Assembly: GCF_016863395.1 (NCBI RefSeq)
Contig: NZ_BOOU01000076.1
Location: 1-64,000 of the forward strand
DNA from: Sphaerisporangium rufum
GTDB lineage: Bacteria; Actinomycetota; Actinomycetes; Streptosporangiales; Streptosporangiaceae
Length of the DNA stretch: 64,000 nucleotides
Direction: 5' to 3'
Shown: piece after piece, positions 1 to 64,000 of the stretch
How positions within the stretch are numbered: the first letter of the stretch is position 1
Layout: the number at the start of each line of letters is the position of its first letter
The notes under the pieces: generated by a model
What the model saw: the letters and a program-made list of their open reading frames with translations, nothing else
Database searches by the model: none
Told to the model about the DNA's origin: nothing
Position numbers and translations under genes: made by a program

Positions 1-508
1 CCTCGACCAGGGCGCGGCCGGTGGCGCGGAAGTAGGTGCGCATCCAGAAGGTGCCGAAGGCGACCGACATGGCGACCTGTGGCAGCGCGACCGCCCAGAA
101 GGTGTCGGTCAGGCCGAGCAGGCGCAGGTCGAAGAACAGCGGCACCGCGATCGCCTCGGTGGGCATCATGATGCCGAGCAGGAACAGGTAGAACAGCACC
201 TGCTGCCCGCGGAAGCGCATGGTGCCGAACGCGTAGCCGCTGAGCACCGACAGCGCCACCGACACCACGACCACGAAGCCGGAGACCGCGAAGCTGGTGC
301 GCAGGTAGTCGCCGAACCGGCCGACCTCCCAGGCCTTGGCGAAGTTGCCCGGGTACACCCCGGCGAACGAGCCGCCGGGCGCGGCGCCCGCGCTGTCGTC
401 CGGGCCGAGGGCGGCGGTCAGAATGGTGAGCACCGGGAACAGCGCGAAGGCGGCGAAGACGATCAGGATCGCGTAGTTGGCGGCGCGCTCGGCGCGGGAG
501 ATCCTCAT
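1..508 (-). CDS. Sugar ABC transporter permease, MalG-like (partial)
   Basis: Inner-membrane subunit of a carbohydrate ABC importer (MalG/CUT1 type). Its start ATG (508-506) overlaps the TGA of the preceding permease in an ATGA junction, so the two are translationally coupled. About 169 residues are present: a first hydrophobic segment (YAILIVFAAFALFPVLTILT), a long periplasmic stretch, then further membrane segments (FVVVVSVALSVLSGYAFGTM, VLFYLFLLGIMMPTEAIAVP). The PTEAIAVPLF stretch is typical of this family. The gene runs off the left edge, and the EAA loop that contacts the ATPase lies outside the window. No ATPase gene is visible here; such importers often share a genome-wide MsiK/MalK ATPase. 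Confidence 0.9.
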   Translation of the reverse strand, partial: MRISRAERAANYAILIVFAAFALFPVLTILTAALGPDDSAGAAPGGSFAGVYPGNFAKAWEVGRFGDYLRTSFAVSGFVVVVSVALSVLSGYAFGTMRFRGQQVLFYLFLLGIMMPTEAIAVPLFFDLRLLGLTDTFWAVALPQVAMSVAFGTFWMRTYFRATGRALVE

Positions 509-1458
509 GGGGCGGTGGCCCGGTCGGTGAGGCGGTTGACCGCGAAGGAGACCACGAAGATGATCGCGGTCAGCGTCACCCCGATGGCGGCGGCCGAGCC
601 GACCTGGCCGTTCTCGAACGCCCGCCGGTACACCTCGAAGGACGGCACCGTGGTGGAGTCGCCCGGCCCGCCCCGGGTGGTGACGTACACCAGGTCGAAG
701 GTGCGCAGCGCGGCGATCATGGTCAACGTGAGCGCGACGGCGATCTCGCCGCGCACCGCGGGCAGGGTGATGGCGAAGAACTCGCGGACCGCGCTGGCGC
801 CCTCCAGCCGGGCCGCCTCGTACAGCTGCTGTGGCACCCGGCTCATCCCGGCGAGCAGCAGCACGGTGACCAGGCCGCTCTCGAACCAGGTGCCGACCAC
901 GCCGACCGCGGGCAGCGCGAAGGCGTAGTCGCCGAGCCAGCCGCGGGCGAGCCCGTCCAGCCCGACGGCGCGCAGCAGGTCGTTCAGGCTGCCGTCGGGG
1001 GCGTAGACGCGGCGCCAGGCCACCGCGACGACCACCATCGCGATCACCTGGGGCAGGAAGATGACGGTGCGGAAGAAGCCGAGGCCGCGCACCTTGGCGT
1101 GGTTGAGCACCGCCGCCAGCGCCAGCCCGACGGCGAGCGGCAGCACCGCGTAGAACACCAGCAGCACGGCCGCGTGCCCGAACGCCGCGCGCAGCCGCTC
1201 GTCGGCGAGCAGGTCGGCGTAGTTGGAAAGGCCGGCCCAGCGGCCGAGCGACAGCCCGTCCCAGTCGTACAGCGACAGCTGCACCGCGCGCCCGATCGGG
1301 AAGAGCAGGAACGCCGCGTAGATCGCGAACGCCGGGAGGATGTACAGGTAGGCCACCCGGCGCGGCTCGCCGGGTGGCGCGCCGCCGGCCGGCCGGGGGC
1401 GCCGCGCGGCCCGGGCCGGTGCGGTGGTCCGGCCGGGTCGCGCGGAGGTGGCGGTCAT
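505..1458 (-). CDS. Sugar ABC transporter permease, MalF-like
   Basis: First permease subunit of the same carbohydrate importer, 317 aa. A basic, proline-rich N-terminal tail precedes about six membrane segments; the first is VAYLYILPAFAIYAAFLLFP. The EAA cytoplasmic loop, which docks the ATPase, is visible as EAARLEGASAVREFFAITLP near residue 225. Only three bases separate its start from the stop of the binding-protein gene, and it overlaps the next permease by 4 bp. The order kinase, binding protein, MalF, MalG reads as one operon. The substrate cannot be told from the permease; the divergent GH4 gene suggests a glucoside or disaccharide. Confidence 0.93.
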   Translation of the reverse strand: MTATSARPGRTTAPARAARRPRPAGGAPPGEPRRVAYLYILPAFAIYAAFLLFPIGRAVQLSLYDWDGLSLGRWAGLSNYADLLADERLRAAFGHAAVLLVFYAVLPLAVGLALAAVLNHAKVRGLGFFRTVIFLPQVIAMVVVAVAWRRVYAPDGSLNDLLRAVGLDGLARGWLGDYAFALPAVGVVGTWFESGLVTVLLLAGMSRVPQQLYEAARLEGASAVREFFAITLPAVRGEIAVALTLTMIAALRTFDLVYVTTRGGPGDSTTVPSFEVYRRAFENGQVGSAAAIGVTLTAIIFVVSFAVNRLTDRATAP

Positions 1459-1461
1459 CGG

Positions 1462-2835
1462 TTATCCGTTGCCCTGGGCGAAGTCCTGGTAGTCCTTCTG
1501 GACGCGCTCCAGGAACTGCGCCGGGGTGGTCTTCTTGGCCAGCAGGTCCTGCAGCGCCGCGCCGAGCGTGTCGTACATCGTGGGGGTGGCGTAGTCGAGG
1601 TAGGGGACCAGGCCGTCGGCCTTGGCGGCGGTGCCGAACGCGGTGAACACGTCCTTCTGCGCCCCCTTCTTGACGGTCTGGAGGGCGGTGTCGGCGACCG
1701 GCAGGTTGCCGGTCTCGGTGAGCGTCTTCATCGCCTCGGTGCCGGTGATGAAGTCGATGTACGCGGCGGCGGCGTCGGGGTTGGGGCTCTTGGCGGTCAC
1801 CGCGAACGGCAGCCCGGTGCCGCCGGTGGCCACCGGCGGGGCGCCGGCGTGCGAGGGGGGCGGCAGCATGAAGCCGAGGTCGCCGCCGAGCGCCTTGGAC
1901 AGGTCGGCCAGCAGCCAGGTGCCGGCGATGAGGAAGACGCCCTTGCCCTTGCCGAAGTCCTGCCAGGCCGGGTCGTAGCCCTGCCCGTTGAAGTCCTTGT
2001 TGAAGTAGCCCTTGTCCACCCAGGACACCAGCTGCTCGGCGGCGTGGGTGTTCTCCGGGGTGCCCCACGAGCCGCCCTGGCGGCCGAAGGCGAGGGTGCG
2101 GATGGCGTCCGGCGCCACCGAGCGGCCCTGGACGGTGCCGAAGACGTGGATGGCGGGCCACTTGTCGAGGTTGCCCAGCTGCAGCGGCACCTCGCCGCCC
2201 TGCTTGGCCTTGTCCAGCGCCGCCTCGAACTCCGCCCAGGTGGCCGGGGGCTCGATGCCGAGCTTCTTCAGCTTGGCGGCGTTGTAGAAGACGCCGACGA
2301 CCTCGCCGACCTGCGGCAGCCCGTAGAGGTTGCCCTCGCCGAAGATCTTGCCGTCCGGGGTGTAGCTGGAATAGCGGCGCACCGACTCGGGGTAGCGGTC
2401 GGCCCACTTGTAGGCGGCGGCGTAGGCGTTCAGCGGGAGGAGCTGGCCGGCCTTGACGAAGGCGCCCATGTCGGAGCGCCCGTTGTTGGCCTCGACGACG
2501 TCGGGCGGCTCGTTGCCGCTCAGCGCGAGCTTCAGGGTGGTCTTCAGGTCGTCGAACGAGCGGGACACCCGCTTGATCTTGATGTTGGGGTACTTGGCCA
2601 TGAAGGCGGCGTTGAGCTTCTTCATCTGGGCGTCCTGCCCGCCGCGCACCTCCTGGTCCCAGACGGTCAGCGTGACGTCGCCGAGCGCCGCCGGGTCGGT
2701 GCGCACCGATGTGGTCGGCACCGGCGTCGGCGCGGCGGCGGGCGCCGAGGACCCCGGCGCGCACGCCGTGGCCGCCAGCACCAGCAGGCCGGCGGCGAGC
2801 GCGGCGGCCGGCCGCGGGCGGATGGTGACGGGCAT
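1462..2835 (-). CDS. Extracellular sugar-binding lipoprotein of ABC importer
   Basis: Solute-binding protein (bacterial extracellular family 1), 457 aa, that captures the sugar outside the membrane. The chosen ATG at 2835 begins a lipoprotein signal peptide: basic N-terminus, hydrophobic core AALAAGLLVLAATAC, lipobox ending at Cys25. A low-complexity Ala/Pro/Thr linker follows, then the mature domain (LTVWDQEVRGGQDAQMKKLN, FMAKYPNIKIKRV, PPDVVEANNG). A longer in-frame opening upstream lies inside the kinase gene and would bury the signal peptide. The kinase stop is 5 bp upstream and the MalF start 3 bp downstream, so it is co-transcribed with both. Confidence 0.93.
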   Translation of the reverse strand: MPVTIRPRPAAALAAGLLVLAATACAPGSSAPAAAPTPVPTTSVRTDPAALGDVTLTVWDQEVRGGQDAQMKKLNAAFMAKYPNIKIKRVSRSFDDLKTTLKLALSGNEPPDVVEANNGRSDMGAFVKAGQLLPLNAYAAAYKWADRYPESVRRYSSYTPDGKIFGEGNLYGLPQVGEVVGVFYNAAKLKKLGIEPPATWAEFEAALDKAKQGGEVPLQLGNLDKWPAIHVFGTVQGRSVAPDAIRTLAFGRQGGSWGTPENTHAAEQLVSWVDKGYFNKDFNGQGYDPAWQDFGKGKGVFLIAGTWLLADLSKALGGDLGFMLPPPSHAGAPPVATGGTGLPFAVTAKSPNPDAAAAYIDFITGTEAMKTLTETGNLPVADTALQTVKKGAQKDVFTAFGTAAKADGLVPYLDYATPTMYDTLGAALQDLLAKKTTPAQFLERVQKDYQDFAQGNG

Positions 2836-2840
2836 GTGGT

Positions 2841-3986
2841 TCACCCCTTGCTGTCGGTGTCCGTGAGTTCCGCGGCGCCGGTCGCCACGTCGGCGTGCCG
2901 CGACATCGTGGCGGCGGCGCGGCGCACCGCGCCCACGGGCACGGCGGGGACGAGCTGCTCCAGGAAGGCGTACCGGCGGGCCAGCGAGTCGATGTAGGCG
3001 CCGCTGTGGCCGGCGGCGGCACGCACCTGGTGCCACCAGTCGGCGATGTCACCCCAGCCGGGGGCGGCCAGGGATCCGCCGAACTGCTGCACGGCCAGCG
3101 CCGAGCATACCCCGGCGAAGGCCAGCCGGTCGGCCAGCGGCCAGCGGCACAGGGTGCCGAGCACCAGGCCGGCGCCGAACACGTCCCCGGCGCCGGTCGG
3201 GTCCAGCGCCCGCACCCGCAGTGCCGGCACGAAGGCCTCCTCGCCGGAGATCGAGTCGATGGCCATCGCCCCGTTGGCGCCGTCGGTGACCACGGCGAGC
3301 GGCACCCGGTCGGCCAGCGCGTACAGCGCCTCGCGCGGGGTGTCGGCGCCGGTGTAGGCCATGGCCTCCACCGCGTTGGGCATGAAGGCGTGGCAGTGCG
3401 CGAGCTGGTCCAGCAGGGTGGGGGGCCAGGTCTCGGAGGGGTCCCAGCCCACGTCGGCGAAGACCAGGGCGCCGTCCTTGCGGGCCAGGTCGGCCCAGGT
3501 GCCGCCGCCGAGCGGCTCCTCCTCGGTCAGCGACACGATGACCGCCCCGGCCCGCGGCGGGTGGCCGATCATCTCGGTGGCCGGCATCGGCGGCGGGTGG
3601 CCGTGGGTGACCATGCTGCGGTCGCGGTCGACGGCCATCGAGACGGTCACCGGGGAGTGCCAGTGCTTGAAGCGCCGGGACCGCGACAGGTCGACCGACT
3701 CCTGCTCCGACAGGATGCGCCAGTTGAAGTCGGCGTAGTCGTCGTCGCCGAACGCGGCGGCCATCGAGGTGCGCAGGCCGAGGCGGCTGGTGGCGATGGC
3801 GAGGTTGGCGATGCCGCCGGGGCAGGAGCCCATGCCGTCCGCCCACACCTCGGTGCCGGCCTCGGGCATCGCGGGCAGGCCGGTGAAGACGATGTCCAGG
3901 AAGACGGTGCCCGCGGTGAAGACGTCGAACTCCGGCCCGCCGGGCGCGCGGATGGTGGCTAGTGGATCGTAGGCCTGGGCAGACAC
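2841..3986 (-). CDS. PfkB-family carbohydrate kinase
   Basis: Cytoplasmic sugar kinase of the ribokinase/PfkB superfamily, 381 aa. The N-terminal sugar-binding part shows FDVFTAGTVFLDIVFTGLP and the GG motif of CPGGIANLAIATSRLG. The C-terminal PfkB signature 2 is DPTGAGDVFGAGLVLG, whose GAGD Asp is the catalytic base in this family. The GTG at 3986 is preferred because GAGGAGG lies about 10 nt upstream; a further GTG at 4025 adds 13 poorly conserved residues. It is the first gene of the leftward sugar operon. No PTS gene is present, so this kinase could supply the phosphorylated substrate that the divergent GH4 enzyme needs (inference). Confidence 0.9.
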   Translation of the reverse strand: MSAQAYDPLATIRAPGGPEFDVFTAGTVFLDIVFTGLPAMPEAGTEVWADGMGSCPGGIANLAIATSRLGLRTSMAAAFGDDDYADFNWRILSEQESVDLSRSRRFKHWHSPVTVSMAVDRDRSMVTHGHPPPMPATEMIGHPPRAGAVIVSLTEEEPLGGGTWADLARKDGALVFADVGWDPSETWPPTLLDQLAHCHAFMPNAVEAMAYTGADTPREALYALADRVPLAVVTDGANGAMAIDSISGEEAFVPALRVRALDPTGAGDVFGAGLVLGTLCRWPLADRLAFAGVCSALAVQQFGGSLAAPGWGDIADWWHQVRAAAGHSGAYIDSLARRYAFLEQLVPAVPVGAVRRAAATMSRHADVATGAAELTDTDSKG

Positions 3987-4017
3987 CGGAGAGAGTCCTC
4001 CTCGACGCTGAGAAGAT

Positions 4018-4025
4018 GTGCGCAC
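4018..4025. promoter_or_regulatory. 8-bp palindrome in divergent sugar-locus promoter region
   Basis: GTGCGCAC is a perfect palindrome in the 134-bp gap between the divergent kinase and DeoR genes. It lies where an operator for the local DeoR protein would be expected. The shared core TGTGCGCA (4017-4024) recurs at 15779-15786 in the promoter of the second sugar locus. Binding is inference. Confidence 0.3.
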
Positions 4026-4108
4026 TCTTGCACGATTTGGTTATCCATATCAAGGGCCGGCTTGCGCTGTCTGCTCATTTTTGCGCGTTCATGCGTGCGG
4101 GTGACTGG

Positions 4109-4114
4109 TACGAT
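4109..4114 (+). promoter_or_regulatory. -10 hexamer TACGAT for leaderless deoR-type gene
   Basis: TACGAT fits the actinobacterial TANNNT -10 and ends 6 nt before the GTG at 4121, so transcription would begin at or next to the start codon. No Shine-Dalgarno sequence precedes that GTG, which agrees with a leaderless mRNA. Confidence 0.5.
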
Positions 4115-4120
4115 CCTCCC

Positions 4121-4918
4121 GTGTTGCAGCACATCCGGCACGCCGCGATCATGCAACGCGTCCGCCTGGCGGGCGCGACCAGCGTCCGTGACCTGGCCGC
4201 CCAGCTGGGCGTCAGCCCTTCCACGATCCGCCGCGATCTGGAGGTGCTGAACCGGGACGGCACGCTCACCCGGGTGCGCGGCGGCGCGCTCGCCAACCTG
4301 GACGCCGACGGCGACCGGCCGTTCGCGACGGTCGCCTCGGTCGACGAGGAGGACAAGGACGCGGTGGCGCGCCGGGCCGCAGACCTGGTCGACGACGGCG
4401 ACGTGGTGCTGCTGGACATCGGCACCACCACCGTCCGGCTGGCCCGCCGGCTGGCCGGCCGCCGGGTCACCGTGGTCACCTCCAGCCTGGCGGTCCTCGA
4501 CGCGCTGCGCGGCGACCCGGAGGTGGAGCTGCTGCTGCTCGGCGGCATGGTGCGCCGCGCCTACCACTCCCTGGTCGGCGTGCTCACCGAGCAGGCGCTG
4601 CGTCAGGTGTGCGCCGACCACGTCTTCCTCAGCGCCAGCGGGGTGCGTCCCGACGGGCAGGTGACCGACTCGACGCTGGCCGAGGTGCCGCTGAAGCGCG
4701 CCATGATGGCCGCCGGCGAGCAGGTGGTGCTGCTGGTCGACCGGCAGAAGTTCCCCGGCACCGGGGCGCTGCGGGTGTGCGGGCCCGAAGAGCTGGACGT
4801 CGTGGTCACCAACCAGGGCGCCGACCCCGCCACGCTGGACGCCCTGGCGGCGGCGGGCACCACCGTACTGGCGGCCGGCGGCCAGACCCGCCGGGCCGCG
4901 GGCAAGGAGCAGGCATGA
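4121..4918 (+). CDS. DeoR-family transcriptional regulator
   Basis: Sugar-phosphate-responsive repressor, 265 aa. The N-terminal winged helix-turn-helix is SVRDLAAQLGVSPSTIRRDL, followed by the family wing VRGGAL. The C-terminal DeoRC sensor domain shows VVLLDIGTTTVRLARRL, TSSLAVLDAL, LLLLGGMVRRAYHSLVG and VFLSASGV. An open frame extends upstream to 3962, but it would overlap the kinase start and lacks family similarity. The GTG at 4121 gives the normal N-terminus and has a leaderless-type -10. The stop overlaps the GH4 start (ATGA), so regulator and hydrolase form one transcript divergent from the transporter operon. DeoR proteins usually sense phosphorylated sugars, which fits the kinase and GH4 content. 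Confidence 0.92.
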   Translation: MLQHIRHAAIMQRVRLAGATSVRDLAAQLGVSPSTIRRDLEVLNRDGTLTRVRGGALANLDADGDRPFATVASVDEEDKDAVARRAADLVDDGDVVLLDIGTTTVRLARRLAGRRVTVVTSSLAVLDALRGDPEVELLLLGGMVRRAYHSLVGVLTEQALRQVCADHVFLSASGVRPDGQVTDSTLAEVPLKRAMMAAGEQVVLLVDRQKFPGTGALRVCGPEELDVVVTNQGADPATLDALAAAGTTVLAAGGQTRRAAGKEQA

Positions 4919-6264
4919 GGCTGACCATCCTCGGCGGCGGCGGGTTCCGCGTCCCGCTGGTGTACGGGGCGCTGCTGCGCGACACCGGCCGGCCCCGGGT
5001 CGAGGAGGTCGTGCTGTACGACGTGTCCGCCGAGCGGCTGGCGGCGATCGGGCACGTGCTGGCCGCCCTGGCCGCCGGGCACGACGACCCGCCGCGGGTG
5101 CGCGCCACCACCGACCTGGACGAGGCGCTGCGCGACGCCGCGTTCGTCTTCTCGGCCGTCCGGGTCGGCGGCCTGGCCGGCCGCACCGCCGACGAGCGGG
5201 TCGCCCTGGACCTCGGGCTGCTCGGCCAGGAGACCGTCGGGCCGGGCGGCGTCGCGTTCGGCCTGCGCACCATCCCGGTGGCGCTGCGCGTCGCCGAGCG
5301 GATCGCCGCGCTCGCGCCCCGGGCGTGGGTCATCAACTTCACCAACCCGGCCGGCATGATCACCGAGGCGATGCGGGCGGTGCTCGGCGACCGGGTGATC
5401 GGCATCTGCGACTCGCCGGCCGGGCTGGTCCGCCGGGCCGAGACCGCGCTCGGGCTGGAACCCGGCCGGGCCGCGCCCGACTACGTGGGGCTGAACCATC
5501 TGGGCTGGCTGCGCGGGCTGGCGTACCAGGGCCGCGACCTGCTGCCGGACCTGCTCGCCGACGACGCCGCCCTGGCCCGGGTGGAGGAGGCGCGGCTGTT
5601 CGGCACGGAATGGGTGCGGTCGCTCGGCGCGCTGCCCAACGAGTACCTGTACTACTACTACTTCACCCGGGAGGCGGTGGCCGCCATCGGCGGTGCCGCG
5701 CGGACCAGGGGAGAAGCCCTGCTGGAGCAGCAGGAACGGTTCTACCAGGAGGTGCTCGGCGCGCCCGGTGACGCGCTGACCGAGTGGCGGCGGGTGCGCC
5801 GGGAGCGGGACGCCTCCTACATGGCCGAGACCCGCGACACCGCGGGCGCCGGGGAACGCGAGGAGGCCGACCTGGCCGCCGGGGGATACGAGGGCATCGC
5901 GCTGGCGCTGATGACCACGCTCGGCCGCGGCGGGAGGGAGACCATGATCCTGAACGTGGCCGGCGGCTCGGCGGTGCCCGGCCTGCCGGCCGACGCCGTT
6001 GTCGAGGTGCCCTGCCTGGTCGACGCCGGCGGGGTGCGCCCGCTGGCCACCCGGCCGCTGCCGCTGGACTTCCTCGGCCTGGTACAGCAGGTCAAGGAGG
6101 TGGAGCGGCTCACCATCGAGGCCGCGGTCACCGGCTCACCGGCGGCCGCGGTGCGCGCGTTCGCCGCCCATCCGCTGGTCGACTCGGTCACCGTGGCCCG
6201 CGATCTGCTGGCCGGCTACCAGTCCCGCATCCCCGACCTCGCCACCGCCATCCGCCCCGCCTGA
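4915..6264 (+). CDS. Glycoside hydrolase family 4, likely 6-phospho-beta-glucosidase
   Basis: NAD- and divalent-metal-dependent glycosidase, 449 aa, acting in the cytoplasm by an oxidation-elimination mechanism. The NAD-binding loop is ILGGGGFRVPLVYGAL (residues 5-20). Family motifs are INFTNPAGMITEAM, GICDSPAGL with Cys165, and GLNHLGWLRGL with His195; the Cys and His correspond to the metal ligands known in GH4. The NHLGW and NPAG patterns favour the 6-phospho-beta-glucosidase branch over alpha-galactosidases. The ATG at 4915 overlaps the regulator stop. GH4 enzymes of this branch normally receive 6-phospho-glycosides from a PTS; here an ABC importer and a PfkB kinase occupy that place. Confidence 0.88.
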   Translation: MRLTILGGGGFRVPLVYGALLRDTGRPRVEEVVLYDVSAERLAAIGHVLAALAAGHDDPPRVRATTDLDEALRDAAFVFSAVRVGGLAGRTADERVALDLGLLGQETVGPGGVAFGLRTIPVALRVAERIAALAPRAWVINFTNPAGMITEAMRAVLGDRVIGICDSPAGLVRRAETALGLEPGRAAPDYVGLNHLGWLRGLAYQGRDLLPDLLADDAALARVEEARLFGTEWVRSLGALPNEYLYYYYFTREAVAAIGGAARTRGEALLEQQERFYQEVLGAPGDALTEWRRVRRERDASYMAETRDTAGAGEREEADLAAGGYEGIALALMTTLGRGGRETMILNVAGGSAVPGLPADAVVEVPCLVDAGGVRPLATRPLPLDFLGLVQQVKEVERLTIEAAVTGSPAAAVRAFAAHPLVDSVTVARDLLAGYQSRIPDLATAIRPA

Positions 6265-6308
6265 CGGCGCCGGCGGCCAGGCGCCACCGCCCCAGGAGGA
6301 TGTCACCG

Positions 6309-6323
6309 GGCCGGCCACCGGCC
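6309..6323 (+). terminator. Possible terminator hairpin after GH4 gene
   Basis: GGCCGG-CCA-CCGGCC forms a perfect 6-bp stem 45 bp after the GH4 stop, followed by ATCTTTC, a weak T-rich tail. It sits between convergent genes. Confidence 0.4.
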
Positions 6324-6388
6324 ATCTTTCTGAACCGGAGTGCCGGGAGGCGCGGCCACGGCGGCGCGGAGCCGCAATGGGCGGACGG

Positions 6389-7303
6389 TTACCGGTGCTC
6401 GTCGAACAGATCGTCGATGGTGTCGATCGTGCCCGCGCGGCCGCCCCACTCCTCGATCTGCGCCAGATCGGTACAGTCGAGAATGCGGGCCCGGGCGCCG
6501 GCCGGGACCGCGATGCCCCGCCCGGCCAGCACGAGCAGCAGCATCTTGGCCTCGCCCTTGGCCTCGCCCCTGGCCTCGCCCTTGGCCTCGCCTTCGGCCA
6601 GGCCTTCCGCCTTTCCCTGGCCGTAATAGTGGCGGGCGAAGTCGCTCTTGTACTCGCGGGTGCCCGTGCTCATCATCGCCTCCAGAATCTGTCCGGCCGC
6701 TGCTGGAAGCATGGCCAGCACCTGGTCAATATAACCTTTGGCCTGGTCGAGTTCGACGTGTTCGAGCCCTTGGAGCATCGCGGCCAGTACCTTCTCACCG
6801 TCGCCGCCGTCGCCATGGATGATCGCCGATAACACGGCCAGCTCGGGGTTGTCCTGCGCGTGCGCCGGATCGATGATCTTCGGCATTTGTACGGGCCCGA
6901 GCACCAAAGGTGTGAGCACCAACCCGGGGTGTCCGAGCACGATGGGATGGGCACACCAGCGGGCGATGGCATCGTCCGGGCTGATGACCAGCAGGACGAC
7001 CGGGCATTCCAGCCGGGCACGCAGGCCGGCCAGGTAGGCGGGCCAACTCCACGGCTTCTTCTTGTCTCGGCTGAGCTGGATCTCCACGATGACGGCCATC
7101 ACGGTCTGGTCGCCGGTGAGCAGCCTGACCACGCTGTCGGCGCGGTATTCGGTGGGCTGGTAGTCGCTGAGGTCGGCCGACTCCAGCCGTGCCTTGGCGA
7201 AGGCGGGCACCGCGTTCGGCTGAACACATGCGACCAGGTCGGCGGCCAGCGATGGTCGTTCCTTGAGGAGTTCGAGCCAGATCTCATGCTCTCGTTTGGG
7301 CAT
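6389..7303 (-). CDS. Rpn-like PD-(D/E)XK nuclease-family protein
   Basis: 304-aa protein of the type found in many copies in actinomycetes and related to Rpn/YhgA recombination-promoting nucleases. The possible PD-(D/E)XK core is YRADSVVRLL followed by VMAVIVEIQLSRDKKK: an Asp, then ExQ and a Lys-rich run in place of ExK. A typical SWPAYLAGLRARL helix follows. The C-terminal quarter has a charged run, EGLAEGEAKGEARGEAKGE, made of imperfect GEAK units (DNA near 6545-6615). The ATG at 7303 is preceded by TAGTGT seven bases upstream, so the mRNA is probably leaderless. No partner gene is evident. Biological role unknown. Confidence 0.7.
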   Translation of the reverse strand: MPKREHEIWLELLKERPSLAADLVACVQPNAVPAFAKARLESADLSDYQPTEYRADSVVRLLTGDQTVMAVIVEIQLSRDKKKPWSWPAYLAGLRARLECPVVLLVISPDDAIARWCAHPIVLGHPGLVLTPLVLGPVQMPKIIDPAHAQDNPELAVLSAIIHGDGGDGEKVLAAMLQGLEHVELDQAKGYIDQVLAMLPAAAGQILEAMMSTGTREYKSDFARHYYGQGKAEGLAEGEAKGEARGEAKGEAKMLLLVLAGRGIAVPAGARARILDCTDLAQIEEWGGRAGTIDTIDDLFDEHR

Positions 7304-7310
7304 GACGTGA

Positions 7311-7316
7311 ACACTA
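7311..7316 (-). promoter_or_regulatory. -10 hexamer TAGTGT (leaderless)
   Basis: Read on the minus strand, TAGTGT lies 7 nt before the ATG at 7303 of the Rpn-like gene, with no Shine-Dalgarno between. A TACATGTA palindrome adjoins it upstream. Confidence 0.45.
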
Positions 7317-7431
7317 CATGTATTCGCTTGCTCACGTAGCGCAGTCGCCTGGTCCGGGCTTGATCTACCTCGTGGCGGAGCGGACGCTCTCTGCCGCCTT
7401 GGCGATGCAAGCCCTTGTCGGATCGGCTCGG

Positions 7432-8070
7432 TCAGGTGAGTGCGGTGCGGACGCCGACCGCCACGAGCACCGCGCCGGCCAGCCGGTCGATCCGGCGGCG
7501 GACGGCGGCCGAGCGCAGCCGTCCGGCGGCGGCGCCGGAGGCCGCGGTCCAGCCGGCCAGCCAGCAGGTGTGCAGGGCGGCGTGCGCGGTGGCGAGCAGC
7601 AGCATGGGTACCAGCACCGGCCGGCCGGGCTGCAGGAACTGCGGCGCGAGAGTGAGGTAGATCGAGGCCGCCTTGGGGTTCAGCACGTTGCCGAGCAGTC
7701 CCTGCAGGTAGGGATGGTGCGCCCGCCACAGCCGGCGCCTGGGCGGGGCCTCCGGCGGGGAAGTGCGGCCCGGGGCGGGGCGGCGGGTAGCCGGGCGGAG
7801 CAGCCAGAGCCCCAGCCCGGCCAGGTACGCCGCGCCGGCCAGCTTCACGGCCAGGAACGCCTGGGACGAGTGGAGCACCAGCGCGGCGAGCCCGGCGGCC
7901 GCCAAGACGGCATGCGTGTAGAGGCCGGTCACCGTGCCCAGGATCACCCACCAGCCCTGCCGCCGCCCGCCCGCGGTCACCCGGGAGACGACCAGCGCCA
8001 GGCTGGTGCCCGGCGTGGCGGTGATGGGGGCGACGGCGGCCAGGAAACCGAGCACGGCGAGCTCGCGCAC
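7432..8070 (-). CDS. LysE-family amino-acid exporter
   Basis: Inner-membrane translocator of the LysE/RhtB superfamily, 212 aa, about the usual length. N-terminal ATPGTSLALVVSRV matches the PGP-type family motif, followed by GTVTGLYTHAVLAAAGLAAL. The conserved second-half motif is GLLGNVLNPKAASIYLTLAPQFL. About six hydrophobic segments flank a basic loop (PRRRLWRAHH). It starts at a GTG four bases after the stop of the phosphodiesterase gene, so the two are co-transcribed. The substrate cannot be predicted. Confidence 0.87.
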   Translation of the reverse strand: MRELAVLGFLAAVAPITATPGTSLALVVSRVTAGGRRQGWWVILGTVTGLYTHAVLAAAGLAALVLHSSQAFLAVKLAGAAYLAGLGLWLLRPATRRPAPGRTSPPEAPPRRRLWRAHHPYLQGLLGNVLNPKAASIYLTLAPQFLQPGRPVLVPMLLLATAHAALHTCWLAGWTAASGAAAGRLRSAAVRRRIDRLAGAVLVAVGVRTALT

Positions 8071-8073
8071 CTG

Positions 8074-8820
8074 TCAGACCACCACCCGGTAGTGGGTGGT
8101 CAGCAGGCCGGTGTCGTCGAACACGTGGAACGCCACCCCGGGCGGCTGGGCCTGGGTCGCCAGCGGGCCGTCGCCTTCCCACGGCATCCGCAGGGTGGAG
8201 ACGACGCCGGGGGCGATGCGCAGCGGGCGGCCGGCGAACGTGGCGGCGGCGGCGGTGTGGTAGTGGCCGGTCAGCACCGCGACGACCTGCGGGTGGGCGT
8301 TGATCAGCTCGGCCAGCGGGCCGGCGTCCAGCAGCCGGATCGAGTCGACGAACGGGTGGTGCAGCACGGTCGGCGGGTGGTGGAAGGCGACGAAGGCCGG
8401 GGTGCCGGACGGGATCGAGGCCAGCTCGGCGGCCAGCCAGTCCAGCGTCTCGGCGTCCAGGCGCCCGGCGTCCTCACCCGGGATGGTGGAGTCGGCGAGC
8501 AGGAAGACCGCGCCGGCGACGTCGTGGCGGGCGTTGATCGGGCCGGTGTCGCCCGAGCCGTCGTCGAGCAGCACCTTGCGGTAGGCCTCGCGCACGTCGT
8601 GGTTCCCCGGGCAGACCATGACCGGCACCGGCGCGGCGAAGAGCCGGGCGGCGGTCTGGTACTCGGCCACCTCGCCGTGATCGGCGATGTCCCCGGTGAT
8701 CAGGATCGCGTCGACCGGCCGGGGTAGGGCGTTCAGGTGCTCCATGACCCGGGCGGTGCGTTCCGCCGAGCGGGGATGGTCGTCGATGTGGGTGTCGCTG
8801 AGATGCGCGATGACGAGCAT
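8074..8820 (-). CDS. Calcineurin-like phosphodiesterase (Icc/CpdA type)
   Basis: Binuclear-metal phosphoesterase, 248 aa. Metal motifs in order: HLSDTHID (DxH), LITGDIADHGE (GDxxD), CPGNHDVRE (GNHD), FVAFHHPP and LTGHYHTA (GHxH). This set is typical of the CpdA/Icc branch, whose members include 3',5'-cAMP phosphodiesterases. The ATG at 8820 places the DTH motif at the N-terminus as in the family; an upstream extension of seven residues is unlikely. It is divergent from the CGNR regulator gene and precedes the LysE-type gene. The substrate is not proven. Confidence 0.88.
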   Translation of the reverse strand: MLVIAHLSDTHIDDHPRSAERTARVMEHLNALPRPVDAILITGDIADHGEVAEYQTAARLFAAPVPVMVCPGNHDVREAYRKVLLDDGSGDTGPINARHDVAGAVFLLADSTIPGEDAGRLDAETLDWLAAELASIPSGTPAFVAFHHPPTVLHHPFVDSIRLLDAGPLAELINAHPQVVAVLTGHYHTAAAATFAGRPLRIAPGVVSTLRMPWEGDGPLATQAQPPGVAFHVFDDTGLLTTHYRVVV

Positions 8821-8831
8821 TGATCCCCTCA

Positions 8832-8872
8832 CTAATGGCAAAAATGCAGCAAACCATTAGGGACGCTACACT
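8832..8872 (+). promoter_or_regulatory. Inverted-repeat operator and -10 of the CGNR gene
   Basis: CTAATGG (8832-8838) and CCATTAG (8854-8860) form a perfect 7-bp inverted repeat with a 15-bp spacer. A TACACT -10 hexamer follows at 8867-8872. The repeat covers the expected -35 region of the CGNR gene and the leader of the divergent phosphodiesterase gene. That is the usual position for an autoregulatory operator. Confidence 0.5.
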
Positions 8873-8912
8873 CGGCCGGGCCGGCCCGGCAAGCCGGTAT
8901 CGGAGGGAGAAC

Positions 8913-9539
8913 GTGTCACAGCAGCTCGCCTTGGCCCTGCCTCTGGCCCTGGCCGGGACGATCCGGCACGACGGCGACGGCGGGGTCGCCGACGACCTGG
9001 CCGACGTGCGCGGGCTGGCCGGCTGGCTCGCCGAGTATGCCGCGCCGCTGCGGGAGTACGCCGCCGACCCCGGTGGCCTGGCCGACGAGCAGACGCGGCG
9101 GGAGGTCGTGGCGCTGCGCCGCGCGGTGCGCACCCTGTTCGCCGAGGCGGTCCGGCCCGGGCCGCCCAGCCGGGCCGACTCCGCCTCGCTGCTGTCGCCG
9201 CGGGACGCGGTCGAGCTGCTCAACCGGGTCGCCGCCGCGGTCCCGGTGCGCCCGGTGCTGGCCTGGCCGGCCGGTGCCGTCCCGGCCGTCGTCTGGGTGG
9301 CCGGGGCCGCCGACGACCGGCGGCGGCTACTGGCCGGGCTCGCCCGGGCCGCGATGGAGTTCCTGGCCGGCCCGGACCGCGAGCGGTTGCGCGCCTGCCC
9401 GGCGCCGCGCTGCGTGCGGTACTTCGTCCAGGAGCACCCGCGCCAGGAGTGGTGCAAACCCTCCTGCGGCAACCGGGCCCGGGTCGCCCGCCACTACCGG
9501 CGGCACGCCGCCGCCGACCCGGCACGCCGCCCGCGGTGA
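8913..9539 (+). CDS. ABATE/CGNR zinc-finger putative regulator
   Basis: 208-aa protein with an N-terminal alpha-helical ABATE-type domain (ADDLADVRGLAGWLAEYAA) and a C-terminal CGNR zinc finger. The finger runs RACPAPRCVRYFVQEHPRQEWC and CGNRARVARHYRR, with cysteines in C-x4-C...C-x3-C arrangement. CGNR proteins are thought to bind DNA, often as regulators of stress or metabolism. The GTG at 8913 has GGAGGGAG at a good distance; frames opening upstream overlap the promoter. The protein probably acts at the inverted repeat in its own promoter (inference). Confidence 0.82.
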   Translation: MSQQLALALPLALAGTIRHDGDGGVADDLADVRGLAGWLAEYAAPLREYAADPGGLADEQTRREVVALRRAVRTLFAEAVRPGPPSRADSASLLSPRDAVELLNRVAAAVPVRPVLAWPAGAVPAVVWVAGAADDRRRLLAGLARAAMEFLAGPDRERLRACPAPRCVRYFVQEHPRQEWCKPSCGNRARVARHYRRHAAADPARRPR

Positions 9540-9585
9540 TCAGGGCCGCCCGGGGCGGCCGCGCCCGGCGCGGGCGGCCCGGACC

Positions 9586-10140
9586 TCAGGCGGCGTGGCG
9601 GAGGCAGTCGAGTTCGGCGGCCAGCGGGCGGAGCGGGACGCCGAGGCCGGCCAGCACGCGGACGCTGCGGTTGCTCCCGTCGGCGAGCAGGCCGCGCAGC
9701 AGCGCCTCCCCGGTGACCCGGCCGTCCGGGCCGGGCCGGTGCCGGGCCACCTCGACCACCTTGCGCGCCCGGGCGGTGAGCCGCAGCGCGGCGGCCGGGC
9801 CGCGCAGCGTCACCCGTAGCGGGCGGGACCGGGACCGGCGCAGCTCCCAGCGCGCCGGGTCGTCCACCGGACGCGGCATGCGGCGGCGCACCTCGGCCAG
9901 ATCGATGCCCAAGGTGGCCAGCAGCGCGGCGTCGGCGGCACCGCCGGGGAGCACGGCCGCGTGGACCGCCGCGACGGAGACCTCGAACGCCGCGAGCGGG
10001 CGGTCGAACGGGCGGGTCTCGGCCAGTGCCACCAGGACGGCGTCCTCGTCCAGGACGTGCCGGCCGGCCGCCAGGGACAGCAGGCCGGCCCGGACCACGG
10101 CGGCACGGGCGGCGGGGGTGTAGCGGGTGAACATGCTCAT
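9586..10140 (-). CDS. Clp N-terminal-domain protein
   Basis: 184-aa protein with two Clp-N-like helical repeats (RYTPAARAAVVRAGLLSLAAG...DEDAVLVALAETRP and LTARARKVVEVARHRPG...VTGEALLRGLLAD). It has no AAA+ ATPase module, so it is a free-standing Clp-N protein rather than a ClpC chaperone. The start codon overlaps the stop of the small HTH gene (ATGA at 10137-10140), making a two-gene operon. This gene pairing is common in actinomycetes. A role as partner or modulator of the HTH repressor, or as a substrate adaptor for Clp, is inference. Confidence 0.8.
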   Translation of the reverse strand: MSMFTRYTPAARAAVVRAGLLSLAAGRHVLDEDAVLVALAETRPFDRPLAAFEVSVAAVHAAVLPGGAADAALLATLGIDLAEVRRRMPRPVDDPARWELRRSRSRPLRVTLRGPAAALRLTARARKVVEVARHRPGPDGRVTGEALLRGLLADGSNRSVRVLAGLGVPLRPLAAELDCLRHAA

Positions 10141-10379
10141 CGTCGGCTCCCGGCCGCGCTCTCGACGATCCGGTGGGCGTGCTTGCGGTGCGCGGTCTGC
10201 CGCTTGACGCCGAGGGCGGCCGCGATCGCCTCCCAGGACCAGCCCCGGGCGCGCGCCTCGTCCACGTGCGCCGCCTCCAGTTCCTCCAGCAGCCGGCGCA
10301 GCGCGGCGACGGCGGCCAGCCCGGTGGCCGGATCGCCGCCGGTCGCGGCCTCGGCGAGATCGCTCGCGGTGTCGCCCAT
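10137..10379 (-). CDS. Small helix-turn-helix regulator
   Basis: 80-aa DNA-binding protein. An N-terminal helix (AAVAALRRLLEELEAAHVDEAR) precedes a C-terminal HTH, WSWEAIAAALGVKRQTAHRKHA, in the sigma-70-region-4/RNA-polymerase-like style. The ATG at 10379 is chosen over an upstream ATG at 10391, because the latter lies inside an operator and the -10 (TATGCT) sits 7 nt before 10379. First gene of the operon with the Clp-N protein. It very probably represses its own promoter through the two 18-bp palindromes that cover the -35 and -10. Confidence 0.8.
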   Translation of the reverse strand: MGDTASDLAEAATGGDPATGLAAVAALRRLLEELEAAHVDEARARGWSWEAIAAALGVKRQTAHRKHAHRIVESAAGSRR

Positions 10380-10382
10380 GCC

Positions 10383-10428
10383 TGTCAGCATAAGCTGACA
10401 ACCCCCGGTTTGTCAGCCCATGCTGACA
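10383..10428 (-). promoter_or_regulatory. Twin TGTCAGC-N4-GCTGACA operators over promoter
   Basis: Two palindromes with identical arms, TGTCAGC-N4-GCTGACA, occupy 10383-10400 and 10411-10428, centres 28 bp apart. On the minus strand, CTGACA (10416-10411) and TATGCT (10392-10387) are spaced 18 bp apart and form a good sigma-70-type promoter. The -35 therefore lies in one operator and the -10 in the other, so repression by occlusion is expected. The start codon follows the -10 by 7 nt. Confidence 0.75.
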
Positions 10429-10431
10429 CTT

Positions 10432-11574
10432 TCACCGGGCCAGGATGTCGTCGAGGTCGTAGTGGATGGGCCGTTCCAGCTGCTCGTAGGTGCACGACCG
10501 CGGGGTGCGGTCGGTGCGCCAGCGGCGGAACCGGGCGGTGTGCCGGAACCGGTCGCCCTCCATGTGGTCGTAGGCCACCTCCACCACCAGCGACGGCTCC
10601 AGCGGGATGAACGACAGGTCCTTGCCGGCGCTCCACCGCGAGATGGCGCCCGGCATCCGCTGCCTGGTGTTCTCGTCCTGCGACATCCACGACGCCCAGG
10701 GGTGCTGCGCCAGGTCCGCCAGCAGGTAGGGGCGCAGCTCGTCGACCAGCTCGGCCCGGCGCTTCATCGGGAACGACGCCGACACCCCGACGTGGTGCAG
10801 CACGCCCGCCGGGTCGTACAGCCCGAGCAGCAGCGACCCGACGATCGGGCCGGACTTGTGCTCGCGGTAGCCGGCCACCACGCAGTCGGCGGTGCGCTCG
10901 TGCTTGACCTTGAACATGGTGCGCCGGTCCGGCTCGTACGGCCGGTCGGTGGGCTTGACGATGATGCCGTCCAGGCCGGCGCCCTCGAACATCTCGAACC
11001 ACTCGGCGGCGCGCTCGTCGTCGGCGGTGACCGGGGTGAGCCGGACGCGGTCGCCCGCGCCGGCCAGTGCGGTCACCAGCCGGTCGCGGCGGGTGCCGAA
11101 CGGCGTGTCCAGCAGGCTCTCGTCGCCGAGGGCGAGCAGGTCGAAGGCGACGAACGACGCCGGGGTCGTCTCGGCCAGCAGCCGGACCCGGGAGGCGGCC
11201 GGGTGGATGCGCTGCTGCAGCGCGTCGAAGTCGAGGATCTGGCCCTGCCGCAGCACGATCTCGCCGTCGAGGACGCACCGCTCGGGCAGCTCGCGGCGCA
11301 CCGCCTCGACCAGCTCGGGGAAGTAGCGGTTGAACGGCCGCTCGTTGCGGCTGCCCAGGTAGACCTGGTCGCCGTCGCGGAACACGATGCAGCGGAAGCC
11401 GTCCCACTTGGGCTCGTAGAGCAGCGTGCCGTCCTGCGGCGGCAGCTCCTTGACCGCCTTGGCCAGCATCGGCGCGAGCGGGGGCGGCACCGGCAGGTTC
11501 ATCTCCGGCGGCGCCTCCACCGGCGCCCCGCGCCGGGCGGGGGCGGGCGGCGCGGACGGGTCGGGCGAGGTCAT
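10432..11574 (-). CDS. ATP-dependent DNA ligase (LigC/LigD-lig type)
   Basis: 380-aa ATP-dependent ligase. The adenylation domain has nucleotidyl-transferase motif I YEPKWDGFR with catalytic Lys56, motif III-like FVAFDLL, motif IV GLDGIIVKP and motif V FKVKHERTADCVVAG. The C-terminal OB-fold includes LLLGLYDPAGVLHHVGV and LVVEVAYDHMEGDRFRH. Length matches LigC-type enzymes of actinobacteria, linked to nick sealing and backup end joining; no Ku or polymerase gene is adjacent. The ATG overlaps the stop of the RibD-like gene (ATGA), so the two are translationally coupled. Confidence 0.9.
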   Translation of the reverse strand: MTSPDPSAPPAPARRGAPVEAPPEMNLPVPPPLAPMLAKAVKELPPQDGTLLYEPKWDGFRCIVFRDGDQVYLGSRNERPFNRYFPELVEAVRRELPERCVLDGEIVLRQGQILDFDALQQRIHPAASRVRLLAETTPASFVAFDLLALGDESLLDTPFGTRRDRLVTALAGAGDRVRLTPVTADDERAAEWFEMFEGAGLDGIIVKPTDRPYEPDRRTMFKVKHERTADCVVAGYREHKSGPIVGSLLLGLYDPAGVLHHVGVSASFPMKRRAELVDELRPYLLADLAQHPWASWMSQDENTRQRMPGAISRWSAGKDLSFIPLEPSLVVEVAYDHMEGDRFRHTARFRRWRTDRTPRSCTYEQLERPIHYDLDDILAR

Positions 11575-12293
11575 GGCGCCTCCCGGGTGTACTTGCAGAA
11601 CAGGAAGCCGTCCTCGGCCAGAACGTGGGACAGCCGCATCGGGGTCGGGGCGTCCGGGCCGGCGACGATGCGCGCGGCGTCGCCGCCGGTGAGCAGCGGG
11701 CTGATCGTCAGGCACAGCTCGTCCACCAGGCCGGCCGCCAGCAGCTCGCCGTTGAGGTGCGGCCCGCCCTCGCACAGCACCCGGGTCAGGCCCCGCTCGT
11801 GCAGCGCCGCCAGCGCCACCGCCGGGTCGGCCCGCCGCTCGCCGGCCACCACCACGTCGGCGTGCCGGGCCGCCGCGGCCCGCCGCTCGGCCGGCGCCGC
11901 CTCGGTGGTGATCACGATGGGCCGGACGCCCGGTTCGGGGTCGGTGAACAGCGGGCCGGCCAGGTCGAGGTCGAGCCGGCCGGTGACCACCGCGATCGGC
12001 GGGGTCGGCGGGCGGCCCTCGCGCAGCGCCGCCCAGGACCGGCGCGGGCGGACCGGGCCGTACCCCTCGCCGCGGACGGTCGAGGCGCCGGCCACGATCA
12101 CGTCGGCCAGCCCGCGCAGCACGCCGAACACCCGGCGGTCGGCCTTGCCGGACAGGCCTTCGGACACCCCGGCCAGCCAGGCGCCGCCGTCGGCGCCGGC
12201 CACCATGTTCAGCCGCAGCCAGGGCGCCGGCGGGTAGGCGTAGGCCGCGGCGAGGTCGGCCTCGCCGGCCGGTTCGGGCAGGATGCGTCGCAC
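11571..12293 (-). CDS. RibD C-terminal-type pyrimidine reductase
   Basis: 240-aa NADPH-dependent reductase of the RibD-C/dihydrofolate-reductase fold. Visible motifs: LRLNMVAGADGGAWLAG (substrate site), LADVIVAGASTVRGEGYGPV, and LCEGGPHLNGELLAAGLVDELCL plus LLTGGDA near the C-terminus, all typical of this family. The deaminase half of RibD is absent, so it is either a stand-alone riboflavin-type reductase or a reductase of other specificity. The GTG at 12293 gives a normal-length protein; an open frame continues upstream without similarity. Overlap with the ligase start suggests co-expression; the reason for that pairing is unclear. Confidence 0.82.
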   Translation of the reverse strand: MRRILPEPAGEADLAAAYAYPPAPWLRLNMVAGADGGAWLAGVSEGLSGKADRRVFGVLRGLADVIVAGASTVRGEGYGPVRPRRSWAALREGRPPTPPIAVVTGRLDLDLAGPLFTDPEPGVRPIVITTEAAPAERRAAAARHADVVVAGERRADPAVALAALHERGLTRVLCEGGPHLNGELLAAGLVDELCLTISPLLTGGDAARIVAGPDAPTPMRLSHVLAEDGFLFCKYTREAP

Positions 12294-12436
12294 GTCTCCT
12301 ACCTTGGCACACGCCTCCGACGCTTCCGCTCCCGCCGGTACCGCGACCGGCCGGGCCGGCCACCGTCCGGCCGGCGACTCCGCCCGGCGGGTGGCCACGG
12401 CCGAGGTGGTCGCCGCCGGCGGCCCGGCCCGTCCGG

Positions 12437-14578
<2,142 letters not shown>

Positions 14579-14874
14579 GTAGCCTCATTGTGGTCGGAAA
14601 CGGTCCGCGGGGGGCGCGTTCGCGCGCGTTCGTATCGATCACCTGTCGGGGGTGCCCGGTCGCCTCCTCATCCGGTCCAGGGCCCCGTTGCCGCGTACCT
14701 GACTGCGTCTCGCCACTACCGTTGATATTACGGGCGGGAGGCTGATTTACCAGACCATTTCCCGCTATGCGGGCCTGTCCTGGGCGACCGCCGGGGTGCG
14801 CATGCGCCGGCCGCCGCCGCGGCGTCTCTCAAACTATCCTAAAAGCCGCTTATCGGGCGCGCCTGACATGGTGT
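14579..14874. other. Intergenic stretch between glgX and osmC-like gene
   Basis: No convincing gene. Between about 14715 and 14860 the DNA is clearly less GC-rich than its surroundings and carries TANNNT-like hexamers such as TATCCT (14835-14840). It probably holds the glgX promoter, but no start can be fixed. Confidence 0.4.
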
Positions 14875-14904
14875 GGCCCCCGCGCGGGGGTACGCGCGGG
14901 GGCC
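14875..14904 (-). terminator. Terminator hairpin of osmC-like gene
   Basis: GGCCCCCGCGC and GCGCGGGGGCC pair in a perfect 11-bp stem with an 8-nt loop, starting 11 bp beyond the OsmC-like stop in the direction of transcription. No U-run follows, as is common for actinomycete hairpin terminators. Confidence 0.6.
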
Positions 14905-14915
14905 GGGGACGCCGG

Positions 14916-15344
14916 TCAGCCGATCAGTTCGGCGTTCAGCGTGATGGTGGTGCCGGACAGCGCCTTGCTCACCGGGCAGTTCGCCTTGGCGGTCTCGGCC
15001 GCCGCCTGGAAGTCCTCGGCCGACAGGCCGGGCACCTGGGCGCGCACCGAGATGACGATGCCGGTGATGCCCTCACCCGGCTGGAAGGTCACGTCGGCCT
15101 TCGTCTCCACCTGCTGCGGCGGGGTGCCGGCCTGGGCGAGCCCGTGCGACAGCGCCATCGAGAAGCACGAGGAGTGCGCCGCGGCGATGAGCTCCTCCGG
15201 GCTGGTCTTGCCGTTGGCCTGCTCGGCGCGCGACGGCCAGGACACGTCGAACGTGCCCACCCCCGAGCTGTCCAGCGTCACGGTGCCGGAGCCGTCCAGC
15301 AGCGCGCCCTTCCACTGGGTGGTCGCGGTACGAGTCGTCGCCAT
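14916..15344 (-). CDS. OsmC-family peroxide-resistance protein
   Basis: 142-aa thiol-dependent peroxidase of the OsmC/Ohr family, which reduces organic hydroperoxides in the cytoplasm. Both redox cysteines are visible: AAHSSCFSMALSH (peroxidatic Cys) and AKANCPVSKAL (resolving Cys). The N-terminal TTRTATTQWKGALLDGSG and SRAEQANGKTSPEEL follow the OsmC rather than the Ohr pattern. Single gene ending in a strong hairpin. The ATG at 15344 gives the usual family length. Confidence 0.92.
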   Translation of the reverse strand: MATTRTATTQWKGALLDGSGTVTLDSSGVGTFDVSWPSRAEQANGKTSPEELIAAAHSSCFSMALSHGLAQAGTPPQQVETKADVTFQPGEGITGIVISVRAQVPGLSAEDFQAAAETAKANCPVSKALSGTTITLNAELIG

Positions 15345-15386
15345 GCGATCTTCCCTTCACTGCCTAGAGGTGGTTGCATGCCGAAC

Positions 15387-15632
15387 CTACACGCGCGACC
15401 GGTGCGCCCGGTGCTCGGCACGGACCAGATCCTCCACTTCGGCCCGCAGCGCGAGGAACTCCGCCGAGCGCTTGATGGTCAGCGGCCGCTCGCCGGGCGG
15501 CCCGACGGTGACGTCCCCGGCGAGGTGCGCGGGGTCGCTGAACGGGCGACGGCCGGGTGCCGGCGCGTATCCGTCCGTAGCGGATCGGTGACGTGGTTCG
15601 CACGGCGTGCACGATTTCATGCGCACGCTCAC
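15387..15632 (-). pseudogene. Short ORF, possible gene remnant
   Basis: An 81-codon frame whose last 50 codons (from FSDPAHLAGDVTVGPPGE to the TAG) show very strong G/C third-position bias and a plausible helical end (EFLALRAEVEDLVRAEHRAH). The first 30 codons lack that bias, and no start codon with a ribosome-binding site precedes the coding-like part. The simplest reading is a 3' fragment of a decayed gene; a real small protein from the ATG at 15632 or 15620 is possible. Not recognised. Confidence 0.3.
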
Positions 15633-15775
15633 ATCACCGGCGGTGCCGGCCGGGGTCCCCCTTTGCCGCTACGGAATCGCGGGCCCGGGATCCGTGCTGG
15701 TGGTGCTGCCTTCCGGGCCGGTCCGGACCACCCTGCCTGGTCCGTCGGCGCGCCCCCGCAATGCCGAAACGGCCC

Positions 15776-15804
15776 TTGTGTGCGCAAACATTCAGAGTTA
15801 CGTT
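15776..15804 (+). promoter_or_regulatory. Predicted promoter of esterase/ABC locus
   Basis: TTGTGT (15776-15781) and TACGTT (15799-15804) are separated by 17 bp in an island of lower GC content. Transcription would begin near 15811, leaving a leader of about 230 nt before the esterase. The rest of the 15633-16043 gap shows no gene. The -35 overlaps TGTGCGCA, an 8-mer also found in the first sugar locus. Confidence 0.5.
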
Positions 15805-16043
15805 AAGCGCCGGAAATGTGATCGAAAACCTTCGCAACGGCCTCGGCGGCATTCCGCGACCGGCGCCGGCCGGGCCGACCGCACCAGCCACCCGCGCATC
15901 ATGGCGACCACATCGGGACGCACCGGGCGAGCATCCCCGCTCGGGACGGAGGTGACACCGGGAGATCACGGCACACCCGCTGAAGAGCCGGACCGGCCGG
16001 CGAGGCGCGTCCGCCGCCGGCCATTGAAGGAAGGGTGCCCGCA

Positions 16044-18212
16044 ATGCAGGATTCCGATGGGAGCTTACGCCGCGGCGGCGTACGCCGCCTCCCCGCGGTG
16101 ATCGCCGCCGGGGTGCTGGCGATCGCGACCATGATGCTCGCGCCACGGCCGGCGGAGGCGGCGGATCCGCCCTGGCTGACCGTCTCGGCGGACCGCTTCG
16201 CCGCGTTCAGCGTCCCGGCCGCCTACATCCAGGCGAACCTGGGCGAGGTCTCGCAGGTGCACATCGAGGGCGACTTCGGCCCCTCCGCCGCCTGGGTGGA
16301 GTACGGGCTGACCCGCCGGGGCGACCTCTGGTCGGGCGTACTCGGGCCGCTGGAGCCGGGCCTGTACCACTACCAGGTCACCGCCGACGACACCAAGACC
16401 CTCAAGGACCCGACCAACGGCGCCGGCGTGGCCTCCCGGCCGCTGCTGAGCACCTTCCTGGTGCCGGGCGACTCGGCGCGCCTGCTGGCCGACGCGCCCG
16501 ACGGGCGGCGTGGCACGGTGGAGCCGCTGGCCTACCGCACCGGGAAGGAGCAGCGGACGGCCCTGGTGTGGACCCCGCCAGGGTACTCCGCCCGGGGCGG
16601 CCGCCCCTACCCCGTGCTGTACCTGCGATCCGGCCCGGACCGCGCCGCCACCGACTGGCTCGACCTCGGCCGGGCCGGGCAGATCCTCGACAACCTGTCG
16701 GCCGGGAACGCCGTCGAGCCGATGGTGGTGGTGATCGCCGACGGCCGGGACGGCGACCCAGGGCTGGCGGACCTCCGCAAGGCGGCCGGGGACGCCTACC
16801 GTGTGCACCGCGACCGGGAGCACCAGGCCGTCGCCGGCGTGGCCGAGGGCGGGTCGCAGGCACTGCGCGCCGTGCTGACCGGCCCGGGCGAGTTCGCCTA
16901 CGCCGGCTCCTTCTCCGGCCGCCCGGCCCAGATCCCGGACCTGGGCCCCGCCGCCGGTCACGGGCTCAAGCTGCTGCGCCTGTACACCGGGAACGTGACC
17001 GACCCCGCCTACAACGCGACCGTCGAGCTGACCAGGGCGCTGGACCGCGCCCACGTCAGGTACGAGTTCGACGGCGTCGACCCCCGCGGGGGCGGGAACT
17101 GGGCCGCCTGGCGCCGGAACCTGATCGACTTCCTGCCGCGGCTGTTCCGCAAGGTCGCCGGCCACGGCCCGAGCGCCGGCCACGGGCCGCTGCGGGGCCG
17201 GTTCGAGCCGCCGGCGCCCGGCACCACCCCCACGCCGGCGGTGACCAAGGACGGCTTCGTCACGTTCGAGACCACGACCGCCTTCACCGGCGCCCGGCAC
17301 GTCACCGTCTGGGCGAACATCGCGCCCGGCGGGAGCTGGCTGCGCGTCCCGATGGCGCGCACCGGCGACCGCTGGCGGGTGACCGTGGGCCCGCTGGAAC
17401 CGTGGTTCTACTACTACCAGTGGATCGTGGACCGGGTGGGCACCAAGGACACCGCCAACCCGACGAAGGTCACCTCCGAGCCGGCCTGGAGCTGGTTCCT
17501 GCTTCCCGGCAAGCGCGCGCGGCTGCTGTCCGACGTCCCCGCCGGCCGGGGCGGGAAGGTCGAGAGCCTGACCTACCAGAGCACCGTGGCCGGCGCGGAG
17601 CGGACCGCGCTGGTGTGGACCCCGCCCGGCTACGACCCCGGCCGCGCCGAGAAGTATCCCGTCCTCTACCTCCAGCACGGCAGCGGGCAGAACTACACCG
17701 ACTGGACCGAGATGGGACGCGCCAGGCAGATCCTCGACCACCAGTACCTCGACGGTGACCTGGTGCCGATGGTCGTGGTGATGGGCAACGGCAACTCCAC
17801 CGACTTCACCCGGGAACTGCTGGAGAACATCGTCCCGGCGGCCCGGGCCCGCTACAACATCTCCGGCGATCCCGGCGGGCAGGCCCTGGCCGGCCTGTCG
17901 ATGGGCGGCGCCCAGGCGCTCGGCGTGCTCAAGGCCCATCCGGGCCGGTTCGCCTACGTCGCGGCGTTCTCCGCCGGGTTCGGCGCCGGCACCGGCGTCG
18001 ACGCGGCGGCCGTCAACGACGGGACCAAGATGCTGCGCATGTACGTCGGCGACGTCACCGACTTCGCCTACCCGTGGTTCGCGGCGGGACTGGCCACGAT
18101 GGACGAGCTCGGCGTCCGCTACGAGTTCGACGGGATCACCCCTGGGCCGCACGGCTGGGACGTGTGGCAGAAGAACCTCATCGACCTGGCGCCGCGCCTG
18201 TTCAGGCGCTGA
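16044..18212 (+). CDS. Secreted tandem-duplicated esterase, N-terminal copy inactive
   Basis: 722-aa exported protein with a Sec-type signal peptide (core PAVIAAGVLAIATMML, likely cleavage after AEA near residue 40). Two homologous halves follow, each an E-set/CBM48-like domain plus an alpha/beta-hydrolase of the esterase-D/feruloyl-esterase type. The second half has the nucleophile in GLSMGGAQAL (Ser619) and a C-terminal GPHGWDVW (catalytic His). The first half has Ala267 in GVAEGGSQAL at the nucleophile position and Gly at the His position, so it should be catalytically dead. The ATG at 16044 has AGGAAGG upstream. It lies in line with an ABC sugar importer, suggesting removal of acyl groups from plant polysaccharide fragments. 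Confidence 0.85.
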   Translation: MQDSDGSLRRGGVRRLPAVIAAGVLAIATMMLAPRPAEAADPPWLTVSADRFAAFSVPAAYIQANLGEVSQVHIEGDFGPSAAWVEYGLTRRGDLWSGVLGPLEPGLYHYQVTADDTKTLKDPTNGAGVASRPLLSTFLVPGDSARLLADAPDGRRGTVEPLAYRTGKEQRTALVWTPPGYSARGGRPYPVLYLRSGPDRAATDWLDLGRAGQILDNLSAGNAVEPMVVVIADGRDGDPGLADLRKAAGDAYRVHRDREHQAVAGVAEGGSQALRAVLTGPGEFAYAGSFSGRPAQIPDLGPAAGHGLKLLRLYTGNVTDPAYNATVELTRALDRAHVRYEFDGVDPRGGGNWAAWRRNLIDFLPRLFRKVAGHGPSAGHGPLRGRFEPPAPGTTPTPAVTKDGFVTFETTTAFTGARHVTVWANIAPGGSWLRVPMARTGDRWRVTVGPLEPWFYYYQWIVDRVGTKDTANPTKVTSEPAWSWFLLPGKRARLLSDVPAGRGGKVESLTYQSTVAGAERTALVWTPPGYDPGRAEKYPVLYLQHGSGQNYTDWTEMGRARQILDHQYLDGDLVPMVVVMGNGNSTDFTRELLENIVPAARARYNISGDPGGQALAGLSMGGAQALGVLKAHPGRFAYVAAFSAGFGAGTGVDAAAVNDGTKMLRMYVGDVTDFAYPWFAAGLATMDELGVRYEFDGITPGPHGWDVWQKNLIDLAPRLFRR

Positions 18213-18243
18213 CCGGCCCGGCCGAGGCGGCACCGCCGGGACA

Positions 18244-18339
18244 CCGCCCGCCCGCGTCCGGGCGTGGCGGGCGGCCGGCGACCGGCGGGAGGGACCGGGC
18301 ACGGGGCGTATCGACCCGTGCCCGGTGCCGCCGGTCGCC
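18244..18339 (+). terminator. Two consecutive strong hairpins between esterase and binding protein
   Basis: First hairpin: CCGCCCGCC (18244-18252) with GGCGGGCGG (18266-18274). Second, nested: outer stem GGCGACCGGCGG (18277-18288) with CCGCCGGTCGCC (18328-18339), inner stem CCGGGCACGGG (18295-18305) with CCCGTGCCCGG (18315-18325). All arms are perfect. They may end part of the esterase transcript or stabilise processed ends inside an operon. There is no U-run. Confidence 0.55.
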
Positions 18340-18380
18340 CCGGAGGTGGCGCGTGGACCTTTGCGACCCCGAGGGAGACC

Positions 18381-19748
18381 ATGCCGATGAAGCGAACGAA
18401 TTTCATGATCGCCGCGGCGCTGCTCGCCGCCGCGGGCGGGCTGGCCGCCTGCTCTCCCGACCAGGGGAAGAGCACGGCCGCGGCGGGCGGGAACGACGCG
18501 AGCAGCTGCACCAACACGATCACCAAGCAGAACCTGCCGGTCGTGACGATGTGGGGCTGGTATCCCAACATGCGACTCGTGGTGGACAACTTCAACAAGC
18601 GGCACGACGACGTGCAGGTCTGCTGGACCAACGTCGGCCAGGGCAACGACGAGTACCAGAAGTTCCAGACCGCCATCTCGGCGGGCACCGGCGCCCCCGA
18701 CGTGATCATGGTCGAGATGGACCGGATCCCGACCTTCCAGATCCAGAACGCGCTGGTCGACATCAAGAAGTACGGCTTCGACGCCGTCAAGGCCGACTAC
18801 GGCGCGGGCGCCTGGAAGGACGTCTCGGTCGGCGGCGCCGTCTACGGGGTGCCGGTCGACGGCGGCCCGCTGGCGATGATCTACCGCAAGGACGTCTTCG
18901 ACAAGTACCGGATCACCCCGCCGAAGACGTGGGCCGAGTACGAGCAGGCCGCGCGGAAGGTCAAGGACGCCGGAGGCCCGCACTTCGGCGACCTCGGCGC
19001 CAACGTGCCGGCCCTGATGATGGCGCTGCAGATCCAGAAGGGCGCCACCCCGTTCACCTACGACCCGGCGCGGCCGAAGGCGATCGGCGTCCGGCTCGAC
19101 GACCAGGCGTCCAAGGACGTGCTCGACTACTGGGGCGGCCTGGCCAGGCAGGGCCTGGTCGGCACGCAGAACCAGTTCACCCCCGAGTACATCTCCGGTG
19201 TGATCAACGGTAAGTACGCCACGTACATCTCGGCGGCCTGGGCGCCCGGGTATCTCACCGGCGCCGGCGTCGGCAAGGGCAAGGACACCGGCAGGTTCGC
19301 GGTGGCGCCGCTCCCGCAGTGGGACCCGGCCCGCCCGGTGCAGGTGAACTGGGGCGGCTCGGCCTTCGCGGTGACCGGCCAGGCCAAGGACCCCGCGCTG
19401 GCGGCGAAGGTGGCCTACGGTCTGTACGCCGACGACGCCTCGCTCGCCGACGGCTGGACCAATCAGATCATCTTCCCGCTGAACCTCAAGGTGCTGAAGG
19501 ACCCCGAGTTCGTGGCCGCCAAGGTGGCGTTCTTCGGCGGCCGGCAGGTGAACAAGGAGGTGTACGTCCCGGCGGCGGACGGTTACCGGGGCGTCACCTA
19601 CAGCCCGTTCGGCCAGTACTACTACGACGCGATGACCAAGCAGCTCAGCGCGCTGATCAAGGGATCGGTCACCGGCGCGCAGGCGGCCGACCGGCTCCAG
19701 CAGGACGTGGCGGCCTACGCCGAGGAGCAGGGCTTCACCGTCCAGTGA
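18381..19748 (+). CDS. Extracellular sugar-binding lipoprotein of second ABC importer
   Basis: 455-aa family-1 solute-binding protein. Lipoprotein signal: MPMKRTNFMIAAALLAAAGG then LAAC lipobox. The mature part shows WGWYPNMRLVVDNFNKRHDD, QTAISAGTGAPDVIMVEMDR and a C-terminal PFGQYYYDAMTKQLSALI. GAGGGAG precedes the ATG at 18381 at good distance; an earlier in-frame opening lies within the hairpin region. It follows the secreted esterase and precedes two permeases. The ligand is unknown; the esterase suggests a deacylated oligosaccharide. Confidence 0.92.
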   Translation: MPMKRTNFMIAAALLAAAGGLAACSPDQGKSTAAAGGNDASSCTNTITKQNLPVVTMWGWYPNMRLVVDNFNKRHDDVQVCWTNVGQGNDEYQKFQTAISAGTGAPDVIMVEMDRIPTFQIQNALVDIKKYGFDAVKADYGAGAWKDVSVGGAVYGVPVDGGPLAMIYRKDVFDKYRITPPKTWAEYEQAARKVKDAGGPHFGDLGANVPALMMALQIQKGATPFTYDPARPKAIGVRLDDQASKDVLDYWGGLARQGLVGTQNQFTPEYISGVINGKYATYISAAWAPGYLTGAGVGKGKDTGRFAVAPLPQWDPARPVQVNWGGSAFAVTGQAKDPALAAKVAYGLYADDASLADGWTNQIIFPLNLKVLKDPEFVAAKVAFFGGRQVNKEVYVPAADGYRGVTYSPFGQYYYDAMTKQLSALIKGSVTGAQAADRLQQDVAAYAEEQGFTVQ

Positions 19749-19754
19749 CGACCA

Positions 19755-19781
19755 GGGTGGGCCGGGCGTCCCGGCCCACCC
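19755..19781 (+). other. 12-bp perfect hairpin between binding protein and permease
   Basis: GGGTGGGCCGGG, loop CGT, then CCCGGCCCACCC, starting 7 bp after the binding-protein stop. The placement suits a stabilising or partial-terminator element that keeps the binding protein in excess over the permeases, as known for malE-malF type operons. Confidence 0.65.
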
Positions 19782-19814
19782 GCGACTCCCCGGCGTCGAC
19801 CTCCCGGAGCCACG

Positions 19815-20759
19815 ATGACATTCCTGACCGAAGAGAGCGCACCGCGCGCTCAGGTGACGGCCCCCACGGCCCGCGGCCGGGCGCGCCCGCGCGAGCATCT
19901 GATGGGGTGGCTCTTCGTCGGGCCGTTCGCGCTCGTCTTCCTGGCCCTCCTCATCGCGCCGCTCGGGTACGCGCTGTACCTCAGCCTCTTCCGCAGGCAG
20001 CTGATCGGCGGCACCGGCTTCGTGCTGTTCGACAACTACGCCAAGGCGTTCACCGACCCGAGCTTCCGGTCCGGGGTGTGGTTCGTCGTCCGCTTCTCGC
20101 TGGTGGCCATCCCGCTGCAGATCGCCGTCGCCCTCGCCATCGCCCTGATCCTGGACGCGGTGACCTCGCTGTTCGCCCGCTTCTCCCGGCTGATGATCTT
20201 CCTGCCCTACGCGATCCCCACCGTCATCGGCGCGGTCATGTGGGGTTTCCTGTACAGCAGGAGTTTCGGGCCGCTCACCGACGTCTTCGGGTGGTTCGGC
20301 GGCACCGCGCCCGACCTCCTCGGCGGCGACCTGATCTTCTACGGCCTGACGAACATCGTCACCTGGCAGTGGGCCGGCTATTACATGATCATCCTGTACG
20401 CGGCGCTGCAGGGCATCGACCCGGCGCTGTACGAGGCCGGCCGCATCGACGGCGCCGGCCGATGGCAGGTCGCGCTGCGGATCAAGATCCCGCTGATCAC
20501 TCCCGCGCTGCTGCTCATCCTGGTCTTCTCGCTCATCGGCACCCTGCAGTTCTTCAACGAGCCGCAGATCCTGCGCCACCTGGCGGCCGGCACGATCGGA
20601 CCGGACTTCACCCCCAACATGTACGCCTACCAGCAGGCGTTCGCGCTGGCCAACTTCAACTACGGATCGGCGATCTCCTTCGCGCTCGGCGGGATCGTCT
20701 TCGTCTGCGTCTACGCCTTCCTGTTCCTCACCCGCAAGCGCAGGAGCTTCCTTCGATGA
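19815..20759 (+). CDS. Sugar ABC transporter permease, MalF-like
   Basis: 314-aa membrane subunit. After a basic cytoplasmic tail, the first segment is LFVGPFALVFLALLIAPLGYALYLS; six segments can be followed. The EAA loop is EAGRIDGAGRWQVALRIKIP. The C-terminus ends in basic residues (TRKRRSFLR). CCCGGAG lies upstream of the ATG at 19815. Its TGA overlaps the start of the next permease (ATGA). No ATPase gene is in the cluster. Confidence 0.93.
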   Translation: MTFLTEESAPRAQVTAPTARGRARPREHLMGWLFVGPFALVFLALLIAPLGYALYLSLFRRQLIGGTGFVLFDNYAKAFTDPSFRSGVWFVVRFSLVAIPLQIAVALAIALILDAVTSLFARFSRLMIFLPYAIPTVIGAVMWGFLYSRSFGPLTDVFGWFGGTAPDLLGGDLIFYGLTNIVTWQWAGYYMIILYAALQGIDPALYEAGRIDGAGRWQVALRIKIPLITPALLLILVFSLIGTLQFFNEPQILRHLAAGTIGPDFTPNMYAYQQAFALANFNYGSAISFALGGIVFVCVYAFLFLTRKRRSFLR

Positions 20760-21622
20760 CCGCCCGCTCCCGCACCGCCGGGCGCCACCTGCCCGTCCAG
20801 GTGCTCCTCGGCTTCCTGGTCGTGTACTTCCTCGTGCCGTTCTGGTGGGTCATCGTCAACGGATCCAAGGACGCCTCCGGCCTGTTCGGCGGCGGCAACA
20901 CCATGTGGTTCGCCGGCCGCGTCGACTACGCCGGCAACCTCACCCGGCTGTTCACCTACGACGGCGGCATCTACGGGAGATGGATCCTCAACTCCACGCT
21001 GTACGCGCTGGCCGGCGGGGTCGGCGCCACCGTCCTCTCCGTCATGGCCGGCTACGGTTTCGCCAGATACCGGTTCGCCGGCCGGCGCTTCACCTTCTCC
21101 GTCATGCTCGGCGCGCTGATGGTGCCCGCGACGGCACTGGTCATCCCGACCTTCATCATGTTCTCCCGGCTCGGCCTGACGAACACCGTCTGGGCGGTGA
21201 TCCTCCCGTCGCTGCTCAACCCGTTCGGCGTCTACCTGATGCACGTGTACGCGCGCGACGCCGTCCCCGGCGAGATCCTCGACGCGGCACGCGCCGACGG
21301 CGCCGGCGAGTTGCGGACGTTCTTCCAGGTCGCGCTGCCGCTGATGCGCCCGGCGGTGGTGACGGTGCTGCTGCTGTCCGCGGTGGCCTCCTGGAACAAC
21401 TACTTCCTGCCGCTCGCCATGCTCTCCGACAACCGCCTGTTCCCGGTCACCGTCGGCCTCGGCGTCTGGCAGGGGATCGCCGCGGCGAACAATTCGGGCG
21501 GCACCTCGCTGTGGAGCCTCATCATCCTGGGCGCGCTGGTGTCGGTGATCCCGCTCGTCGTCGCCTTCTTCACCCTCCAGCGGCACTGGCGTGGCGGCCT
21601 GTCGGCCGGCGGCCTGAGATAG
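20756..21622 (+). CDS. Sugar ABC transporter permease, MalG-like
   Basis: 288-aa second permease of the importer. First membrane segment VQVLLGFLVVYFLVPFWWVIV; EAA loop DAARADGAGELRTFFQVALP; family stretch VPATALVIPTFIMFSRLGLTN. The start overlaps the previous permease stop by 4 bp, giving translational coupling. A 9-bp hairpin spans the stop codon (21607-21629). Last gene of the locus; a LacI-type regulator, usual for such clusters, is not visible nearby. Confidence 0.93.
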   Translation: MTARSRTAGRHLPVQVLLGFLVVYFLVPFWWVIVNGSKDASGLFGGGNTMWFAGRVDYAGNLTRLFTYDGGIYGRWILNSTLYALAGGVGATVLSVMAGYGFARYRFAGRRFTFSVMLGALMVPATALVIPTFIMFSRLGLTNTVWAVILPSLLNPFGVYLMHVYARDAVPGEILDAARADGAGELRTFFQVALPLMRPAVVTVLLLSAVASWNNYFLPLAMLSDNRLFPVTVGLGVWQGIAAANNSGGTSLWSLIILGALVSVIPLVVAFFTLQRHWRGGLSAGGLR

Positions 21623-21629
21623 GCCGCCG
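21607..21629 (+). terminator. Hairpin across stop codon of last permease
   Basis: CGGCGGCCT and AGGCCGCCG pair (9 bp, 5-nt loop) around the TAG at 21620-21622. The convergent aidB-like gene ends 70 bp further on. Confidence 0.45.
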
Positions 21630-21691
21630 ACCGCGCGCACCGCGTGACCGGGCCGCCCGCGGCCGCCCGGACGATCGCCCGGACGATCTCC

Positions 21692-23320
21692 TCAGGCGGG
21701 CTTCACGTTCACCCGGTCGATGATGGCGTCCAGGTCCGCCCCAGAGGGCAGCCCGCCGTAGGCCAGGCTCCGCTCCGGGCCCAGCCGGGCCGCGCAGAAG
21801 GCGTCGGCGACGGCGGGCGGGCCGTGCCGGACCAGCAGGGACGCCTGCAGTACCAGGGCGAGGCGCTCCACGACCTGGCGAGCGCGGTATTCGAGGCCGG
21901 CCGGGTCGGCGAGCGCGTCCTTGGCCGCGCGGACTGCGGCGTCCAGGTCGGCGTCGGCGCCCTTGGCGAGGTCCACCTCGCCGAAGAACGCGTCCAGGTT
22001 CTCCGGTTCCTTGCCGACCGACCGGAGCAGGTCCAGCGCGGCGACGTTGCCCGAGCCCTCCCAGATCCCGTTCAGCGGCGACTCGCGGAACAGCCGCGGC
22101 AGCTGCGAATCCTCCACGTAGCCGTTGCCGCCCAGGCACTCCAGCGACTCGGCCGCGTGCCCCGGGGCCCGCTTGCACACCCAGTACTTGGCCGCGGCCA
22201 GCGCCACCCGGCGCAGCGCCCCCTGGCCGGTGTCGCCGCGGATCGCCCGGTCGGTCGCCCCGGCCAGCCGCAGCGCCAGCGTGGTCGCCGCCTCCGACTC
22301 CAGCACCAGGTCGGCCAGCACGTTGCGCATCAGCGGCTGGTCGGCGAGCGGCTTGCCGAACGCCGACCGGTGCAGCGCGTGGTGCACGGCCTGCCGCACG
22401 CCGGCCCGCATGCCCGCCGCCGAGCCGAGCACGCAGTCCAGCCGGGTCATGTTGACCATCTCGATGATGGTGCGCACCCCCCGGCCCTCCTCGCCGACCA
22501 GGTGCGCCCGCGCGCCGTCGTACTCGACCTCCGCCGAGGCGTTGGACCGGTTGCCGAGCTTGTCCTTCAGCCGCACCAGGCGCAGCGCGTTGCGGGAGCC
22601 GTCCGGCAGCACCCGCGGCAGCAGGAAGCACGACAGGCCGCCCGGGGCCTGCGCCAGCACCAGGAACACATCGCACATCGGCGCCGAGTTGAACCACTTG
22701 TGGCCGGTGATCGCGTACGTGCCGTCGGCCAGCGGCTCGGCCCGGGTGGTGTTCGCCCGCACGTCCGAGCCGCCCTGCTTCTCGGTCATGGCCATCCCGG
22801 CCAGCACCCCCCGCTTGGTGGCGGGCGGGCGTAGGCCGGGCTCGTAGGCGCGCGAGGCGAGCAGCGGTTCCCACTCGGCGGCCAGCGCCGGGCGGTGCCG
22901 CAATGCCGCCACGCTGGCGTAGGTCATCGAGATCGGGCAGCCGTGCCCCGCCTCCACCTGCGACCACACGTAGAACTTGGCGGCCCGCGCCACATGCGCG
23001 CCCGGCCGCCGCGACACCCACGGCGAGGCGTGCAGGCCGTGCGTCACCGCCACCGACATCAACTCGTGCCAGGCCGGGTGGAACTCGACCTCGTCCAGCC
23101 GGTTGCCGTACCGGTCGTGGGTGCGCAGCACCGGCGGGTGCTCGTTGGCCAGCCGCCCCCACTCCTGCGCCCGCGCCGAGCCCGCCAGGGTGCCGAGCAT
23201 CCGCAACTCGCCGAGGGCCCAGTCCGCCTCCTCGCGCCGCACCCCCTCCACCAGGGCGGGATCGGCGGACACATCGTGGCCGGTGAGCGGGGGGGCCTGG
23301 TTGAAGACGTCGTGCGTCAA
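21692..23320 (-). CDS. aidB: AidB-like acyl-CoA dehydrogenase-family protein
   Basis: 542-aa flavoprotein matching E. coli AidB in length and architecture. AidB binds DNA and FAD and is part of the adaptive response to alkylation. The N-terminus is VFNQAPPLTGHDV as in AidB. The FAD/substrate region is GMAMTEKQGGSDVRANTT and ITGHKWFNSAPMCDVFLVLA; later LECLGGNGYVEDSQLPRLFR and PLNGIWEGSGNV. TTG at 23320 is chosen because GGAGG lies 9-14 nt upstream and it reproduces the AidB start; the frame remains open further upstream. It stands alone, convergent with the sugar locus. Confidence 0.87.
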   Translation of the reverse strand: MTHDVFNQAPPLTGHDVSADPALVEGVRREEADWALGELRMLGTLAGSARAQEWGRLANEHPPVLRTHDRYGNRLDEVEFHPAWHELMSVAVTHGLHASPWVSRRPGAHVARAAKFYVWSQVEAGHGCPISMTYASVAALRHRPALAAEWEPLLASRAYEPGLRPPATKRGVLAGMAMTEKQGGSDVRANTTRAEPLADGTYAITGHKWFNSAPMCDVFLVLAQAPGGLSCFLLPRVLPDGSRNALRLVRLKDKLGNRSNASAEVEYDGARAHLVGEEGRGVRTIIEMVNMTRLDCVLGSAAGMRAGVRQAVHHALHRSAFGKPLADQPLMRNVLADLVLESEAATTLALRLAGATDRAIRGDTGQGALRRVALAAAKYWVCKRAPGHAAESLECLGGNGYVEDSQLPRLFRESPLNGIWEGSGNVAALDLLRSVGKEPENLDAFFGEVDLAKGADADLDAAVRAAKDALADPAGLEYRARQVVERLALVLQASLLVRHGPPAVADAFCAARLGPERSLAYGGLPSGADLDAIIDRVNVKPA

Positions 23321-23601
23321 AGGAAGCCTCCGGGCGATCCGATGCGTGCGGGCAGGGACGCGAAGCGTTCGTTCGTGCACACTCCGCTTTCCATCACATC
23401 ATCATTTCCGGAAGAACGTTCCACCGGAGCGCGGCCCTGGTGGATTCGGTGCCCGCCGCTCGGGCAGGGGTGGCGCGACGGGGGACGAACGGACCGGCGA
23501 TCGGGGGAGCCCGGGGTGAAGGCGTCGCATGTCCGCGTACGGCGCGGGCCGGTCGCCGCGTGCCGCACCCGGCGGCCGCGGGCTCGGCTCAACATTTCCC
23601 G

Positions 23602-23628
23602 GGAACAGTGGGATGCTCGGGGGCGTGG
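23602..23628 (+). promoter_or_regulatory. ECF-type promoter before the sigma factor gene
   Basis: GGAAC (23602-23606), 17-bp spacer, CGTGG (23624-23628): a -35/-10 pair of the kind used by ECF sigma factors. The -35 overlaps the palindrome TTCCCGGGAA. It lies 20 bp before the sigma start codon, which suggests autoregulation. The remaining 23321-23601 gap also holds adjacent palindromes TTCCGGAA (23406-23413) and GAACGTTC (23414-23421). Confidence 0.5.
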
Positions 23629-23647
23629 ACGAGGAGGGGTGGGACCG

Positions 23648-24202
23648 GTGGACGGGCCTGACAAGACCGATGACCGGGTGCTCCACCAGCGTGTCGTGGG
23701 CGGCGACGAGGCCGCCCTCGGCGAGCTGCACGACCGCCTCTACCCGCTGGTGCTGGCGCTCGCGCTGCGGGTGACCCGGGACCGGTCCGTCGCCGAGGAC
23801 ATCGTCCAGGAGGTCTTCGTCACCTTCTGGCAGCGCCCGCTGTCCTTCGACCCCGACCGGGGCACCCTGCGGTCCTGGCTGGCCACCATCGCCCACCGGC
23901 GCGCGGTGGACCACGTCCGCACCGAGGAACGGCACCGCACCGCGCGCGCCCCGCTGCTGCCCGAGCCCGCCGCCGGCCCTCCCGAGGAGGGCGTGCTCGC
24001 CGCCGACGAGGCCGCCCGCGTCCGGCGCGCCGTCAGCCGGTTGCCCGGCGAGGTGCGCCAGGCCATCGAACTCGCCTACTACGGTGGCCGTACCTACCGC
24101 CAGGCGGCCGAAGAGCTCGGCCTGCCCGAGGGGACGGTCAAATCCCGGATCAGACTCGGCCTGCGGAAGATCGCCGACGAGCTCTCCGAAGAGGAGGTGT
24201 GA
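23648..24202 (+). CDS. ECF-family RNA polymerase sigma factor
   Basis: 184-aa extracytoplasmic-function sigma factor. Region 2: ALGELHDRLYPLVLALALRV, then SVAEDIVQEVFVTFWQRP and LRSWLATIAHRRAVDHVR. Region 4: RRAVSRLPGEVRQAIELAYYGGRTYRQAAEELGLPEGTVKSRI. The GTG at 23648 follows GGAGGGG and gives a normal N-terminus; the frame stays open far upstream on the antisense of aidB. No zinc-binding anti-sigma motif (HxxxCxxC) follows; instead the next gene encodes an MDMPI-fold protein, which may be its regulator. Confidence 0.9.
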   Translation: MDGPDKTDDRVLHQRVVGGDEAALGELHDRLYPLVLALALRVTRDRSVAEDIVQEVFVTFWQRPLSFDPDRGTLRSWLATIAHRRAVDHVRTEERHRTARAPLLPEPAAGPPEEGVLAADEAARVRRAVSRLPGEVRQAIELAYYGGRTYRQAAEELGLPEGTVKSRIRLGLRKIADELSEEEV

Positions 24203-24204
24203 CG

Positions 24205-25146
24205 GTGGATCGCCAGCCGCGCTCCGGCGCCGGGATCCCCGGACCCTCCGACCCCATCACCCGCCTGGCCGTGGACGCCGCCGCCGAGCGCCTCGGCCCG
24301 CCGCCGGCCGCCGCCCGGTCCCGGCTGCTGGCCGCCGCCCGGGCCGCCCGCCGGCCGGCCGGCGCCGCCGGCCACCCCGCCCCGTACGCGGCCCGGGTGG
24401 CCGCCATGGACGCCCTGCTCGCCTCGGCCGCGCCCGCCGACCTGTCCCGCCGCATCGTGGAGGGCTGGACGCTGACGGAACTGGTCGCCCACCTCGCCGC
24501 CGTCGACGGCCTGGTCGCGGCGGCGCTGGGCACCCCGGTCGCCGGCCCGCCACCCGGCGCCGACGACCCGATCGCCCGCACCGCCGAACTGCACGCCCAC
24601 ATCCGCGACCTGCCCGCCGACCGCGTCCGCGCCGAATGGCTCGACCAGGCCGCCGCGCTCGCCGAGCGCGCCGCCGCGACCGATCCGGGCACCCCGGTCA
24701 CCGCCTCCGGCATGACGCTGCCGCTGGCCGACCACCTGCTCGCCCGCGCGCTGGAGACCTGGATCCACACCGCCGACGCCGCCGCCGTGCTCGGTCTCGC
24801 CCTGCCCCGCCCGATCACCGAGCACATCCGGCCGACCGCCGACCTGTGCGCCCGGCTGGTCCCGGTGACGATGGCGCTGTCCGGGCTGGCCGCCCCCGGC
24901 CGCACGCTGCGCCTGACCCTGACCGGTGACGGCGGCGGCACCTGGCACCTTCCCCTCGCCCCGCAGGAGCCCGCCGAGCCGCCGGCCGGCACGCCGGCGG
25001 ACACCGAGATCAGCTGTGACGCCGTCGCCTTCTGCTTCCTCCTCGGCGGCCGCGGCTCCCCGGACGCCTTCCCTGCCGACGTCCACGGCGACCACGCCCT
25101 GGCCCGTGACATCCTGCACGCAGCCCCCGCCCTCTCCGGGCCTTGA
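24205..25146 (+). CDS. MDMPI/DinB-fold protein, possible sigma-factor partner
   Basis: 313-aa protein with a mycothiol-dependent-maleylpyruvate-isomerase N-terminal fold: WTLTELVAHLAAVDGLVAAAL supplies the first metal-ligand His and ALETWIHTADAAAVLG the E-x3-H pair known from the family. An extra N-terminal segment of about 65 residues resembles the short helical part preceding anti-sigma domains. GAGGAGG at 24191-24197 suits the GTG at 24205; the GTG at 24199 overlaps the sigma stop but lies too close to the SD. Tight linkage to the ECF gene suggests it controls that sigma factor; an enzyme role in thiol transfer is the alternative. Confidence 0.72.
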   Translation: MDRQPRSGAGIPGPSDPITRLAVDAAAERLGPPPAAARSRLLAAARAARRPAGAAGHPAPYAARVAAMDALLASAAPADLSRRIVEGWTLTELVAHLAAVDGLVAAALGTPVAGPPPGADDPIARTAELHAHIRDLPADRVRAEWLDQAAALAERAAATDPGTPVTASGMTLPLADHLLARALETWIHTADAAAVLGLALPRPITEHIRPTADLCARLVPVTMALSGLAAPGRTLRLTLTGDGGGTWHLPLAPQEPAEPPAGTPADTEISCDAVAFCFLLGGRGSPDAFPADVHGDHALARDILHAAPALSGP

Positions 25147-25186
25147 GATCGGGTTGCGACATATCGCGGTTGGGGCGGTTTGGGGC

Positions 25187-25192
25187 TACATT
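25187..25192 (+). promoter_or_regulatory. -10 hexamer TACATT (leaderless)
   Basis: TACATT ends 6 nt before the ATG at 25199, and no ribosome-binding site lies between. This separates the DUF1707 gene from the upstream sigma operon. Confidence 0.5.
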
Positions 25193-25198
25193 CGGGGC

Positions 25199-26047
25199 AT
25201 GGATGAATCGGGTGGCATGCGGGCTTCGGATGCCGAGCGGGAAGCGGTGGTCGAGCGGCTCCGGGAGGCGTCGGTCGAGGGCCGGCTGACGCTGGCCGAG
25301 CTGACCGAGCGCACCGAGGCCGCCTACCTGGCCGCCACGCACGCCGAGCTGGCCCAGGTCACCGCCGACCTGCCGGGCGGGCCGCCGCAGGCGTACCGGC
25401 CGCCGGCCGCCCCGCGGACCGGCGGGCGGGCCCGCCGGTGGCTGGTCGCGGTCATGGGCGACACCAAGCGGCATGGCAAGTGGCGGATCGACGGGGAGAT
25501 CGGCGCGGTCGCGGTGATGGGGGACGTGACGATCGACCTGCGCGAGGCCGAGGTGCGGTCCAACGAGATCGACATCGTCGCCACCGTGGTCATGGGCGAC
25601 ATCAAGATCATCGTGCCGGACGGGGTGGACGTCGACCTGACCGGCGTCGTGGTCATGGGGGACAAGAGCACCAGGGTCATCGAGGCGCCGCCCGGGCAGA
25701 ACGTGCCGATCGTCCGGGTCCGCGCGTACGTGCTGATGGGCGACGTGAAGGTGATCGGCGACTCGCACGCCAAGCCGATCAAACGGGACTGGTACGCCTG
25801 GAGCGGCTGGTGGGCCGAGCGGCGTGCCGAGTTCCGCGAGGACATGCGGGGTATGCGGCGCGAGCTGCGCGACGAGCGCCGCGGCCGTGGCCGCTACCGG
25901 GACCGGCGCGAGCTGTACGGCGCCGCGCCGGGCGGCTGGGACCACGGTCACGGTGCCTGGCACGGGGGCGAGGCCCCCGAGCACGCCGACCCCTACCGGC
26001 GGCCCGGCCCGCCGCCTCCGGCGCCGCCGTCCCCGCCGGGATACTGA
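25199..26047 (+). CDS. DUF1707 / LiaF-like cell-envelope-response protein
   Basis: 282-aa protein. Residues about 7-55 form the DUF1707 domain (MRASDAEREAVVERLREASV...LTLAELTERTEAAYLAATHAEL). The middle carries five VMGD/LMGD repeats (VAVMGDTKRHG, VAVMGDVTIDL, VVMGDIKIIVP, VVMGDKSTRV, VLMGDVKVIGD) typical of the LiaF/YvqF C-terminal beta structure. The C-terminus is charged, then His/Gly/Pro-rich. No membrane segment is seen, unlike LiaF itself. The family is linked to envelope stress in actinobacteria; function here is unknown. The mRNA is probably leaderless. Confidence 0.82.
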   Translation: MDESGGMRASDAEREAVVERLREASVEGRLTLAELTERTEAAYLAATHAELAQVTADLPGGPPQAYRPPAAPRTGGRARRWLVAVMGDTKRHGKWRIDGEIGAVAVMGDVTIDLREAEVRSNEIDIVATVVMGDIKIIVPDGVDVDLTGVVVMGDKSTRVIEAPPGQNVPIVRVRAYVLMGDVKVIGDSHAKPIKRDWYAWSGWWAERRAEFREDMRGMRRELRDERRGRGRYRDRRELYGAAPGGWDHGHGAWHGGEAPEHADPYRRPGPPPPAPPSPPGY

Positions 26048-26053
26048 CTTCGG

Positions 26054-26686
26054 TCAACCGGCGGCCGCGGCGGCCTCGGCCTGCTGGACGGCCTTCTTGA
26101 GCGCGCCGGGGACCGGGTGGATCGGGTCGCCCAGCTCTTCGGCGCGGTGGCGTACCCCGCGCCATTCGGCCCGGGGCAACACGGTCCGCAGCCGGACGGC
26201 CGCGGCCAGCGCGGCGAGCGCGGCGTCCGCCGGTGCCAGGCGCTCCACCGGCCGGCCGCCCTTCAGCGCGGACGCGGCCGTGCTCGCCAGCTGCTTCGGC
26301 ACCCGCGGGTCGCGGACCGTCACCTTGGTGTAGGGGAAGATGCCGAGCACCCGGTGGGTCTCCAGCCGGATCCAGCCGCCGGCGGCCAGCCGGGCACGCA
26401 CGTCGCGGACGGCGGCGCCGGTCGCCCGGCTCACCCAGCGCTGCCAGGAACGGGGCCGGGCCGCTGCGATCTGCTGGAGCACCGGGTCCAGCAGCGGATC
26501 CGCGGAGTGGGCGCGAGCCGCCTTCGGCCGCCCGCCGGTGTCGGTGAGGTCGCCGCGCAGCAGCAACTCGGCCAGGATCCCGGCGCGCAGCAGGTAGCCG
26601 AGCCGGAACCCGGCGACCGGGCGTCCGCGCCGTGGGTCGTAGGCGAGCAGGTAGAGCCGCTCGGGCAGCGTCTCGGGCAGGTTCAT
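26054..26686 (-). CDS. GPP34 (GOLPH3/VPS74-like) family protein
   Basis: 210-aa member of the GPP34 family, common in actinomycetes and related to eukaryotic Golgi phosphoprotein 3. Typical opening PETLPERLYLLAYDPRRGRP and YLLRAGILAELLLRGDL, then DPLLDPVLQQIAA, the beta-hairpin region GWIRLETHRVLGIFPYTKVTV and a helical C-terminus. In eukaryotes the fold binds phosphoinositides; the bacterial role is not known. It lies 20 bp downstream of the RHH gene and may be in the same transcript (SPFH, RHH, GPP34). Confidence 0.85.
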   Translation of the reverse strand: MNLPETLPERLYLLAYDPRRGRPVAGFRLGYLLRAGILAELLLRGDLTDTGGRPKAARAHSADPLLDPVLQQIAAARPRSWQRWVSRATGAAVRDVRARLAAGGWIRLETHRVLGIFPYTKVTVRDPRVPKQLASTAASALKGGRPVERLAPADAALAALAAAVRLRTVLPRAEWRGVRHRAEELGDPIHPVPGALKKAVQQAEAAAAAG

Positions 26687-26706
26687 CTCACTCGTCTCCT
26701 CGCTGG

Positions 26707-27054
26707 TCACCCGGGGGCGCCGTCCTCGCCGCCGCCGGTCCTGCCGGTCGTGCCGCCGTTCGCGTCGCCGGCCGTGCCGCCGTCCGTACGCCCGGTCGCG
26801 TCGCCGTCCGTACGCCCGGCCGTGCCGCCGGCCGGGGCGCCCGCGGAGGCACCTTGGGCCGGTGCCTTGCGCGGGCGGCCGCGGCGGGGGATGCCGCCCG
26901 CCTCGCCGGGCAGCCGCCCGGCGTCGGCCAGTGCCCGGCGGAGCAGGAACTCGATCTGGGCGTTGGTGCTGCGCAACTCGTCCCCGGCCCACCGGGCGAG
27001 CGCGTCGTGCACGGCCGGGTCGAGCCTCAACAGGATCTTCTTGCGTTCGCTCAC
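26707..27054 (-). CDS. Ribbon-helix-helix (Arc-like) DNA-binding protein
   Basis: 115-aa protein. The first 45 residues form an Arc/CopG-type ribbon-helix-helix (ERKKILLRLDPAVHDALARW, then ELRSTNAQIEFLLRRAL). The rest is a disordered tail rich in Gly, Ala, Thr and Asp with short repeats of TGRTDG type. The GTG start overlaps the SPFH stop (GTGA), so the pair is coupled. It most likely represses its operon through the 16-bp palindrome before the SPFH gene. This SPFH-RHH pairing is frequent in actinomycetes. Confidence 0.82.
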   Translation of the reverse strand: MSERKKILLRLDPAVHDALARWAGDELRSTNAQIEFLLRRALADAGRLPGEAGGIPRRGRPRKAPAQGASAGAPAGGTAGRTDGDATGRTDGGTAGDANGGTTGRTGGGEDGAPG

Positions 27055-27965
27055 TGGTACAGGGAGCCGGTGTTCACGACGGGCTGGACGTCCCGGTCGC
27101 CGCACAGCACCACCAGCAGGTTGCTCACCATCGCGGCCTTGCGCTCGTCGTCCAGGTCGACGACGTCGGCGACGTCCAGCCGGTGCAGCGCGGCCTCCAC
27201 CATGCCGACCGCGCCCTCGACGATCTGCCGCCGGGCGGCGACCACCGCGCCGGCCTGCTGGCGGCGCAGCATGGCCTGGGCGATCTCCGGCGCGTAGGAC
27301 AGCTGGGTGATGCGCGACTCGATGACCCGCACCCCGGCCGAGGCCACCCGGGCGGCGATCTCGGTGGACAGCCTGCCGGTGATCTCGTCGGCGTTCTCCC
27401 GCAGGGACAGACCGGCGCCGTCGTGCGAGTCGTAGGGGTAGTTGCCGGCGATGTGCCGGACCGCGGTCTCGGTCTGGATGGCGACGAACTCCACGAAGTC
27501 GTCCACCTCGAACGTCGCCTTGGCGGTGTCCTCCACCTGCCAGACGACGACGGCGGCCATCTGGATCGGGTTGCCGTCCGCGTCGTTGACCTTGGCGACG
27601 TCGGTCTCGTGGTTGCGGATCCGGGTGGAGACCCGGCGGCGCACGGTGAAGGGGAGCACCCAGCGCAGGCCGTCGGTGCGGGTGGTGCCGAGGTAGCGGC
27701 CGAGCAGCTGCACGACCCGGGCCTCGCCGGGCGCGATGGCTATCAGGCTGGTGAGCGGGATCACCCCCACCACCAGCAGGACCACCCCGGCGCCCGCCAG
27801 GCCGGCGACCTGCTCGGTCACCCCCCGGTTCAGCAGCCAGCCGCCCGCGGCCAGCACTACCAGGACGATGGCCAGCACCGGCCATCCCGACATCTCGAAC
27901 GGCCGCTTCTCGCTCACCCGCGACGCCGGCATCTCCACCGCGGCCTCGTCCACCATCTGCGCCAT
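27051..27965 (-). CDS. SPFH/Band 7 (stomatin-like) membrane protein
   Basis: 304-aa protein. A short cytoplasmic start is followed by two hydrophobic segments (WPVLAIVLVVLAAGGWLL and LAGAGVVLLVVGVIPLTSLI), then the Band 7 domain: GEARVVQLLGRYLGTTRTDG, MAAVVVWQVEDTAKATFEV, AVRHIAGNYPYDS and GVRVIESRITQLSYAPEIAQAM. Such proteins scaffold membrane microdomains. GGAGGA lies 4 nt before the ATG at 27965. First gene of an operon with the RHH regulator; no NfeD-type partner is present. Confidence 0.9.
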   Translation of the reverse strand: MAQMVDEAAVEMPASRVSEKRPFEMSGWPVLAIVLVVLAAGGWLLNRGVTEQVAGLAGAGVVLLVVGVIPLTSLIAIAPGEARVVQLLGRYLGTTRTDGLRWVLPFTVRRRVSTRIRNHETDVAKVNDADGNPIQMAAVVVWQVEDTAKATFEVDDFVEFVAIQTETAVRHIAGNYPYDSHDGAGLSLRENADEITGRLSTEIAARVASAGVRVIESRITQLSYAPEIAQAMLRRQQAGAVVAARRQIVEGAVGMVEAALHRLDVADVVDLDDERKAAMVSNLLVVLCGDRDVQPVVNTGSLYQ

Positions 27966-28005
27966 CGTTCCTCCGGGGGGTCGGTCTCGATGGCACAACC
28001 ATAGC

Positions 28006-28021
28006 AAAGTGATATCACTTT
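28006..28021. promoter_or_regulatory. 16-bp perfect palindrome, RHH operator candidate
   Basis: AAAGTGATATCACTTT lies 41 bp before the SPFH start in an unusually A/T-rich patch. On the minus strand a TATGGT hexamer follows at 28003-27998, so the palindrome sits just upstream of the -10. The RHH protein of the same operon is the natural ligand. Confidence 0.7.
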
Positions 28022-28102
28022 TTTAACCCCCGATTGCCCGATTGCAGCCGAAGAAGACTCGGCTCGCGTCGGCCCTCGAGCCCTGACCTCTCGTCGATCG
28101 AC

Positions 28103-28663
28103 CTACGGGGCCGTCCCCTGGCGCCAGGCCTCGGCGAGCAGGGCGTAGGTGTAGCCGTCCACCCAACCTAGTTCGGCGTGCCAGGAGTCGCCCACGCCGT
28201 GCTGCTCACGACGCATGCCGACCTTCTCCAGGAGCCGCACCGAGGGCAGGTTGTCCGCGAAGCAGCCCGCGGTGATCCTGCGAACGCCCAGCCGGTCGAA
28301 CGCGTATGCCACCATCGCGGTGACGGCCTCGGTCGCATACCCGTGGCCGCCGTACGCCGGGTCGAAGATGTAGCCGAGTTCGGCCTCCGTCCGCGGCGGC
28401 ATTCCCGGTTGGCCCATGCCATCGGCCACGTCGAGCGAGACGGTCCCGATCACCATGCCGTCGAGGACGACCGCCACGCTGTGATCGTCGGGGTTTGCCG
28501 CCGCGCGCCGCCACACCGCGCGCAACGACGCGGCGTCGACCTCCGTGCGCAGGAGCCAGCGGGTGACCTCCGGCAGGTTGCGGTACTGCATGATCCGGTC
28601 GATGTCCTCGTCGCGCACCGGCCGAAGCTCTAGGCGTTCGGTGCGCAGATTCGTGCTCGCCAT
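28103..28663 (-). CDS. GNAT-family N-acetyltransferase (RimJ/RimL-like)
   Basis: 186-aa acetyltransferase. N-terminal LRTERLELRPVRDEDIDRIM is the RimJ/RimL-type opening; ELGYIFDPAYGGHGYATEAVTAM contains the acetyl-CoA motif A (GGHGYA), and GCFADNLPSVRLLEKVGMRRE the motif-B region. The C-terminus has YALLAEAW, usual for this subgroup. TACCGT (28676-28671) lies 7 nt before the ATG at 28663, giving a leaderless start. Substrate unknown; single gene. Confidence 0.87.
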   Translation of the reverse strand: MASTNLRTERLELRPVRDEDIDRIMQYRNLPEVTRWLLRTEVDAASLRAVWRRAAANPDDHSVAVVLDGMVIGTVSLDVADGMGQPGMPPRTEAELGYIFDPAYGGHGYATEAVTAMVAYAFDRLGVRRITAGCFADNLPSVRLLEKVGMRREQHGVGDSWHAELGWVDGYTYALLAEAWRQGTAP

Positions 28664-28670
28664 GGGTGGG

Positions 28671-28676
28671 ACGGTA
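28671..28676 (-). promoter_or_regulatory. -10 hexamer TACCGT (leaderless)
   Basis: On the minus strand TACCGT ends 7 nt before the ATG of the acetyltransferase; no Shine-Dalgarno is seen. The remaining 28677-28872 gap shows no gene. Confidence 0.4.
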
Positions 28677-28872
28677 ACGGTCAGGGTCCGGCGGCACACC
28701 TGGTTATCCCACCGCCCGGTCGATGACATCACAGGCACGCGACGGCCGTTCGCCGGGACCGACGATGCGCCGAGTCGGTGACCGGTTCGCCGCTGAATGC
28801 CGCCGGCGCGGTCACCTGATCGTCGTCAGCGGCGGGTGAGTGATGGTGGGCGGTCTTGGTGTAGCGGGTGCT

Positions 28873-31599
28873 TCAGTCGAGGTTGTTCCGTTGGCGAACC
28901 AGATTCGCGATCGCCAGGATCTTCGGGCGGCCGGTCGCCTTGAACGCGAGGCCGTGCCGGAAGATCTCGGGAATCCAGTATTCGTCCTCCTCCCGGAAGA
29001 CGACTCCGTTCGCGGCGAGGACTTCGAGCTGGGCGGTGGTCAGTTCTACCGCCTCCGGGCTGAAGGGGATTCTCTTCCGTTCGGCCGGCAGGCTCTGCAG
29101 ATGCTGGAGGATGGCGCCTACCTGAGGACTCTCCTCGGTAATGGCGCGGATCTTGTCCAGGCTGCACTGGACGAGGGCCTTCCTCATGGCGGCGGGTGTC
29201 AGCAGGCGGGTCGAAGAGCGCACGTCCTCGGCGGAATGAGCCGCCGACTCCTTGAGGAACGTCACGATGTCACGCGCCTGGATCTGGTCGTTGAAGTCGG
29301 ACAGCGCGGCCAGGAACCAGCCGTCGGAACGCGCCTCCCTCGACCTTGGGGAGCCCATTTTCTCGCCCCACAACGGATGCAGCATCGTGCTCAGGGACTG
29401 GTTCCTGGCCGCCGCCACCTGGTCGGCCGTGAGTTCCGGCAATGCTCCAGAGCGCTGCGTCACCCAAAGGGCCAAGCGCAGCGCCTCGAAGTGATTCCAC
29501 TTGAGTTCATAGTCGCTGTACCGGGCGAAGAACTGCTGGTGGTTCTGCCTGATGGCCGACTGCACGAGGTCACGCCGGACAAAAATGATCAAACCGAGGG
29601 GTCGTCCGCGCAGGCTGCGCAGCCAGTCGATGCAGTCGATCAGCAGGACCCGGAGCGCCTGACGCTGGATCTCATTGCCGAGAAGATCTTGAAGGAGATC
29701 CTCCAGCCCGTCGAAGAGGAAGATCCGGGTGTTCTCGGCGGCGAACTCGATCAACCTGTGCTCGACATCGGCAGGAGTGGCGTCGATGCCCACGACTCGG
29801 GCCATGCAGGTCAGCCACACCCGTCTCCATTCGACGTTGGTGAGCTCGGAACGCAGGGCGCCGTCCACCAGGTCGTGCAGTGCCAGTTGCGTGGCGACTC
29901 CGGGGCCCCCATCGGTGGTGGCGCCCTGCTGGATCTCGTCGATCCGCTCGCGTGCGGAGTCACTGAGATGCTTGGACACCAGCACCGGTGCGAGGGGCGC
30001 GTCAAGGGTCACGCCGGACACGCCGACATCGTCCGCGTAGCGGCGCCAGGTATGGCGGAAGCACATTTGCAGTTGGGTGAACGTCTTTCCGGAGCCCTTG
30101 GCTCCGGTGACCACACACAGCGGTGGTTCGGTCCGATGCGACGTGAGGATGTTGCGCAGCGATTCGGTCGGCAGGAAGTCGGCGTCTTCCGCCGTCTCGG
30201 CGTACACCAGCCGCTGGGCGAATTCGGTCAGGTGGTTGCGCCTGATCGCCAGTTCGTCAGGTTGCACGGCGATGGTGATCGCACCGCCGTCCGACGGATG
30301 ATCCTGGCGAACCTGTTCCGGGGCCGGCAGAAGTTCGTCTGCGAGCGAAGCCAGCGTCTCGGAGAGGTGCTGACGACGCACCAGATCGGTGACCGCCTCC
30401 CAGGATTCGGGGAGGGCGAGAAGGCGGTCCTGGAAGACGCTGAAGATCGGTTCCAGGGTCACGTCCCGGTCGGTGATCAGATCATCCCTTCCGGGCGAGA
30501 GCCGTTCGAGGGTGCCGGAGATCGCGTCCCGGAGGCGGGTCGCGGCCGACATCGCCAGCTCCCGGTGTCCGTCCTCACGGAACTGGGTGATGACCGCGAC
30601 GCTCGCCGGGTCGTCGGCACCCGACGGAGCGCGGCGGCCGAGTTGCTGGATGGTGCGGACGGTGCCGTGCAACGACTGGCTGCTGACCGTGGTGACGAAG
30701 ATCCGCTGGATCCTGGGGTCGAGCAGGATGGGAGCGGCGAGTTCGCTGCTCCCCGCGCGGAGATCGATGAGAACCGTCCGTGCGCCGAGCCGGTCGGCGA
30801 GTTCGGCAAGAGACTCCGTCAGGTAGTAGATCGACCGGTCGGGCGTCAGCAGGTCGGTGGGTTCCAGCCGCGGAGGGGCGATGTCATACAACGACCGTCG
30901 GGTCGGCATGACGATCACATTTCCCATCATCTGGTTCGGAAGGTAGGCGGCTCCGAGTCGCACCGCGTCATCCGGGCGCCCGTTCTCGGAGGAGTGCAGG
31001 AGTGCGAGGAAATCCTCGTAGCCGAAATCGACCCGGCGTCCATGTGCACCGAACATCCAGGTGATTCCCGGCGCTTCTAAATCGGCGTCCACCAGCAGTA
31101 CCCGGCCGCCACGTTGGGCGAGCGCCTCGGCGAGGGCGACTCCGTGCAGAGTGCGGCCGACCCCTCCTTTGAACGAGTGCAGGGCGGCTACCCGCACATC
31201 ACCGGCAAATGGCGCACCGGGCCGTGGCAGCGGCTCGCTGAGGGAGGCCACGATGCGCCGCTCTCGCCAGCGAGGCTCTCGCCGTGGTTTCTCCACATCC
31301 CGCCGATGTACCGCGATCGGCAGCAACCGCGTCGAAGGGCGCCCGGGAACGTCGTCCAGCCGCAGCAGCGGCTGCTCATCCTGGAACAACGAGCCGACAC
31401 CGAACACCTCGCTCAGCCAGGACAGGGCACTCACCTGGGACGCGTCCGGAGCGACGGTCACTTCCAGGCCGTCCCAGAAGGCATCGCACTCCAGCACCCA
31501 CTCCGGCCAGCGGCCGGCCGCCGCCAACGCCGCGAGGTGGGCATCGACGTCGACCCAGGTGAAGATGTGCCCCGGAGTTCCGAGCTCCTCATCTGGCAT
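28873..31599 (-). CDS. Dual P-loop ATPase: KGGVGR-type ParA-like plus STAND-like module
   Basis: 908-aa protein, not a characterised family. Residues 1-125: mixed N-terminal region (GHIFTWVDVDAHLAAL). Residues about 135-420: SIMIBI/ParA-MinD-like ATPase with altered Walker A FKGGVGRT (143-150, Arg in place of the usual final Lys), LVDADLEAPGIT (169-180) and LIDLRAG (277-283). Residues about 450-720: second P-loop with Walker A TGAKGSGKT (498-506), Walker B RIFLFDGLEDLL (625-636) and IIFVRRDL. The C-terminus (LTTAQLEVLAANGVVFREED) resembles a winged helix. It starts 2 bp after the HEPN-like gene, so the two form one operon. Third-position GC bias looks weaker than in its neighbours. A signalling or defence role is inference. 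Confidence 0.78.
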   Translation of the reverse strand: MPDEELGTPGHIFTWVDVDAHLAALAAAGRWPEWVLECDAFWDGLEVTVAPDASQVSALSWLSEVFGVGSLFQDEQPLLRLDDVPGRPSTRLLPIAVHRRDVEKPRREPRWRERRIVASLSEPLPRPGAPFAGDVRVAALHSFKGGVGRTLHGVALAEALAQRGGRVLLVDADLEAPGITWMFGAHGRRVDFGYEDFLALLHSSENGRPDDAVRLGAAYLPNQMMGNVIVMPTRRSLYDIAPPRLEPTDLLTPDRSIYYLTESLAELADRLGARTVLIDLRAGSSELAAPILLDPRIQRIFVTTVSSQSLHGTVRTIQQLGRRAPSGADDPASVAVITQFREDGHRELAMSAATRLRDAISGTLERLSPGRDDLITDRDVTLEPIFSVFQDRLLALPESWEAVTDLVRRQHLSETLASLADELLPAPEQVRQDHPSDGGAITIAVQPDELAIRRNHLTEFAQRLVYAETAEDADFLPTESLRNILTSHRTEPPLCVVTGAKGSGKTFTQLQMCFRHTWRRYADDVGVSGVTLDAPLAPVLVSKHLSDSARERIDEIQQGATTDGGPGVATQLALHDLVDGALRSELTNVEWRRVWLTCMARVVGIDATPADVEHRLIEFAAENTRIFLFDGLEDLLQDLLGNEIQRQALRVLLIDCIDWLRSLRGRPLGLIIFVRRDLVQSAIRQNHQQFFARYSDYELKWNHFEALRLALWVTQRSGALPELTADQVAAARNQSLSTMLHPLWGEKMGSPRSREARSDGWFLAALSDFNDQIQARDIVTFLKESAAHSAEDVRSSTRLLTPAAMRKALVQCSLDKIRAITEESPQVGAILQHLQSLPAERKRIPFSPEAVELTTAQLEVLAANGVVFREEDEYWIPEIFRHGLAFKATGRPKILAIANLVRQRNNLD

Positions 31600-31601
31600 G
31601 A

Positions 31602-32036
31602 TCACACACGCAATTCTTGCCGACACCAGTCCAGGAGGTCGTGCAACACGACAAGTGCCTGCTCCTCGTGCTCTTTTCTCAGCGAATGTCCGTATCGCCA
31701 TGCTTGGTGGAGGTCGCGGAACTCTACGCGTTGCCGGCGATCCTGCTGACTCGTACATGAGTGGATCTGGTCGCAGAGACTGCGGGGCAGCCGTAACTCC
31801 TTGGCCAGCAGTTTCAGATCGTGATGAGCACGGAGATGCTCCGGCAGCTGCGAGGTGGACCGCAACCCGTGCCGCTCGAGCAGGGAGGACTTGAGCCCGC
31901 ATTCAGCCCCGTAGAAGAGCAACAGCGCGGCCGAGGCGCCCGAGTCGAGCACGGCGGCCGCCGCCTGGTGTCGGGAAAGGCTGGCACGAAGTTGATTGCG
32001 CCCGACGTCTATGGTCACGCGGAGTGACGTTACCAT
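31602..32036 (-). CDS. HEPN-like small helical protein
   Basis: 144-aa all-helical protein resembling HEPN-domain proteins. A central helix SAALLLFYGAECGLKSSLLE matches the HEPN pattern of hydrophobic face plus conserved Glu/Cys; HLRAHHDLKLLAKEL and FRDLHQAWRYGHSLR follow. The catalytic HEPN RNase motif Rx4-6H is not clear: R103-x6-H110 is the only good spacing, so it may bind or sense rather than cut RNA. Its stop is 2 bp before the ATPase start, and its ATG lies 9 bp after the chelatase stop. Rarer codons and lower GC than the cys genes suggest acquisition. It could also belong to another helical-bundle family. Confidence 0.6.
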   Translation of the reverse strand: MVTSLRVTIDVGRNQLRASLSRHQAAAAVLDSGASAALLLFYGAECGLKSSLLERHGLRSTSQLPEHLRAHHDLKLLAKELRLPRSLCDQIHSCTSQQDRRQRVEFRDLHQAWRYGHSLRKEHEEQALVVLHDLLDWCRQELRV

Positions 32037-32045
32037 CTCTTTGCG

Positions 32046-32843
32046 TTACGTAGTGGCGTAGCGCTCCAGCAGGATGCTCGCCAGTTCGGGGGTGGGGCCG
32101 AGGGGGGCGGTTACGGTGTGGGCGCCGGCGGCCAGTGCGGTGCGGCGTGCCTTGTCGGCGAAGTGGCCGGGGGCGAGGAGGTACAGCGCGACCGCCACCC
32201 GCCGCGGCCGGCCGGCGGGGTCGGCGCCGAGGAGGGCCTGGACGGCCTGCTCGGGGGTGGGGTCGGCGGCCGAGGCGTAGGCGGCGGTCACCGAATGCCA
32301 GCCGGTCCGGGCCCATTCGGCGGCCATGGCGGTGATCGTGGCGTTGGCGGCGGGGTCGCTGGAGCCGGCCGAGACGAGCACCACCGCGGTGTCCGGGTCG
32401 CCGGCGGGCACCCCGGCCTCGGCCAGCCGGCGCTCCAGGGCGGCGAACATCAGCGGGTGCGGGCCGAGCGTGCCGCCCTGGCGGACGCGCAGCGTCGGGC
32501 GGGCGGCCTGGATCTCGCGGAGCCCGGAGGGGATGTCGACCCGGCTGTGGTAAGCCTCGGTGAGCAGCAGCGGCAGCACGACGGCCTCGTCCAGGCCGGC
32601 CAGTGCCTCGGCCAGGGTCGGGCGGCAGTGGTCGAGGTAGGCGACCCGGACCGGCAGGTCCGGGCGGGCCTGCCGCACCTGGTCCAGCACGGCCTCCACG
32701 GTGGCCGCGGCCCGCGGGTCGCGCGACCCGTGCGCCACCGCGACCAACGGCACCGGCCGTTCGATGGGGGCCGCCGCCGGCGGCGGCACGGGGCCGTCGC
32801 CGGCATGGCGCCCTGGAAGCGGCGTCAGAGGTGGATTCCGCAT
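32046..32843 (-). CDS. Sirohydrochlorin chelatase (CbiX/SirB-like)
   Basis: 265-aa class II chelatase that inserts Fe(II) into sirohydrochlorin to make siroheme for sulfite reductase. The active-site stretch VPLVAVAHGSRDPRA contains the metal/tetrapyrrole His; the second half shows VVLVSAGSSDPAANAT and VALYLLAPGHFADKA with the second His region. Two chelatase repeats are visible. The ATG at 32843 overlaps the cysH end by 19 bp; later in-frame GTG codons near the AHGS motif are alternatives. Its place behind cysH and sulfite reductase supports the siroheme role. Confidence 0.85.
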   Translation of the reverse strand: MRNPPLTPLPGRHAGDGPVPPPAAAPIERPVPLVAVAHGSRDPRAAATVEAVLDQVRQARPDLPVRVAYLDHCRPTLAEALAGLDEAVVLPLLLTEAYHSRVDIPSGLREIQAARPTLRVRQGGTLGPHPLMFAALERRLAEAGVPAGDPDTAVVLVSAGSSDPAANATITAMAAEWARTGWHSVTAAYASAADPTPEQAVQALLGADPAGRPRRVAVALYLLAPGHFADKARRTALAAGAHTVTAPLGPTPELASILLERYATT

Positions 32844-33553
32844 TCGGTCTTGCCCAGACCGGCCCACCGGCCGCTGCGCGGGTCCTCGCCGGGGGCGACC
32901 CGGCGGGTGCACGGCGCGCAGCCGATGGACGGATACCCGTCGTAGTGCAGCGGATTGATGATCACGCCGTTGTCGGCCATGTAGTTGTCGACGTCGTCCT
33001 GGGTCCAGCGGGCGATCGGGTTGACCTTGACCATCTGGCGCTTGGCGTCCCACTCGACCACCCGGGTGCCGGCCCGGGTCGGCGACTCGTCGCGGCGAAT
33101 GCCGGAGATCCACGCAGCGTACGGCTCCAGCGCGCGGTTCAGCGGCTCGACCTTGCGCAGGTAGCAGCACAGGTCGGGGTTGCGGCCGTTCAGGCGTGGC
33201 CCGAGGTCGCGCTCCTGCTCGGCGACCGTCCGGGACGGCGCCACGTTGATCACGTTCACGTCGTAGACCTGCTGCACGGCGTCCCGGGTGCCGATGGTCT
33301 CGGCGAAGTGGTAGCCGGTGTCGATGAACAGCACGTCCACGCCCGGCTTCACCCGGCTGACCAGGTCGACCAGCAGCGCGTCGCTCATCGAGGAGGTGAG
33401 GCACAACCGGTCGCCGAACGTCGCCGCCGCCCAGCGGATGATCTCCCGCGCCGGGGCGTCCTCTAGGAACTCCGCGGCCGACTCCACGATGGCACGCAGG
33501 TCCAGGACCCCGCGCTGCCGCTCCAGTCCGATTTCTATGTCCAGCAATGTCAT
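32825..33553 (-). CDS. cysH: Phosphoadenylyl/adenylyl-sulfate reductase
   Basis: 242-aa thioredoxin-dependent reductase producing sulfite. The PP-loop-type nucleotide site is LCLTSSMSDALLVDLVSRV; VLFIDTGYHFAET follows. Two cysteine pairs, DLCCYLRKVEPL and IGCAPCTRRV, mark the [4Fe-4S] APS-reductase branch, so adenylyl sulfate is the likely substrate. The C-terminal KTECGIHL carries the catalytic Cys. The ATG at 33553 gives the usual length. It is part of the sulfite reductase, zinc ribbon, cysH, chelatase operon. Confidence 0.93.
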   Translation of the reverse strand: MTLLDIEIGLERQRGVLDLRAIVESAAEFLEDAPAREIIRWAAATFGDRLCLTSSMSDALLVDLVSRVKPGVDVLFIDTGYHFAETIGTRDAVQQVYDVNVINVAPSRTVAEQERDLGPRLNGRNPDLCCYLRKVEPLNRALEPYAAWISGIRRDESPTRAGTRVVEWDAKRQMVKVNPIARWTQDDVDNYMADNGVIINPLHYDGYPSIGCAPCTRRVAPGEDPRSGRWAGLGKTECGIHL

Positions 33554-33605
33554 GACACGCTCACCACTTCTCGTCCGTCAGTTGTGCGGGACCGTGCGCC
33601 GGGGG

Positions 33606-33749
33606 TCACGACCGCACGCCGATACCGAGGAACTTGAGCCGGAAGGCGCGGGCACAGGACCGGCAGTACCAGCAGCCGTCGCCCTCGTACGGCTCCAGGT
33701 CCTCGTCGCCGCAGTAGGGGCAGTGGAAGGGGACCGCTCGCTCGCTCAT
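33606..33749 (-). CDS. Small zinc-ribbon protein of sulfur-assimilation operon
   Basis: 47-aa protein between the sulfite reductase and cysH genes. It contains two CxxC pairs (FHCPYCGDEDLEP and CWYCRSCARAF), a typical zinc ribbon, and ends LKFLGIGVRS. The coding bias is good, and it lies 19 bp after the sulfite reductase stop and 52 bp before cysH, in operon order. A similar small gene occurs in other actinomycete cysH loci. The role is unknown; redox or iron-sulfur support is possible. Confidence 0.8.
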   Translation of the reverse strand: MSERAVPFHCPYCGDEDLEPYEGDGCWYCRSCARAFRLKFLGIGVRS

Positions 33750-33768
33750 GCCCGCCCGCCCGGCCCGG

Positions 33769-35451
33769 TCACGACAGGTCCGCCTCGTCGGCGCGCCGTA
33801 CCCACTCGGCGAAGGTCTCGCCCTCGTTCTTCTGGCCCTGGAAGTTCTTCAGCACCCGCTCGACGTAGTCCGGCAGCTCGGCGGCGGTGGCCTTCAGCCC
33901 GCGCACCTTGCGGCCGAACCCGGGGGAGTCGCCCATGGAGCCGCCGAGGTGGATCTGGAACCCCTCGACCTGGGCGCCGGTCGCGTCCGTGACGAGCTGG
34001 CCCTTCAGCCCGATGTCGGCGACCTGGATGCGCGCGCAGGAGTTGGGGCAGCCGTTGACGTTGATGGTCAGCGGGTCGGTGAAGCCGGGCAGCCGCCGCT
34101 CCAGCTCGTCGATCAGGTCGGAGGCCAGCGCCTTGGTCTCCACGATCGCCAGCTTGCAGTACTCGATGCCGGTGCAGGCCATGGTCTGCCGGCGGAAGGT
34201 GCTCGGCCGGACCTGCAGGTCGGCCGCCTCCAGCTCGGCCACCAGCGCCTCCACCCGGTCCGGCGGCACGTCCAGGATGACCATCTTCTGCTCGACGGTC
34301 GTGCGCACCCGGCCCGAGCCGTACCGCTCGGCGAGGTCGGCGATGGCGAGGAGCTTGTCACCGTCCAGCCGGCCCACCCGCGGCGCGAAGCCGACGTAGC
34401 GGTTGCCGTCCTGCTGCGGGAAAACGCCGACGTGGTCGCGCCGCCCGCCGCGCGCCGGCTGCGGCGCCGGGCCGTCGGGCAGGGTGTGGCCGAGGTACTC
34501 CTTCTCCAGCACCTCGCGGAAGCGCTCGACGCCCCAGTCGTTGACCAGGAACTTGATGCGGGCCCGGTGGCGCAGCCGCCGGTAGCCGTAGTCGCGGAAG
34601 ATGCCGGTGACCCCGGCCCAGACCTCGCTCACCTGGTCGGGACGGACGAACACCCCGAGGCGCTTGGCGAACATCGGGTTGGTGGACAGCCCGCCGCCCA
34701 CCCACAGGTCGAAGCCCCGCTCGCCGTTCTCGTCCTCGACGCCGACGAACGCGATGTCGTTGATCTCGTGCACCGTGCAGTGCGCCGGGCAGCCGCTCAT
34801 GGCGGTCTTGAACTTGCGCGGCAGGTTGGAGAACGCCGGGTCGCCGATGTACCGCTCGACGGTCTCGGCGATCTGCGGCGAGGCGTCGATGATCTCTTCG
34901 GCGTCGATGCCGGCCAGCGGGCAGCCCAGCATGACGCGCGGGGTGTCGCCGCAGGCCTCGGTGGTGGACAGCCCGACCGCCTCCAGGGCCTCCCAGATGG
35001 CCGGGACCGACTCCACCTCCACCCAGTGCAGCTGGATGTTCTGCCGGTCGGTGACGTCGGCGGTGCCCCGGGCGTAGGTGTTGGCGATCTCGCCGATGGT
35101 GCGCAGCTGCCGCAGGTCGAGCTGCCCGCCGTCGATCCGGACCCGCAGCATGAAGTAGCGGTCGTCCAGCTCCTCCGGCTCCAGGATCGCGGTCTTGCCG
35201 CCGTCGATGCCGGGCTTGCGCTGGGTGTACAGGCCGAACCACCGGAACCGGCCGCGCAGGTCGGCCGGGTCGATCGAGTCGAAGCCGCGCTTGGAGTAGA
35301 CGTCGATGATCCGCTGACGGACGTTCAGCCCGTCATCGTTCTTCTTGTTCTCCTCGTTCTTGTTGAGCGGCTCACGGTAACCGAGAGCCCATTGGCCTTC
35401 GCCTTTAGGGCGCTTGTGGTGGCGGCTCGCCGGCCTGGGCGGGCTGGTCAT
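33769..35451 (-). CDS. sir: Ferredoxin-type sulfite reductase (siroheme, [4Fe-4S])
   Basis: 560-aa assimilatory sulfite reductase of the ferredoxin-nitrite/sulfite reductase family, making sulfide in the cytoplasm. Duplicated ferrodoxin-like halves: GQLDLRQLRTIGEIANTYA and GSGRVRTTVEQKMVILDVP. The first siroheme region is AMSGCPAHCTVHEINDI. The iron-sulfur/siroheme ligands are MACTGIEYCKLA and VNGCPNSCARIQVADIG (C-x5-C...C-x3-C pattern). A basic, Lys/Asn-rich N-terminus is usual for the actinobacterial enzyme. Neighbouring cysH, chelatase and cysteine leader support sulfite rather than nitrite as substrate. AAAGGA precedes the ATG. Confidence 0.93.
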   Translation of the reverse strand: MTSPPRPASRHHKRPKGEGQWALGYREPLNKNEENKKNDDGLNVRQRIIDVYSKRGFDSIDPADLRGRFRWFGLYTQRKPGIDGGKTAILEPEELDDRYFMLRVRIDGGQLDLRQLRTIGEIANTYARGTADVTDRQNIQLHWVEVESVPAIWEALEAVGLSTTEACGDTPRVMLGCPLAGIDAEEIIDASPQIAETVERYIGDPAFSNLPRKFKTAMSGCPAHCTVHEINDIAFVGVEDENGERGFDLWVGGGLSTNPMFAKRLGVFVRPDQVSEVWAGVTGIFRDYGYRRLRHRARIKFLVNDWGVERFREVLEKEYLGHTLPDGPAPQPARGGRRDHVGVFPQQDGNRYVGFAPRVGRLDGDKLLAIADLAERYGSGRVRTTVEQKMVILDVPPDRVEALVAELEAADLQVRPSTFRRQTMACTGIEYCKLAIVETKALASDLIDELERRLPGFTDPLTINVNGCPNSCARIQVADIGLKGQLVTDATGAQVEGFQIHLGGSMGDSPGFGRKVRGLKATAAELPDYVERVLKNFQGQKNEGETFAEWVRRADEADLS

Positions 35452-35538
35452 GTGGCGTCCTTTGCCGAGAAGTGATCAGGTCAGGCGGGACGCGCGCGCG
35501 GCGGGCATGGCCGTCTGGAGCTCACTCCGGAGGGCATG

Positions 35539-35605
35539 AAAAAAGACGCCGGTTCACGCGCCCGTGCTGCCGAGAGTCAACAGGGGGCGATGATCAACGG
35601 GCGTC
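35539..35605 (-). terminator. Putative attenuator between cysteine leader and sulfite reductase
   Basis: On the minus strand, GGCGTC followed by six T's (35550-35539) forms the 3' side of an intrinsic terminator. Its best partner is GACGCC at 35605-35600, which directly follows the two Cys codons of the leader peptide. An internal CGCCCGT/ACGGGCG pairing competes. Ribosome position on the Cys codons could therefore decide folding. The structure is predicted by eye only. Confidence 0.5.
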
Positions 35606-35677
35606 ACAACAGATGGCACTGCGGACACGCAGGAAGTCGACGTGGCGTCGCACGACGAGGAGCGGGTCCGCTGGCAT
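35594..35677 (-). CDS. Cysteine-rich leader peptide of sulfur-assimilation operon
   Basis: 27-aa ORF with the actinobacterial leader-peptide signature: RRHVDFLRVRSAICC at residues 10-24, ending with adjacent Cys codons TGT TGT three codons before the stop. TATCGT lies 7 nt before its ATG, so it would be translated from a leaderless mRNA starting at or near the ATG. Peptides with RRHxDxxR...S..C precede sulfur and cysteine genes in actinomycetes, and polycysteine leaders are known to attenuate such operons in mycobacteria when cysteine is plentiful. The gene lies 142 bp before the sulfite reductase start. Confidence 0.85.
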   Translation of the reverse strand: MPADPLLVVRRHVDFLRVRSAICCDAR

Positions 35678-35684
35678 GTCCGCT

Positions 35685-35713
35685 ACGATACCCGCCGCCG
35701 GTCGGATGTCCAA
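35685..35713 (-). promoter_or_regulatory. Strong sigma-70-type promoter of sulfite reductase operon
   Basis: Minus strand: TTGGAC (35713-35708), 17-bp spacer, TATCGT (35690-35685). This is the best consensus promoter in the window and drives the leader peptide. Just upstream, TGTCCA (35707-35712) and TGGACA (35730-35735) form an inverted repeat that overlaps the -35 and may be a repressor site. Confidence 0.7.
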
Positions 35714-35822
35714 TATCAGGTCCACAGTCTGGACATTCGCGACACCGCTCGGCGGCGTCCGTACCTCCGGAGCGCCCGGCCCTCGAAGGCCGCCGGCCGG
35801 CCCTGCGCCGCCCGGCAGGGGG

Positions 35823-35990
35823 TCACCCCTGCCTCAGCCAGTTCGTGGGCGGCTCGGGCGCGCGGTCCCCGTCCTGCTCGGAGTCGCCGGACTCCTGCTC
35901 CTGGCCGGTCGGTGGCTTGTGCTGGCAGTCGCACCAGGACCCGCCCTGGCACTCCTCGTGCCGGTGATCCTTGCAGTCCTCGCAGATCAT
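35823..35990 (-). CDS. Small Cys/His-rich protein
   Basis: 55-aa protein beginning MICEDCKDHRHEECQGGSWC: five Cys and two His in 22 residues, a likely zinc site, followed by an acidic, disordered tail (QEQESGDSEQDGDR). Near-identical openings are common in small streptomycete proteins of unknown role. The ATG at 35990 is chosen to match that family; a GTG at 36014 in frame adds eight residues. It is divergent from the MDMPI-like gene. Confidence 0.72.
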   Translation of the reverse strand: MICEDCKDHRHEECQGGSWCDCQHKPPTGQEQESGDSEQDGDRAPEPPTNWLRQG

Positions 35991-36054
35991 CCTGTCATTG
36001 TTCCCCGTGGGCACTGGTTACGCTGGCGGCACGTCCGTCGAATCGTGAGGTGCC

Positions 36055-36852
36055 ATGGCCGTCTCCATGCCCGACCTGCTGGCCGACCTGCGCGCCGAGG
36101 GCGACGAGCTGCTGGCCGTGCTCGAACCGCTCGGGCCGGCGGAGTGGGAGCGCCCCACCCCGGCCGCGGGCTGGGCGGTGCGCGACCAGGTCAGCCACCT
36201 CGCCTGGTTCGACGACGCGGCCACCACCGCGGCCACCGACCCCGAGGGCTTCCGGGCCGCGCTGCCGGCGTTCGCCGCCCGCGGCGAGGGCGCGGTGGAC
36301 GAGATCGCGGCGGCCGCCCGCGGCCTGTCGCCCGGCCAGGTGATCGACTGGTTCCGCGCCGCCCGCGCACGCAGCCTGGCGGCCCTTGCGGCCGTGGACC
36401 CCCGGGCGCGGCTGCCCTGGTACGGGCCGGACATGTCGGCCGCGTCGTTCGCCACCGCGCGGATCATGGAGACCTGGGCGCACGGCCAGGACGTCGCCGA
36501 CGCGCTGGAGATCACCCGGGTGCCGACCGACCGGCTGCGGCACATCGCGCTGCTCGGCGCGCGGGCCCTGCCCTACGGCTTCGTGGTGCGCGGGCTGGAG
36601 CCGCCGGCCGCGCCGGTGCGCGTCGAGCTGACCCTGCCCGGCGGCGGCCGGTTCGAGCACGGCCCGGCCGGTGCGGCCGACCTGGTGCGCGGGACGGCGC
36701 TGGACTTCTGCCTGCTGGTCACCCGGCGCCGGCACCGCGATGACACCGCGCTGGAGGTGCGCGGCGCCACGGCCGAGGCCTGGCTGTCGGTCGCCCAGGT
36801 CTTCGCCGGGCCGCCGGGGGCCGACCGGCCCGCCGGGATGCCCCGACCATGA
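36055..36852 (+). CDS. TIGR03084-type metal-binding MDMPI-like protein
   Basis: 265-aa protein of the maleylpyruvate-isomerase/DinB superfamily. N-terminal helix bundle with WAVRDQVSHLAWFDDAA (His ligand) and IMETWAHGQDVADAL (E-x3-H ligands), then GFVVRGLEPPAAPVRVELTL and a C-terminal beta-rich domain ending GATAEAWLSVAQVF. The three putative metal ligands are intact. Enzymatic substrate unknown; mycothiol is the likely cofactor in actinobacteria. The ATG at 36055 lies at the family start. It is a paralogue in fold of the sigma-linked protein at 24205-25146. Confidence 0.85.
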   Translation: MAVSMPDLLADLRAEGDELLAVLEPLGPAEWERPTPAAGWAVRDQVSHLAWFDDAATTAATDPEGFRAALPAFAARGEGAVDEIAAAARGLSPGQVIDWFRAARARSLAALAAVDPRARLPWYGPDMSAASFATARIMETWAHGQDVADALEITRVPTDRLRHIALLGARALPYGFVVRGLEPPAAPVRVELTLPGGGRFEHGPAGAADLVRGTALDFCLLVTRRRHRDDTALEVRGATAEAWLSVAQVFAGPPGADRPAGMPRP

Positions 36853-36983
36853 TCCTGGCGGCGCCGTCCGCCCTGGTGGGAACGGTGTTCCGGTAGGACA
36901 AGCCGGTTCGGGGTAGGCGGTGCTCACGGAGATCGGCACAGGGCGGGGTCATGGTCGTACCGGGTAGCGAGCAGCGATGCGAA

Positions 36984-36989
36984 TACTGT
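36984..36989 (+). promoter_or_regulatory. -10 hexamer TACTGT (leaderless)
   Basis: TACTGT lies 8 nt before the ATG at 36998, supporting that start over the in-frame ATG at 36977, which would lie upstream of the transcript. Confidence 0.45.
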
Positions 36990-36997
36990 TGGGTTCC

Positions 36998-37996
36998 ATG
37001 ACGTCCACCGACGCGCCGCGCGGGGCCTCCTCCGCGCGGGTCCGCGGCCGACGCCGGCGGCTGATCCGGTCCACCGCCGCCAGGCGCATCTCCGCGGTGC
37101 GCCGCTCGCGCGTGTGGAACGCCGTCACCGGCACCCGCTCCTGGGAGGTGGTGAAGGGCACCACGGTGGCCGGGTTCAACTTCCGGGTCACCGGGCTGGC
37201 CGGCGAGGCCGCGTTCTTCGCGCTGCTGTCGCTGCCGCCGTTCGTGCTCGGCATCATCGGCCTGCTCGGCCACCTGAGCGGCGTGCTCGGCCCGGACACC
37301 ATCGCCGAGACCCGCGGCTGGGTGCTGCGGCAGGCCCACCTGCTGTTCACCGACGACACCGTGGGCCGGGTGGTGCGCCCGCTGCTGGACGACGTGCTGC
37401 GCGGCGGCCAGGTCCCGCTGATCTCGCTCGGCTTCCTGCTGTCGCTGTGGTCGGGGTCGCGGGCGCTGTTCGTCTATGTCGACCTCATCTCCATCGCCTA
37501 CGGCCTGGGGGAGACGCGCAACATCGTCCGCACCCGCATCCTGTCCTTCGGCCTGTACCTGGCCGCGCTGCTGCTGGGCCTGATCGTGATCCCCGTACTG
37601 GTGGTGGGGCCGACCCTGATGTCGGAGACGCTGCCCCCCTACGCCGACCTGGTGGCGATCTTCTACTGGCCGGTGGTGGTCGTCGGCTCGGTGCTGGTGC
37701 TGACGCTGCTCTACCACGTCAGCGTGCCGTTGCGGACCCGGTGGTGGCGCGAGCTGCCCGGCGCGGTGCTCGCCCTGGTCATCTGGATCCCCTGCGCCGC
37801 GGTGCTGCGCGCGGTGCTGGCCGCCTGGTTCACCCCGCTGTCGGTCTACGGCTCGCTGGCCGCGCCGATCGCGGTGCTGCTGTGGCTCTACATCACCGCG
37901 CTGGCGGTGCTCATCGGCGCGACGCTGAACGCGGAGGTCGACCGCCTCTGGACCCGTGGTGGATCGGGGCGCAACGGCGAGTCCGCTATCGTCTGA
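36998..37996 (+). CDS. YihY/BrkB-family membrane protein
   Basis: 332-aa inner-membrane protein. After a strongly basic cytoplasmic tail (RVRGRRRRLIRSTAARR) come about six membrane segments; the first conserved one is AGEAAFFALLSLPPFVLGIIGL, followed by FLLSLWSGSRALFVYVDLISIAYG, a hallmark of the family, and IAVLLWLYITALAVLIGATLNAE. The function is unproven in the family; the old RNase BN name is wrong. Its end carries the TATCGT promoter of the glyA riboswitch. Confidence 0.9.
   Translation: MTSTDAPRGASSARVRGRRRRLIRSTAARRISAVRRSRVWNAVTGTRSWEVVKGTTVAGFNFRVTGLAGEAAFFALLSLPPFVLGIIGLLGHLSGVLGPDTIAETRGWVLRQAHLLFTDDTVGRVVRPLLDDVLRGGQVPLISLGFLLSLWSGSRALFVYVDLISIAYGLGETRNIVRTRILSFGLYLAALLLGLIVIPVLVVGPTLMSETLPPYADLVAIFYWPVVVVGSVLVLTLLYHVSVPLRTRWWRELPGAVLALVIWIPCAAVLRAVLAAWFTPLSVYGSLAAPIAVLLWLYITALAVLIGATLNAEVDRLWTRGGSGRNGESAIV
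37987..37992 (+). promoter_or_regulatory. -10 hexamer TATCGT before riboswitch
   Basis: TATCGT lies inside the last codons of the YihY gene; transcription would begin near 37999, right at the 5' side of the riboswitch. The -35 is weak. Confidence 0.5.
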
Positions 37997-37997
37997 C

Positions 37998-38070
37998 CTG
38001 AGGCGACTGGCGCGTCGGGGTGGACCACCACCAGGGAGCGAACAGCCGGGGGCCGTGCGCCTGGGTCCAC
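37998..38070 (+). promoter_or_regulatory. ZTP/ZMP riboswitch (pfl motif) of glyA
   Basis: The leader contains the conserved pfl blocks in order: GACTGGCG (38005-38012), a short hairpin GTGGACCACCAC, CAGGGAGCGA, and the terminal CGCCTGGGT (38058-38066) that joins the ligand pocket. The CGCC pairs back with the GGCG of the first block as in known ZTP riboswitches. These RNAs sense ZMP/ZTP, the alarm signal for 10-formyl-THF shortage, and turn on one-carbon genes such as glyA. The start codon lies 26 bp downstream, so control is probably at translation initiation. Confidence 0.8.
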
Positions 38071-38095
38071 GGAGCAGCCAACGAAGGGTAGGGCC

Positions 38096-39349
38096 ATGAG
38101 TTCTCTTGCGGACGTCGACCCGCAGCTCGCCGAGCTGATCAGGGCGGAGGAGCGCCGGCAGGCCGACACCGTCAAGCTGATCCCCTCGGAGAACTACGTC
38201 TCGCGGGCCGTGCTCGAAGCGACCGGCACCGTCCTCACCAACAAATACTCCGAGGGCTACGCCGGCAAGCGGTACTACGAGGGCCAGCAGGTCATCGACC
38301 AGATCGAGACCCTCGCCATCGAGCGGGCCAAGGCGCTGTTCGGCGTGCCGTTCGCCAACGTGCAGCCGTACTCGGGGTCGCCGGCCAACCTCGCCGTCTA
38401 CCTCGCCTTCCTGAACCCCGGCGACACCGTCATGGGCATGGGCCTGCCGTTCGGCGGGCACCTCACCCACGGCTGGTCGGTCTCGGCCACCGGCAAGTGG
38501 TTCACCCCGGTCCGCTACGGCGTGCGGCGCGACACCGGCCGCATCGACATGGACGAGGTGCGCGCCCTGGCCCTGGAGCACCGGCCCAAGCTGATCTTCT
38601 GCGGCGGCACCGCCATCCCGCGGACGATCGACTTCCCGGCGTTCGCGGAGATCGCCCGCGAGGTGGGCGCGGTGCTGGCCGCCGACATCGCCCACATCGC
38701 CGGCCTGGTCGCCGGCGGCGCGCACCCGACCCCGGTGGGCCACGCCGACGTCATCTCCACCACCACCCACAAGACGCTGCGCGGCCCGCGCGGCGCCATG
38801 CTGATGGCCGGCGACGAGGAGCACGCCAAGGCGCTGAACAAGGCGGTGTTCCCCGGCCTGCAGGGCGGGCCGCACAACCACACCACCGCCGCCATCGCGG
38901 TGGCGCTGCGCGAGGCGTCCGGCGAGGACTTCAAGGCCTACGCCCACCAGGTGGTGCGCAACGCCAAGGCCCTGGCCGAGGAGCTGGCCGGGCGCGGCTT
39001 CGACCTGGTGTCCGGCGGCACCGACAACCACCTGATCCTGATCGACCTGACCTCCAAGGGCGTGGCGGGCAAGCCCGCGGCGCAGGCCCTGGACCTGGCC
39101 GGCCTGGAGACCAACTACAACACCGTGCCGTTCGACCCGCGCAAGCCGTTCGACCCGTCCGGGCTGCGCATCGGCACCCCGTCGATCACCAGCCGCGGCA
39201 TGGGCGAGGCGGAGATGCGGCAGATCGGCGCCTGGATGGACGAGGTCGTCACCGCGCTGGCCAAGGGCGATGCCGACGAGGTCGTCGCCCGGGTGCACGG
39301 CGAGGTCAGCGAGCTGACCGCCAAGTTCCCCGCGCCCGGCCTGAGCTGA
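38096..39349 (+). CDS. glyA: Serine hydroxymethyltransferase
   Basis: 417-aa PLP enzyme converting serine and THF to glycine and 5,10-methylene-THF. N-terminal LIPSENYVSRAVLEATGTVLTNKYSEGY is diagnostic; the PLP lysine lies in STTTHKTLRGPRGAML; DLVSGGTDNHLILIDL and GLRIGTPSITSRGMGE complete the fold. Length is normal. AAGGGTAGGG precedes the ATG. Preceded by a ZTP riboswitch, so it is induced when formyl-THF is low. Single-gene transcript. Confidence 0.97.
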   Translation: MSSLADVDPQLAELIRAEERRQADTVKLIPSENYVSRAVLEATGTVLTNKYSEGYAGKRYYEGQQVIDQIETLAIERAKALFGVPFANVQPYSGSPANLAVYLAFLNPGDTVMGMGLPFGGHLTHGWSVSATGKWFTPVRYGVRRDTGRIDMDEVRALALEHRPKLIFCGGTAIPRTIDFPAFAEIAREVGAVLAADIAHIAGLVAGGAHPTPVGHADVISTTTHKTLRGPRGAMLMAGDEEHAKALNKAVFPGLQGGPHNHTTAAIAVALREASGEDFKAYAHQVVRNAKALAEELAGRGFDLVSGGTDNHLILIDLTSKGVAGKPAAQALDLAGLETNYNTVPFDPRKPFDPSGLRIGTPSITSRGMGEAEMRQIGAWMDEVVTALAKGDADEVVARVHGEVSELTAKFPAPGLS

Positions 39350-39384
39350 CGGCGGGACCGGCGACACGCCGGGGGTGAAACGCC

Positions 39385-39415
39385 TTGCGCGCGCCGGCCG
39401 GTGCCGCGATACAGT
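39385..39415 (+). promoter_or_regulatory. Predicted promoter of short ORF and rsgA
   Basis: TTGCGC (39385-39390) and TACAGT (39410-39415), spacer 19 bp. Transcription would begin near 39421, about 48 nt before the small ORF. The spacing is slightly long, so confidence is moderate. Confidence 0.45.
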
Positions 39416-39468
39416 GGCCCGGCCGGCGCCGCCATGAACAGGCGGCCGAGACGGAGGAGGTGAGGACT

Positions 39469-39531
39469 ATGCGGGCCTTTCTGAGCATGCCCAAGTCCGT
39501 TTTCTCCCTCCGGGTGACCGCCAGGCGTTGA
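39469..39531 (+). CDS. Short upstream ORF (20 aa) of rsgA
   Basis: A 20-residue ORF starting MRAFLSMPKSVFSLRVTARR has one of the strongest Shine-Dalgarno sequences in the window (GGAGGTGAGG, 39455-39464) ahead of its ATG. It ends 38 bp before the rsgA GTG, within the rsgA leader. The peptide is basic and hydrophobic, without runs of one amino acid, so classic amino-acid attenuation is not obvious. It may couple rsgA expression to translation or ribosome status; it is not recognised as a known leader family. Confidence 0.55.
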   Translation: MRAFLSMPKSVFSLRVTARR

Positions 39532-39569
39532 GGCCGCGGCACCCGGCCTTCTCCGAAGGGTGCCCGACA

Positions 39570-40670
39570 GTGACCGTTCCCGGTCTCGACCTGTCCCTGC
39601 TCGGCTGGCACGAGTCCCGTGCCGGCGATCTACCGCCCGGTGCCGTCCCGGCCCGGGTGGCCCGGGTGGACCGCGGCGCCGCCGACGTCATCGCGGCCGG
39701 CGGCCACCACCACGCCCAGTACGCCGCGCCGCTGCGCCGCGCGGCCGCCGCCGACCCGGTGAACCTGCCCTGTGTGGGCGACTGGGCGGCGCTCACCGTC
39801 CTGCCCGAAGGCCGCCACGAGCTGGCCGCGATCCTGCCCCGGCACACCTCCCTGGTGCGCGGCGGCGTCGGGCGGGTGTCCCGGCACGGCCTGTCCGGCG
39901 ACTCCCAGGGGCAGGTGCTGGCCGCCAACGTCGACGTGGTGTTCATCGCCGAGCCGGCGCTGCACGCCACCGACTTCGCCGACCTGGGCCGGATCGAGCG
40001 GCTGCTCGCGCTGGCCTGGGAGAGCGGCGCCGAACCGGTGGTGCTGGTCACCAAGGCCGACCTCATCGGCGAGCACCTGCCCGGGCTGCTCGACGACGTG
40101 GCGGCCGCCGCGCCGGGCGCCGCCGTGCACGCCGTCTGCTCGGTCAGCGGGGAGGGCGTCGACCTGGTGCGCTCCCATCTGGCCGGCACCCGGACCGCGG
40201 TGATCCTCGGCGCGTCCGGCGCCGGCAAGTCCACCCTGGTCAACGCGCTGGCCGGCCGGGAGGTGATGGAGACCCAGCAGGTCCGGGCCGGCGACGGCCG
40301 GGGCCGGCACACCACGGTGCACCGCGAGCTGATCGCGCTGCCCGGCGGCGGCATCGTCATCGACACCCCGGGCATCCGGCGGATCGGCATGTACGAGATG
40401 AGCCAGGGCGTGGACCTGGCCTTCTCCGACATCGAGGAGCTGGCCGCCGGCTGCCGGTTCGGCGACTGCGGGCACGCGGGGGAGCCGGGCTGCGCGGTGC
40501 TGGCCGCGGTGGAGTCCGGCGAGCTGCCGGAGCGGCGGCTGGACAGCTGGCGCAAGCTGCAGCGCGAGGCGGCGTGGATCGCCCGGCGGTCGGACGCCCG
40601 GCTGCGCGCCGAGGAGCGGCGCCGGTGGAAGACGATCCACAAGTCGATGCGCGGCCAGAGCCGGCCCTAG
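39570..40670 (+). CDS. rsgA: Ribosome small subunit-dependent GTPase A
   Basis: 366-aa circularly permuted GTPase that aids late 30S maturation. An N-terminal OB fold is followed by GTPase motifs in permuted order: G4 VTKADL, G5-like VCSVSGEG, G1 GASGAGKSTLVNAL, G3 DTPGIR. The C-terminal zinc site is CRFGDCGHAGEPGCAV. GTG at 39570 has GAAGGG about 9 nt upstream; a TTG at 39528 overlapping the short ORF would add 14 residues. It ends in a strong hairpin. Confidence 0.93.
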   Translation: MTVPGLDLSLLGWHESRAGDLPPGAVPARVARVDRGAADVIAAGGHHHAQYAAPLRRAAAADPVNLPCVGDWAALTVLPEGRHELAAILPRHTSLVRGGVGRVSRHGLSGDSQGQVLAANVDVVFIAEPALHATDFADLGRIERLLALAWESGAEPVVLVTKADLIGEHLPGLLDDVAAAAPGAAVHAVCSVSGEGVDLVRSHLAGTRTAVILGASGAGKSTLVNALAGREVMETQQVRAGDGRGRHTTVHRELIALPGGGIVIDTPGIRRIGMYEMSQGVDLAFSDIEELAAGCRFGDCGHAGEPGCAVLAAVESGELPERRLDSWRKLQREAAWIARRSDARLRAEERRRWKTIHKSMRGQSRP

Positions 40671-40689
40671 CCGGGGGCGGCATGACGAA

Positions 40690-40730
40690 GCCCCGCCGCG
40701 GGCGGTGAGGCCGGTGGATCGCGGCGGGGC
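40690..40730 (+). terminator. rsgA terminator hairpin
   Basis: GCCCCGCCGCG (40690-40700) and CGCGGCGGGGC (40720-40730), a perfect 11-bp stem with a 19-nt loop, 20 bp after the rsgA stop. Confidence 0.6.
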
Positions 40731-40767
40731 GTGCGGGGGAGGGAGATCTCTGCCGGCCGGGGAATGT

Positions 40768-40798
40768 CGGGTGCCGTCCGCGGCAGGGACGGCACCCG
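40768..40798 (-). terminator. whiB-side terminator hairpin
   Basis: CGGGTGCCGTCC (40768-40779) and GGACGGCACCCG (40787-40798) form a perfect 12-bp stem with a 7-nt loop, 85 bp beyond the WhiB stop. It probably ends the WhiB transcript and isolates it from convergent rsgA. Confidence 0.6.
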
Positions 40799-40882
40799 GC
40801 CGATCGTGCGGCAATTGCGGCCCTGGAGGCGTACAGGAGCGGAAAAGCCGCACGATCCCCGAAGATGCGTGCCGGTGGAGGG

Positions 40883-41194
40883 TCAGGCGGCGCTGATGCC
40901 GGCGCTGGCGGCCCGCCGCATGCGCCGGCGGCGCTCGGACGCGCGCTCGTCCTCGTTGAGCCCGCCCCAGGTGCCGTACTTCTCCGGCCGCGACAGGGCG
41001 TAGTCCAGGCACTCGGCGCGGACCGGGCACTGGGCGCAGATGGCCTTGGCCTTGCGCTCGCGGATGTCCCGCTCCGGCTGACGCTCGCCGTCAGGCCCGA
41101 AGAACAGCACGAGGTCCTCTCCCCGGCACGCGGCGTCATCCTGCCAACCCCAGCTGGGCCGCGGGCGGGCGATCTGCCGACGTACCTGAGACAT
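40883..41194 (-). CDS. WhiB-family iron-sulfur transcription factor
   Basis: 103-aa Wbl protein. Four cysteines bind a [4Fe-4S] cluster: Cys23, Cys53, Cys56, Cys62 (C-x29-C-x2-C-x5-C). The GTWGG turn at residues 74-78 contacts the sigma factor in this family, and a basic tail SERRRRMRRA follows. The N-terminus (SQVRRQIARPRP) is unusually basic; the exact Wbl class is not assigned. The ATG at 41194 gives the normal size; longer openings run through the promoter. The 11-bp palindrome CACCTTAGGTG (41202-41212) overlaps the SD, and a TTAGGT half-site suggests possible iron control, but this is weak. Confidence 0.93.
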   Translation of the reverse strand: MSQVRRQIARPRPSWGWQDDAACRGEDLVLFFGPDGERQPERDIRERKAKAICAQCPVRAECLDYALSRPEKYGTWGGLNEDERASERRRRMRRAASAGISAA

Positions 41195-41310
41195 GAGAAA
41201 CCACCTTAGGTGAGATAGGTAATCCGGTGTTTGTGCCGCTTTGGACGCTTGTGACGTCCCTAATGCCAACGCCGGTATAGCCCGTGGTGTTCCCGGCTCC
41301 GGGAGGAGCC

Positions 41311-42231
41311 CTAGGTCAGAACGGGTGTGCCGCACTGGATCTGCTCCAGCGCGAGCGCCCGGTACGTCATGACCGAATCGGCGCACGCCGTGCCGCACGG
41401 CGCGAACGCCGTCCGCTCGATCACGATCCGGAACCGCACGTCCCCGTGACGGACGACCGCCTCGGTGACATCACCTTCCGACCTGGTGGATTCCACGGCC
41501 ACTCCACCGACCGAGAGCTCGCCCGTATGTGCCCGGACGAAATGCTCGGCGGCCTGCGATGGCTCAGGGATGCCCGCGCGCCCCCGGTAGCGGTCGAGAA
41601 CGAGCCCGCCGCTCCGGTACGCGTTTGCCACCGCGATCGCGGCAGCCTGAGACATGCTGCCGTAGTAAAGCCCGTGTGGCAAGCATACGAGGTTGGCGGC
41701 GTATCGATCGCCGCCAACATGCGTGGTTTCCCACACTCTTCCCGGCAGGCTCTCACCCAAAACCCGCGCGATGGGAAGACCGAGTCGGGCACAGCACGCG
41801 TTGCGCTTCGCATGCGTGCAGACCAGGAACACCGGTTCCTTCATCAGTATGCAGGACTCGGGAACCACTCCGCGCACGAGCGCGCCCAGGTCAAGATCGT
41901 CAGGGTGCTCCACGTGCCCCTCGGCGATCCACGGAATCTCGGCCGTGGTATCGGCGACCATGACGCGCACCGGCCGGCCCGCCGTCCGGCCCGCCCGCTC
42001 GCGGTGCCCGGGCCGCCGGATCAGCTGGGTCCGCACCCCGAGCGAGGCCGCCCTGTCGACCAGCGCGCGCGCCGTGGCCGGCAGCTCGCTGCCCGCCACA
42101 TCGGCCGCCCAGGGGCCGGCGTGCTCGACGAGCAGCCAGCGCCGCGCCTTGGTCGTGGCGCTGGCCAGGGTGGGCGCCTGCCCGGTATGGCATCCGGGGG
42201 GGTGCTCACACCCGCGCCGCCGGTCGATCAT
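41311..42231 (-). CDS. Sucrase/ferredoxin-like thioredoxin-fold protein, iron-regulated
   Basis: 306-aa member of the sucrase/ferredoxin-like family (thioredoxin-like [2Fe-2S] fold). Key parts: WLLVEHAGPWAADVAGSELP at the N-terminus, FLVCTHAKRNACCARLG with the first ligand Cys, and THVGGDRYAANLVCLPHGLYYG with the second. ATG at 42231 has GGAGG 8 nt upstream; GTG codons at 42234 and 42252 are alternatives. A near-perfect iron box lies 22 bp before the start, so the gene should be derepressed in iron starvation. A role in ferric-siderophore reduction or iron-sulfur metabolism is inference. Confidence 0.83.
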   Translation of the reverse strand: MIDRRRGCEHPPGCHTGQAPTLASATTKARRWLLVEHAGPWAADVAGSELPATARALVDRAASLGVRTQLIRRPGHRERAGRTAGRPVRVMVADTTAEIPWIAEGHVEHPDDLDLGALVRGVVPESCILMKEPVFLVCTHAKRNACCARLGLPIARVLGESLPGRVWETTHVGGDRYAANLVCLPHGLYYGSMSQAAAIAVANAYRSGGLVLDRYRGRAGIPEPSQAAEHFVRAHTGELSVGGVAVESTRSEGDVTEAVVRHGDVRFRIVIERTAFAPCGTACADSVMTYRALALEQIQCGTPVLT

Positions 42232-42252
42232 CACGCTGTCCTCCCCTCTCAC

Positions 42253-42271
42253 TTAGGTAAGACTAACCTAA
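42253..42271 (-). promoter_or_regulatory. Iron box (IdeR/DmdR1 operator)
   Basis: TTAGGTAAGACTAACCTAA matches the 19-bp actinobacterial iron-box consensus TTAGGTTAGGCTAACCTAA at 17 of 19 positions. Placed directly before the ferredoxin-like gene; Fe(II)-loaded IdeR/DmdR1 would repress from here. Confidence 0.88.
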
Positions 42272-42345
42272 CGGCCTCCATCGACGTGTGCGTTATCCAG
42301 GTTTGCGGAGTGTCCGTTCCGGCGGCGGTCATGCGGCCGCCGGGG

Positions 42346-42361
42346 TGTGAGATCTCTCACC
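42346..42361. promoter_or_regulatory. CRP-like site TGTGA-N6-TCACC
   Basis: TGTGAGATCTCTCACC fits the actinobacterial CRP pattern TGTGA-N6-TCACA with one mismatch and lies in a wider 18-bp near-palindrome (42344-42361). It is 115 bp upstream of the ferredoxin-like gene and beyond the glpD stop; the controlled gene is uncertain. Confidence 0.5.
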
Positions 42362-42454
42362 CGCCGATTCCGCCGGACCGGTTGCGGGCAACCGCGCGCG
42401 GCCGCTACGGGGGGCGGGCGGCAACCGGCCGCCTGGACCCGTCGTGGCACGCAC

Positions 42455-42547
42455 GGCCCGGATCGCCGGCCCGGCCCGGATCGCCGGCCCGGCCCGGCTC
42501 GACTCAGGAGTTCGACTCAGGAGCTCAACCCAGGAGCTCAGCTCAGG
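42455..42547. repeat. Tandem repeats at the 3' end of glpD
   Basis: Two exact copies of an 18-bp unit GGCCCGGATCGCCGGCCC (42455-42472, 42473-42490) plus a partial third, then 13-bp units CGACTCAGGAGTT, CGACTCAGGAGCT, CAACCCAGGAGCT (42500-42538). The glpD stop codon lies in the last unit, so slippage could alter the protein end. Confidence 0.85.
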
Positions 42548-44121
42548 CCGTGCTCGGGCAGGCCGTGCTCGTGCAGGACGCGCTCGGCGGCCGGTAGCGC
42601 GGCGGCCCGGTCCGCGTCCACCAGGCCGATCCGGGTGCGCCGGTCCAGCAGGTCACCGGCCGACAGCGCGCCCTCGTGGCGGACCGCCCACACCAGCTCG
42701 GCCACGCTCACCCCGAGCGGCAGCGCCTCCACGGCCCCCACCAGGCCTTCACGGCCGAGGGCGTACACCGCGGCCGCCTCGGCGCCGTACCGCTCGACCA
42801 GCCGGGCCGGCACGCCCCGCACGTCCGGCCCGGACGGTCCGGACGGCCCGGACGGTGTCCGGGCGCCGACCAGGGGCAGCCGCGCGGTCCGGCTGGAGGG
42901 CGCGGCGGGAAAGGCGGCGTCCACCGCGTCCTGCGCCATCCGCCGGTAGGTCGTCAGCTTGCCGCCGACGACGGTCACCACGCCGTCCGGCGCGATCACC
43001 ACCCGGTGGCGGCGGGAGAGGTCGGCGGTGCTCCCCGCGCCGGCCGGCAGCGGTCTCAGGCCCGCGTAGGCGCCCGCCACGTCGGCGGGGCCGGGCGGTT
43101 CGGCCAGCACCGAGCCGAGCACGTCCAGCAGGAAGGCCACGTCCGCGGCCGGCGGCTCGGGCACGTCCGGGATCGGCCCGTCCACCGGCTCGTCGGTGAG
43201 GCCCACGTAGATCCGGCCGTCCGGCTGCGGCAGCACCAGCACGAACCGCGCGCCCTTCCCGGGGATCGGCACGTGCAGGCCGGCGCGCAGGTCGCCCAGC
43301 GCCCCCGGCCGCAGCACCAGATGCGTGCCGCGCGAGGGCCGCAGCGACACCGACGAGGTCAGCCCGCCGGCCCACACCCCGGCGGCGTTCACCACCCGGC
43401 GGGCGCGCAGCGTGAAGACCTCCCCGGTCAGCTCGTCGCGGGCCTCCGCGCCGTCGCCGGCCAGCGCCAGGGCGCGCACCCGGGTGAGCACCCGGGCGCC
43501 GTGCGCGGCCGCGGTGCGGGCGATCGCCACCACCAGCCGGGCGTCGTCCACCACCCGCGCGTCGAACGAGGCCAGCGCCCCGCGCAGCCCGGCGCCGCGC
43601 AGCGCCGGGGCGAGCGCGCGGGCCCGCGCCGCCGGGATCCGCGACGGGCCGGGCAGTGCCCGCCGCGGCGTGCCCGCCGCGGCGCGCAGCGCGTCGCCCA
43701 GCCGGTAGCCGGCCATCACGGTCGCGGCCTGCGCCGGGGAGACGCCGGAGGTCAGCGGGAGCAGGTAGGGCTGGGCGGTCACCAGGTGCGGCGCGGTGCG
43801 GCGCAGCAGCGTGTCGCGCTCCACCGCGCTCTCCATCGCCACCCCCACCTGGCCCCTGGCCAGGTACCGCAGCCCGCCGTGGATCATCTTGGAGCTCCAC
43901 CGCGACGTGCCGAACGCCAGGTCGTGGGCGTCGACCGCCACCACCGACAGCCCGCGGGCGGCGGCGTCCAGCGCGACGCCCGCGCCGGTGGCGCCGAGCC
44001 CGACGACCAGCAGGTCGGCCACCTCCTGGCGTGCCTCGGCCAGCTCGCGGGCCCGGCGGGCGGCGTTCAGCGACGAACCCGGAACGGGCCCGCCGGGGAA
44101 AGGATCGGCGGAGGAGGTCAT
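42538..44121 (-). CDS. glpD: Glycerol-3-phosphate dehydrogenase
   Basis: 527-aa FAD enzyme that oxidises sn-glycerol-3-phosphate to DHAP at the membrane. FAD-binding: LLVVGLGATGAGVALDAAARG, then DLAFGTSRWSSKMIHGGLRYL, the GlpD signature. RRVVNAAGVWAGGLTS and VVTVVGGKLTTYRRMAQDAV are further family motifs. A C-terminal helical domain is present. AGAGGA lies 6 nt before the ATG at 44121. A Gly/Ser/Pro tract (TPSGPSGPSGPD) separates the two domains. Divergent from an alkyl-DHAP-synthase-like gene, with a palindrome between them. Confidence 0.94.
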   Translation of the reverse strand: MTSSADPFPGGPVPGSSLNAARRARELAEARQEVADLLVVGLGATGAGVALDAAARGLSVVAVDAHDLAFGTSRWSSKMIHGGLRYLARGQVGVAMESAVERDTLLRRTAPHLVTAQPYLLPLTSGVSPAQAATVMAGYRLGDALRAAAGTPRRALPGPSRIPAARARALAPALRGAGLRGALASFDARVVDDARLVVAIARTAAAHGARVLTRVRALALAGDGAEARDELTGEVFTLRARRVVNAAGVWAGGLTSSVSLRPSRGTHLVLRPGALGDLRAGLHVPIPGKGARFVLVLPQPDGRIYVGLTDEPVDGPIPDVPEPPAADVAFLLDVLGSVLAEPPGPADVAGAYAGLRPLPAGAGSTADLSRRHRVVIAPDGVVTVVGGKLTTYRRMAQDAVDAAFPAAPSSRTARLPLVGARTPSGPSGPSGPDVRGVPARLVERYGAEAAAVYALGREGLVGAVEALPLGVSVAELVWAVRHEGALSAGDLLDRRTRIGLVDADRAAALPAAERVLHEHGLPEHGLS

Positions 44122-44219
44122 CGAGCGTCCTCTCGAACGGAAGGCCGGCCGGGACACCGTAGGACCCGGCCGGAGATCCTGTTTTGCCAGGGAGTGGCGC
44201 GGCTCTCCGATGGGGGTCC

Positions 44220-44234
44220 CCGAACAATGTTCGG
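44220..44234. promoter_or_regulatory. Palindrome CCGAACA-A-TGTTCGG between glpD and flavoenzyme genes
   Basis: A perfect 7-bp inverted repeat with one central base in the 137-bp divergent gap. Its halves (CGAACA, TGTTCG) equal the half-sites of known GlpR operators, though in the opposite arrangement. A regulator of glycerol metabolism is the likely ligand (inference). Confidence 0.5.
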
Positions 44235-44258
44235 CCCCGGCGTGTCAAAGTGTAGGGC

Positions 44259-45890
44259 GTGGAGATCCCCGACATCGCCGCCCAAGAGATGAACTGGTCC
44301 GGGTGGGGCGACCCGGCCCTGGCCGCCGACCTGCCCGAGCCGGTCCGCGGGCTGCTGCGCGACCTGCTCGGCGTCCGCGAGCCGGCCCGCCCGGCGGCGG
44401 CCCTCGGCGAGGTCCGGCTGGCGCCGGTCACGCTGGCCGAGCCGGTGCTCGCCGAGCTGGGCGGGATCGTCGGACCCGATCACCTGCGCTCCGACGCCGA
44501 GGCCCGCGTCCGGCACACCCGGGGCAAGTCCACCCCCGACCTGCTGCGCATCCGCGCCGGCGACGGGTCGGCGGCCCCGGACGCGGTGCTGCTGCCCGGC
44601 TCGCACCAGGAGGTGCTGGCGGTGCTGGACGCCTGCGCGCGGCACCGGGTCGCGGTGGTGCCGTTCGGCGGCGGCACCTCGGTGGTCGGCGGCCTGGCCG
44701 CCGACCGGGACGGCTTCGCCGGCGTCGTCGCCCTGGACCTGGCCCGGCTGGACCGGCTGCTCTCGGTGGACCCCGAGTCGATGGTCGCCGACTGCGAGCC
44801 CGGGCTGCGCGGCCCGCGGGCCGAGCACCTGCTGGCCGGCCACGGGTTCACCCTCGGCCACTTCCCGCAGTCCTACGAGTACGCGACCCTCGGCGGGTTC
44901 GCCGCCGCTCGCTCCAGCGGCCAGGCCTCCGCCGGGTACGGCCGCTTCGACGACATGGTGATGGGCGTCACGGTGGCCACCCCGCGCGGCACCATGGAGT
45001 TCGGCCGGGCGCCGAGATCGGCGGCCGGGCCGGACCTGCGCCAGCTCGTCCTCGGCTCGGAGGGCGCGTTCGGAGTGATCACCTCGCTGCGCCTGCGGGT
45101 GCGGCCGGCCCCGGCGGAGCGGGTGTACGAGGGGTGGCGCTTCCCCGACTTCGCCGCCGGCACCGCTGCGCTGCGCCGGCTGGCCCAGCACGGACCGCTG
45201 CCGACGGTGCTGCGCCTGTCGGACGAGACCGAGACGCTCGTCGGCCTGGCCAGGCCGGCCGAGATCGGTGGCGCCCCGGGCGGCCAGGGCTGCCTGGCCG
45301 TCGCCGGCTACGAGGGGACCGCGCAGGACGTGGCCCACCGGCGCGCGGGCGCGGCCGCCGTGCTGTCCGGGCTCGGCGGCGTCCCGCTCGGCACCGAGCC
45401 GGGCCAGGCGTGGGCACGCGGCCGCTACCAGGCGCCCTACCTGCGTGATTCGCTGCTCGCGGCCGGGGCGACGGTGGAGACGCTGGAGACGGCCGGCTTC
45501 TGGTCCGCGCTGCCCCGGCTGTACGACGCGGTGCGCACGACGCTCGGCGCGGCGCTCGGCCCAGTCGACGGGCCGGGCGACGGGCCGGGCGCGGCGCCGC
45601 TGGTGATGTGCCACGTGTCGCACGTGTACCCCGCCGGCGCGTCGCTCTACTTCACCGTGGTCACCGCCCAGGCGGCCGACCCGGTCGCCCAGTGGGAGGA
45701 CGCCAAGCGGCGGGTGAACGCGGCGATCGTCGAGGCCGGCGGCACGATCTCCCACCACCACGGGGTGGGCCGCGACCACCGCGCCGCGTACGCCACCGAG
45801 ATCGGCGAGCTGGGCGTGGAGATCCTGCGCGCCGTCAAGGAGCGGCTGGACCCGGCGGGCATCCTCAACCCGGGCGTGCTGATCCCCTGA
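44259..45890 (+). CDS. FAD-linked oxidase, alkyl-DHAP-synthase-like
   Basis: 543-aa flavoprotein of the FAD_binding_4/oxidase family, closest in layout to alkyl-dihydroxyacetonephosphate synthase. PP-loop of the FAD domain: VVPFGGGTSVVGGL; further FAD contacts TLGHFPQSYEYATLGGFAA and VLGSEGAFGVITSLRLRV; catalytic region ISHHHGVGRDHRAAY; C-terminus LDPAGILNPGVLIP. The GTG at 44259 is used; no Shine-Dalgarno is seen. The divergent GlpD would make or use DHAP, so an ether-lipid or glycerolipid link is plausible, but D-lactate-type oxidases share these motifs. Confidence 0.85.
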   Translation: MEIPDIAAQEMNWSGWGDPALAADLPEPVRGLLRDLLGVREPARPAAALGEVRLAPVTLAEPVLAELGGIVGPDHLRSDAEARVRHTRGKSTPDLLRIRAGDGSAAPDAVLLPGSHQEVLAVLDACARHRVAVVPFGGGTSVVGGLAADRDGFAGVVALDLARLDRLLSVDPESMVADCEPGLRGPRAEHLLAGHGFTLGHFPQSYEYATLGGFAAARSSGQASAGYGRFDDMVMGVTVATPRGTMEFGRAPRSAAGPDLRQLVLGSEGAFGVITSLRLRVRPAPAERVYEGWRFPDFAAGTAALRRLAQHGPLPTVLRLSDETETLVGLARPAEIGGAPGGQGCLAVAGYEGTAQDVAHRRAGAAAVLSGLGGVPLGTEPGQAWARGRYQAPYLRDSLLAAGATVETLETAGFWSALPRLYDAVRTTLGAALGPVDGPGDGPGAAPLVMCHVSHVYPAGASLYFTVVTAQAADPVAQWEDAKRRVNAAIVEAGGTISHHHGVGRDHRAAYATEIGELGVEILRAVKERLDPAGILNPGVLIP

Positions 45891-46066
45891 CGGTGCCGCC
45901 GGCGAGCGGGCGCTTCGATCCCCTGGACTCCGAGTCCCGCGGTCACGTGCCCTCGCCGGTAGCCAAGGGGGATACCTCGATGGGCCCGTGGATCCGGTGG
46001 CGCGTCCCTGTCCACAATGTCGCCGACCGGCCCCAGCGGGCCGCCGGATGCGGTGCCGGCCGGCCT

Positions 46067-46112
46067 TGATCTTGGGCGATTCCGCCGTACCGTGTGCGAT
46101 TCCCCAAGATCA
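46067..46112. promoter_or_regulatory. Inverted repeat TGATCTTGGG...CCCAAGATCA upstream of phosphoesterase
   Basis: A perfect 10-bp inverted repeat with a 26-bp spacer ends 16 bp before the metallophosphoesterase start. The spacer contains two copies of GCGATTCC (46077-46084 and 46097-46104). It could be an operator or a leader hairpin; the second arm lies where a -10 region would be. Confidence 0.5.
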
Positions 46113-46128
46113 CGGCAAAGATAGGGAC

Positions 46129-47757
46129 ATGGTCGATGTCGTACACGCCGCCGAACGCGGGAGGCGGGCCTCGTCCCGGGTGTCGGAGCGCGGGGCCGGC
46201 TGGTCGTGCCGGCAACCGGGCACGTTCCAGGAACTGCGCCCGGACCGGCGCGGCTTCTCATGGCTGAGCCCGAAGGTGCTGTGGCGGTCGCGCAACGAGA
46301 TCCTCGCCCAGCTGTTCGGCGACCCCTCCGACCAGGTACGGCGGCGCTGGGTGGCCGCCCGCCGCGAGTCCGGCGCCGACCCCGACTTCCGGATCAGGCC
46401 CAAGGTGGGAGAGGCGTACGACTTCCTGGTCATCGGCGACACCGGCGAGGGCGACGCCTCGCAGTACGCGGTGGTGCCCGGCCTGCTGAAGATCGGCGAA
46501 GGCACCGCCTTCGCGGTCATCGCCAGCGACGTGATCTACCCCACCGGCGCGGCCGGCGACTACGACGACAAGTTCTTCCGCCCCTACCAGGACTATCCCG
46601 CACCCATCTACGCCGTTCCCGGCAACCACGACTGGTACGACGGCCTCGGCGGCTTCATGCGGGTGTTCTGCGACGCGCCGGCGCTGCAGGCCGAGCGGCA
46701 GGGGTTCTCGCTCTCCCCGGCCGGGCTGCGCGGGCTGCTGTGGCGCCGGCCGGAGCCGATCGACGAGGACCGGCTGGCCAAGGCCGGGCAGCGGCGCGCC
46801 CGCCCCGGCCAGCGGGCCGTCCAGCCCGGACCGTACTGGGTGATGGACCTGCCGGGCCTGCTGCTGGTGGGCATCGACACCGGCATCCGCGGCACCATCG
46901 ACGCCGGCCAGGCGGCCTGGCTGCGCCGGGTCTCCGCCGACCCCCGGCCCAAGATCCTGATCACCGGCAAGCCGATCTACGACCGCAACGAGTACCACCC
47001 TTGCCCGATCGAGGGCGGCGGCACGGTGGACGACATCGTCCGCGACCCGGCGCACAACTACGTGGCGGCCATCGGCGGCGACACCCACAACTACCAGCGC
47101 TACCCGGTGCGGGTCGGCGACCGGGTGATCCAGTACATCGTCTCCGGCGGCGGCGGCGCGTTCATGCACGCCACGCACACCATCCCGCGGGTGGACGCGG
47201 GCGGGGTGCACGAGGACGACTTCAAGTGCTACCCGCTGCGCGGCGACTCGCTGTCGTTCTACAGCCAACTCTACGCGACCCGGTTCCGCATGCCGTGGCT
47301 GAAGATCACCCCAGACGAGGGGCTGCTGCTGATGTCCCGGCGGATCGGCAACACCCCGCCGCGCCCGGTCGGCACCGCCGCCACCCACGGCACGACCGCC
47401 GCTCCCGCCACGCCCCCCGGACCGGTCCCGGCCTCCCCGCCGGAGCGGTGCGGGGCGCCCGGGTCGGCCGCCCGGCCGGCCCGGATCACCACCCGGCTGA
47501 AGCTGGCCGCCGCCGTCCTCGGCGGCCGGCCGATGCCGTTCCGGCTGCCGGTGGGGCGCACCTTCCACCGATGGTTCTCCGAGCTGTCCGACTGGGACAC
47601 CCCGCCGTTCTTCAAGAACTTCCTGCACCTGTCGGTGCGGGACGGCACGCTGCGCATCCGCTGCTTCGCCGCCACCGGCTGCCGCCCTCAGGAACTCGAA
47701 CCGCCGATGGAGGACGAGGTGGCCATCCCGCTGTCCCCGCCGGCCGCGGGCGGCTGA
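46129..47757 (+). CDS. Metallophosphoesterase with C-terminal extension
   Basis: 542-aa calcineurin-like phosphoesterase. Metal motifs: LVIGDTGEGDAS (GDxG-D), VIASDVIYP, VPGNHDWYDGLGG (GNHD), ITGKPIYDR and GGDTHNYQRYPV. No signal peptide is seen. After the catalytic domain comes a Pro/Thr/Ala linker and a C-terminal segment of about 95 residues (RLPVGRTFHRWFSELSDWDT...FLHLSVRDGTLRIRCF) that looks like a small beta domain. The ATG at 46129 is chosen as the first in the well-biased region; upstream frame is poor. Substrate unknown; this long type is seen in actinomycetes. Confidence 0.82.
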   Translation: MVDVVHAAERGRRASSRVSERGAGWSCRQPGTFQELRPDRRGFSWLSPKVLWRSRNEILAQLFGDPSDQVRRRWVAARRESGADPDFRIRPKVGEAYDFLVIGDTGEGDASQYAVVPGLLKIGEGTAFAVIASDVIYPTGAAGDYDDKFFRPYQDYPAPIYAVPGNHDWYDGLGGFMRVFCDAPALQAERQGFSLSPAGLRGLLWRRPEPIDEDRLAKAGQRRARPGQRAVQPGPYWVMDLPGLLLVGIDTGIRGTIDAGQAAWLRRVSADPRPKILITGKPIYDRNEYHPCPIEGGGTVDDIVRDPAHNYVAAIGGDTHNYQRYPVRVGDRVIQYIVSGGGGAFMHATHTIPRVDAGGVHEDDFKCYPLRGDSLSFYSQLYATRFRMPWLKITPDEGLLLMSRRIGNTPPRPVGTAATHGTTAAPATPPGPVPASPPERCGAPGSAARPARITTRLKLAAAVLGGRPMPFRLPVGRTFHRWFSELSDWDTPPFFKNFLHLSVRDGTLRIRCFAATGCRPQELEPPMEDEVAIPLSPPAAGG

Positions 47758-47889
47758 CCGGCGGCACCACCGAAGGACTCGCGTCCGAGGTGCTCGCTGC
47801 CCCCACCGGGATTCGGTCGCCGAGAATCTCGGCCGCCAAGGAGCCCGGCCCCCGAACGGGCAGCCACCTGAGTCCGGCCGCTGAAGGGG

Positions 47890-50556
47890 TCAGCCGCTGA
47901 CCTTGAAGTCGCTCCACAGCACCGACAGCAGCCGCCGATTCTCCGCCTGATCCCACTCGGCGTCCGGCGCGGTGACGGTGACCTCGTAGGCACGGTCGGA
48001 GCCGACCGTGATGTGCCGGGTGACCGCGTGGGTGGTCGAGCCGTTCAACGCGGAGTAGGTGTACTCCCAGACGCTGGAACGGAACTTCCCGAACGGCGAG
48101 GACTCCAGCCGGACCTGGGCGTAGTCGGCGAGCGTCGTCTCGTCCTTGGCCCGGGTCAGCGTGGCGAGCCCGCCATCGGTGGTCGGCGTCACCTTGCGCA
48201 CCTGGACGCGGCGGCCCGACCCCTTCGGCCCGTTGTAGGTGACCGCCTGGGCCGAGGCGGACACCGTCCAGTCCTTGGGCACCGCCACGGTGACGCCCGC
48301 CTCGGTGTGCTCGCGGAAGTCGGCGGGCGGCTCGGACGCGGCGAGGGTCTCGGCGGCCGGGTCACCCGCCGCGCCGTCCCCGGTGTCCCCGGCGGCACCG
48401 GGATCGCCCGGGTCGGTGGCACCGGCCAGGGCCCGCGCGGTCGGGGCGGTGGCGGCGGCCGGCGGCGCCGCGACGTCATCGGTGGGCGGGGAGCCGGTCG
48501 GCCACAGCACGAAGGCCAGCGCGGCGGCCACGCCGACCACGCCGACTCCGGCCACGGTGAGCAGCAGCGGCGAGCGCCCCTCGCGCTCGTCGTCGTCCGG
48601 TTCCTCGGCGAGCCGGCGCCGCGCGCGGTCGCCGGGTGTCTCCGCCGGTCCGGACGCGGGTCGTCCGGCGACCGGCCACCCGGCCGCCTGCCCGGCAGGG
48701 GAGGGCCGGCTGACGCCGAGCGCCTGGATCAGCCGCCCGGACGGGGTGCCCGAGACGTCCCCCAGGTCGGTCACCGCGTCGGCCAGCGAGGGCACCGGCC
48801 GGGTCCACTCTCCGGTCGAGCCCAGGGGCTGGCCGGACCCGCCGCCCGGGCGGCCGGCGTCCGGGCCGCGCGCGCCGGTGGCCTCGCCCGATGCCGGCGC
48901 GGCACCCGCGGTTCGGGCCCAGCCCTGCGGCGCGCCCTGCGGACCGGTCCACGGCCCGGCGTGCGGCCCGGTGTGCGGGCCGCCGGCTTGAGTTGCTGCG
49001 TGCGGCCCGGTGTGCGGCCCGGTGTGCGGGCCGCCGGCGTGAGCTCCTGCGTGCGGTCCGGTGTGCGGACCCGCGTACGGCCCGGCCGCAGGTCCTGGGT
49101 ACGCGCCCGCGTGCGACCCGGCGGTTAGTCCGGTGTGCGGACCGGTGTGCGGACCGGTGTGCGGTCCTGTGGGCGGTCCTGTGTGCGGCCCGGCCTGGGG
49201 TCCGGTACCCGCCCAGGTCTGCGGCCCCGTCCGCGGGCCGGGAGCGGGCTGGAGGCCGGGAGCGGGCTGGGGCCCGGTGAACGAGCTGTAGAGCATCCCG
49301 GTCTGCGGCCCCTCCGGCCCGCCGGCCACCCCGGCCCCCGGGCCGGGGACGCCGTACGGGCCCGAAGGGCCGCCGAGGGCGTCGTACAGGACGCCGGTCC
49401 GCGGCCCCTCCGGGCCGTTCGGCGCGTCTGGGGCGACCGGCCGGGGTGGGTCGGCGAGCACGTCGTGCACCGGCGAGGTGCCCGCGGCGGCGAGGTCGAA
49501 CGGGACGCGCACCGGGCCGGACGGCGTCTCGACGATGCGGGAGGGCAGCGGCCCGGACGGCGGGTCCAGCGGCGGCAGCATGCCCATCGGCGTCGGGTCG
49601 GCCCGGGTGGGCAGCGGCGTGGCGGGCGGCCGGTCGCCGGCCCGGCCGGCGGTGCCGCCGCCGTGCGCGTGCAGCACTCGCTCCAGCATCTCGGCGGCCT
49701 GGGCGGCCGGCATCCGGTCGGCGGGGTTCTTGCGCAGCAGGCCCTCGATGACCGGCAGCAGGGCTCCGGCGCGCTGCGGGCGGTTCGGTTCCTGGGTGAG
49801 CACCGCGCCGAGCACGGCCACCGCGTCCGGCCCCTCGTAGGGCGGGCGGCCCTCCACGGCGGCGTAGAGCGTCGCGCCGAAGGACCACAGGTCGGCGGCG
49901 TGCGTGATCGGGCGGCCCTGCAGGCGCTCCGGCGGGATGTAGGCGGGGGAGCCCATCAGCAGGCCGGTCTGGGTGATCGTGACGTCACCCTCGATGGCGG
50001 CGATGCCGAAGTCGGTGAGCACCACCCGGTCCGCGGTGAGCAGCACGTTGCCCGGCTTGACGTCCCGGTGCAGGATGCCGGCCGCGTGCGCGTGGCGCAG
50101 CGCGTCCAGCACCCGCACGCCGATCTCGGCGGCCTGAGCCACCGGCAGCGGCCCGCTCTGCCGCACGGCCTGCTCCAGCGACCAGGCCCGCACCAGCTCC
50201 ATGACGATCCACGGCCGGCCGTCCTCCTCGACGACGTCGTGCACCGTCACGATGCCGGGGTGGCTGAGCCGGGCCGCCGAACGGGCCTCGCGCAGCATCC
50301 GGCGGTGGGCCACCTGCTTGCCGGCGTGATCCAGACCGTAGGGCAGGATCAGTTCCTTGACCGCGACGTCCCGGTCGAGCAGCACGTCGTGGGCGTGCCA
50401 CACCATGCCCATGCCGCCGCGGCCCACCGGTGACACCAGCCGGTACCGGCGGCCCACCAGGCGTCCCTGCCCGGCGGGAGGTTGCCCGGCCCGGTCCAGC
50501 TGATCTTCGCCCGCACTCGCCGAGGGCGCCCTCCCGATCGGCCGGTCGTTCGTCAT
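47890..50556 (-). CDS. PknB-like Ser/Thr protein kinase, membrane-anchored
   Basis: 888-aa receptor-type kinase. Kinase domain about residues 37-295: glycine loop VGRGGMGMVWHAHD, AVKELILP (catalytic Lys), HRDVKPGNVLL, LTDFGIAAIEG and GSPAYIPPERL. A Pro/Gly/Thr/His-rich linker follows, with a run of GPHTGP repeats. One membrane segment (LLLTVAGVGVVGVAAALAFV) lies at about residues 660-685. The extracellular part is an acidic Ala/Gly linker and a folded domain (TVAVPKDWTVSASAQ...VLWSDFKVSG) rather than PASTA repeats, so the ligand differs from PknB. The isolated gene has its own promoter region (50557-50696). Confidence 0.93.
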   Translation of the reverse strand: MTNDRPIGRAPSASAGEDQLDRAGQPPAGQGRLVGRRYRLVSPVGRGGMGMVWHAHDVLLDRDVAVKELILPYGLDHAGKQVAHRRMLREARSAARLSHPGIVTVHDVVEEDGRPWIVMELVRAWSLEQAVRQSGPLPVAQAAEIGVRVLDALRHAHAAGILHRDVKPGNVLLTADRVVLTDFGIAAIEGDVTITQTGLLMGSPAYIPPERLQGRPITHAADLWSFGATLYAAVEGRPPYEGPDAVAVLGAVLTQEPNRPQRAGALLPVIEGLLRKNPADRMPAAQAAEMLERVLHAHGGGTAGRAGDRPPATPLPTRADPTPMGMLPPLDPPSGPLPSRIVETPSGPVRVPFDLAAAGTSPVHDVLADPPRPVAPDAPNGPEGPRTGVLYDALGGPSGPYGVPGPGAGVAGGPEGPQTGMLYSSFTGPQPAPGLQPAPGPRTGPQTWAGTGPQAGPHTGPPTGPHTGPHTGPHTGLTAGSHAGAYPGPAAGPYAGPHTGPHAGAHAGGPHTGPHTGPHAATQAGGPHTGPHAGPWTGPQGAPQGWARTAGAAPASGEATGARGPDAGRPGGGSGQPLGSTGEWTRPVPSLADAVTDLGDVSGTPSGRLIQALGVSRPSPAGQAAGWPVAGRPASGPAETPGDRARRRLAEEPDDDEREGRSPLLLTVAGVGVVGVAAALAFVLWPTGSPPTDDVAAPPAAATAPTARALAGATDPGDPGAAGDTGDGAAGDPAAETLAASEPPADFREHTEAGVTVAVPKDWTVSASAQAVTYNGPKGSGRRVQVRKVTPTTDGGLATLTRAKDETTLADYAQVRLESSPFGKFRSSVWEYTYSALNGSTTHAVTRHITVGSDRAYEVTVTAPDAEWDQAENRRLLSVLWSDFKVSG
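48930..49285. repeat. GPHTGP-coding minisatellite in kinase linker
   Basis: Imperfect tandem copies of an 18-bp unit read as GPHTGP/GPHAGP in the kinase (for example 48960-49080 and 49130-49190). Copy number probably varies among strains and changes the reach of the linker between kinase domain and membrane. Confidence 0.8.
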
Positions 50557-50696
50557 ACCTCGGTCCCCAATTCACGCCTGTGCGCGGCATCCCGGCGAAT
50601 TCTCGATCATGTACAGCGTGTGTGAGCAACATCGCACAATGAGACTGGTCACCGATATTAGGGTCAAAAGCCGGTCAAGAGGTATTGGTTGAATAT

Positions 50697-52079
50697 TTAG
50701 CTGTCCGCAAGTGCGGCGAGGGCGCTGGTGAAGGCCTCGGCGGGCGGGCTGACCAGACCCGCGCCGACCTGCCCGGTCCCGGCCACCCGGCCGGCGATGC
50801 CGGTGTTCACGACCGGCAGCGACCCGGTCCGCGCCACCAGCGCCACGTCGATCCCGGTGGGCGTGCCGCGGAACCCCAGCCCGGGGATCTGGTACGCCGG
50901 ATGCTCGGCCAGCGTGATCTCGTACATCGACCCGGTGGCGGCCACCGCGTCCGCCACGTCACCGCCGACGAAGCGGACGATCGCCGGCGCCGCCGCCATG
51001 GCGAACCCGCCGAGCCCGGAGGTCTCGGTGATCGTCGAGTCGCCGATGTCGGGATTGGCGTCGTCCGGGCCGAAGGCGCCGAGATAGAGCCCGTCCGGAA
51101 CCCCGGCCGGCCCGGTGAACCAGCGGTCGCCGAGCCCGGAGACCTGGATGCCGAAATCGGTGCCGTTGCGGGCCATGGCCACGACCATCGACGAGCCGGG
51201 CACGTCGCGGGCCGCGTCCGCGCCCGCCTTCCCGGCGGCCATGCCGGCGTTCAGGAAGAAATGATCGTTTCCGTTGATGAACCGGAGCACCTCGGCGGCG
51301 TGCCGCGGCGCCGCGTCGACGATGGCCGGCGCCAGCTCGCGGACCAGTAGCGAGGTGGCCGCGCGGTTGCGGTTGTGCAGCTCGTCGCCCATCTGCAGCG
51401 CCTGGGCGATCATCGACCGCAGGTCCACCGGGCCGCTGATCGCCAGCGCCGCGGCCAGCACCGGGCCGAGCACCTCGCCCATCCAGCGCAGCCGCTCGAT
51501 CACCTCCGCGCCGTAGGCGCCGTACCGCAGCACCTTGCCCAGCCCCTCGTTGAGCGAGCAGTACGCGGTGCCGCCGTGCTCGGCGTCGACGACCTCGAAC
51601 ATCCACATGGACGGGCTGACCACCCCGGCCATCGGGCCGACCGTGCGGTGGTGGTGGCAGGAGTCCAGCGCCACCGCGCCCGACGCCAGCAACCGCTCCG
51701 CCTCCGGCGCGTCGGCCGCCAGGCCCTCGAACACGGCGGCGCCGATGAGCGCGCCGCGCAGCGGCCCGGAGGCGCGCTCCCACTCGATGGGCGGCCCGGC
51801 GTGCAGGAACGTTCCCGGCGGCAGGTCCAGGACCTCGCGCGCCGGGCGCACTCCGGACAGCCGCGGCCGGGCCGACAGCATGCGGCCCACCGCGATCTCG
51901 TTGGCACGGGCGCGGCGCGGGTCGGCCAGCACCCGGGCCAGCGCCTCTACGGTGCCCGGCAGCGGCGGGCGCCAGTCGACGCCCAGCCGGGGCACCGCCT
52001 GCCGGTCCAGGGCCTCGGCGAGTACGGAGGCGCCCGCGGTGATCACCCGCGGCTCGCCGTCGAGCAGGGGCAGCGTCAC
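50697..52079 (-). CDS. allG: AllG-like (DUF1116/YlbE) oxamate carbamoyltransferase subunit
   Basis: 460-aa DUF1116 protein, the YlbE/AllG family. In E. coli, FdrA (AllF), YlbE (AllG) and YlbF (AllH) together form oxamate carbamoyltransferase, which converts oxalurate plus phosphate to oxamate and carbamoyl phosphate at the end of anaerobic allantoin breakdown. Conserved blocks: PREVLDLPPGT-like AREVLDLPPGTFLHAGPPIE, DSCHHHRTVGPMAGVVSPSM, GDELHNRNRAATSLL and FGIQVSGLGDRWFTGPA. GTG start overlaps the FdrA stop. Third gene of the AllH, FdrA, AllG operon. Confidence 0.85.
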   Translation of the reverse strand: MTLPLLDGEPRVITAGASVLAEALDRQAVPRLGVDWRPPLPGTVEALARVLADPRRARANEIAVGRMLSARPRLSGVRPAREVLDLPPGTFLHAGPPIEWERASGPLRGALIGAAVFEGLAADAPEAERLLASGAVALDSCHHHRTVGPMAGVVSPSMWMFEVVDAEHGGTAYCSLNEGLGKVLRYGAYGAEVIERLRWMGEVLGPVLAAALAISGPVDLRSMIAQALQMGDELHNRNRAATSLLVRELAPAIVDAAPRHAAEVLRFINGNDHFFLNAGMAAGKAGADAARDVPGSSMVVAMARNGTDFGIQVSGLGDRWFTGPAGVPDGLYLGAFGPDDANPDIGDSTITETSGLGGFAMAAAPAIVRFVGGDVADAVAATGSMYEITLAEHPAYQIPGLGFRGTPTGIDVALVARTGSLPVVNTGIAGRVAGTGQVGAGLVSPPAEAFTSALAALADS

Positions 52080-53518
52080 GAGTCACTCCCGGTCAGGCGC
52101 GCGGCGTGCCGGGCGGCGGCCGCGTTGGACAGGAACACCGACGCGCCGGCCGAACGCAGCGCCTCGGCCTGCCGGTGCAGGTCCTGCGGGTCGGCGGCGG
52201 TGCCGACCAGCGCCACCACCACGGCGGTACCCCGCGCGCGGACCTCCTCGACCGCCGGGACCAGCGCGGCGGCCGGGTCGGGCTCGGCGGCGTGCCCGAG
52301 CACCACGTCCAGCAGCACCACCCCCGACGCCTGGCGCAGCGCGGCCAGCCGGACGGTCGGGTCGATCATCGGGTGCGCCCGGCCGAGGGTGTACTCGTCG
52401 GCGCCGAAGTCGGTGAAGGTGTCGGTGCCGGCGACCAGCCGCGCCTCCTCGCACAGCGTGCCGCCCGCGTACAGGCCGCACAGCCCCACCGCCCCCGGCC
52501 GGTCCGTGTCCGGCCGGTCCGTGTCCGGCCGGTCCTCCGCGTCCGGCCGGTCTCGGTTCGGGCGGTCCGGGTTCGGCCACGACGGCCAGTCCGGCACCGG
52601 GCGGCCCAGCGCCGCCAGCGCGCGCTCGGCGGCCGTGGTCAGATCGCCGGGGCCGTCGCCCAGCATGGCGGTCACCACCGGGGTGGCCAGTCCGGCGACC
52701 GCCGCGCGCACCCGGGCCGCCACCTCGGGCGCGGGCGGCTTGCCCACCAGCACGATCAGCTCGGTGGCCGGATCGGCGTCCAGCGCGTCCAGCGCGGCCA
52801 GCGTGGAGCGCCCGCCCACCTGTGCCGACAGGTCACGCCCGCCCACCCCCAGGACGTGGCTGACGCCGGTGCCCGCGTGGTCCAGCAGGCAGGTGATCTG
52901 TTGGGCGCCGGTGCCGGAGGCGGCCACCAGGCCGACCGGGCCGGGCCGCAGCACGTTGGCGAAGCCGAGCCCGGCGCCGCCGACCACGGCGGTGCCGCAG
53001 TCCGGCCCCATGACCAGCACGCCCCGCTCGCCGGCCCGCTCCTTGAGTAGCACCTCCTGCTCGACCGGGACGTTGTCACTGAAGATCATCACTGACAGCC
53101 CGGCCTCGACGGCGTCCAGCGCCTCGGCGAAGGCGTGCTCGCCGGGCACCGACACCAGCGCCAGCGTCGCCTCGAACGTCCGGGTCGCGGCCCGGGTGGT
53201 GCGCGGTGCCCGCTCGGCCGCCGTCGCCGCCGACCGGCCGGCCATGGCCAGCGCGGCGAACTGCCGGTCCAGCTCCGCGGCCGCCTCGCGCAGCGCCGAC
53301 GCCGTGTCCGCCCGCACCGCCACCAGCAGGTCGGACGGGCCGGCCTGCGGCACCGCGAACCCCGCGTCGCGCGCCAGCCCGACGTTGAGCGCGGTCGCCA
53401 TCGCGACCATCGCCACCTCGACGCCGGGCCGGTCGCCCAGCGCCCGGCTCAGCCGCATGAGGCTCACCGAGTCGTGGTACACCCCCGCCCGGACCTCCAC
53501 CAGATCGGTGCCGGTCAA
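52076..53518 (-). CDS. fdrA: FdrA (AllF)-like protein, oxamate carbamoyltransferase subunit
   Basis: 480-aa FdrA-family protein with two succinyl-CoA-synthetase-like (ATP-grasp-type CoA-binding/ligase) halves. Conserved: VEVRAGVYHDSVSLMRLSRA, MIFSDNVPVEQEVLLKERA, GVLVMGPDCGTAVVGGAGLGF, GLVAASGTGAQQITCLLD, and LCGLYAGGTLCEEA. TTG at 53518 is chosen for its GGGGG upstream and a normal N-terminus; GTG at 53500 is an alternative. A linker of DRPDTDRPDTDRP repeats separates the halves. Its TGA overlaps the AllG GTG. Likely partner of AllG and AllH in one enzyme complex. Confidence 0.86.
   Translation of the reverse strand: MTGTDLVEVRAGVYHDSVSLMRLSRALGDRPGVEVAMVAMATALNVGLARDAGFAVPQAGPSDLLVAVRADTASALREAAAELDRQFAALAMAGRSAATAAERAPRTTRAATRTFEATLALVSVPGEHAFAEALDAVEAGLSVMIFSDNVPVEQEVLLKERAGERGVLVMGPDCGTAVVGGAGLGFANVLRPGPVGLVAASGTGAQQITCLLDHAGTGVSHVLGVGGRDLSAQVGGRSTLAALDALDADPATELIVLVGKPPAPEVAARVRAAVAGLATPVVTAMLGDGPGDLTTAAERALAALGRPVPDWPSWPNPDRPNRDRPDAEDRPDTDRPDTDRPGAVGLCGLYAGGTLCEEARLVAGTDTFTDFGADEYTLGRAHPMIDPTVRLAALRQASGVVLLDVVLGHAAEPDPAAALVPAVEEVRARGTAVVVALVGTAADPQDLHRQAEALRSAGASVFLSNAAAARHAARLTGSDS
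52496..52552. repeat. 15-bp tandem repeat in fdrA linker
   Basis: CGGCCGGTCCGTGTC is repeated exactly at 52496-52510 and 52511-52525, with degenerate copies to 52552. In the protein it reads as the DRPDT linker. Its length is a multiple of three, so changes would keep the frame. Confidence 0.8.
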
Positions 53519-53580
53519 CGGACGGCCCCCGCTCGTTCCATGCCTTCCTCCACCCGTCGTGCGGCCGCCCCGCCGGCCGC

Positions 53581-54537
53581 CTACCTGCTGGTCGGTACCC
53601 CCGCGCCCGGGCGTTCCAGCCGCTTGAGGCCCGCCGGCGGGCCGGGCGGCGGGCCCGGGGCCGGCCGGCCGAGGGCCAGCACCGCCGCGGCGCCGGCCCG
53701 CAGCCCCCAGGCCAGGTCGGCGCCCGAGGTGTGCCCGACGCAGAGCAGCCGCCGCACCGCCGGCTCCAGCGGTCCGCGCCCGGCCAGGCCGCGCAGCACC
53801 GCGAGCACCTCCGCGCAGGCCTCGCCCCGGGCGGCGCAGCGCAGCAGCGCGGCCGAGATCATGGTGGTCCGGGTGGCGGCGTCGAACGCGACCGTCGCGG
53901 CCAGCCAGTCGGCGACCCACACCGCGCGGCCGGCGCCGGTCGCCGCACCCAGGTGCCGCAGCGCCACCAGCAGCCCGGCCAGCATGTCGTCCCCGCTCGG
54001 GGTGAGCCCGGGGCCGAGCCCCATCAGCCGCTCGGCGGCGGTGATCGCATCCAGCAGCGACCCGCGGGCGCAGCCGGCGGCCAGCAGCGCGCCGGCGCCC
54101 GCCGGGTCGATGCCGGTGCCGCGGCCGGTCCCCCGGCACGCCGCGTCGTAGGCGGGCAGCATCGCCGCCAGCGCGGGAGCCTGGACCGGGCCGAGCGGCG
54201 GCGCCGGGTCCCACCAGCGGCGCACCCCCACCGTCACCCGGCCGAGCTCCACCGCGCCGTCGCCCACCGCAGCGTCCTCCCCGGCGCCGGTCGCGGGCAG
54301 CGCGTCCACCACGACCGCGTTCGGCAGCCGGGTCGCCGCGCCGGTCACCACCGCGACGACCGACGGCTCAAGGTCGGTGCGGACCTCCAGGTAGACCACC
54401 TGCGGAAAGGCCGCGAGCACTCGGGCCGGCTGCCGCGCCGCCTCCAGCACCGGCCGCAGCGCCACGCTCGCCGCGCCGAACGCCTTCCTCCGTGCCGGCG
54501 GTCGCTGCGCCCGTACCGTCCGCATGCCCGTTGTCAC
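53581..54537 (-). CDS. allH: AllH-like (DUF2877/YlbF) protein
   Basis: 318-aa DUF2877 protein (YlbF/AllH), the third subunit of the oxamate carbamoyltransferase-type complex. The characteristic stretch is AAERLMGLGPGLTPSGDDMLAGLLVALR, then MISAALLRCAARGEACAEVLAVL. A poorly conserved Pro/Gly-rich tail ends the protein. GTG at 54537 has GGGGGAGG 6 nt upstream; ATG at 54525 is an alternative. First gene of the operon, divergent from PucR, which is its likely regulator. Confidence 0.83.
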   Translation of the reverse strand: MTTGMRTVRAQRPPARRKAFGAASVALRPVLEAARQPARVLAAFPQVVYLEVRTDLEPSVVAVVTGAATRLPNAVVVDALPATGAGEDAAVGDGAVELGRVTVGVRRWWDPAPPLGPVQAPALAAMLPAYDAACRGTGRGTGIDPAGAGALLAAGCARGSLLDAITAAERLMGLGPGLTPSGDDMLAGLLVALRHLGAATGAGRAVWVADWLAATVAFDAATRTTMISAALLRCAARGEACAEVLAVLRGLAGRGPLEPAVRRLLCVGHTSGADLAWGLRAGAAAVLALGRPAPGPPPGPPAGLKRLERPGAGVPTSR

Positions 54538-54695
54538 TCCGTGCCTCCCCCTCGGTCCACGGAGACCGTAGGCAGGTCATGCGGACCGGCCGTACGGAGA
54601 AAGATGCCAACAGTTCACTGCGGAGTTGGCTCTTGTTGACAGACAGTTGCTCCGTCAGAATCACTCAAACGACGTTTCACCCTGGAGCATCCGGC

Positions 54696-56261
54696 ATGAC
54701 CGCTGATCCGTCACCCCCCGCGATGCGCGCGTCCTCCACCGGCACCATCATCCACGGGCTGTCGGTGGGGGAGGTGCTCGGCGTCTCCACCCTGGCCGGG
54801 GCCCGCCTGATCGGCGGAGCCGGCGGGATAGGCCGCATCGTCCAGCGTCTCAACGTCATGGAGGTCCCCGACATCCTGGCCTGGGTCAAGCCGCACGAGC
54901 TGCTGCTGACCACCGGCTACCCGCTGCGCAACACCCCCCAGTCGCTCGGCCGGCTGGTCGCCGACCTCGACGAGCGCGGCCTGGCCGCACTCGGCATCAA
55001 GCTCGGCCGGTACCTCGACGAGCTGCCCGCCGAGATGGTCGAGCAGGCCGACCGGCTCGGCTTCCCGCTCATCCTGCTGCCCAACGACGTCGGCTTCGAC
55101 GACATCCTCAACCAGGTGCTCACCGACATCCTCAACCGGCAGGCCGCGCTGCTGGCCCGGGCCGAGGAGGCGCACCGGGCGCTGGTGCAGATCGTGCTGG
55201 CCGGCGGCGGGCTCGGCGAGGTGGTGGCCGAGGTCGCCGGGCTGCTCGCCACCTCGGTCGCGGTGCTCGACCCGGCCGGGCGGGTGCTCGCCGCGGCCGG
55301 CGACCCGCCGATGGCGGCCGCCGTCCCGGCCCGCTCCGGCGGCGACTACACCGTCGTCCCGGTCGTCGCCGGCGGGCACCACCACGGGCGGATCGTCGCC
55401 CGCACCCCGGCCGGCGCCGTCCAGGAGGGCGACATCGGCATCCTGGAACGCGCGGCGACCGTGGCCGCGCTGGTGGTCACCCGGCAGGAGGCGGTCACCG
55501 CCGTCGAGAGCAAGTACCGGGCCGACTTCCTGCGCGACGTCATCACCGGCCGCGGCGGCCCGCGCGTCGCCGCCCGCGCCCGCGCCTTCGGCTGGGACCT
55601 GGAACGCCCGTCCAACGTCGTCGTCGCCGAGATCGACCCCGACCACGAGGTGCCGCCCGACCGGCTGCTCAACGCCTGGATCGCCGCGCTGCGCCGGCAC
55701 GACCCGCGCGGCGCGCTGGCCGGTTTCTCCCACGAGGTCGTCGCGATCGTCGGCTCCGGGGTGGATCTCGGCCGGCTGACCCGGGACGCGGTGACCGCGT
55801 TCGCCGACAGCGGCCCGGCCAGCTTCTCCACCGGCATCAGCCGGGTCGCCGACGGCCCGGACTCGCTCCGCGACGCCTACGGCCAGGCGCTCAAGGCCGC
55901 GCGCGTGGGCCGGCAACTGCACGGCGCCGGCGCCGCGGCCCACTTCGACGAGCTCGGGGTGTACCGGCTGCTGACCCTGGTCAACGACACCGCCGAGTTG
56001 CACGCCTTCGTCCGGGAGACCCTGGGCCCGCTGGCGCTGGACGACGACGCGGAGAACGCCGACCTGCGGCGCACCCTGCAAGTGCTGCTGGAGACCAACC
56101 TGAACGTCGCCGAGACCGCCCGCCGCCTGCACTTCCACTACAACACGCTGCGCTACCGGATCGGCAAGCTGGAACGCCTACTCGGCAACTTCACCGAGGA
56201 CGCCCACCTCCGCCTCAACCTCACCCTCGCCCTCCACGTCCTCCGCATGCGCGGCATCTGA
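54696..56261 (+). CDS. pucR: PucR-family purine-catabolism regulator
   Basis: 521-aa regulator. Residues about 20-140: PucR sensor domain (LSVGEVLGVSTLAGARLIGG...NVMEVPDILAWVKPHELLLTTGYPL). Middle: GGDEF-like/GAF region. C-terminus: HTH_30 motif LLETNLNVAETARRLHFHYNTLRYRIGKLERLLG. The ATG at 54696 has GGAG at 9 nt; longer frames open into the AllH promoter. TTGACA at 54637-54642 may be its -35. Its divergent position makes the AllHFG operon the obvious target, with an allantoin-derived compound as effector. Confidence 0.9.
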   Translation: MTADPSPPAMRASSTGTIIHGLSVGEVLGVSTLAGARLIGGAGGIGRIVQRLNVMEVPDILAWVKPHELLLTTGYPLRNTPQSLGRLVADLDERGLAALGIKLGRYLDELPAEMVEQADRLGFPLILLPNDVGFDDILNQVLTDILNRQAALLARAEEAHRALVQIVLAGGGLGEVVAEVAGLLATSVAVLDPAGRVLAAAGDPPMAAAVPARSGGDYTVVPVVAGGHHHGRIVARTPAGAVQEGDIGILERAATVAALVVTRQEAVTAVESKYRADFLRDVITGRGGPRVAARARAFGWDLERPSNVVVAEIDPDHEVPPDRLLNAWIAALRRHDPRGALAGFSHEVVAIVGSGVDLGRLTRDAVTAFADSGPASFSTGISRVADGPDSLRDAYGQALKAARVGRQLHGAGAAAHFDELGVYRLLTLVNDTAELHAFVRETLGPLALDDDAENADLRRTLQVLLETNLNVAETARRLHFHYNTLRYRIGKLERLLGNFTEDAHLRLNLTLALHVLRMRGI

Positions 56262-56275
56262 CCGCGGATGAGCGA

Positions 56276-56365
56276 GCCTCTGACCGCGTCGCTGGTGCCG
56301 AACCGGACGTCCCACTCGTCATCGGACGGCGGCAGCGTCACTCGATCTCCGCGCTTCGGGCTCAT
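56276..56365 (-). pseudogene. Truncated toxin partner of Phd-like antitoxin
   Basis: Directly coupled to the antitoxin (ATGA overlap at 56362-56365) is a frame starting MSPKRGDRVTLPPSDDEWDV followed by RFGTSDAVRG. This is the N-terminus of the RelE-like toxin that usually follows this antitoxin type, in which a Trp-containing Glu-Glu-Leu helix (WEELC...) comes next. Here similarity stops after about 30 codons, 15 bp before the convergent pucR stop, and the frame runs on into pucR antisense. The toxin was probably cut off by a deletion. Confidence 0.6.
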
Positions 56366-56832
56366 GGTGAAACCTGCACCGGCCCGAAGTCCCCGCTCGT
56401 GGGCCGGCGAGCCTCGGCGTACCGAGCAGGATCGGCCTTGATCCGGGCGGTGGCCCGCCAGCCCGCGATGACCTCCTGGAGGGTCGCGTCGACCTCCAGT
56501 TCGGCCGCGTCGGAGAGAGCTTCGACCAGCTCCAGCGTGAAGGCGCGAAGTTCGTCCGAGGACAGGTGGCGAACCCAGGGAAAGACTTCAGGCATGGCGA
56601 TGACCAGCGCACGCGCGGTCGGATCATGCTTGATCAACGCAAGGAACAGCCGGGATGCCGTGGCCAGCGTCCGTTCGCGTTCCTCCTCCCGGTCCGCCGC
56701 GGTCAGGTAGAAGTCGGGAGCGTCGCGATGCGTGACCCGCACCCGGCCCAGGCGCGCCGCGCGCTCGGCGACCGCCCGAGGATTTCTGGACAGGTCAGAG
56801 AAGGTCACCGCGTCAGCATGGCTGGTGCTCAC
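56362..56832 (-). CDS. Phd/YefM-like antitoxin
   Basis: 156-aa protein with an N-terminal Phd-type DNA-binding part (VTFSDLSRNPRAVAERAARLGRVRVTHRDAPDFYLTAADREE) and a helical C-terminal extension (SRLFLALIKHDP...AFTLELVEALSDAAELEVDATLQEVIAGW). This long antitoxin type normally precedes a small toxin gene. The GTG at 56832 lies 6 nt after TACGCT, giving a leaderless mRNA. The adjacent palindrome is its likely operator. The toxin is truncated, so the antitoxin is now orphaned here but may bind other targets. Confidence 0.75.
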   Translation of the reverse strand: MSTSHADAVTFSDLSRNPRAVAERAARLGRVRVTHRDAPDFYLTAADREEERERTLATASRLFLALIKHDPTARALVIAMPEVFPWVRHLSSDELRAFTLELVEALSDAAELEVDATLQEVIAGWRATARIKADPARYAEARRPTSGDFGPVQVSP

Positions 56833-56838
56833 TCCACG

Positions 56839-56862
56839 AGCGTATCTCAGAACACGTTCTGA
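56839..56862 (-). promoter_or_regulatory. Palindromic operator and -10 of Phd-like gene
   Basis: TCAGAAC-AC-GTTCTGA (56847-56862) is a perfect 7-bp inverted repeat with a 2-bp centre; on the minus strand TACGCT (56844-56839) follows immediately and the GTG start comes 6 nt later. Phd proteins repress by binding such sites. The 56863-56990 gap beyond it shows nothing else. Confidence 0.6.
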
Positions 56863-56990
56863 TCAACGTCTGATCGTCTCAGGTCTCCACTCGTAATCCA
56901 ATGGCCGGTCGACCTGGACGCCGGCCGGCCGGTGTACCGGCACAGCATCTGCCCGGCGGCCCGGCGGCCCGGCGGTCTCGGCGGCGCGGC

Positions 56991-58052
56991 TCAGGCGTTG
57001 GCCGGCAGGTCCGTGCCGGCGCCGCGCTTGCGCGACCGGACGTCGCCGAACCGGTGCTCGGGCAACGTCCGTTCGCCGGCACCCTCCACGACGAAGCCGG
57101 CGTCCTCGATCATCTTCAGGTCGAGATGCCCCTCCTGCCCTTCGCTGGTCAGGTAGTCGCCCAGGAAGATGGAGTTCGCCAGATACAGGGCGAGCGGCTG
57201 CAGGGTGCGCAGGTGCAGCTCCCGGCCGCCGGCCACCCGCACCTCGACGTCCGGATGCACCAGTCGCACCATGGCCAGGATGCGCAGGCAACGATTCGGG
57301 GTGAGCCGCCACTCGCCGGCCAGCGGCGTGCCCTGGAACGGGATCAGGAAGTTGACCGGGACCGATTCCACGTCGAGCTCCCGTAGCGCCAGCGCGACGT
57401 CGGCCAGGTCCTCGTCGCGCTCGCCCATCCCGGCGATCAGCCCGGAACACGGGGACATCCCCGCCGCCTTGGCCTGGGTGACCGTGTCCACCCGATCGTC
57501 GAAGTCGTGCGTAGAGCAGATGTTCCCGTAGTTGGCGCGCGCGGTGTTGAGGTTGTGGCTGTAGGCGTCGGCGCCCGCCTGGCGTAAGCGTTCGGCCTTG
57601 CCATCGGAGAGGAACCCCAGGCAGGCGCAGACCTCCACATCCGGATGGCGCTCCTTGATCGCCTCGATGGTGCGCGACACCCGCTCGACGTCGCCATCGG
57701 TGGGCCCCCGGCCGCTGCCGACCAGGCAGACCCGCTTGGCGCCGCCGGCCACGCCCGCCGCGGTGACCGACAGGACCTCGTCCGGCTTGAGCCAGGTGTA
57801 CTTGAGGATGTCCGCCTGCGAGCCCGACCGCTGCGAGCAGTATCCGCAGTCCTCCGGGCACAGGCCGCTCTTGAGGTTCACCAGGTAGTTCAGCTTCACC
57901 CGGTTGCCGAAGTAGTGGCGGCGGACCCGGTGCCCGGCGGCGATCACCTCGAGGATCTCACCGTCGTCGCTGCGCAGCACCGACAGCGCCTCCTCGCGGG
58001 TGATGGACTCGCGGGCGATGGCCTTGCCGGCCAGCTTCATGAAGGGGCTCAT
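56991..58052 (-). CDS. bioB: Biotin synthase
   Basis: 353-aa radical SAM enzyme that inserts sulfur into dethiobiotin. The SAM cluster motif is [10 protein letters not shown] (C-x3-C-x2-C); NLKSGL precedes it. Other conserved parts: [67 protein letters not shown] and [26 protein letters not shown]. Starts at ATG 58052 or the in-frame ATG at 58040. It stands alone; bioA, bioD and bioF are not in the window. Confidence 0.96.
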
Positions 58053-58209
58053 GCCAACGATCCTGGCACAGCGGTGAACGCCCGGACCGGGACAGAATGG
58101 TCGCGTTCGACCACGGCCGGCGGCTCCGCCATCGGCATCGGCCGGGCCGCCACGTGACCCCTATGGCCAAGCTCTCAAGGCCGTCCAGGTGGACCGCCAC
58201 TGGCGGGGA

Positions 58210-59787
58210 TCATGGCCGGGCCGGGATGAGGCGCAGGGCGCGGAGTTCCTCGTCCAGGGCTTGGACGTGCTTGTTGTCCGTCCATGGGCGCAGGCGTGCG
58301 TGGGACTGGCGTACGGAGTCGGTCAGCCGGCCGGAGCTGTGCGCGACGGTGATCCGGGCCGCCTCGCGAATCTTCTCGGTCGCGCCGGGTATCTCGCGCT
58401 TCTGGATCAGGGCACCGGCGTACCGGAGGAGGGTGCCGCCGCGGGCGGGCTTGCGCATCGGCCCGGTCAACGCCCGTTCGGCGGACGCGATCGCCTCGTC
58501 GGGGCGTCGCAGCGCGAGCATGCAGGACGCGGTGTGCCGCTCCACGCCGTGGGCCGTCCACCAGTACAGGTAGGCGGGGTCGGCTTCGTGACGCGGCTGA
58601 CCGGCCAGCAGGAGCGAGCGAGAGAGCGCGCGTTCGCTGCCCGCCGCGTCGCCGTTCATGGCCAGGATGCGCGCCAGGTCGACGGCGTGCAGGGAGCGGA
58701 ACAGCGGACTGGGGCTGTGCGTCGCCCAGCCCTGGGCGGCGTAGATGTGGTCCAGGGCCTCCCCGCCCTGTCCCTGGAAGCGCGCCATGTTCGCCAGGCA
58801 GGTGTGCAGGTAGGCGATCAAGGTGGGGTCGCGAATCTCGTGCGCCGCCGCCAGCCCTTCCCGGTAGCGGCTCCGGGCCCCGGCGTGGTCGAGCAGGTCG
58901 TGGTGCAGCCAGCCGGCGAGCTGGCTCAGCTCGGCGTAGGCGCGGACCAACCGGTGGCGCAGGCCGGGCAGCAAGGTCTCGCGGCGTAGCAGGTCGGTGA
59001 CCAGGGCACGCTGCCCGGCCACGGTCGGCAGCACCTTCGCCGGGCCGAAGTCGTCGTCCAGCCGGCGGCACCGGGCGGCGAGCTTCTCGATGACCTCCAC
59101 GGTCGCGCCGTCCACCCGGGCGGTGGCCCGCACCGCGACGGCCAGCCGGTCCTGCTCGGGCGGCGAGAGATGGCGCAGCAAGACCAACGCGGGGGTGCCA
59201 CCGAGCGCCAGGGCCAGTTCGAAGAGCAGATCGCGGCGCTTCACATCGGCCTCCTCGGCTCCGAGGGCGCGCAGCAGTGCCGCGCACTCCTTGGCCGCCG
59301 GGGCCGGGAACGCCGGACGTGCTGCTTCCCCGTCCATCGTGGCATGGCCGACCGGCCGGACTGGGACGCCGGCAGGCCGGTGTGCCGGAAGGGGACGATG
59401 GTCCGTACGGTCGATGAGGTCGCGGTCCCGGACGGTGTAGGAGGCATAGACCTGATCGCTGACCAGGCGGCGGGCCGCCGTTCGGTAGCCCCGGGCGAAC
59501 AGCGCGATGGTGTGCGCCGTGGGCCGCATGCCGCGCTGCGGCCAATGCTCGAACTCGTACAGCCGGGACTCGCGCAGCGCGGCGGTACCGGCCGGGTCCA
59601 GATCGTTGTAGCGCGCGGCGGCTTCGGCGGCGGTGAAGCCGTAGGCGTACCGATGGACGCGCAGCGGGCTGGCGTCGTGGCATACCGAGAACAGGTCGGC
59701 GATCTGCTCGAAGTCATACCCCAACGCACGCAGTGCCGCGCTGCGCCGCCGGCATTCGAGCAGCGTGTGCGCACCTTCGCCTGGCAT
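58210..59787 (-). CDS. XRE-like regulator with TPR domain
   Basis: 525-aa protein of the actinomycete XRE/TPR type. N-terminal region (LECRRRSAALRALGYDFEQIADLFS) and a second conserved box (ESRLYEFEHWPQRGMRPTAHTIALFARGY) form the helix-turn-helix portion; from about residue 170 a helical TPR-like array follows (LVRAYAELSQLAGWLHHDLLDH, YLHTCLANMARFQGQGGEALDHI, DLARILAMNGDAAGSERALS). Proteins of this type often pair with an anti-sigma-type ATPase, as with the divergent gene at 59990. The signal is unknown. Confidence 0.8.
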   Translation of the reverse strand: MPGEGAHTLLECRRRSAALRALGYDFEQIADLFSVCHDASPLRVHRYAYGFTAAEAAARYNDLDPAGTAALRESRLYEFEHWPQRGMRPTAHTIALFARGYRTAARRLVSDQVYASYTVRDRDLIDRTDHRPLPAHRPAGVPVRPVGHATMDGEAARPAFPAPAAKECAALLRALGAEEADVKRRDLLFELALALGGTPALVLLRHLSPPEQDRLAVAVRATARVDGATVEVIEKLAARCRRLDDDFGPAKVLPTVAGQRALVTDLLRRETLLPGLRHRLVRAYAELSQLAGWLHHDLLDHAGARSRYREGLAAAHEIRDPTLIAYLHTCLANMARFQGQGGEALDHIYAAQGWATHSPSPLFRSLHAVDLARILAMNGDAAGSERALSRSLLLAGQPRHEADPAYLYWWTAHGVERHTASCMLALRRPDEAIASAERALTGPMRKPARGGTLLRYAGALIQKREIPGATEKIREAARITVAHSSGRLTDSVRQSHARLRPWTDNKHVQALDEELRALRLIPARP

Positions 59788-59989
59788 GGCCGCCCCGCCT
59801 CCCGGCTCGAACGCGTTTCCGAATGAGCGGATGTTATGCGATGAGTGATCGATCGGCTACCGAGAATGACGAACTTGAGGGGTCTCGGCTGGTGGCCGGC
59901 AGGTGATGGCCACCTGAGATCGGGTGTTCGCCAAGGTCAGAGGTGGCTCAGGGGTGGATGGCCGGTTCGCCGGCGGGTGGGATCGGCAG

Positions 59990-60559
59990 ATGGTCACCGG
60001 CCCGCCATGGTTCTGGGCCATGTCCATGTCTTCCGACCCCGAGAACGGGCAAGCCCGCCTTGCCGTGCCACCTTCAGGCACTGATCGTTCGCATCGTCGT
60101 TCGCGAGTAGCGGCGCCCGGCCTGCCGGGTTCGGAACCGCTGCTGTGGCGGCGGGTGTTTCCCGGCACGCCGGACCAGGCGGCGGCGGCTCGGCGGTTCG
60201 CCCGCTTCCTGCTGGAGGGCACGCCGTCCACCGACGACGCCGAACTGATCGTCGGCGAACTCGCGGGCAACGCGCTACGACATACCCGAAGCGGGTGTCC
60301 CGGCGGCCACTTCACCATAGAGATCACCCATCTGCCGGCCGGCCAGACGCCGGTCGGGGACAGCCTGCTGATCGCCGTGCACGACCTGGGCGGTCACCAT
60401 GTCCCGCGCTTCGGGGGGCCCGCGTCGCAGGGCGGCTCGTTCGCGGAGAACGGTCGCGGGCTTGCCATCGTGGCCGCGATCGCCAGGCGGGCGGGCGTCC
60501 AAGGAACACCCGCGGGCGGCCACCGCGTCTGGGCGTATCTGGTACGCCATGGGCGGTGA
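59990..60559 (+). CDS. Anti-sigma-type HATPase (RsbW-like)
   Basis: 189-aa single-domain Bergerat-fold ATPase. N-box ELAGNALRHTRS, G1 VHDLGGHHVPRFG, G2 GRGLAIVAAIARRAG; ending HRVWAYLVRHGR. In actinomycetes such proteins act as anti-sigma kinases or as partners of XRE regulators. The ATG at 59990 is taken; ATG at 60020 and 60026 are alternatives that would shorten a poorly conserved N-terminus. Divergent from the XRE/TPR gene, so probably one regulatory pair. Confidence 0.83.
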   Translation: MVTGPPWFWAMSMSSDPENGQARLAVPPSGTDRSHRRSRVAAPGLPGSEPLLWRRVFPGTPDQAAAARRFARFLLEGTPSTDDAELIVGELAGNALRHTRSGCPGGHFTIEITHLPAGQTPVGDSLLIAVHDLGGHHVPRFGGPASQGGSFAENGRGLAIVAAIARRAGVQGTPAGGHRVWAYLVRHGR

Positions 60560-60709
60560 CCCCGGTTGATCGTGGGCGGATCCCATCAGGCGCCTGGTGG
60601 TGCGTAGGGCGGATCGCCGGGGGGCGTTGTCGTCCACGGCCATCGGCCGGTCACCACGGGTGGGCCCCGTTTGCCCCGGGTGCCGACCCCGGCTTACCGC
60701 ATCGGCGGG

Positions 60710-61435
60710 TCACCAGGGCACGATGCCTTCGTCGGCGAGGAAGGCGGCGGTGGGGCGGTCGGCGGTGGTGGCCAGGTGGACGGCGATCGCCGCCCCCTGG
60801 GCCGCGGTCCGGGGCAGGGTGAGACCGAGTTCGGCGGCGAAGTCGGTGTCACACGGCCCGGGCGCGACCGCGGTCACGGTGATGTCCTCGCCCGCCAGCG
60901 CCTTGGCGTACTGGACGGTGAGCATGTTGAGGGCGGCCTTGGCGGTCGGGTAGCCGGCCGTTGCGGGAAGCGCGGCGAAGTAGTGGTCTGGATCGGTCAT
61001 CCAGGCCAGTGACGCCGTACCGCTGGAGACGTTGATGATCCGGGCGTCGGCGGAGCGGCGCAGCAGCGGCAGGAACGCCTCGGTGACCCGGATGACGCCG
61101 TACAGGTTCGTGTCGAACACCGCTTTGATCAGGTTCAGGTCGACGGCGCCGGGGTGCTGGCCGTCCCGGCCGCCGGAGATGCCGGCGTTGTTGACCAGCA
61201 CGTCCAGCCGGCCGTACCAGGCGTCCACCGTGGCGGCCGCGTCCCGCACCGAGGCGTCGTCGGTCACGTCCAGCACCACCGCGCGGGCGCCCAGCCGCGC
61301 CGCCGTCTCCTCGCCGCGCCGCCGGTCGCGGGCCGCCACCACCACGGTCGCGCCCCGGGCCGCCAGGCCCTCGGCGATCGCCGCGCCGATCCCTTTGTTG
61401 GCCCCGGTGACCAGGACGATCTTCTCTGCTGTCAT
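60710..61435 (-). CDS. Short-chain dehydrogenase/reductase
   Basis: 241-aa classical SDR. NADP-binding TGANKGIGAAIAEGLAARG, then VLDVTDDAS, NNAGISGG, catalytic Ser in NVSSGTAS and YPTAK (Tyr and Lys). The basic residue after the first beta strand (AARDRRRG) favours NADPH. The substrate is unknown. Divergent from a LysR regulator with 70 bp between starts; the LysR protein probably controls it. Confidence 0.92.
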   Translation of the reverse strand: MTAEKIVLVTGANKGIGAAIAEGLAARGATVVVAARDRRRGEETAARLGARAVVLDVTDDASVRDAAATVDAWYGRLDVLVNNAGISGGRDGQHPGAVDLNLIKAVFDTNLYGVIRVTEAFLPLLRRSADARIINVSSGTASLAWMTDPDHYFAALPATAGYPTAKAALNMLTVQYAKALAGEDITVTAVAPGPCDTDFAAELGLTLPRTAAQGAAIAVHLATTADRPTAAFLADEGIVPW

Positions 61436-61493
61436 GAGTCGATCCGATCACCGCCGCCCGCCTGGAGTCGATGACCGATCCGAGCCGGGCCGA

Positions 61494-61499
61494 TACCCT
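61494..61499 (+). promoter_or_regulatory. -10 hexamer TACCCT (leaderless) of lysR-type gene
   Basis: TACCCT ends 6 nt before the ATG at 61506. The divergent gap also holds direct repeats GAGTCGAT at 61436-61443 and 61465-61472, each followed by CCGATC, possible LysR sites. Confidence 0.5.
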
Positions 61500-61505
61500 G
61501 ACGGT

Positions 61506-62360
61506 ATGACCGAGGTGGATACGCGGGAGCTGCGGTACTTCATCGCGGTCGCCGAGGAACTGCACTTCGGCCGGGCGGCGGACCGGCTCGGCATCGCGCA
61601 GCCGCCACTCTCCCGGGCGATCCGCCGGCTGGAACACCGGGTCGGCGCGCGACTGTTCGACCGCACCGGCCGCGGCGTCCGCCTCACCGCCGCCGGTGAG
61701 GTGCTGCTGGCCGAAGGGCGGGCCGCTCTCGACGCGGTGTCGGCCGCGGTGCGCCGAGCCCGGCGGGCCGGGCGGCCGCGCCGGAGCCTGACGCTGGTCA
61801 TGAAGCCGGGCGGTGACGCCGGCCTGCTGCCCGCCATCCTCGCCGCGTACGCCGCGCGGCCCGGTGCGGCCGCGGTCGACCTGGTCTTCTCCCAGAGCGA
61901 GCGCGCCGCGATGCTGCGCGACGGCCGCGCGGACGTCGGGCTGCTGCACCACCCGCAGAACGACCTCACCGGCCTGGACACCGAGCCGCTGCGCACCGAG
62001 CGGCGGGTGGCGGCGCTCGCCGAGGGGCATCCGCTCGCCGCCCGCGCCACGCTCTCACTGGCCGACCTGGCGGGTGAGCCGATGGCGCAGTGGCCCGAGG
62101 CCGCCGAGCGGGGGAACGGGCCGCGGGTCGAGGAGGCGGGCCAGATGTGGCAACTGGTCGTGCTCGGCCGGGCGGTCGCGCTGGTCACCGAGTCGGCGGC
62201 CGAGCGGCCGTACCGCGGGGTGGTCTACCGGCCGGTGACCGACGCGGCCCCGGCCACGCTGGTGCTGGCGTGGCCCGCCGAGAGCCGCTCGCGGGACGTC
62301 GCGGAGTTCACCGCCGCCGCCCGCGCCGCCCTCGCCCCGGCCCTCACCGGCCAGACCTGA
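61506..62360 (+). CDS. LysR-family transcriptional regulator
   Basis: 284-aa LysR regulator. The winged HTH is LRYFIAVAEELHFGRAADRLGIAQPPLSRAIRRLE in the N-terminus, here ELHFGRAADRLGIAQPPLSR; LFDRTGRGVRLTAAG follows. The effector domain begins SLTLVMKPGGDAGLLPAIL and contains RADVGLLHHP and ALVTESAAERPY. It should regulate the divergent SDR gene. The mRNA appears leaderless. Confidence 0.92.
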   Translation: MTEVDTRELRYFIAVAEELHFGRAADRLGIAQPPLSRAIRRLEHRVGARLFDRTGRGVRLTAAGEVLLAEGRAALDAVSAAVRRARRAGRPRRSLTLVMKPGGDAGLLPAILAAYAARPGAAAVDLVFSQSERAAMLRDGRADVGLLHHPQNDLTGLDTEPLRTERRVAALAEGHPLAARATLSLADLAGEPMAQWPEAAERGNGPRVEEAGQMWQLVVLGRAVALVTESAAERPYRGVVYRPVTDAAPATLVLAWPAESRSRDVAEFTAAARAALAPALTGQT

Positions 62361-62714
62361 GGCCGGTGCGGCCGGCCCCCCTCCTACGGCGGGTGCGGCG
62401 GCGCCTGACCACTGGTCTCACCGGGATGCGGGCGACATCGGACCGATCTGCGCGGTGTGTCTAACCGGCCGGTGGAGGCGGTGGTGCGCGAGAGGAGTGC
62501 GGCGGGGGGCGGCACGTTTGGCAAGTCCTTACCATGTGCGGTGGCGAGCGCGCGTCTAGTGTGCCCGCAACGGGAAGAGATCCTTCCCGGCGTCCTGGCG
62601 GGCGCCGGCGAGGGCCCGGTACGGAGTTGGACGGCGAGGAACGACGGACCCGGCGCCGGCGGACGCCCGCGACGGCGGCCGGCGGGCCTCGGGCCGGTAA
62701 GGAAAGGGACGCGC
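62361..62714 (+). other. Intergenic leader of NCS2 permease
   Basis: No gene seen. TAGTGT (62557-62562) is a possible -10, leaving a G/C-rich leader of about 145 nt with complementary GC-rich segments (GGCGCCGGCGG, CCGGCGG) that could fold. No known riboswitch consensus was recognised. Confidence 0.35.
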
Positions 62715-64000
62715 ATGGTCTTCGGCTGGAAGTTGCACGGGGACGGGCGCGGCCTGGCCCCCGGTGAGGTGGTCAAGCCGGACGAGCGGCTGAGCTGGCC
62801 GCGCATGGTCGGATTCGGTGCCCAGCACGTCATCGCGATGTTCGGCGCCACGTTCGTATTTCCCCTGGTCATGGGGCTGAACGCCAATCTGGCCATCATG
62901 ATGTCGGGTATCGCGACCATCCTGTTCCTGCTCATCGTGCAGGGCCGGATCCCGAGCTATCTCGGTACCTCGGCGTCGTTCGTCGGCGCGGTGGTGGCCA
63001 TCCGCGCGGCCGGCGGGGACAGCGCCACGGTCACCGGGGCCATCCTGGTGGCGGGTGTGGTGCTGGCGCTGTGCGGCGTGGCCATCCACTACCTGGGCGT
63101 GCGGACCATCAACCGGGTGTTCCCGCCGGTGGTTACCGGCGCGGTGGTCATGCTGATCGGGTTCGGACTCGCCTACGTGGTGGCCGACGTCTACTGGCCG
63201 CAGGACCCGTGGATCGCGCTGATCACCATGGTGGCGACGTTCCTTATCATCGTGGCCTTCCGCGGGTTCGTCGGCCGGATCGGCGTGCTGCTCGGGCTGG
63301 TGGTCGGCTTCGTGCTGTCCTGGCTGGCCGACCGGCTGTTCGGCGACATCACCTCCTTCAACGCCACGCTCGGCAAGGTGGACACCCACCCGCGGGTCAG
63401 CTTCCAGGCGGTCGCCGACGCGCCGTGGTTCGGCCTGCCCGAGATGCACGCGCCCGCCTTCGCGGTGTCGGCGATCGTGCTGGTCTTGCCCGCGGTGATC
63501 GCGCTGATCGCGGAGAACGTCGGGCACGTCAAGGCGGTCGGCGAGATGACCGGCACCGACGTCGATCCGTACATGGGCCGGGCGATCATGGCGGACGGCG
63601 TGGGCACCGCGCTGGCCAGCGCGGTCGGCGGCTCGCCCACCACCACCTACGCCGAGAACATCGGCGTGATGGCGGCCACCCGGGTCTACTCGACGGCCGC
63701 CTACTACATCGCCGCGGTGGTGGCCATCCTGTTCGGCCTGTGCCCGAAGTTCGGCGCGCTGATCGCCGCCACCCCCGGCGGGGTGCTCGGCGGCATCACG
63801 GTGATCCTCTACGGGATGATCGGGCTGCTCGGCGCGAAGATCTGGATCGAGAACCGGGTGGACTTCGCCGATCCGGTCAACATGGTGCCCACCGGGGCGG
63901 GCATCATTTTGGCCATCGGCCCGGTGTCCCACCAGATCACCAAGGATTTCTCCCTGGCCGGCATCGCGCTCGGTACCATCGTGGTCCTCGGCGGGTACCA
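62715..64000 (+). CDS. NCS2 uracil/xanthine permease (partial)
   Basis: 428 residues of a nucleobase:cation symporter-2 protein are visible before the right edge. Signature residues: GAQHVIAMFGATFVFP in TM1, LGTSASFVGAVVAI in TM3, AENVGHVKAVGEMTG with the substrate Glu in TM8, and GGSPTTTYAENIGVMAATRV in TM10. Hydrophobic segments are regular (UraA-like, 14 TM expected). The pattern favours uracil/xanthine transport. GGAAAGGGA precedes the ATG. With the nearby AllHFG/PucR locus it may belong to purine salvage, but it has its own promoter region. Confidence 0.92.
   Translation, partial: MVFGWKLHGDGRGLAPGEVVKPDERLSWPRMVGFGAQHVIAMFGATFVFPLVMGLNANLAIMMSGIATILFLLIVQGRIPSYLGTSASFVGAVVAIRAAGGDSATVTGAILVAGVVLALCGVAIHYLGVRTINRVFPPVVTGAVVMLIGFGLAYVVADVYWPQDPWIALITMVATFLIIVAFRGFVGRIGVLLGLVVGFVLSWLADRLFGDITSFNATLGKVDTHPRVSFQAVADAPWFGLPEMHAPAFAVSAIVLVLPAVIALIAENVGHVKAVGEMTGTDVDPYMGRAIMADGVGTALASAVGGSPTTTYAENIGVMAATRVYSTAAYYIAAVVAILFGLCPKFGALIAATPGGVLGGITVILYGMIGLLGAKIWIENRVDFADPVNMVPTGAGIILAIGPVSHQITKDFSLAGIALGTIVVLGGY

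Follow-up and report, generated by a model that had tools for sequence, protein, structure and literature searches.

Do two adjacent genes of Sphaerisporangium rufum, encoding a small HEPN-like protein and a large ATPase, constitute a new defence system, as a preliminary description of the DNA had supposed? The window, i.e. the whole 64,000-nucleotide stretch that was analysed, carries on its minus strand a 144-aa gene and a 908-aa gene that are 2 bp apart, and translation confirmed both ORFs of the proposed unit (Table 1). The ATPase frame is open up to 1009 aa in total. The 908-aa start agrees with the gene spacing and with the N-terminal alignment (P9 and T14-V18 invariant, n=19); M1 itself proves nothing, since the starts of the relatives were chosen to fit that of the window. 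The pair is more AT-rich than the flanking genes, and the weaker codon bias noted earlier was confirmed, GC3 being 0.73 and 0.82 as compared to 0.88-0.97 in nine measured neighbour genes.

Table 1. Positions of the genes and of the main protein features in the window
Feature	Residues	Position	Strand	Basis
HEPN-like 144-aa protein, putative PDC-M28A counterpart		31602..32036	-	Family alignment, profile link, structure model
Acidic residue of helix 2, invariant (19/19; wider set 17/17)	E45	31902..31904	-	Alignment
Candidate alternative catalytic His (19/19)	H72	31821..31823	-	Alignment, model; mechanism by analogy with PMC3710099, available part
His kept in 19/19 of the window family and in 6/17 of the wider set	H110	31707..31709	-	Alignment
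Arg of WRYG, end of modelled helix 106-114 (19/19; wider set 16/17); candidate HEPN-motif R	R114	31695..31697	-	Alignment, model
Double P-loop 908-aa protein, fused PDC-M28B-like and PDC-M28C-like halves		28873..31599	-	Profile and hhalign matches
N-terminal region, no family matched; 27 invariant positions in 1-130	1-135	31195..31599	-	Profile scans, alignment
KGGVGR MinD/ParA-like domain	136-325	30625..31194	-	NF047398, 160 bits (cut-off 90)
Deviant Walker A KGGVGR (19/19)	144-149	31153..31170	-	Alignment
Second NTPase and C-terminal region, PDC-M28C counterpart	474-908	28876..30180	-	hhalign, PADLOC PDLC04561
Second Walker A GAKGSGKT	499-506	30082..30105	-	Alignment
Second Walker B region	625-636	29692..29727	-	Alignment
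C-terminal end (PEIFR..L), possible winged helix		28915..29082	-	Inferred from alignment to M28C end

Relatives of the pair were found at 18 loci, 17 of them in genomes reached via the small gene and one in a MAG (L058) reached via the ATPase, giving 19 with the window. Both genes occurred together and in the same order, with a spacing of -4 to +18 bp, in 18/18 relative loci; their co-occurrence exceeds chance, and the recurrence that the preliminary description had left to be checked was thereby established. One small gene (L073), retained in the counts, has no ATG/GTG/TTG at the expected start. All 17 placed relatives belong to Streptosporangiaceae, the family of the window, and L058 is an actinobacterial MAG. 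In neighbourhoods extending ~1 to 12 kb on each side, no ORF family beyond the pair was common to more than 4/19, and the pair is thus the sole conserved unit. Flanking ORFs were chosen by GC3, without a gene finder; among the 126 inside 5 kb that were scanned against Pfam (18 loci), kinases and metabolic enzymes were commonest, as judged from the 25 commonest of 127 families. The nearest neighbours in the window are sulphur-assimilation, GNAT and SPFH genes. Distances between the small proteins were correlated with those between the large ones (r 0.92, n=19), also among the 16 closest (r 0.77, reached in 0/2000 permutations), as co-inheritance predicts, contact not being thereby proved. Occurrence is patchy, with an empty site at the corresponding place in two congeners.

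No match to the 144-aa protein was obtained in plasmids, and the ATPase gave a single weak match in phages (Microcystis phage Mic1, 21% over 479-701). E. coli genomes had a close match neither to the window DNA nor to Enterobacter DNA. A phylum-wide ATPase search matched at least 220 of 296 genomes; the matches listed, window aside, were short and of MinD/ParA type (longest 135-428) and were excluded from the counts.

The ATPase motifs read earlier from the sequence were found again, KGGVGR in 19/19 proteins and a second Walker A and Walker B in the window protein. The ParA/MinD signature lysine (K144) is kept, and Arg replaces the customary P-loop lysine in 19/19. The second Walker B reads FxxDGLEDLL (627-636); in one relative (L075), both the second Walker A (GAVGSGMV) and Walker B (HGLDDL) are degenerate. 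Residues 136-320 matched NCBIfam NF047398 AAA_KGGVGR ('KGGVGR-motif variant AAA' ATPase) above its cut-off (Table 1), a domain model whose name indicates neither partner nor function. The same region matched PADLOC PDC-M28B (PDLC04559/60; 57.8 bits, E 2.4e-16, residues 136-236), and hhalign aligned residues 139-325 to M28B with E 2.1e-16; this match is weak on its own because the KGGVGR domain is common to other proteins too. The C-terminal half matched PDC-M28C (PDLC04561; 33.9 bits, E 3.9e-9), and hhalign extended the match to residues 474-894 (382 columns, E 9.2e-11), nearly the whole half. Its end is possibly a winged helix, going by the alignment to the PDC-M28C C-terminus.

A STAND-type assignment of the second NTPase, suggested earlier, could not be established: the domain scored below every listed Pfam cut-off (nSTAND_NTPase5, 15.9 bits vs 34), M28C relatives scored 14.6-16.4 bits for NACHT against a cut-off of 26.7, and a Nostoc relative instead matched ORC-CDC6-like at the family cut-off. 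Sequence search of the PDB with the ATPase gave a sensible match for the MinD part only.

PDC-M28 (PDLC04557-PDLC04561) comprises genes A, B and C, and shares with the pair the gene order and homologous B and C, with a probable profile-level homology of A. The A-B-C order on one strand is found in the window and in 18/18 loci. B and C are separate in the three-gene operons, the standard used here in place of PADLOC's own rule, whereas they are fused in the window (908 aa) and in 18/18 relatives; A of the window is too divergent to match the PADLOC profile of PDC-M28A. The three-gene operon, with a HEPN-like A, occurs on proteobacterial, cyanobacterial and Streptomyces plasmids. Outside the window family one fused form was seen, on a Nostoc plasmid (L078), where M28A is matched by the small protein (39 bits), and M28B and M28C by the 890-aa protein paired with it (140 and 93 bits, respectively); judged by these matches, it is intermediate between the three-gene and window forms. 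Of 20 plasmid records with M28C, 11 had A-B-C, six had neither A nor B inside 4 kb, and three (H66, H67, H77) were left out. Checking at sequence level found A and B in all seven further A-B-C loci (L085, L091, L092, L093, L096, L098, L100), but in 0/6 of the 'without' records and not in L103, which came from a separate search. Some matches of another plasmid search were MinD genes with a different context (L084, L086, L089), and some consisted of a different small gene and ParA (L079, L088, L090); L083 and L087, without annotation, were left out.

The idea of an undescribed system was therefore rejected, as PADLOC lists PDC-M28 and NCBIfam names the KGGVGR domain. In the literature searched, mostly open-access and without preprints, we found no paper on 'PDC-M28' or its experimental test and none on 'KGGVGR'; the available part of the DefensePredictor paper (PMC13092281) mentions neither ParA nor MinD. 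The pair looks like a divergent, B-C-fused actinobacterial branch of the catalogued defence candidate PDC-M28.

HEPN-like proteins are often employed to cut RNA, and among them MAE_18760 has a Pfam model. The sequence of the 144-aa protein itself found no match in Pfam, NCBIfam, PADLOC or PDB, and no Pfam HEPN family was detected in any of the 19 family members up to E 10. The PDC-M28A profile was reached by 2/19 members only (best E 0.016). Comparison by hhalign of the window-family profile with six M28A gave a probability of 89% (E 2.4e-6) over residues 4-95, the R114 region lying outside, and only 12.6% with the single Nostoc small protein. A 17-sequence profile found no HEPN in the PDB, with one non-significant hit. 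Among M28A-type proteins, that of L078 scores 22.1 bits for Pfam HEPN, just above the cut-off of 22.0, and that of L081 matches HEPN_AbiV weakly (16.3 bits against 27.1). The structure model (pLDDT 93.1) has four main helices (13-30, 34-55, 106-114, 121-142) with an insert separating helices two and three. The four-helix model and the profile link to PDC-M28A support the earlier view that the protein is HEPN-like.

The catalytic motif suggested for it, R103-x6-H110, was rejected as a whole: H110 is invariant, but position 103 is R in 5/19 members. No conserved Rx4-6H motif exists in the 19 sequences; R114 is their sole invariant Arg, and no invariant His follows it. An alternative HEPN active site of AbiV/AF0298 type is described in the available part of Anantharaman et al. 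2013 (PMC3710099), in which the basic residue is kept, the motif H is lost and another conserved H lies between helices 2 and 3; a conserved helix-2 acidic residue is general to HEPN domains there. R114, H72, between modelled helices 34-55 and 106-114, and E45, all 19/19, fit such a site as a residue pattern only. The 144-aa protein has no significant sequence match to AbiV/AF0298-type HEPN-T. In the wider set the H72 column holds H in 7/17 and is not one aligned column.

The same paper, in the part available, proposes an antitoxin role for the ATPase in a HEPN MAE_18760 and ParA/Soj dyad, which likewise pairs a HEPN gene with a neighbouring gene for a ParA-like ATPase (PMC3710099). By this precedent A would be an RNase toxin, and the ATPase an antitoxin acting through nucleotide-dependent conformation or modification of A. 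The shared layout and the strict pairing in 18/18 loci favour such a dyad, but MAE_18760 proteins are tabulated with Rx4-6H, which the window family lacks, and 908 aa with two NTPases, the second half having no counterpart in the dyad, is large for an antitoxin; moreover, the M28 form splits the ATPase into two genes. We consider the toxin-antitoxin reading possible but unlikely.

Defence genes beside the pair, looked for at the suggestion of the preliminary description, were present in some genomes and absent from its immediate neighbours in the window. Full-length PglW, the BREX-2 kinase (1500-1535 bits), adjoins the fused pair within ~200 bp in 3/18 loci of three genera (L068, L074, L075), the L074 contig also carrying PglX and NsnB/NsnC, and three of the A-B-C operons are situated in the midst of pgl genes (L081, L091, L092). 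PglW was found anywhere in 10/18 pair-positive genomes (window included, L058 MAG left out) as compared to 22 among 104-109 genomes of the family in which the pair is not known to occur (Fisher p 0.003-0.007, kinship ignored); the 22 appear all to have been pair-tested, some of the 104-109 were not, and the draw is only partly listed. These data would suit an accessory drawn into Pgl islands as a partner of PglW/PglX, in which A would bind nucleic acid or act as an adaptor, without catalysis. However, the pair itself contains no Pgl protein, PglW was absent at E 1e-100 from 8/18 pair-positive genomes, that of the window included, and for 8/11 A-B-C operons no pgl gene is annotated along the sequence retrieved. 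The BREX-2 link may itself partly explain why M28 is listed, since PADLOC candidates derive from a 'guilt-by-embedding' approach (PMC12988326, available part). An accessory role in BREX-2 appears doubtful to us. The whole words ParA, SIMIBI, Soj, Mrp and PDC are all absent from the available text of a BREX paper (PMC12839542).

A mobile regulatory or replicon-maintenance module with a ParA-like ATPase, without a defence role, would be in keeping with the MinD/ParA-type domain and with the immediate neighbours of the pair in the window, which are not defence genes. Arg in place of the usual P-loop lysine in 19/19 and the placements in defence islands (L081, L091, L092) or beside PglW argue against it, and we regard it as very improbable.

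We hold it somewhat probable that these two genes form an actinobacterial branch of PDC-M28 with B and C fused, which works as sensor, switch and effector. Its parts are predicted as a HEPN-like A, a KGGVGR MinD-like B and an AAA/STAND- or ORC-like NTPase C. As the preliminary description had it, we infer that the ATPase senses and the HEPN-like protein executes; control of a HEPN effector by an NTPase sensor/switch is the most likely, predicted arrangement. The C half would detect invading DNA or an infection signal, with a shift of its nucleotide state. The B half, with K144 kept and Arg at the usual P-loop Lys, would serve as a nucleotide-held dimer switch and not as a fast ATPase. The switch would then release or position A, putatively a dimeric RNase with E45, H72 and R114 as its alternative active site, and the infected cell would be shut down. 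An extended version, a compact defence module in which an Arg-for-Lys MinD-like nucleotide switch, fused to an ORC/STAND-like sensor, fires an alternative-site (E/H/R) HEPN RNase, the module as a whole also serving as a PglW-wired plug-in back-up effector for BREX-2/Pgl, seems to us distinctly unlikely.

PDC-M28 seems to have been catalogued with no mechanism attached, and a testable one is now proposed, with component roles for a HEPN-like A with named candidate residues, a B with an altered P-loop switch and a C with a second NTPase. PglW/BREX-2 emerges as a repeated neighbour of the module, in three fused and three three-gene loci. Through the natural B-C fusion the system comprises just two, easily cloned genes, and should A turn out to be an RNase that lacks Rx4-6H, the alternative HEPN active-site proposal of 2013 would become directly testable.

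The preliminary description of two adjacent genes was borne out by the ORFs, and the ATPase carried the P-loop motifs claimed for it, namely KGGVGR (residues 144-149), the second Walker A (499-506) and its Walker B (627-636). Codon bias of the pair was indeed weaker than that of nine neighbours, with GC3 of 0.73 (small gene) and 0.82 (ATPase gene) vs 0.88-0.97, and GC of 0.62 and 0.66 vs 0.69-0.80. The adjoining GNAT gene had the second lowest GC3 (0.89) among the nine.

Coordinates of the gene pair and the adjoining GNAT gene in the window
Feature	Position	Strand	Remark
Small HEPN-like gene, 144 aa	31602-32036	minus	ORF
Double NTPase gene, 908 aa	28873-31599	minus	ORF, 2 bases after small gene
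GNAT gene	28103-28738		between pair and SPFH gene

Of the 297 genomes searched in the order, 18 had the small protein, counting the window's own, and every one of these belongs to the window's family. The 17 other genomes and one MAG locus found via the ATPase (L058) provided 18 relative loci, among them loci of Streptosporangium, Planomonospora, Thermocatellispora, Nonomuraea and Microbispora. Recurrence of the pair held throughout: all 18 carried both genes on one strand in identical order, spaced by +2 (10 loci), -1 or -4 (6) or +17 or +18 bases (2), with 44-77% identity to the window's ATPase and 40-65% to its small protein. In an all-against-all comparison, neighbour-ORF clusters found in more than 4 of the 19 loci comprised the pair and overlapping ORFs alone, with one stray member elsewhere; the largest cluster outside the pair covered 4 of 19. 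The small gene and the ATPase gene are one unit.

Among the genomes listed in the search of the order, at least nine of the same genus lacked any match to the small protein. In two congener loci (L107 and L110), an SPFH ORF directly followed a sirohydrochlorin-chelatase-like ORF, with gaps of 60 and 127 bases. In the window, these two genes are separated by the pair and the GNAT gene, with the small gene beginning 9 bases past the upstream stop. Eight other congener loci did not have the empty-site layout: the SPFH gene was further off in one, and no SPFH match was present within the 1.5 kb fetched in the remaining seven. Base composition favours gain of the pair at this site rather than loss. 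The GNAT gene, missing from both clean empty sites, may have arrived together with the pair.

The system had been considered undescribed, which does not hold, as PADLOC lists the defence candidate PDC-M28 (A, HEPN-like; B, KGGVGR MinD-like; C, second NTPase) and NCBIfam names a 'KGGVGR-motif variant AAA ATPase' (NF047398). The latter matched ATPase residues 136-320 with 160 bits (cut-off 90); NF047389 (Sll1717 family) scored 52 on the second half, below its cut-off of 75. PADLOC placed PDC-M28B at 136-236 (57.8 bits) and PDC-M28C at 668-838 (33.9 bits), and in profile comparison residues 139-325 of the window family aligned with M28B (E 2.1e-16) and residues 474-894 with M28C (E 9.2e-11). In one relative (L075:922-3654, adjoining PglW) the second Walker A and B were degenerate (GAVGSGMV, HGLDDL), the pair being otherwise open.

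A plasmid tblastn with the window ATPase gave 18 records. These led to three-gene operons on plasmids of Enterobacter (two operons), Tistrella, Sphaerotilus and Burkholderia; the Nostoc locus had two genes, in fused form. When ten proteins from these loci were scanned against PADLOC, all five small proteins (L077, L078, L080, L081, L082) matched PDC-M28A, the one middle protein (L077) matched M28B, three last proteins (L077, L080, L081) matched M28C, and the Nostoc fusion matched both M28B and M28C. With an M28C protein as query, A-B-C was seen in 11 of 20 plasmid records, including Calothrix and Streptomyces; for the seven of these 11 outside the PADLOC scan, A and B were confirmed by tblastn with the other A and B proteins. 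On the strength of the PADLOC matches, these operons and the profile alignments, the 908-aa protein is read as a B-C fusion, whereas B and C are separate genes in the three-gene operons.

Other layouts were also observed. M28C-like NTPase genes occurred on Streptomyces, Kitasatospora and Aeromicrobium plasmids (L094, L095, L097, L099, L101, L102, L103), where the sequence fetched contained nothing matching A or B, and L095 and L099 had a replication-relaxation gene and an ATP/GTP-binding protein nearby. Rhizobium and Massilia plasmids (L079:4531-6908, L088:3440-5860, L090:4762-7130) carried a gene for a small protein annotated as MqsA family and, directly after it, a gene for a ParA/AAA-family protein (~620 aa) that resembles the region of the KGGVGR domain. 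A TIR-domain gene (L077:7719-8522) lay immediately downstream of A-B-C on an Enterobacter asburiae conjugative plasmid. A ParA-labelled gene of Microcystis phage Mic1 (L104:3016-3636) matched the second NTPase half (21%) and not the ParA half.

The window's small protein had no direct match in Pfam, NCBIfam, PADLOC or PDB sequence searches. Its claimed HEPN likeness was supported through M28A, with which its family aligned over residues 4-95 (probability 89%, E 2.4e-6); by HMM, 2 of 19 members reached M28A (best E 0.016) and none matched other PADLOC families. M28A is itself HEPN-like judging from its sequences: the Nostoc member passes the Pfam HEPN cut-off by 0.1 bit, and the L096 and L100 proteins are annotated HEPN in their records. 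An AlphaFold model from the 19 sequences (pLDDT 93.1, pTM 0.87) had main helices at 13-30, 34-55, 106-114 and 121-142; the insert that separates the second from the third contains short ones.

R103-x6-H110, proposed earlier as the HEPN motif, was rejected: H110 was invariant, and position 103 was R in just 5 of 19. Also invariant, among others, were E45, C46, K49, H72, C94 and WRYG (113-116). Across a wider set of 17 window-type and M28A proteins, E45, C46 and K49 were kept in 17/17 and R114 and Y115 in 16/17; the H72 column held H in 7/17, and the other sequences had an H at some other position of this region, explicable by chance. Anantharaman et al. 2013 (PMC3710099) describe HEPN domains of the AbiV and AF0298 types in which R is kept and the motif H is typically lost, a different conserved H being located in the helix 2-3 insert; helix 2 contributes a conserved acidic residue near the HEPN site. 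The residue pattern of the small-protein family fits this alternative site, and E45, H72 and R114 are candidate catalytic residues.

Three of the 18 loci (L068, L074, L075) had a full-length PglW (1500-1535 bits) as immediate neighbour of the pair, in three arrangements. Further along the L074 contig (L118:10704-18096) are NsnC and NsnB (Menshen system) and PglX, forming a defence island with the pair and PglW. In plasmids, A-B-C occurred among pgl genes in Sphaerotilus, Thiodictyon and Streptomyces NBC_01334, and an integrase adjoined it in four other loci. Of the 18 pair-positive genomes, 10 had PglW. In a draw of 120 genomes from the family, 30 had it; at least 11 of the 120 are pair-positive, and PglW is present in 8 of those. 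None was found in the window genome. That the pair is a BREX accessory is a less likely reading. Since PADLOC candidates are described in PMC12988326 as found by 'guilt-by-embedding' and mostly unvalidated, M28's association with BREX-2 may not count as independent evidence; for the fused form, the association with PglW was observed in the loci and genomes analysed here. Separately, one Streptosporangium genome had an SNF2-type helicase resembling DrmD (L060:2186-5227, 282 bits) at a distance of ~3 kb from the pair.

In KGGVGR, the ParA/MinD signature lysine (K144) is kept, and Arg stands in place of the usual P-loop lysine. The KGGVGR half may act as a nucleotide-held switch, the second NTPase would be the sensing part and the small HEPN-like protein the effector; a toxin-antitoxin pair is a less likely reading. 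Kaur et al. 2020 (PMC7159879) predict inactivity for related MinD/ParA-like domains that belong to other conflict systems. We found no experimental test of PDC-M28 in the literature. The pair is a real, patchily distributed and co-inherited combination of a HEPN-like protein and a double NTPase and, by its sequence relationships, a probable fused, divergent variant of the catalogued candidate PDC-M28. What is new here is the residue-level hypothesis for the small protein and the repeated PglW neighbourhood.
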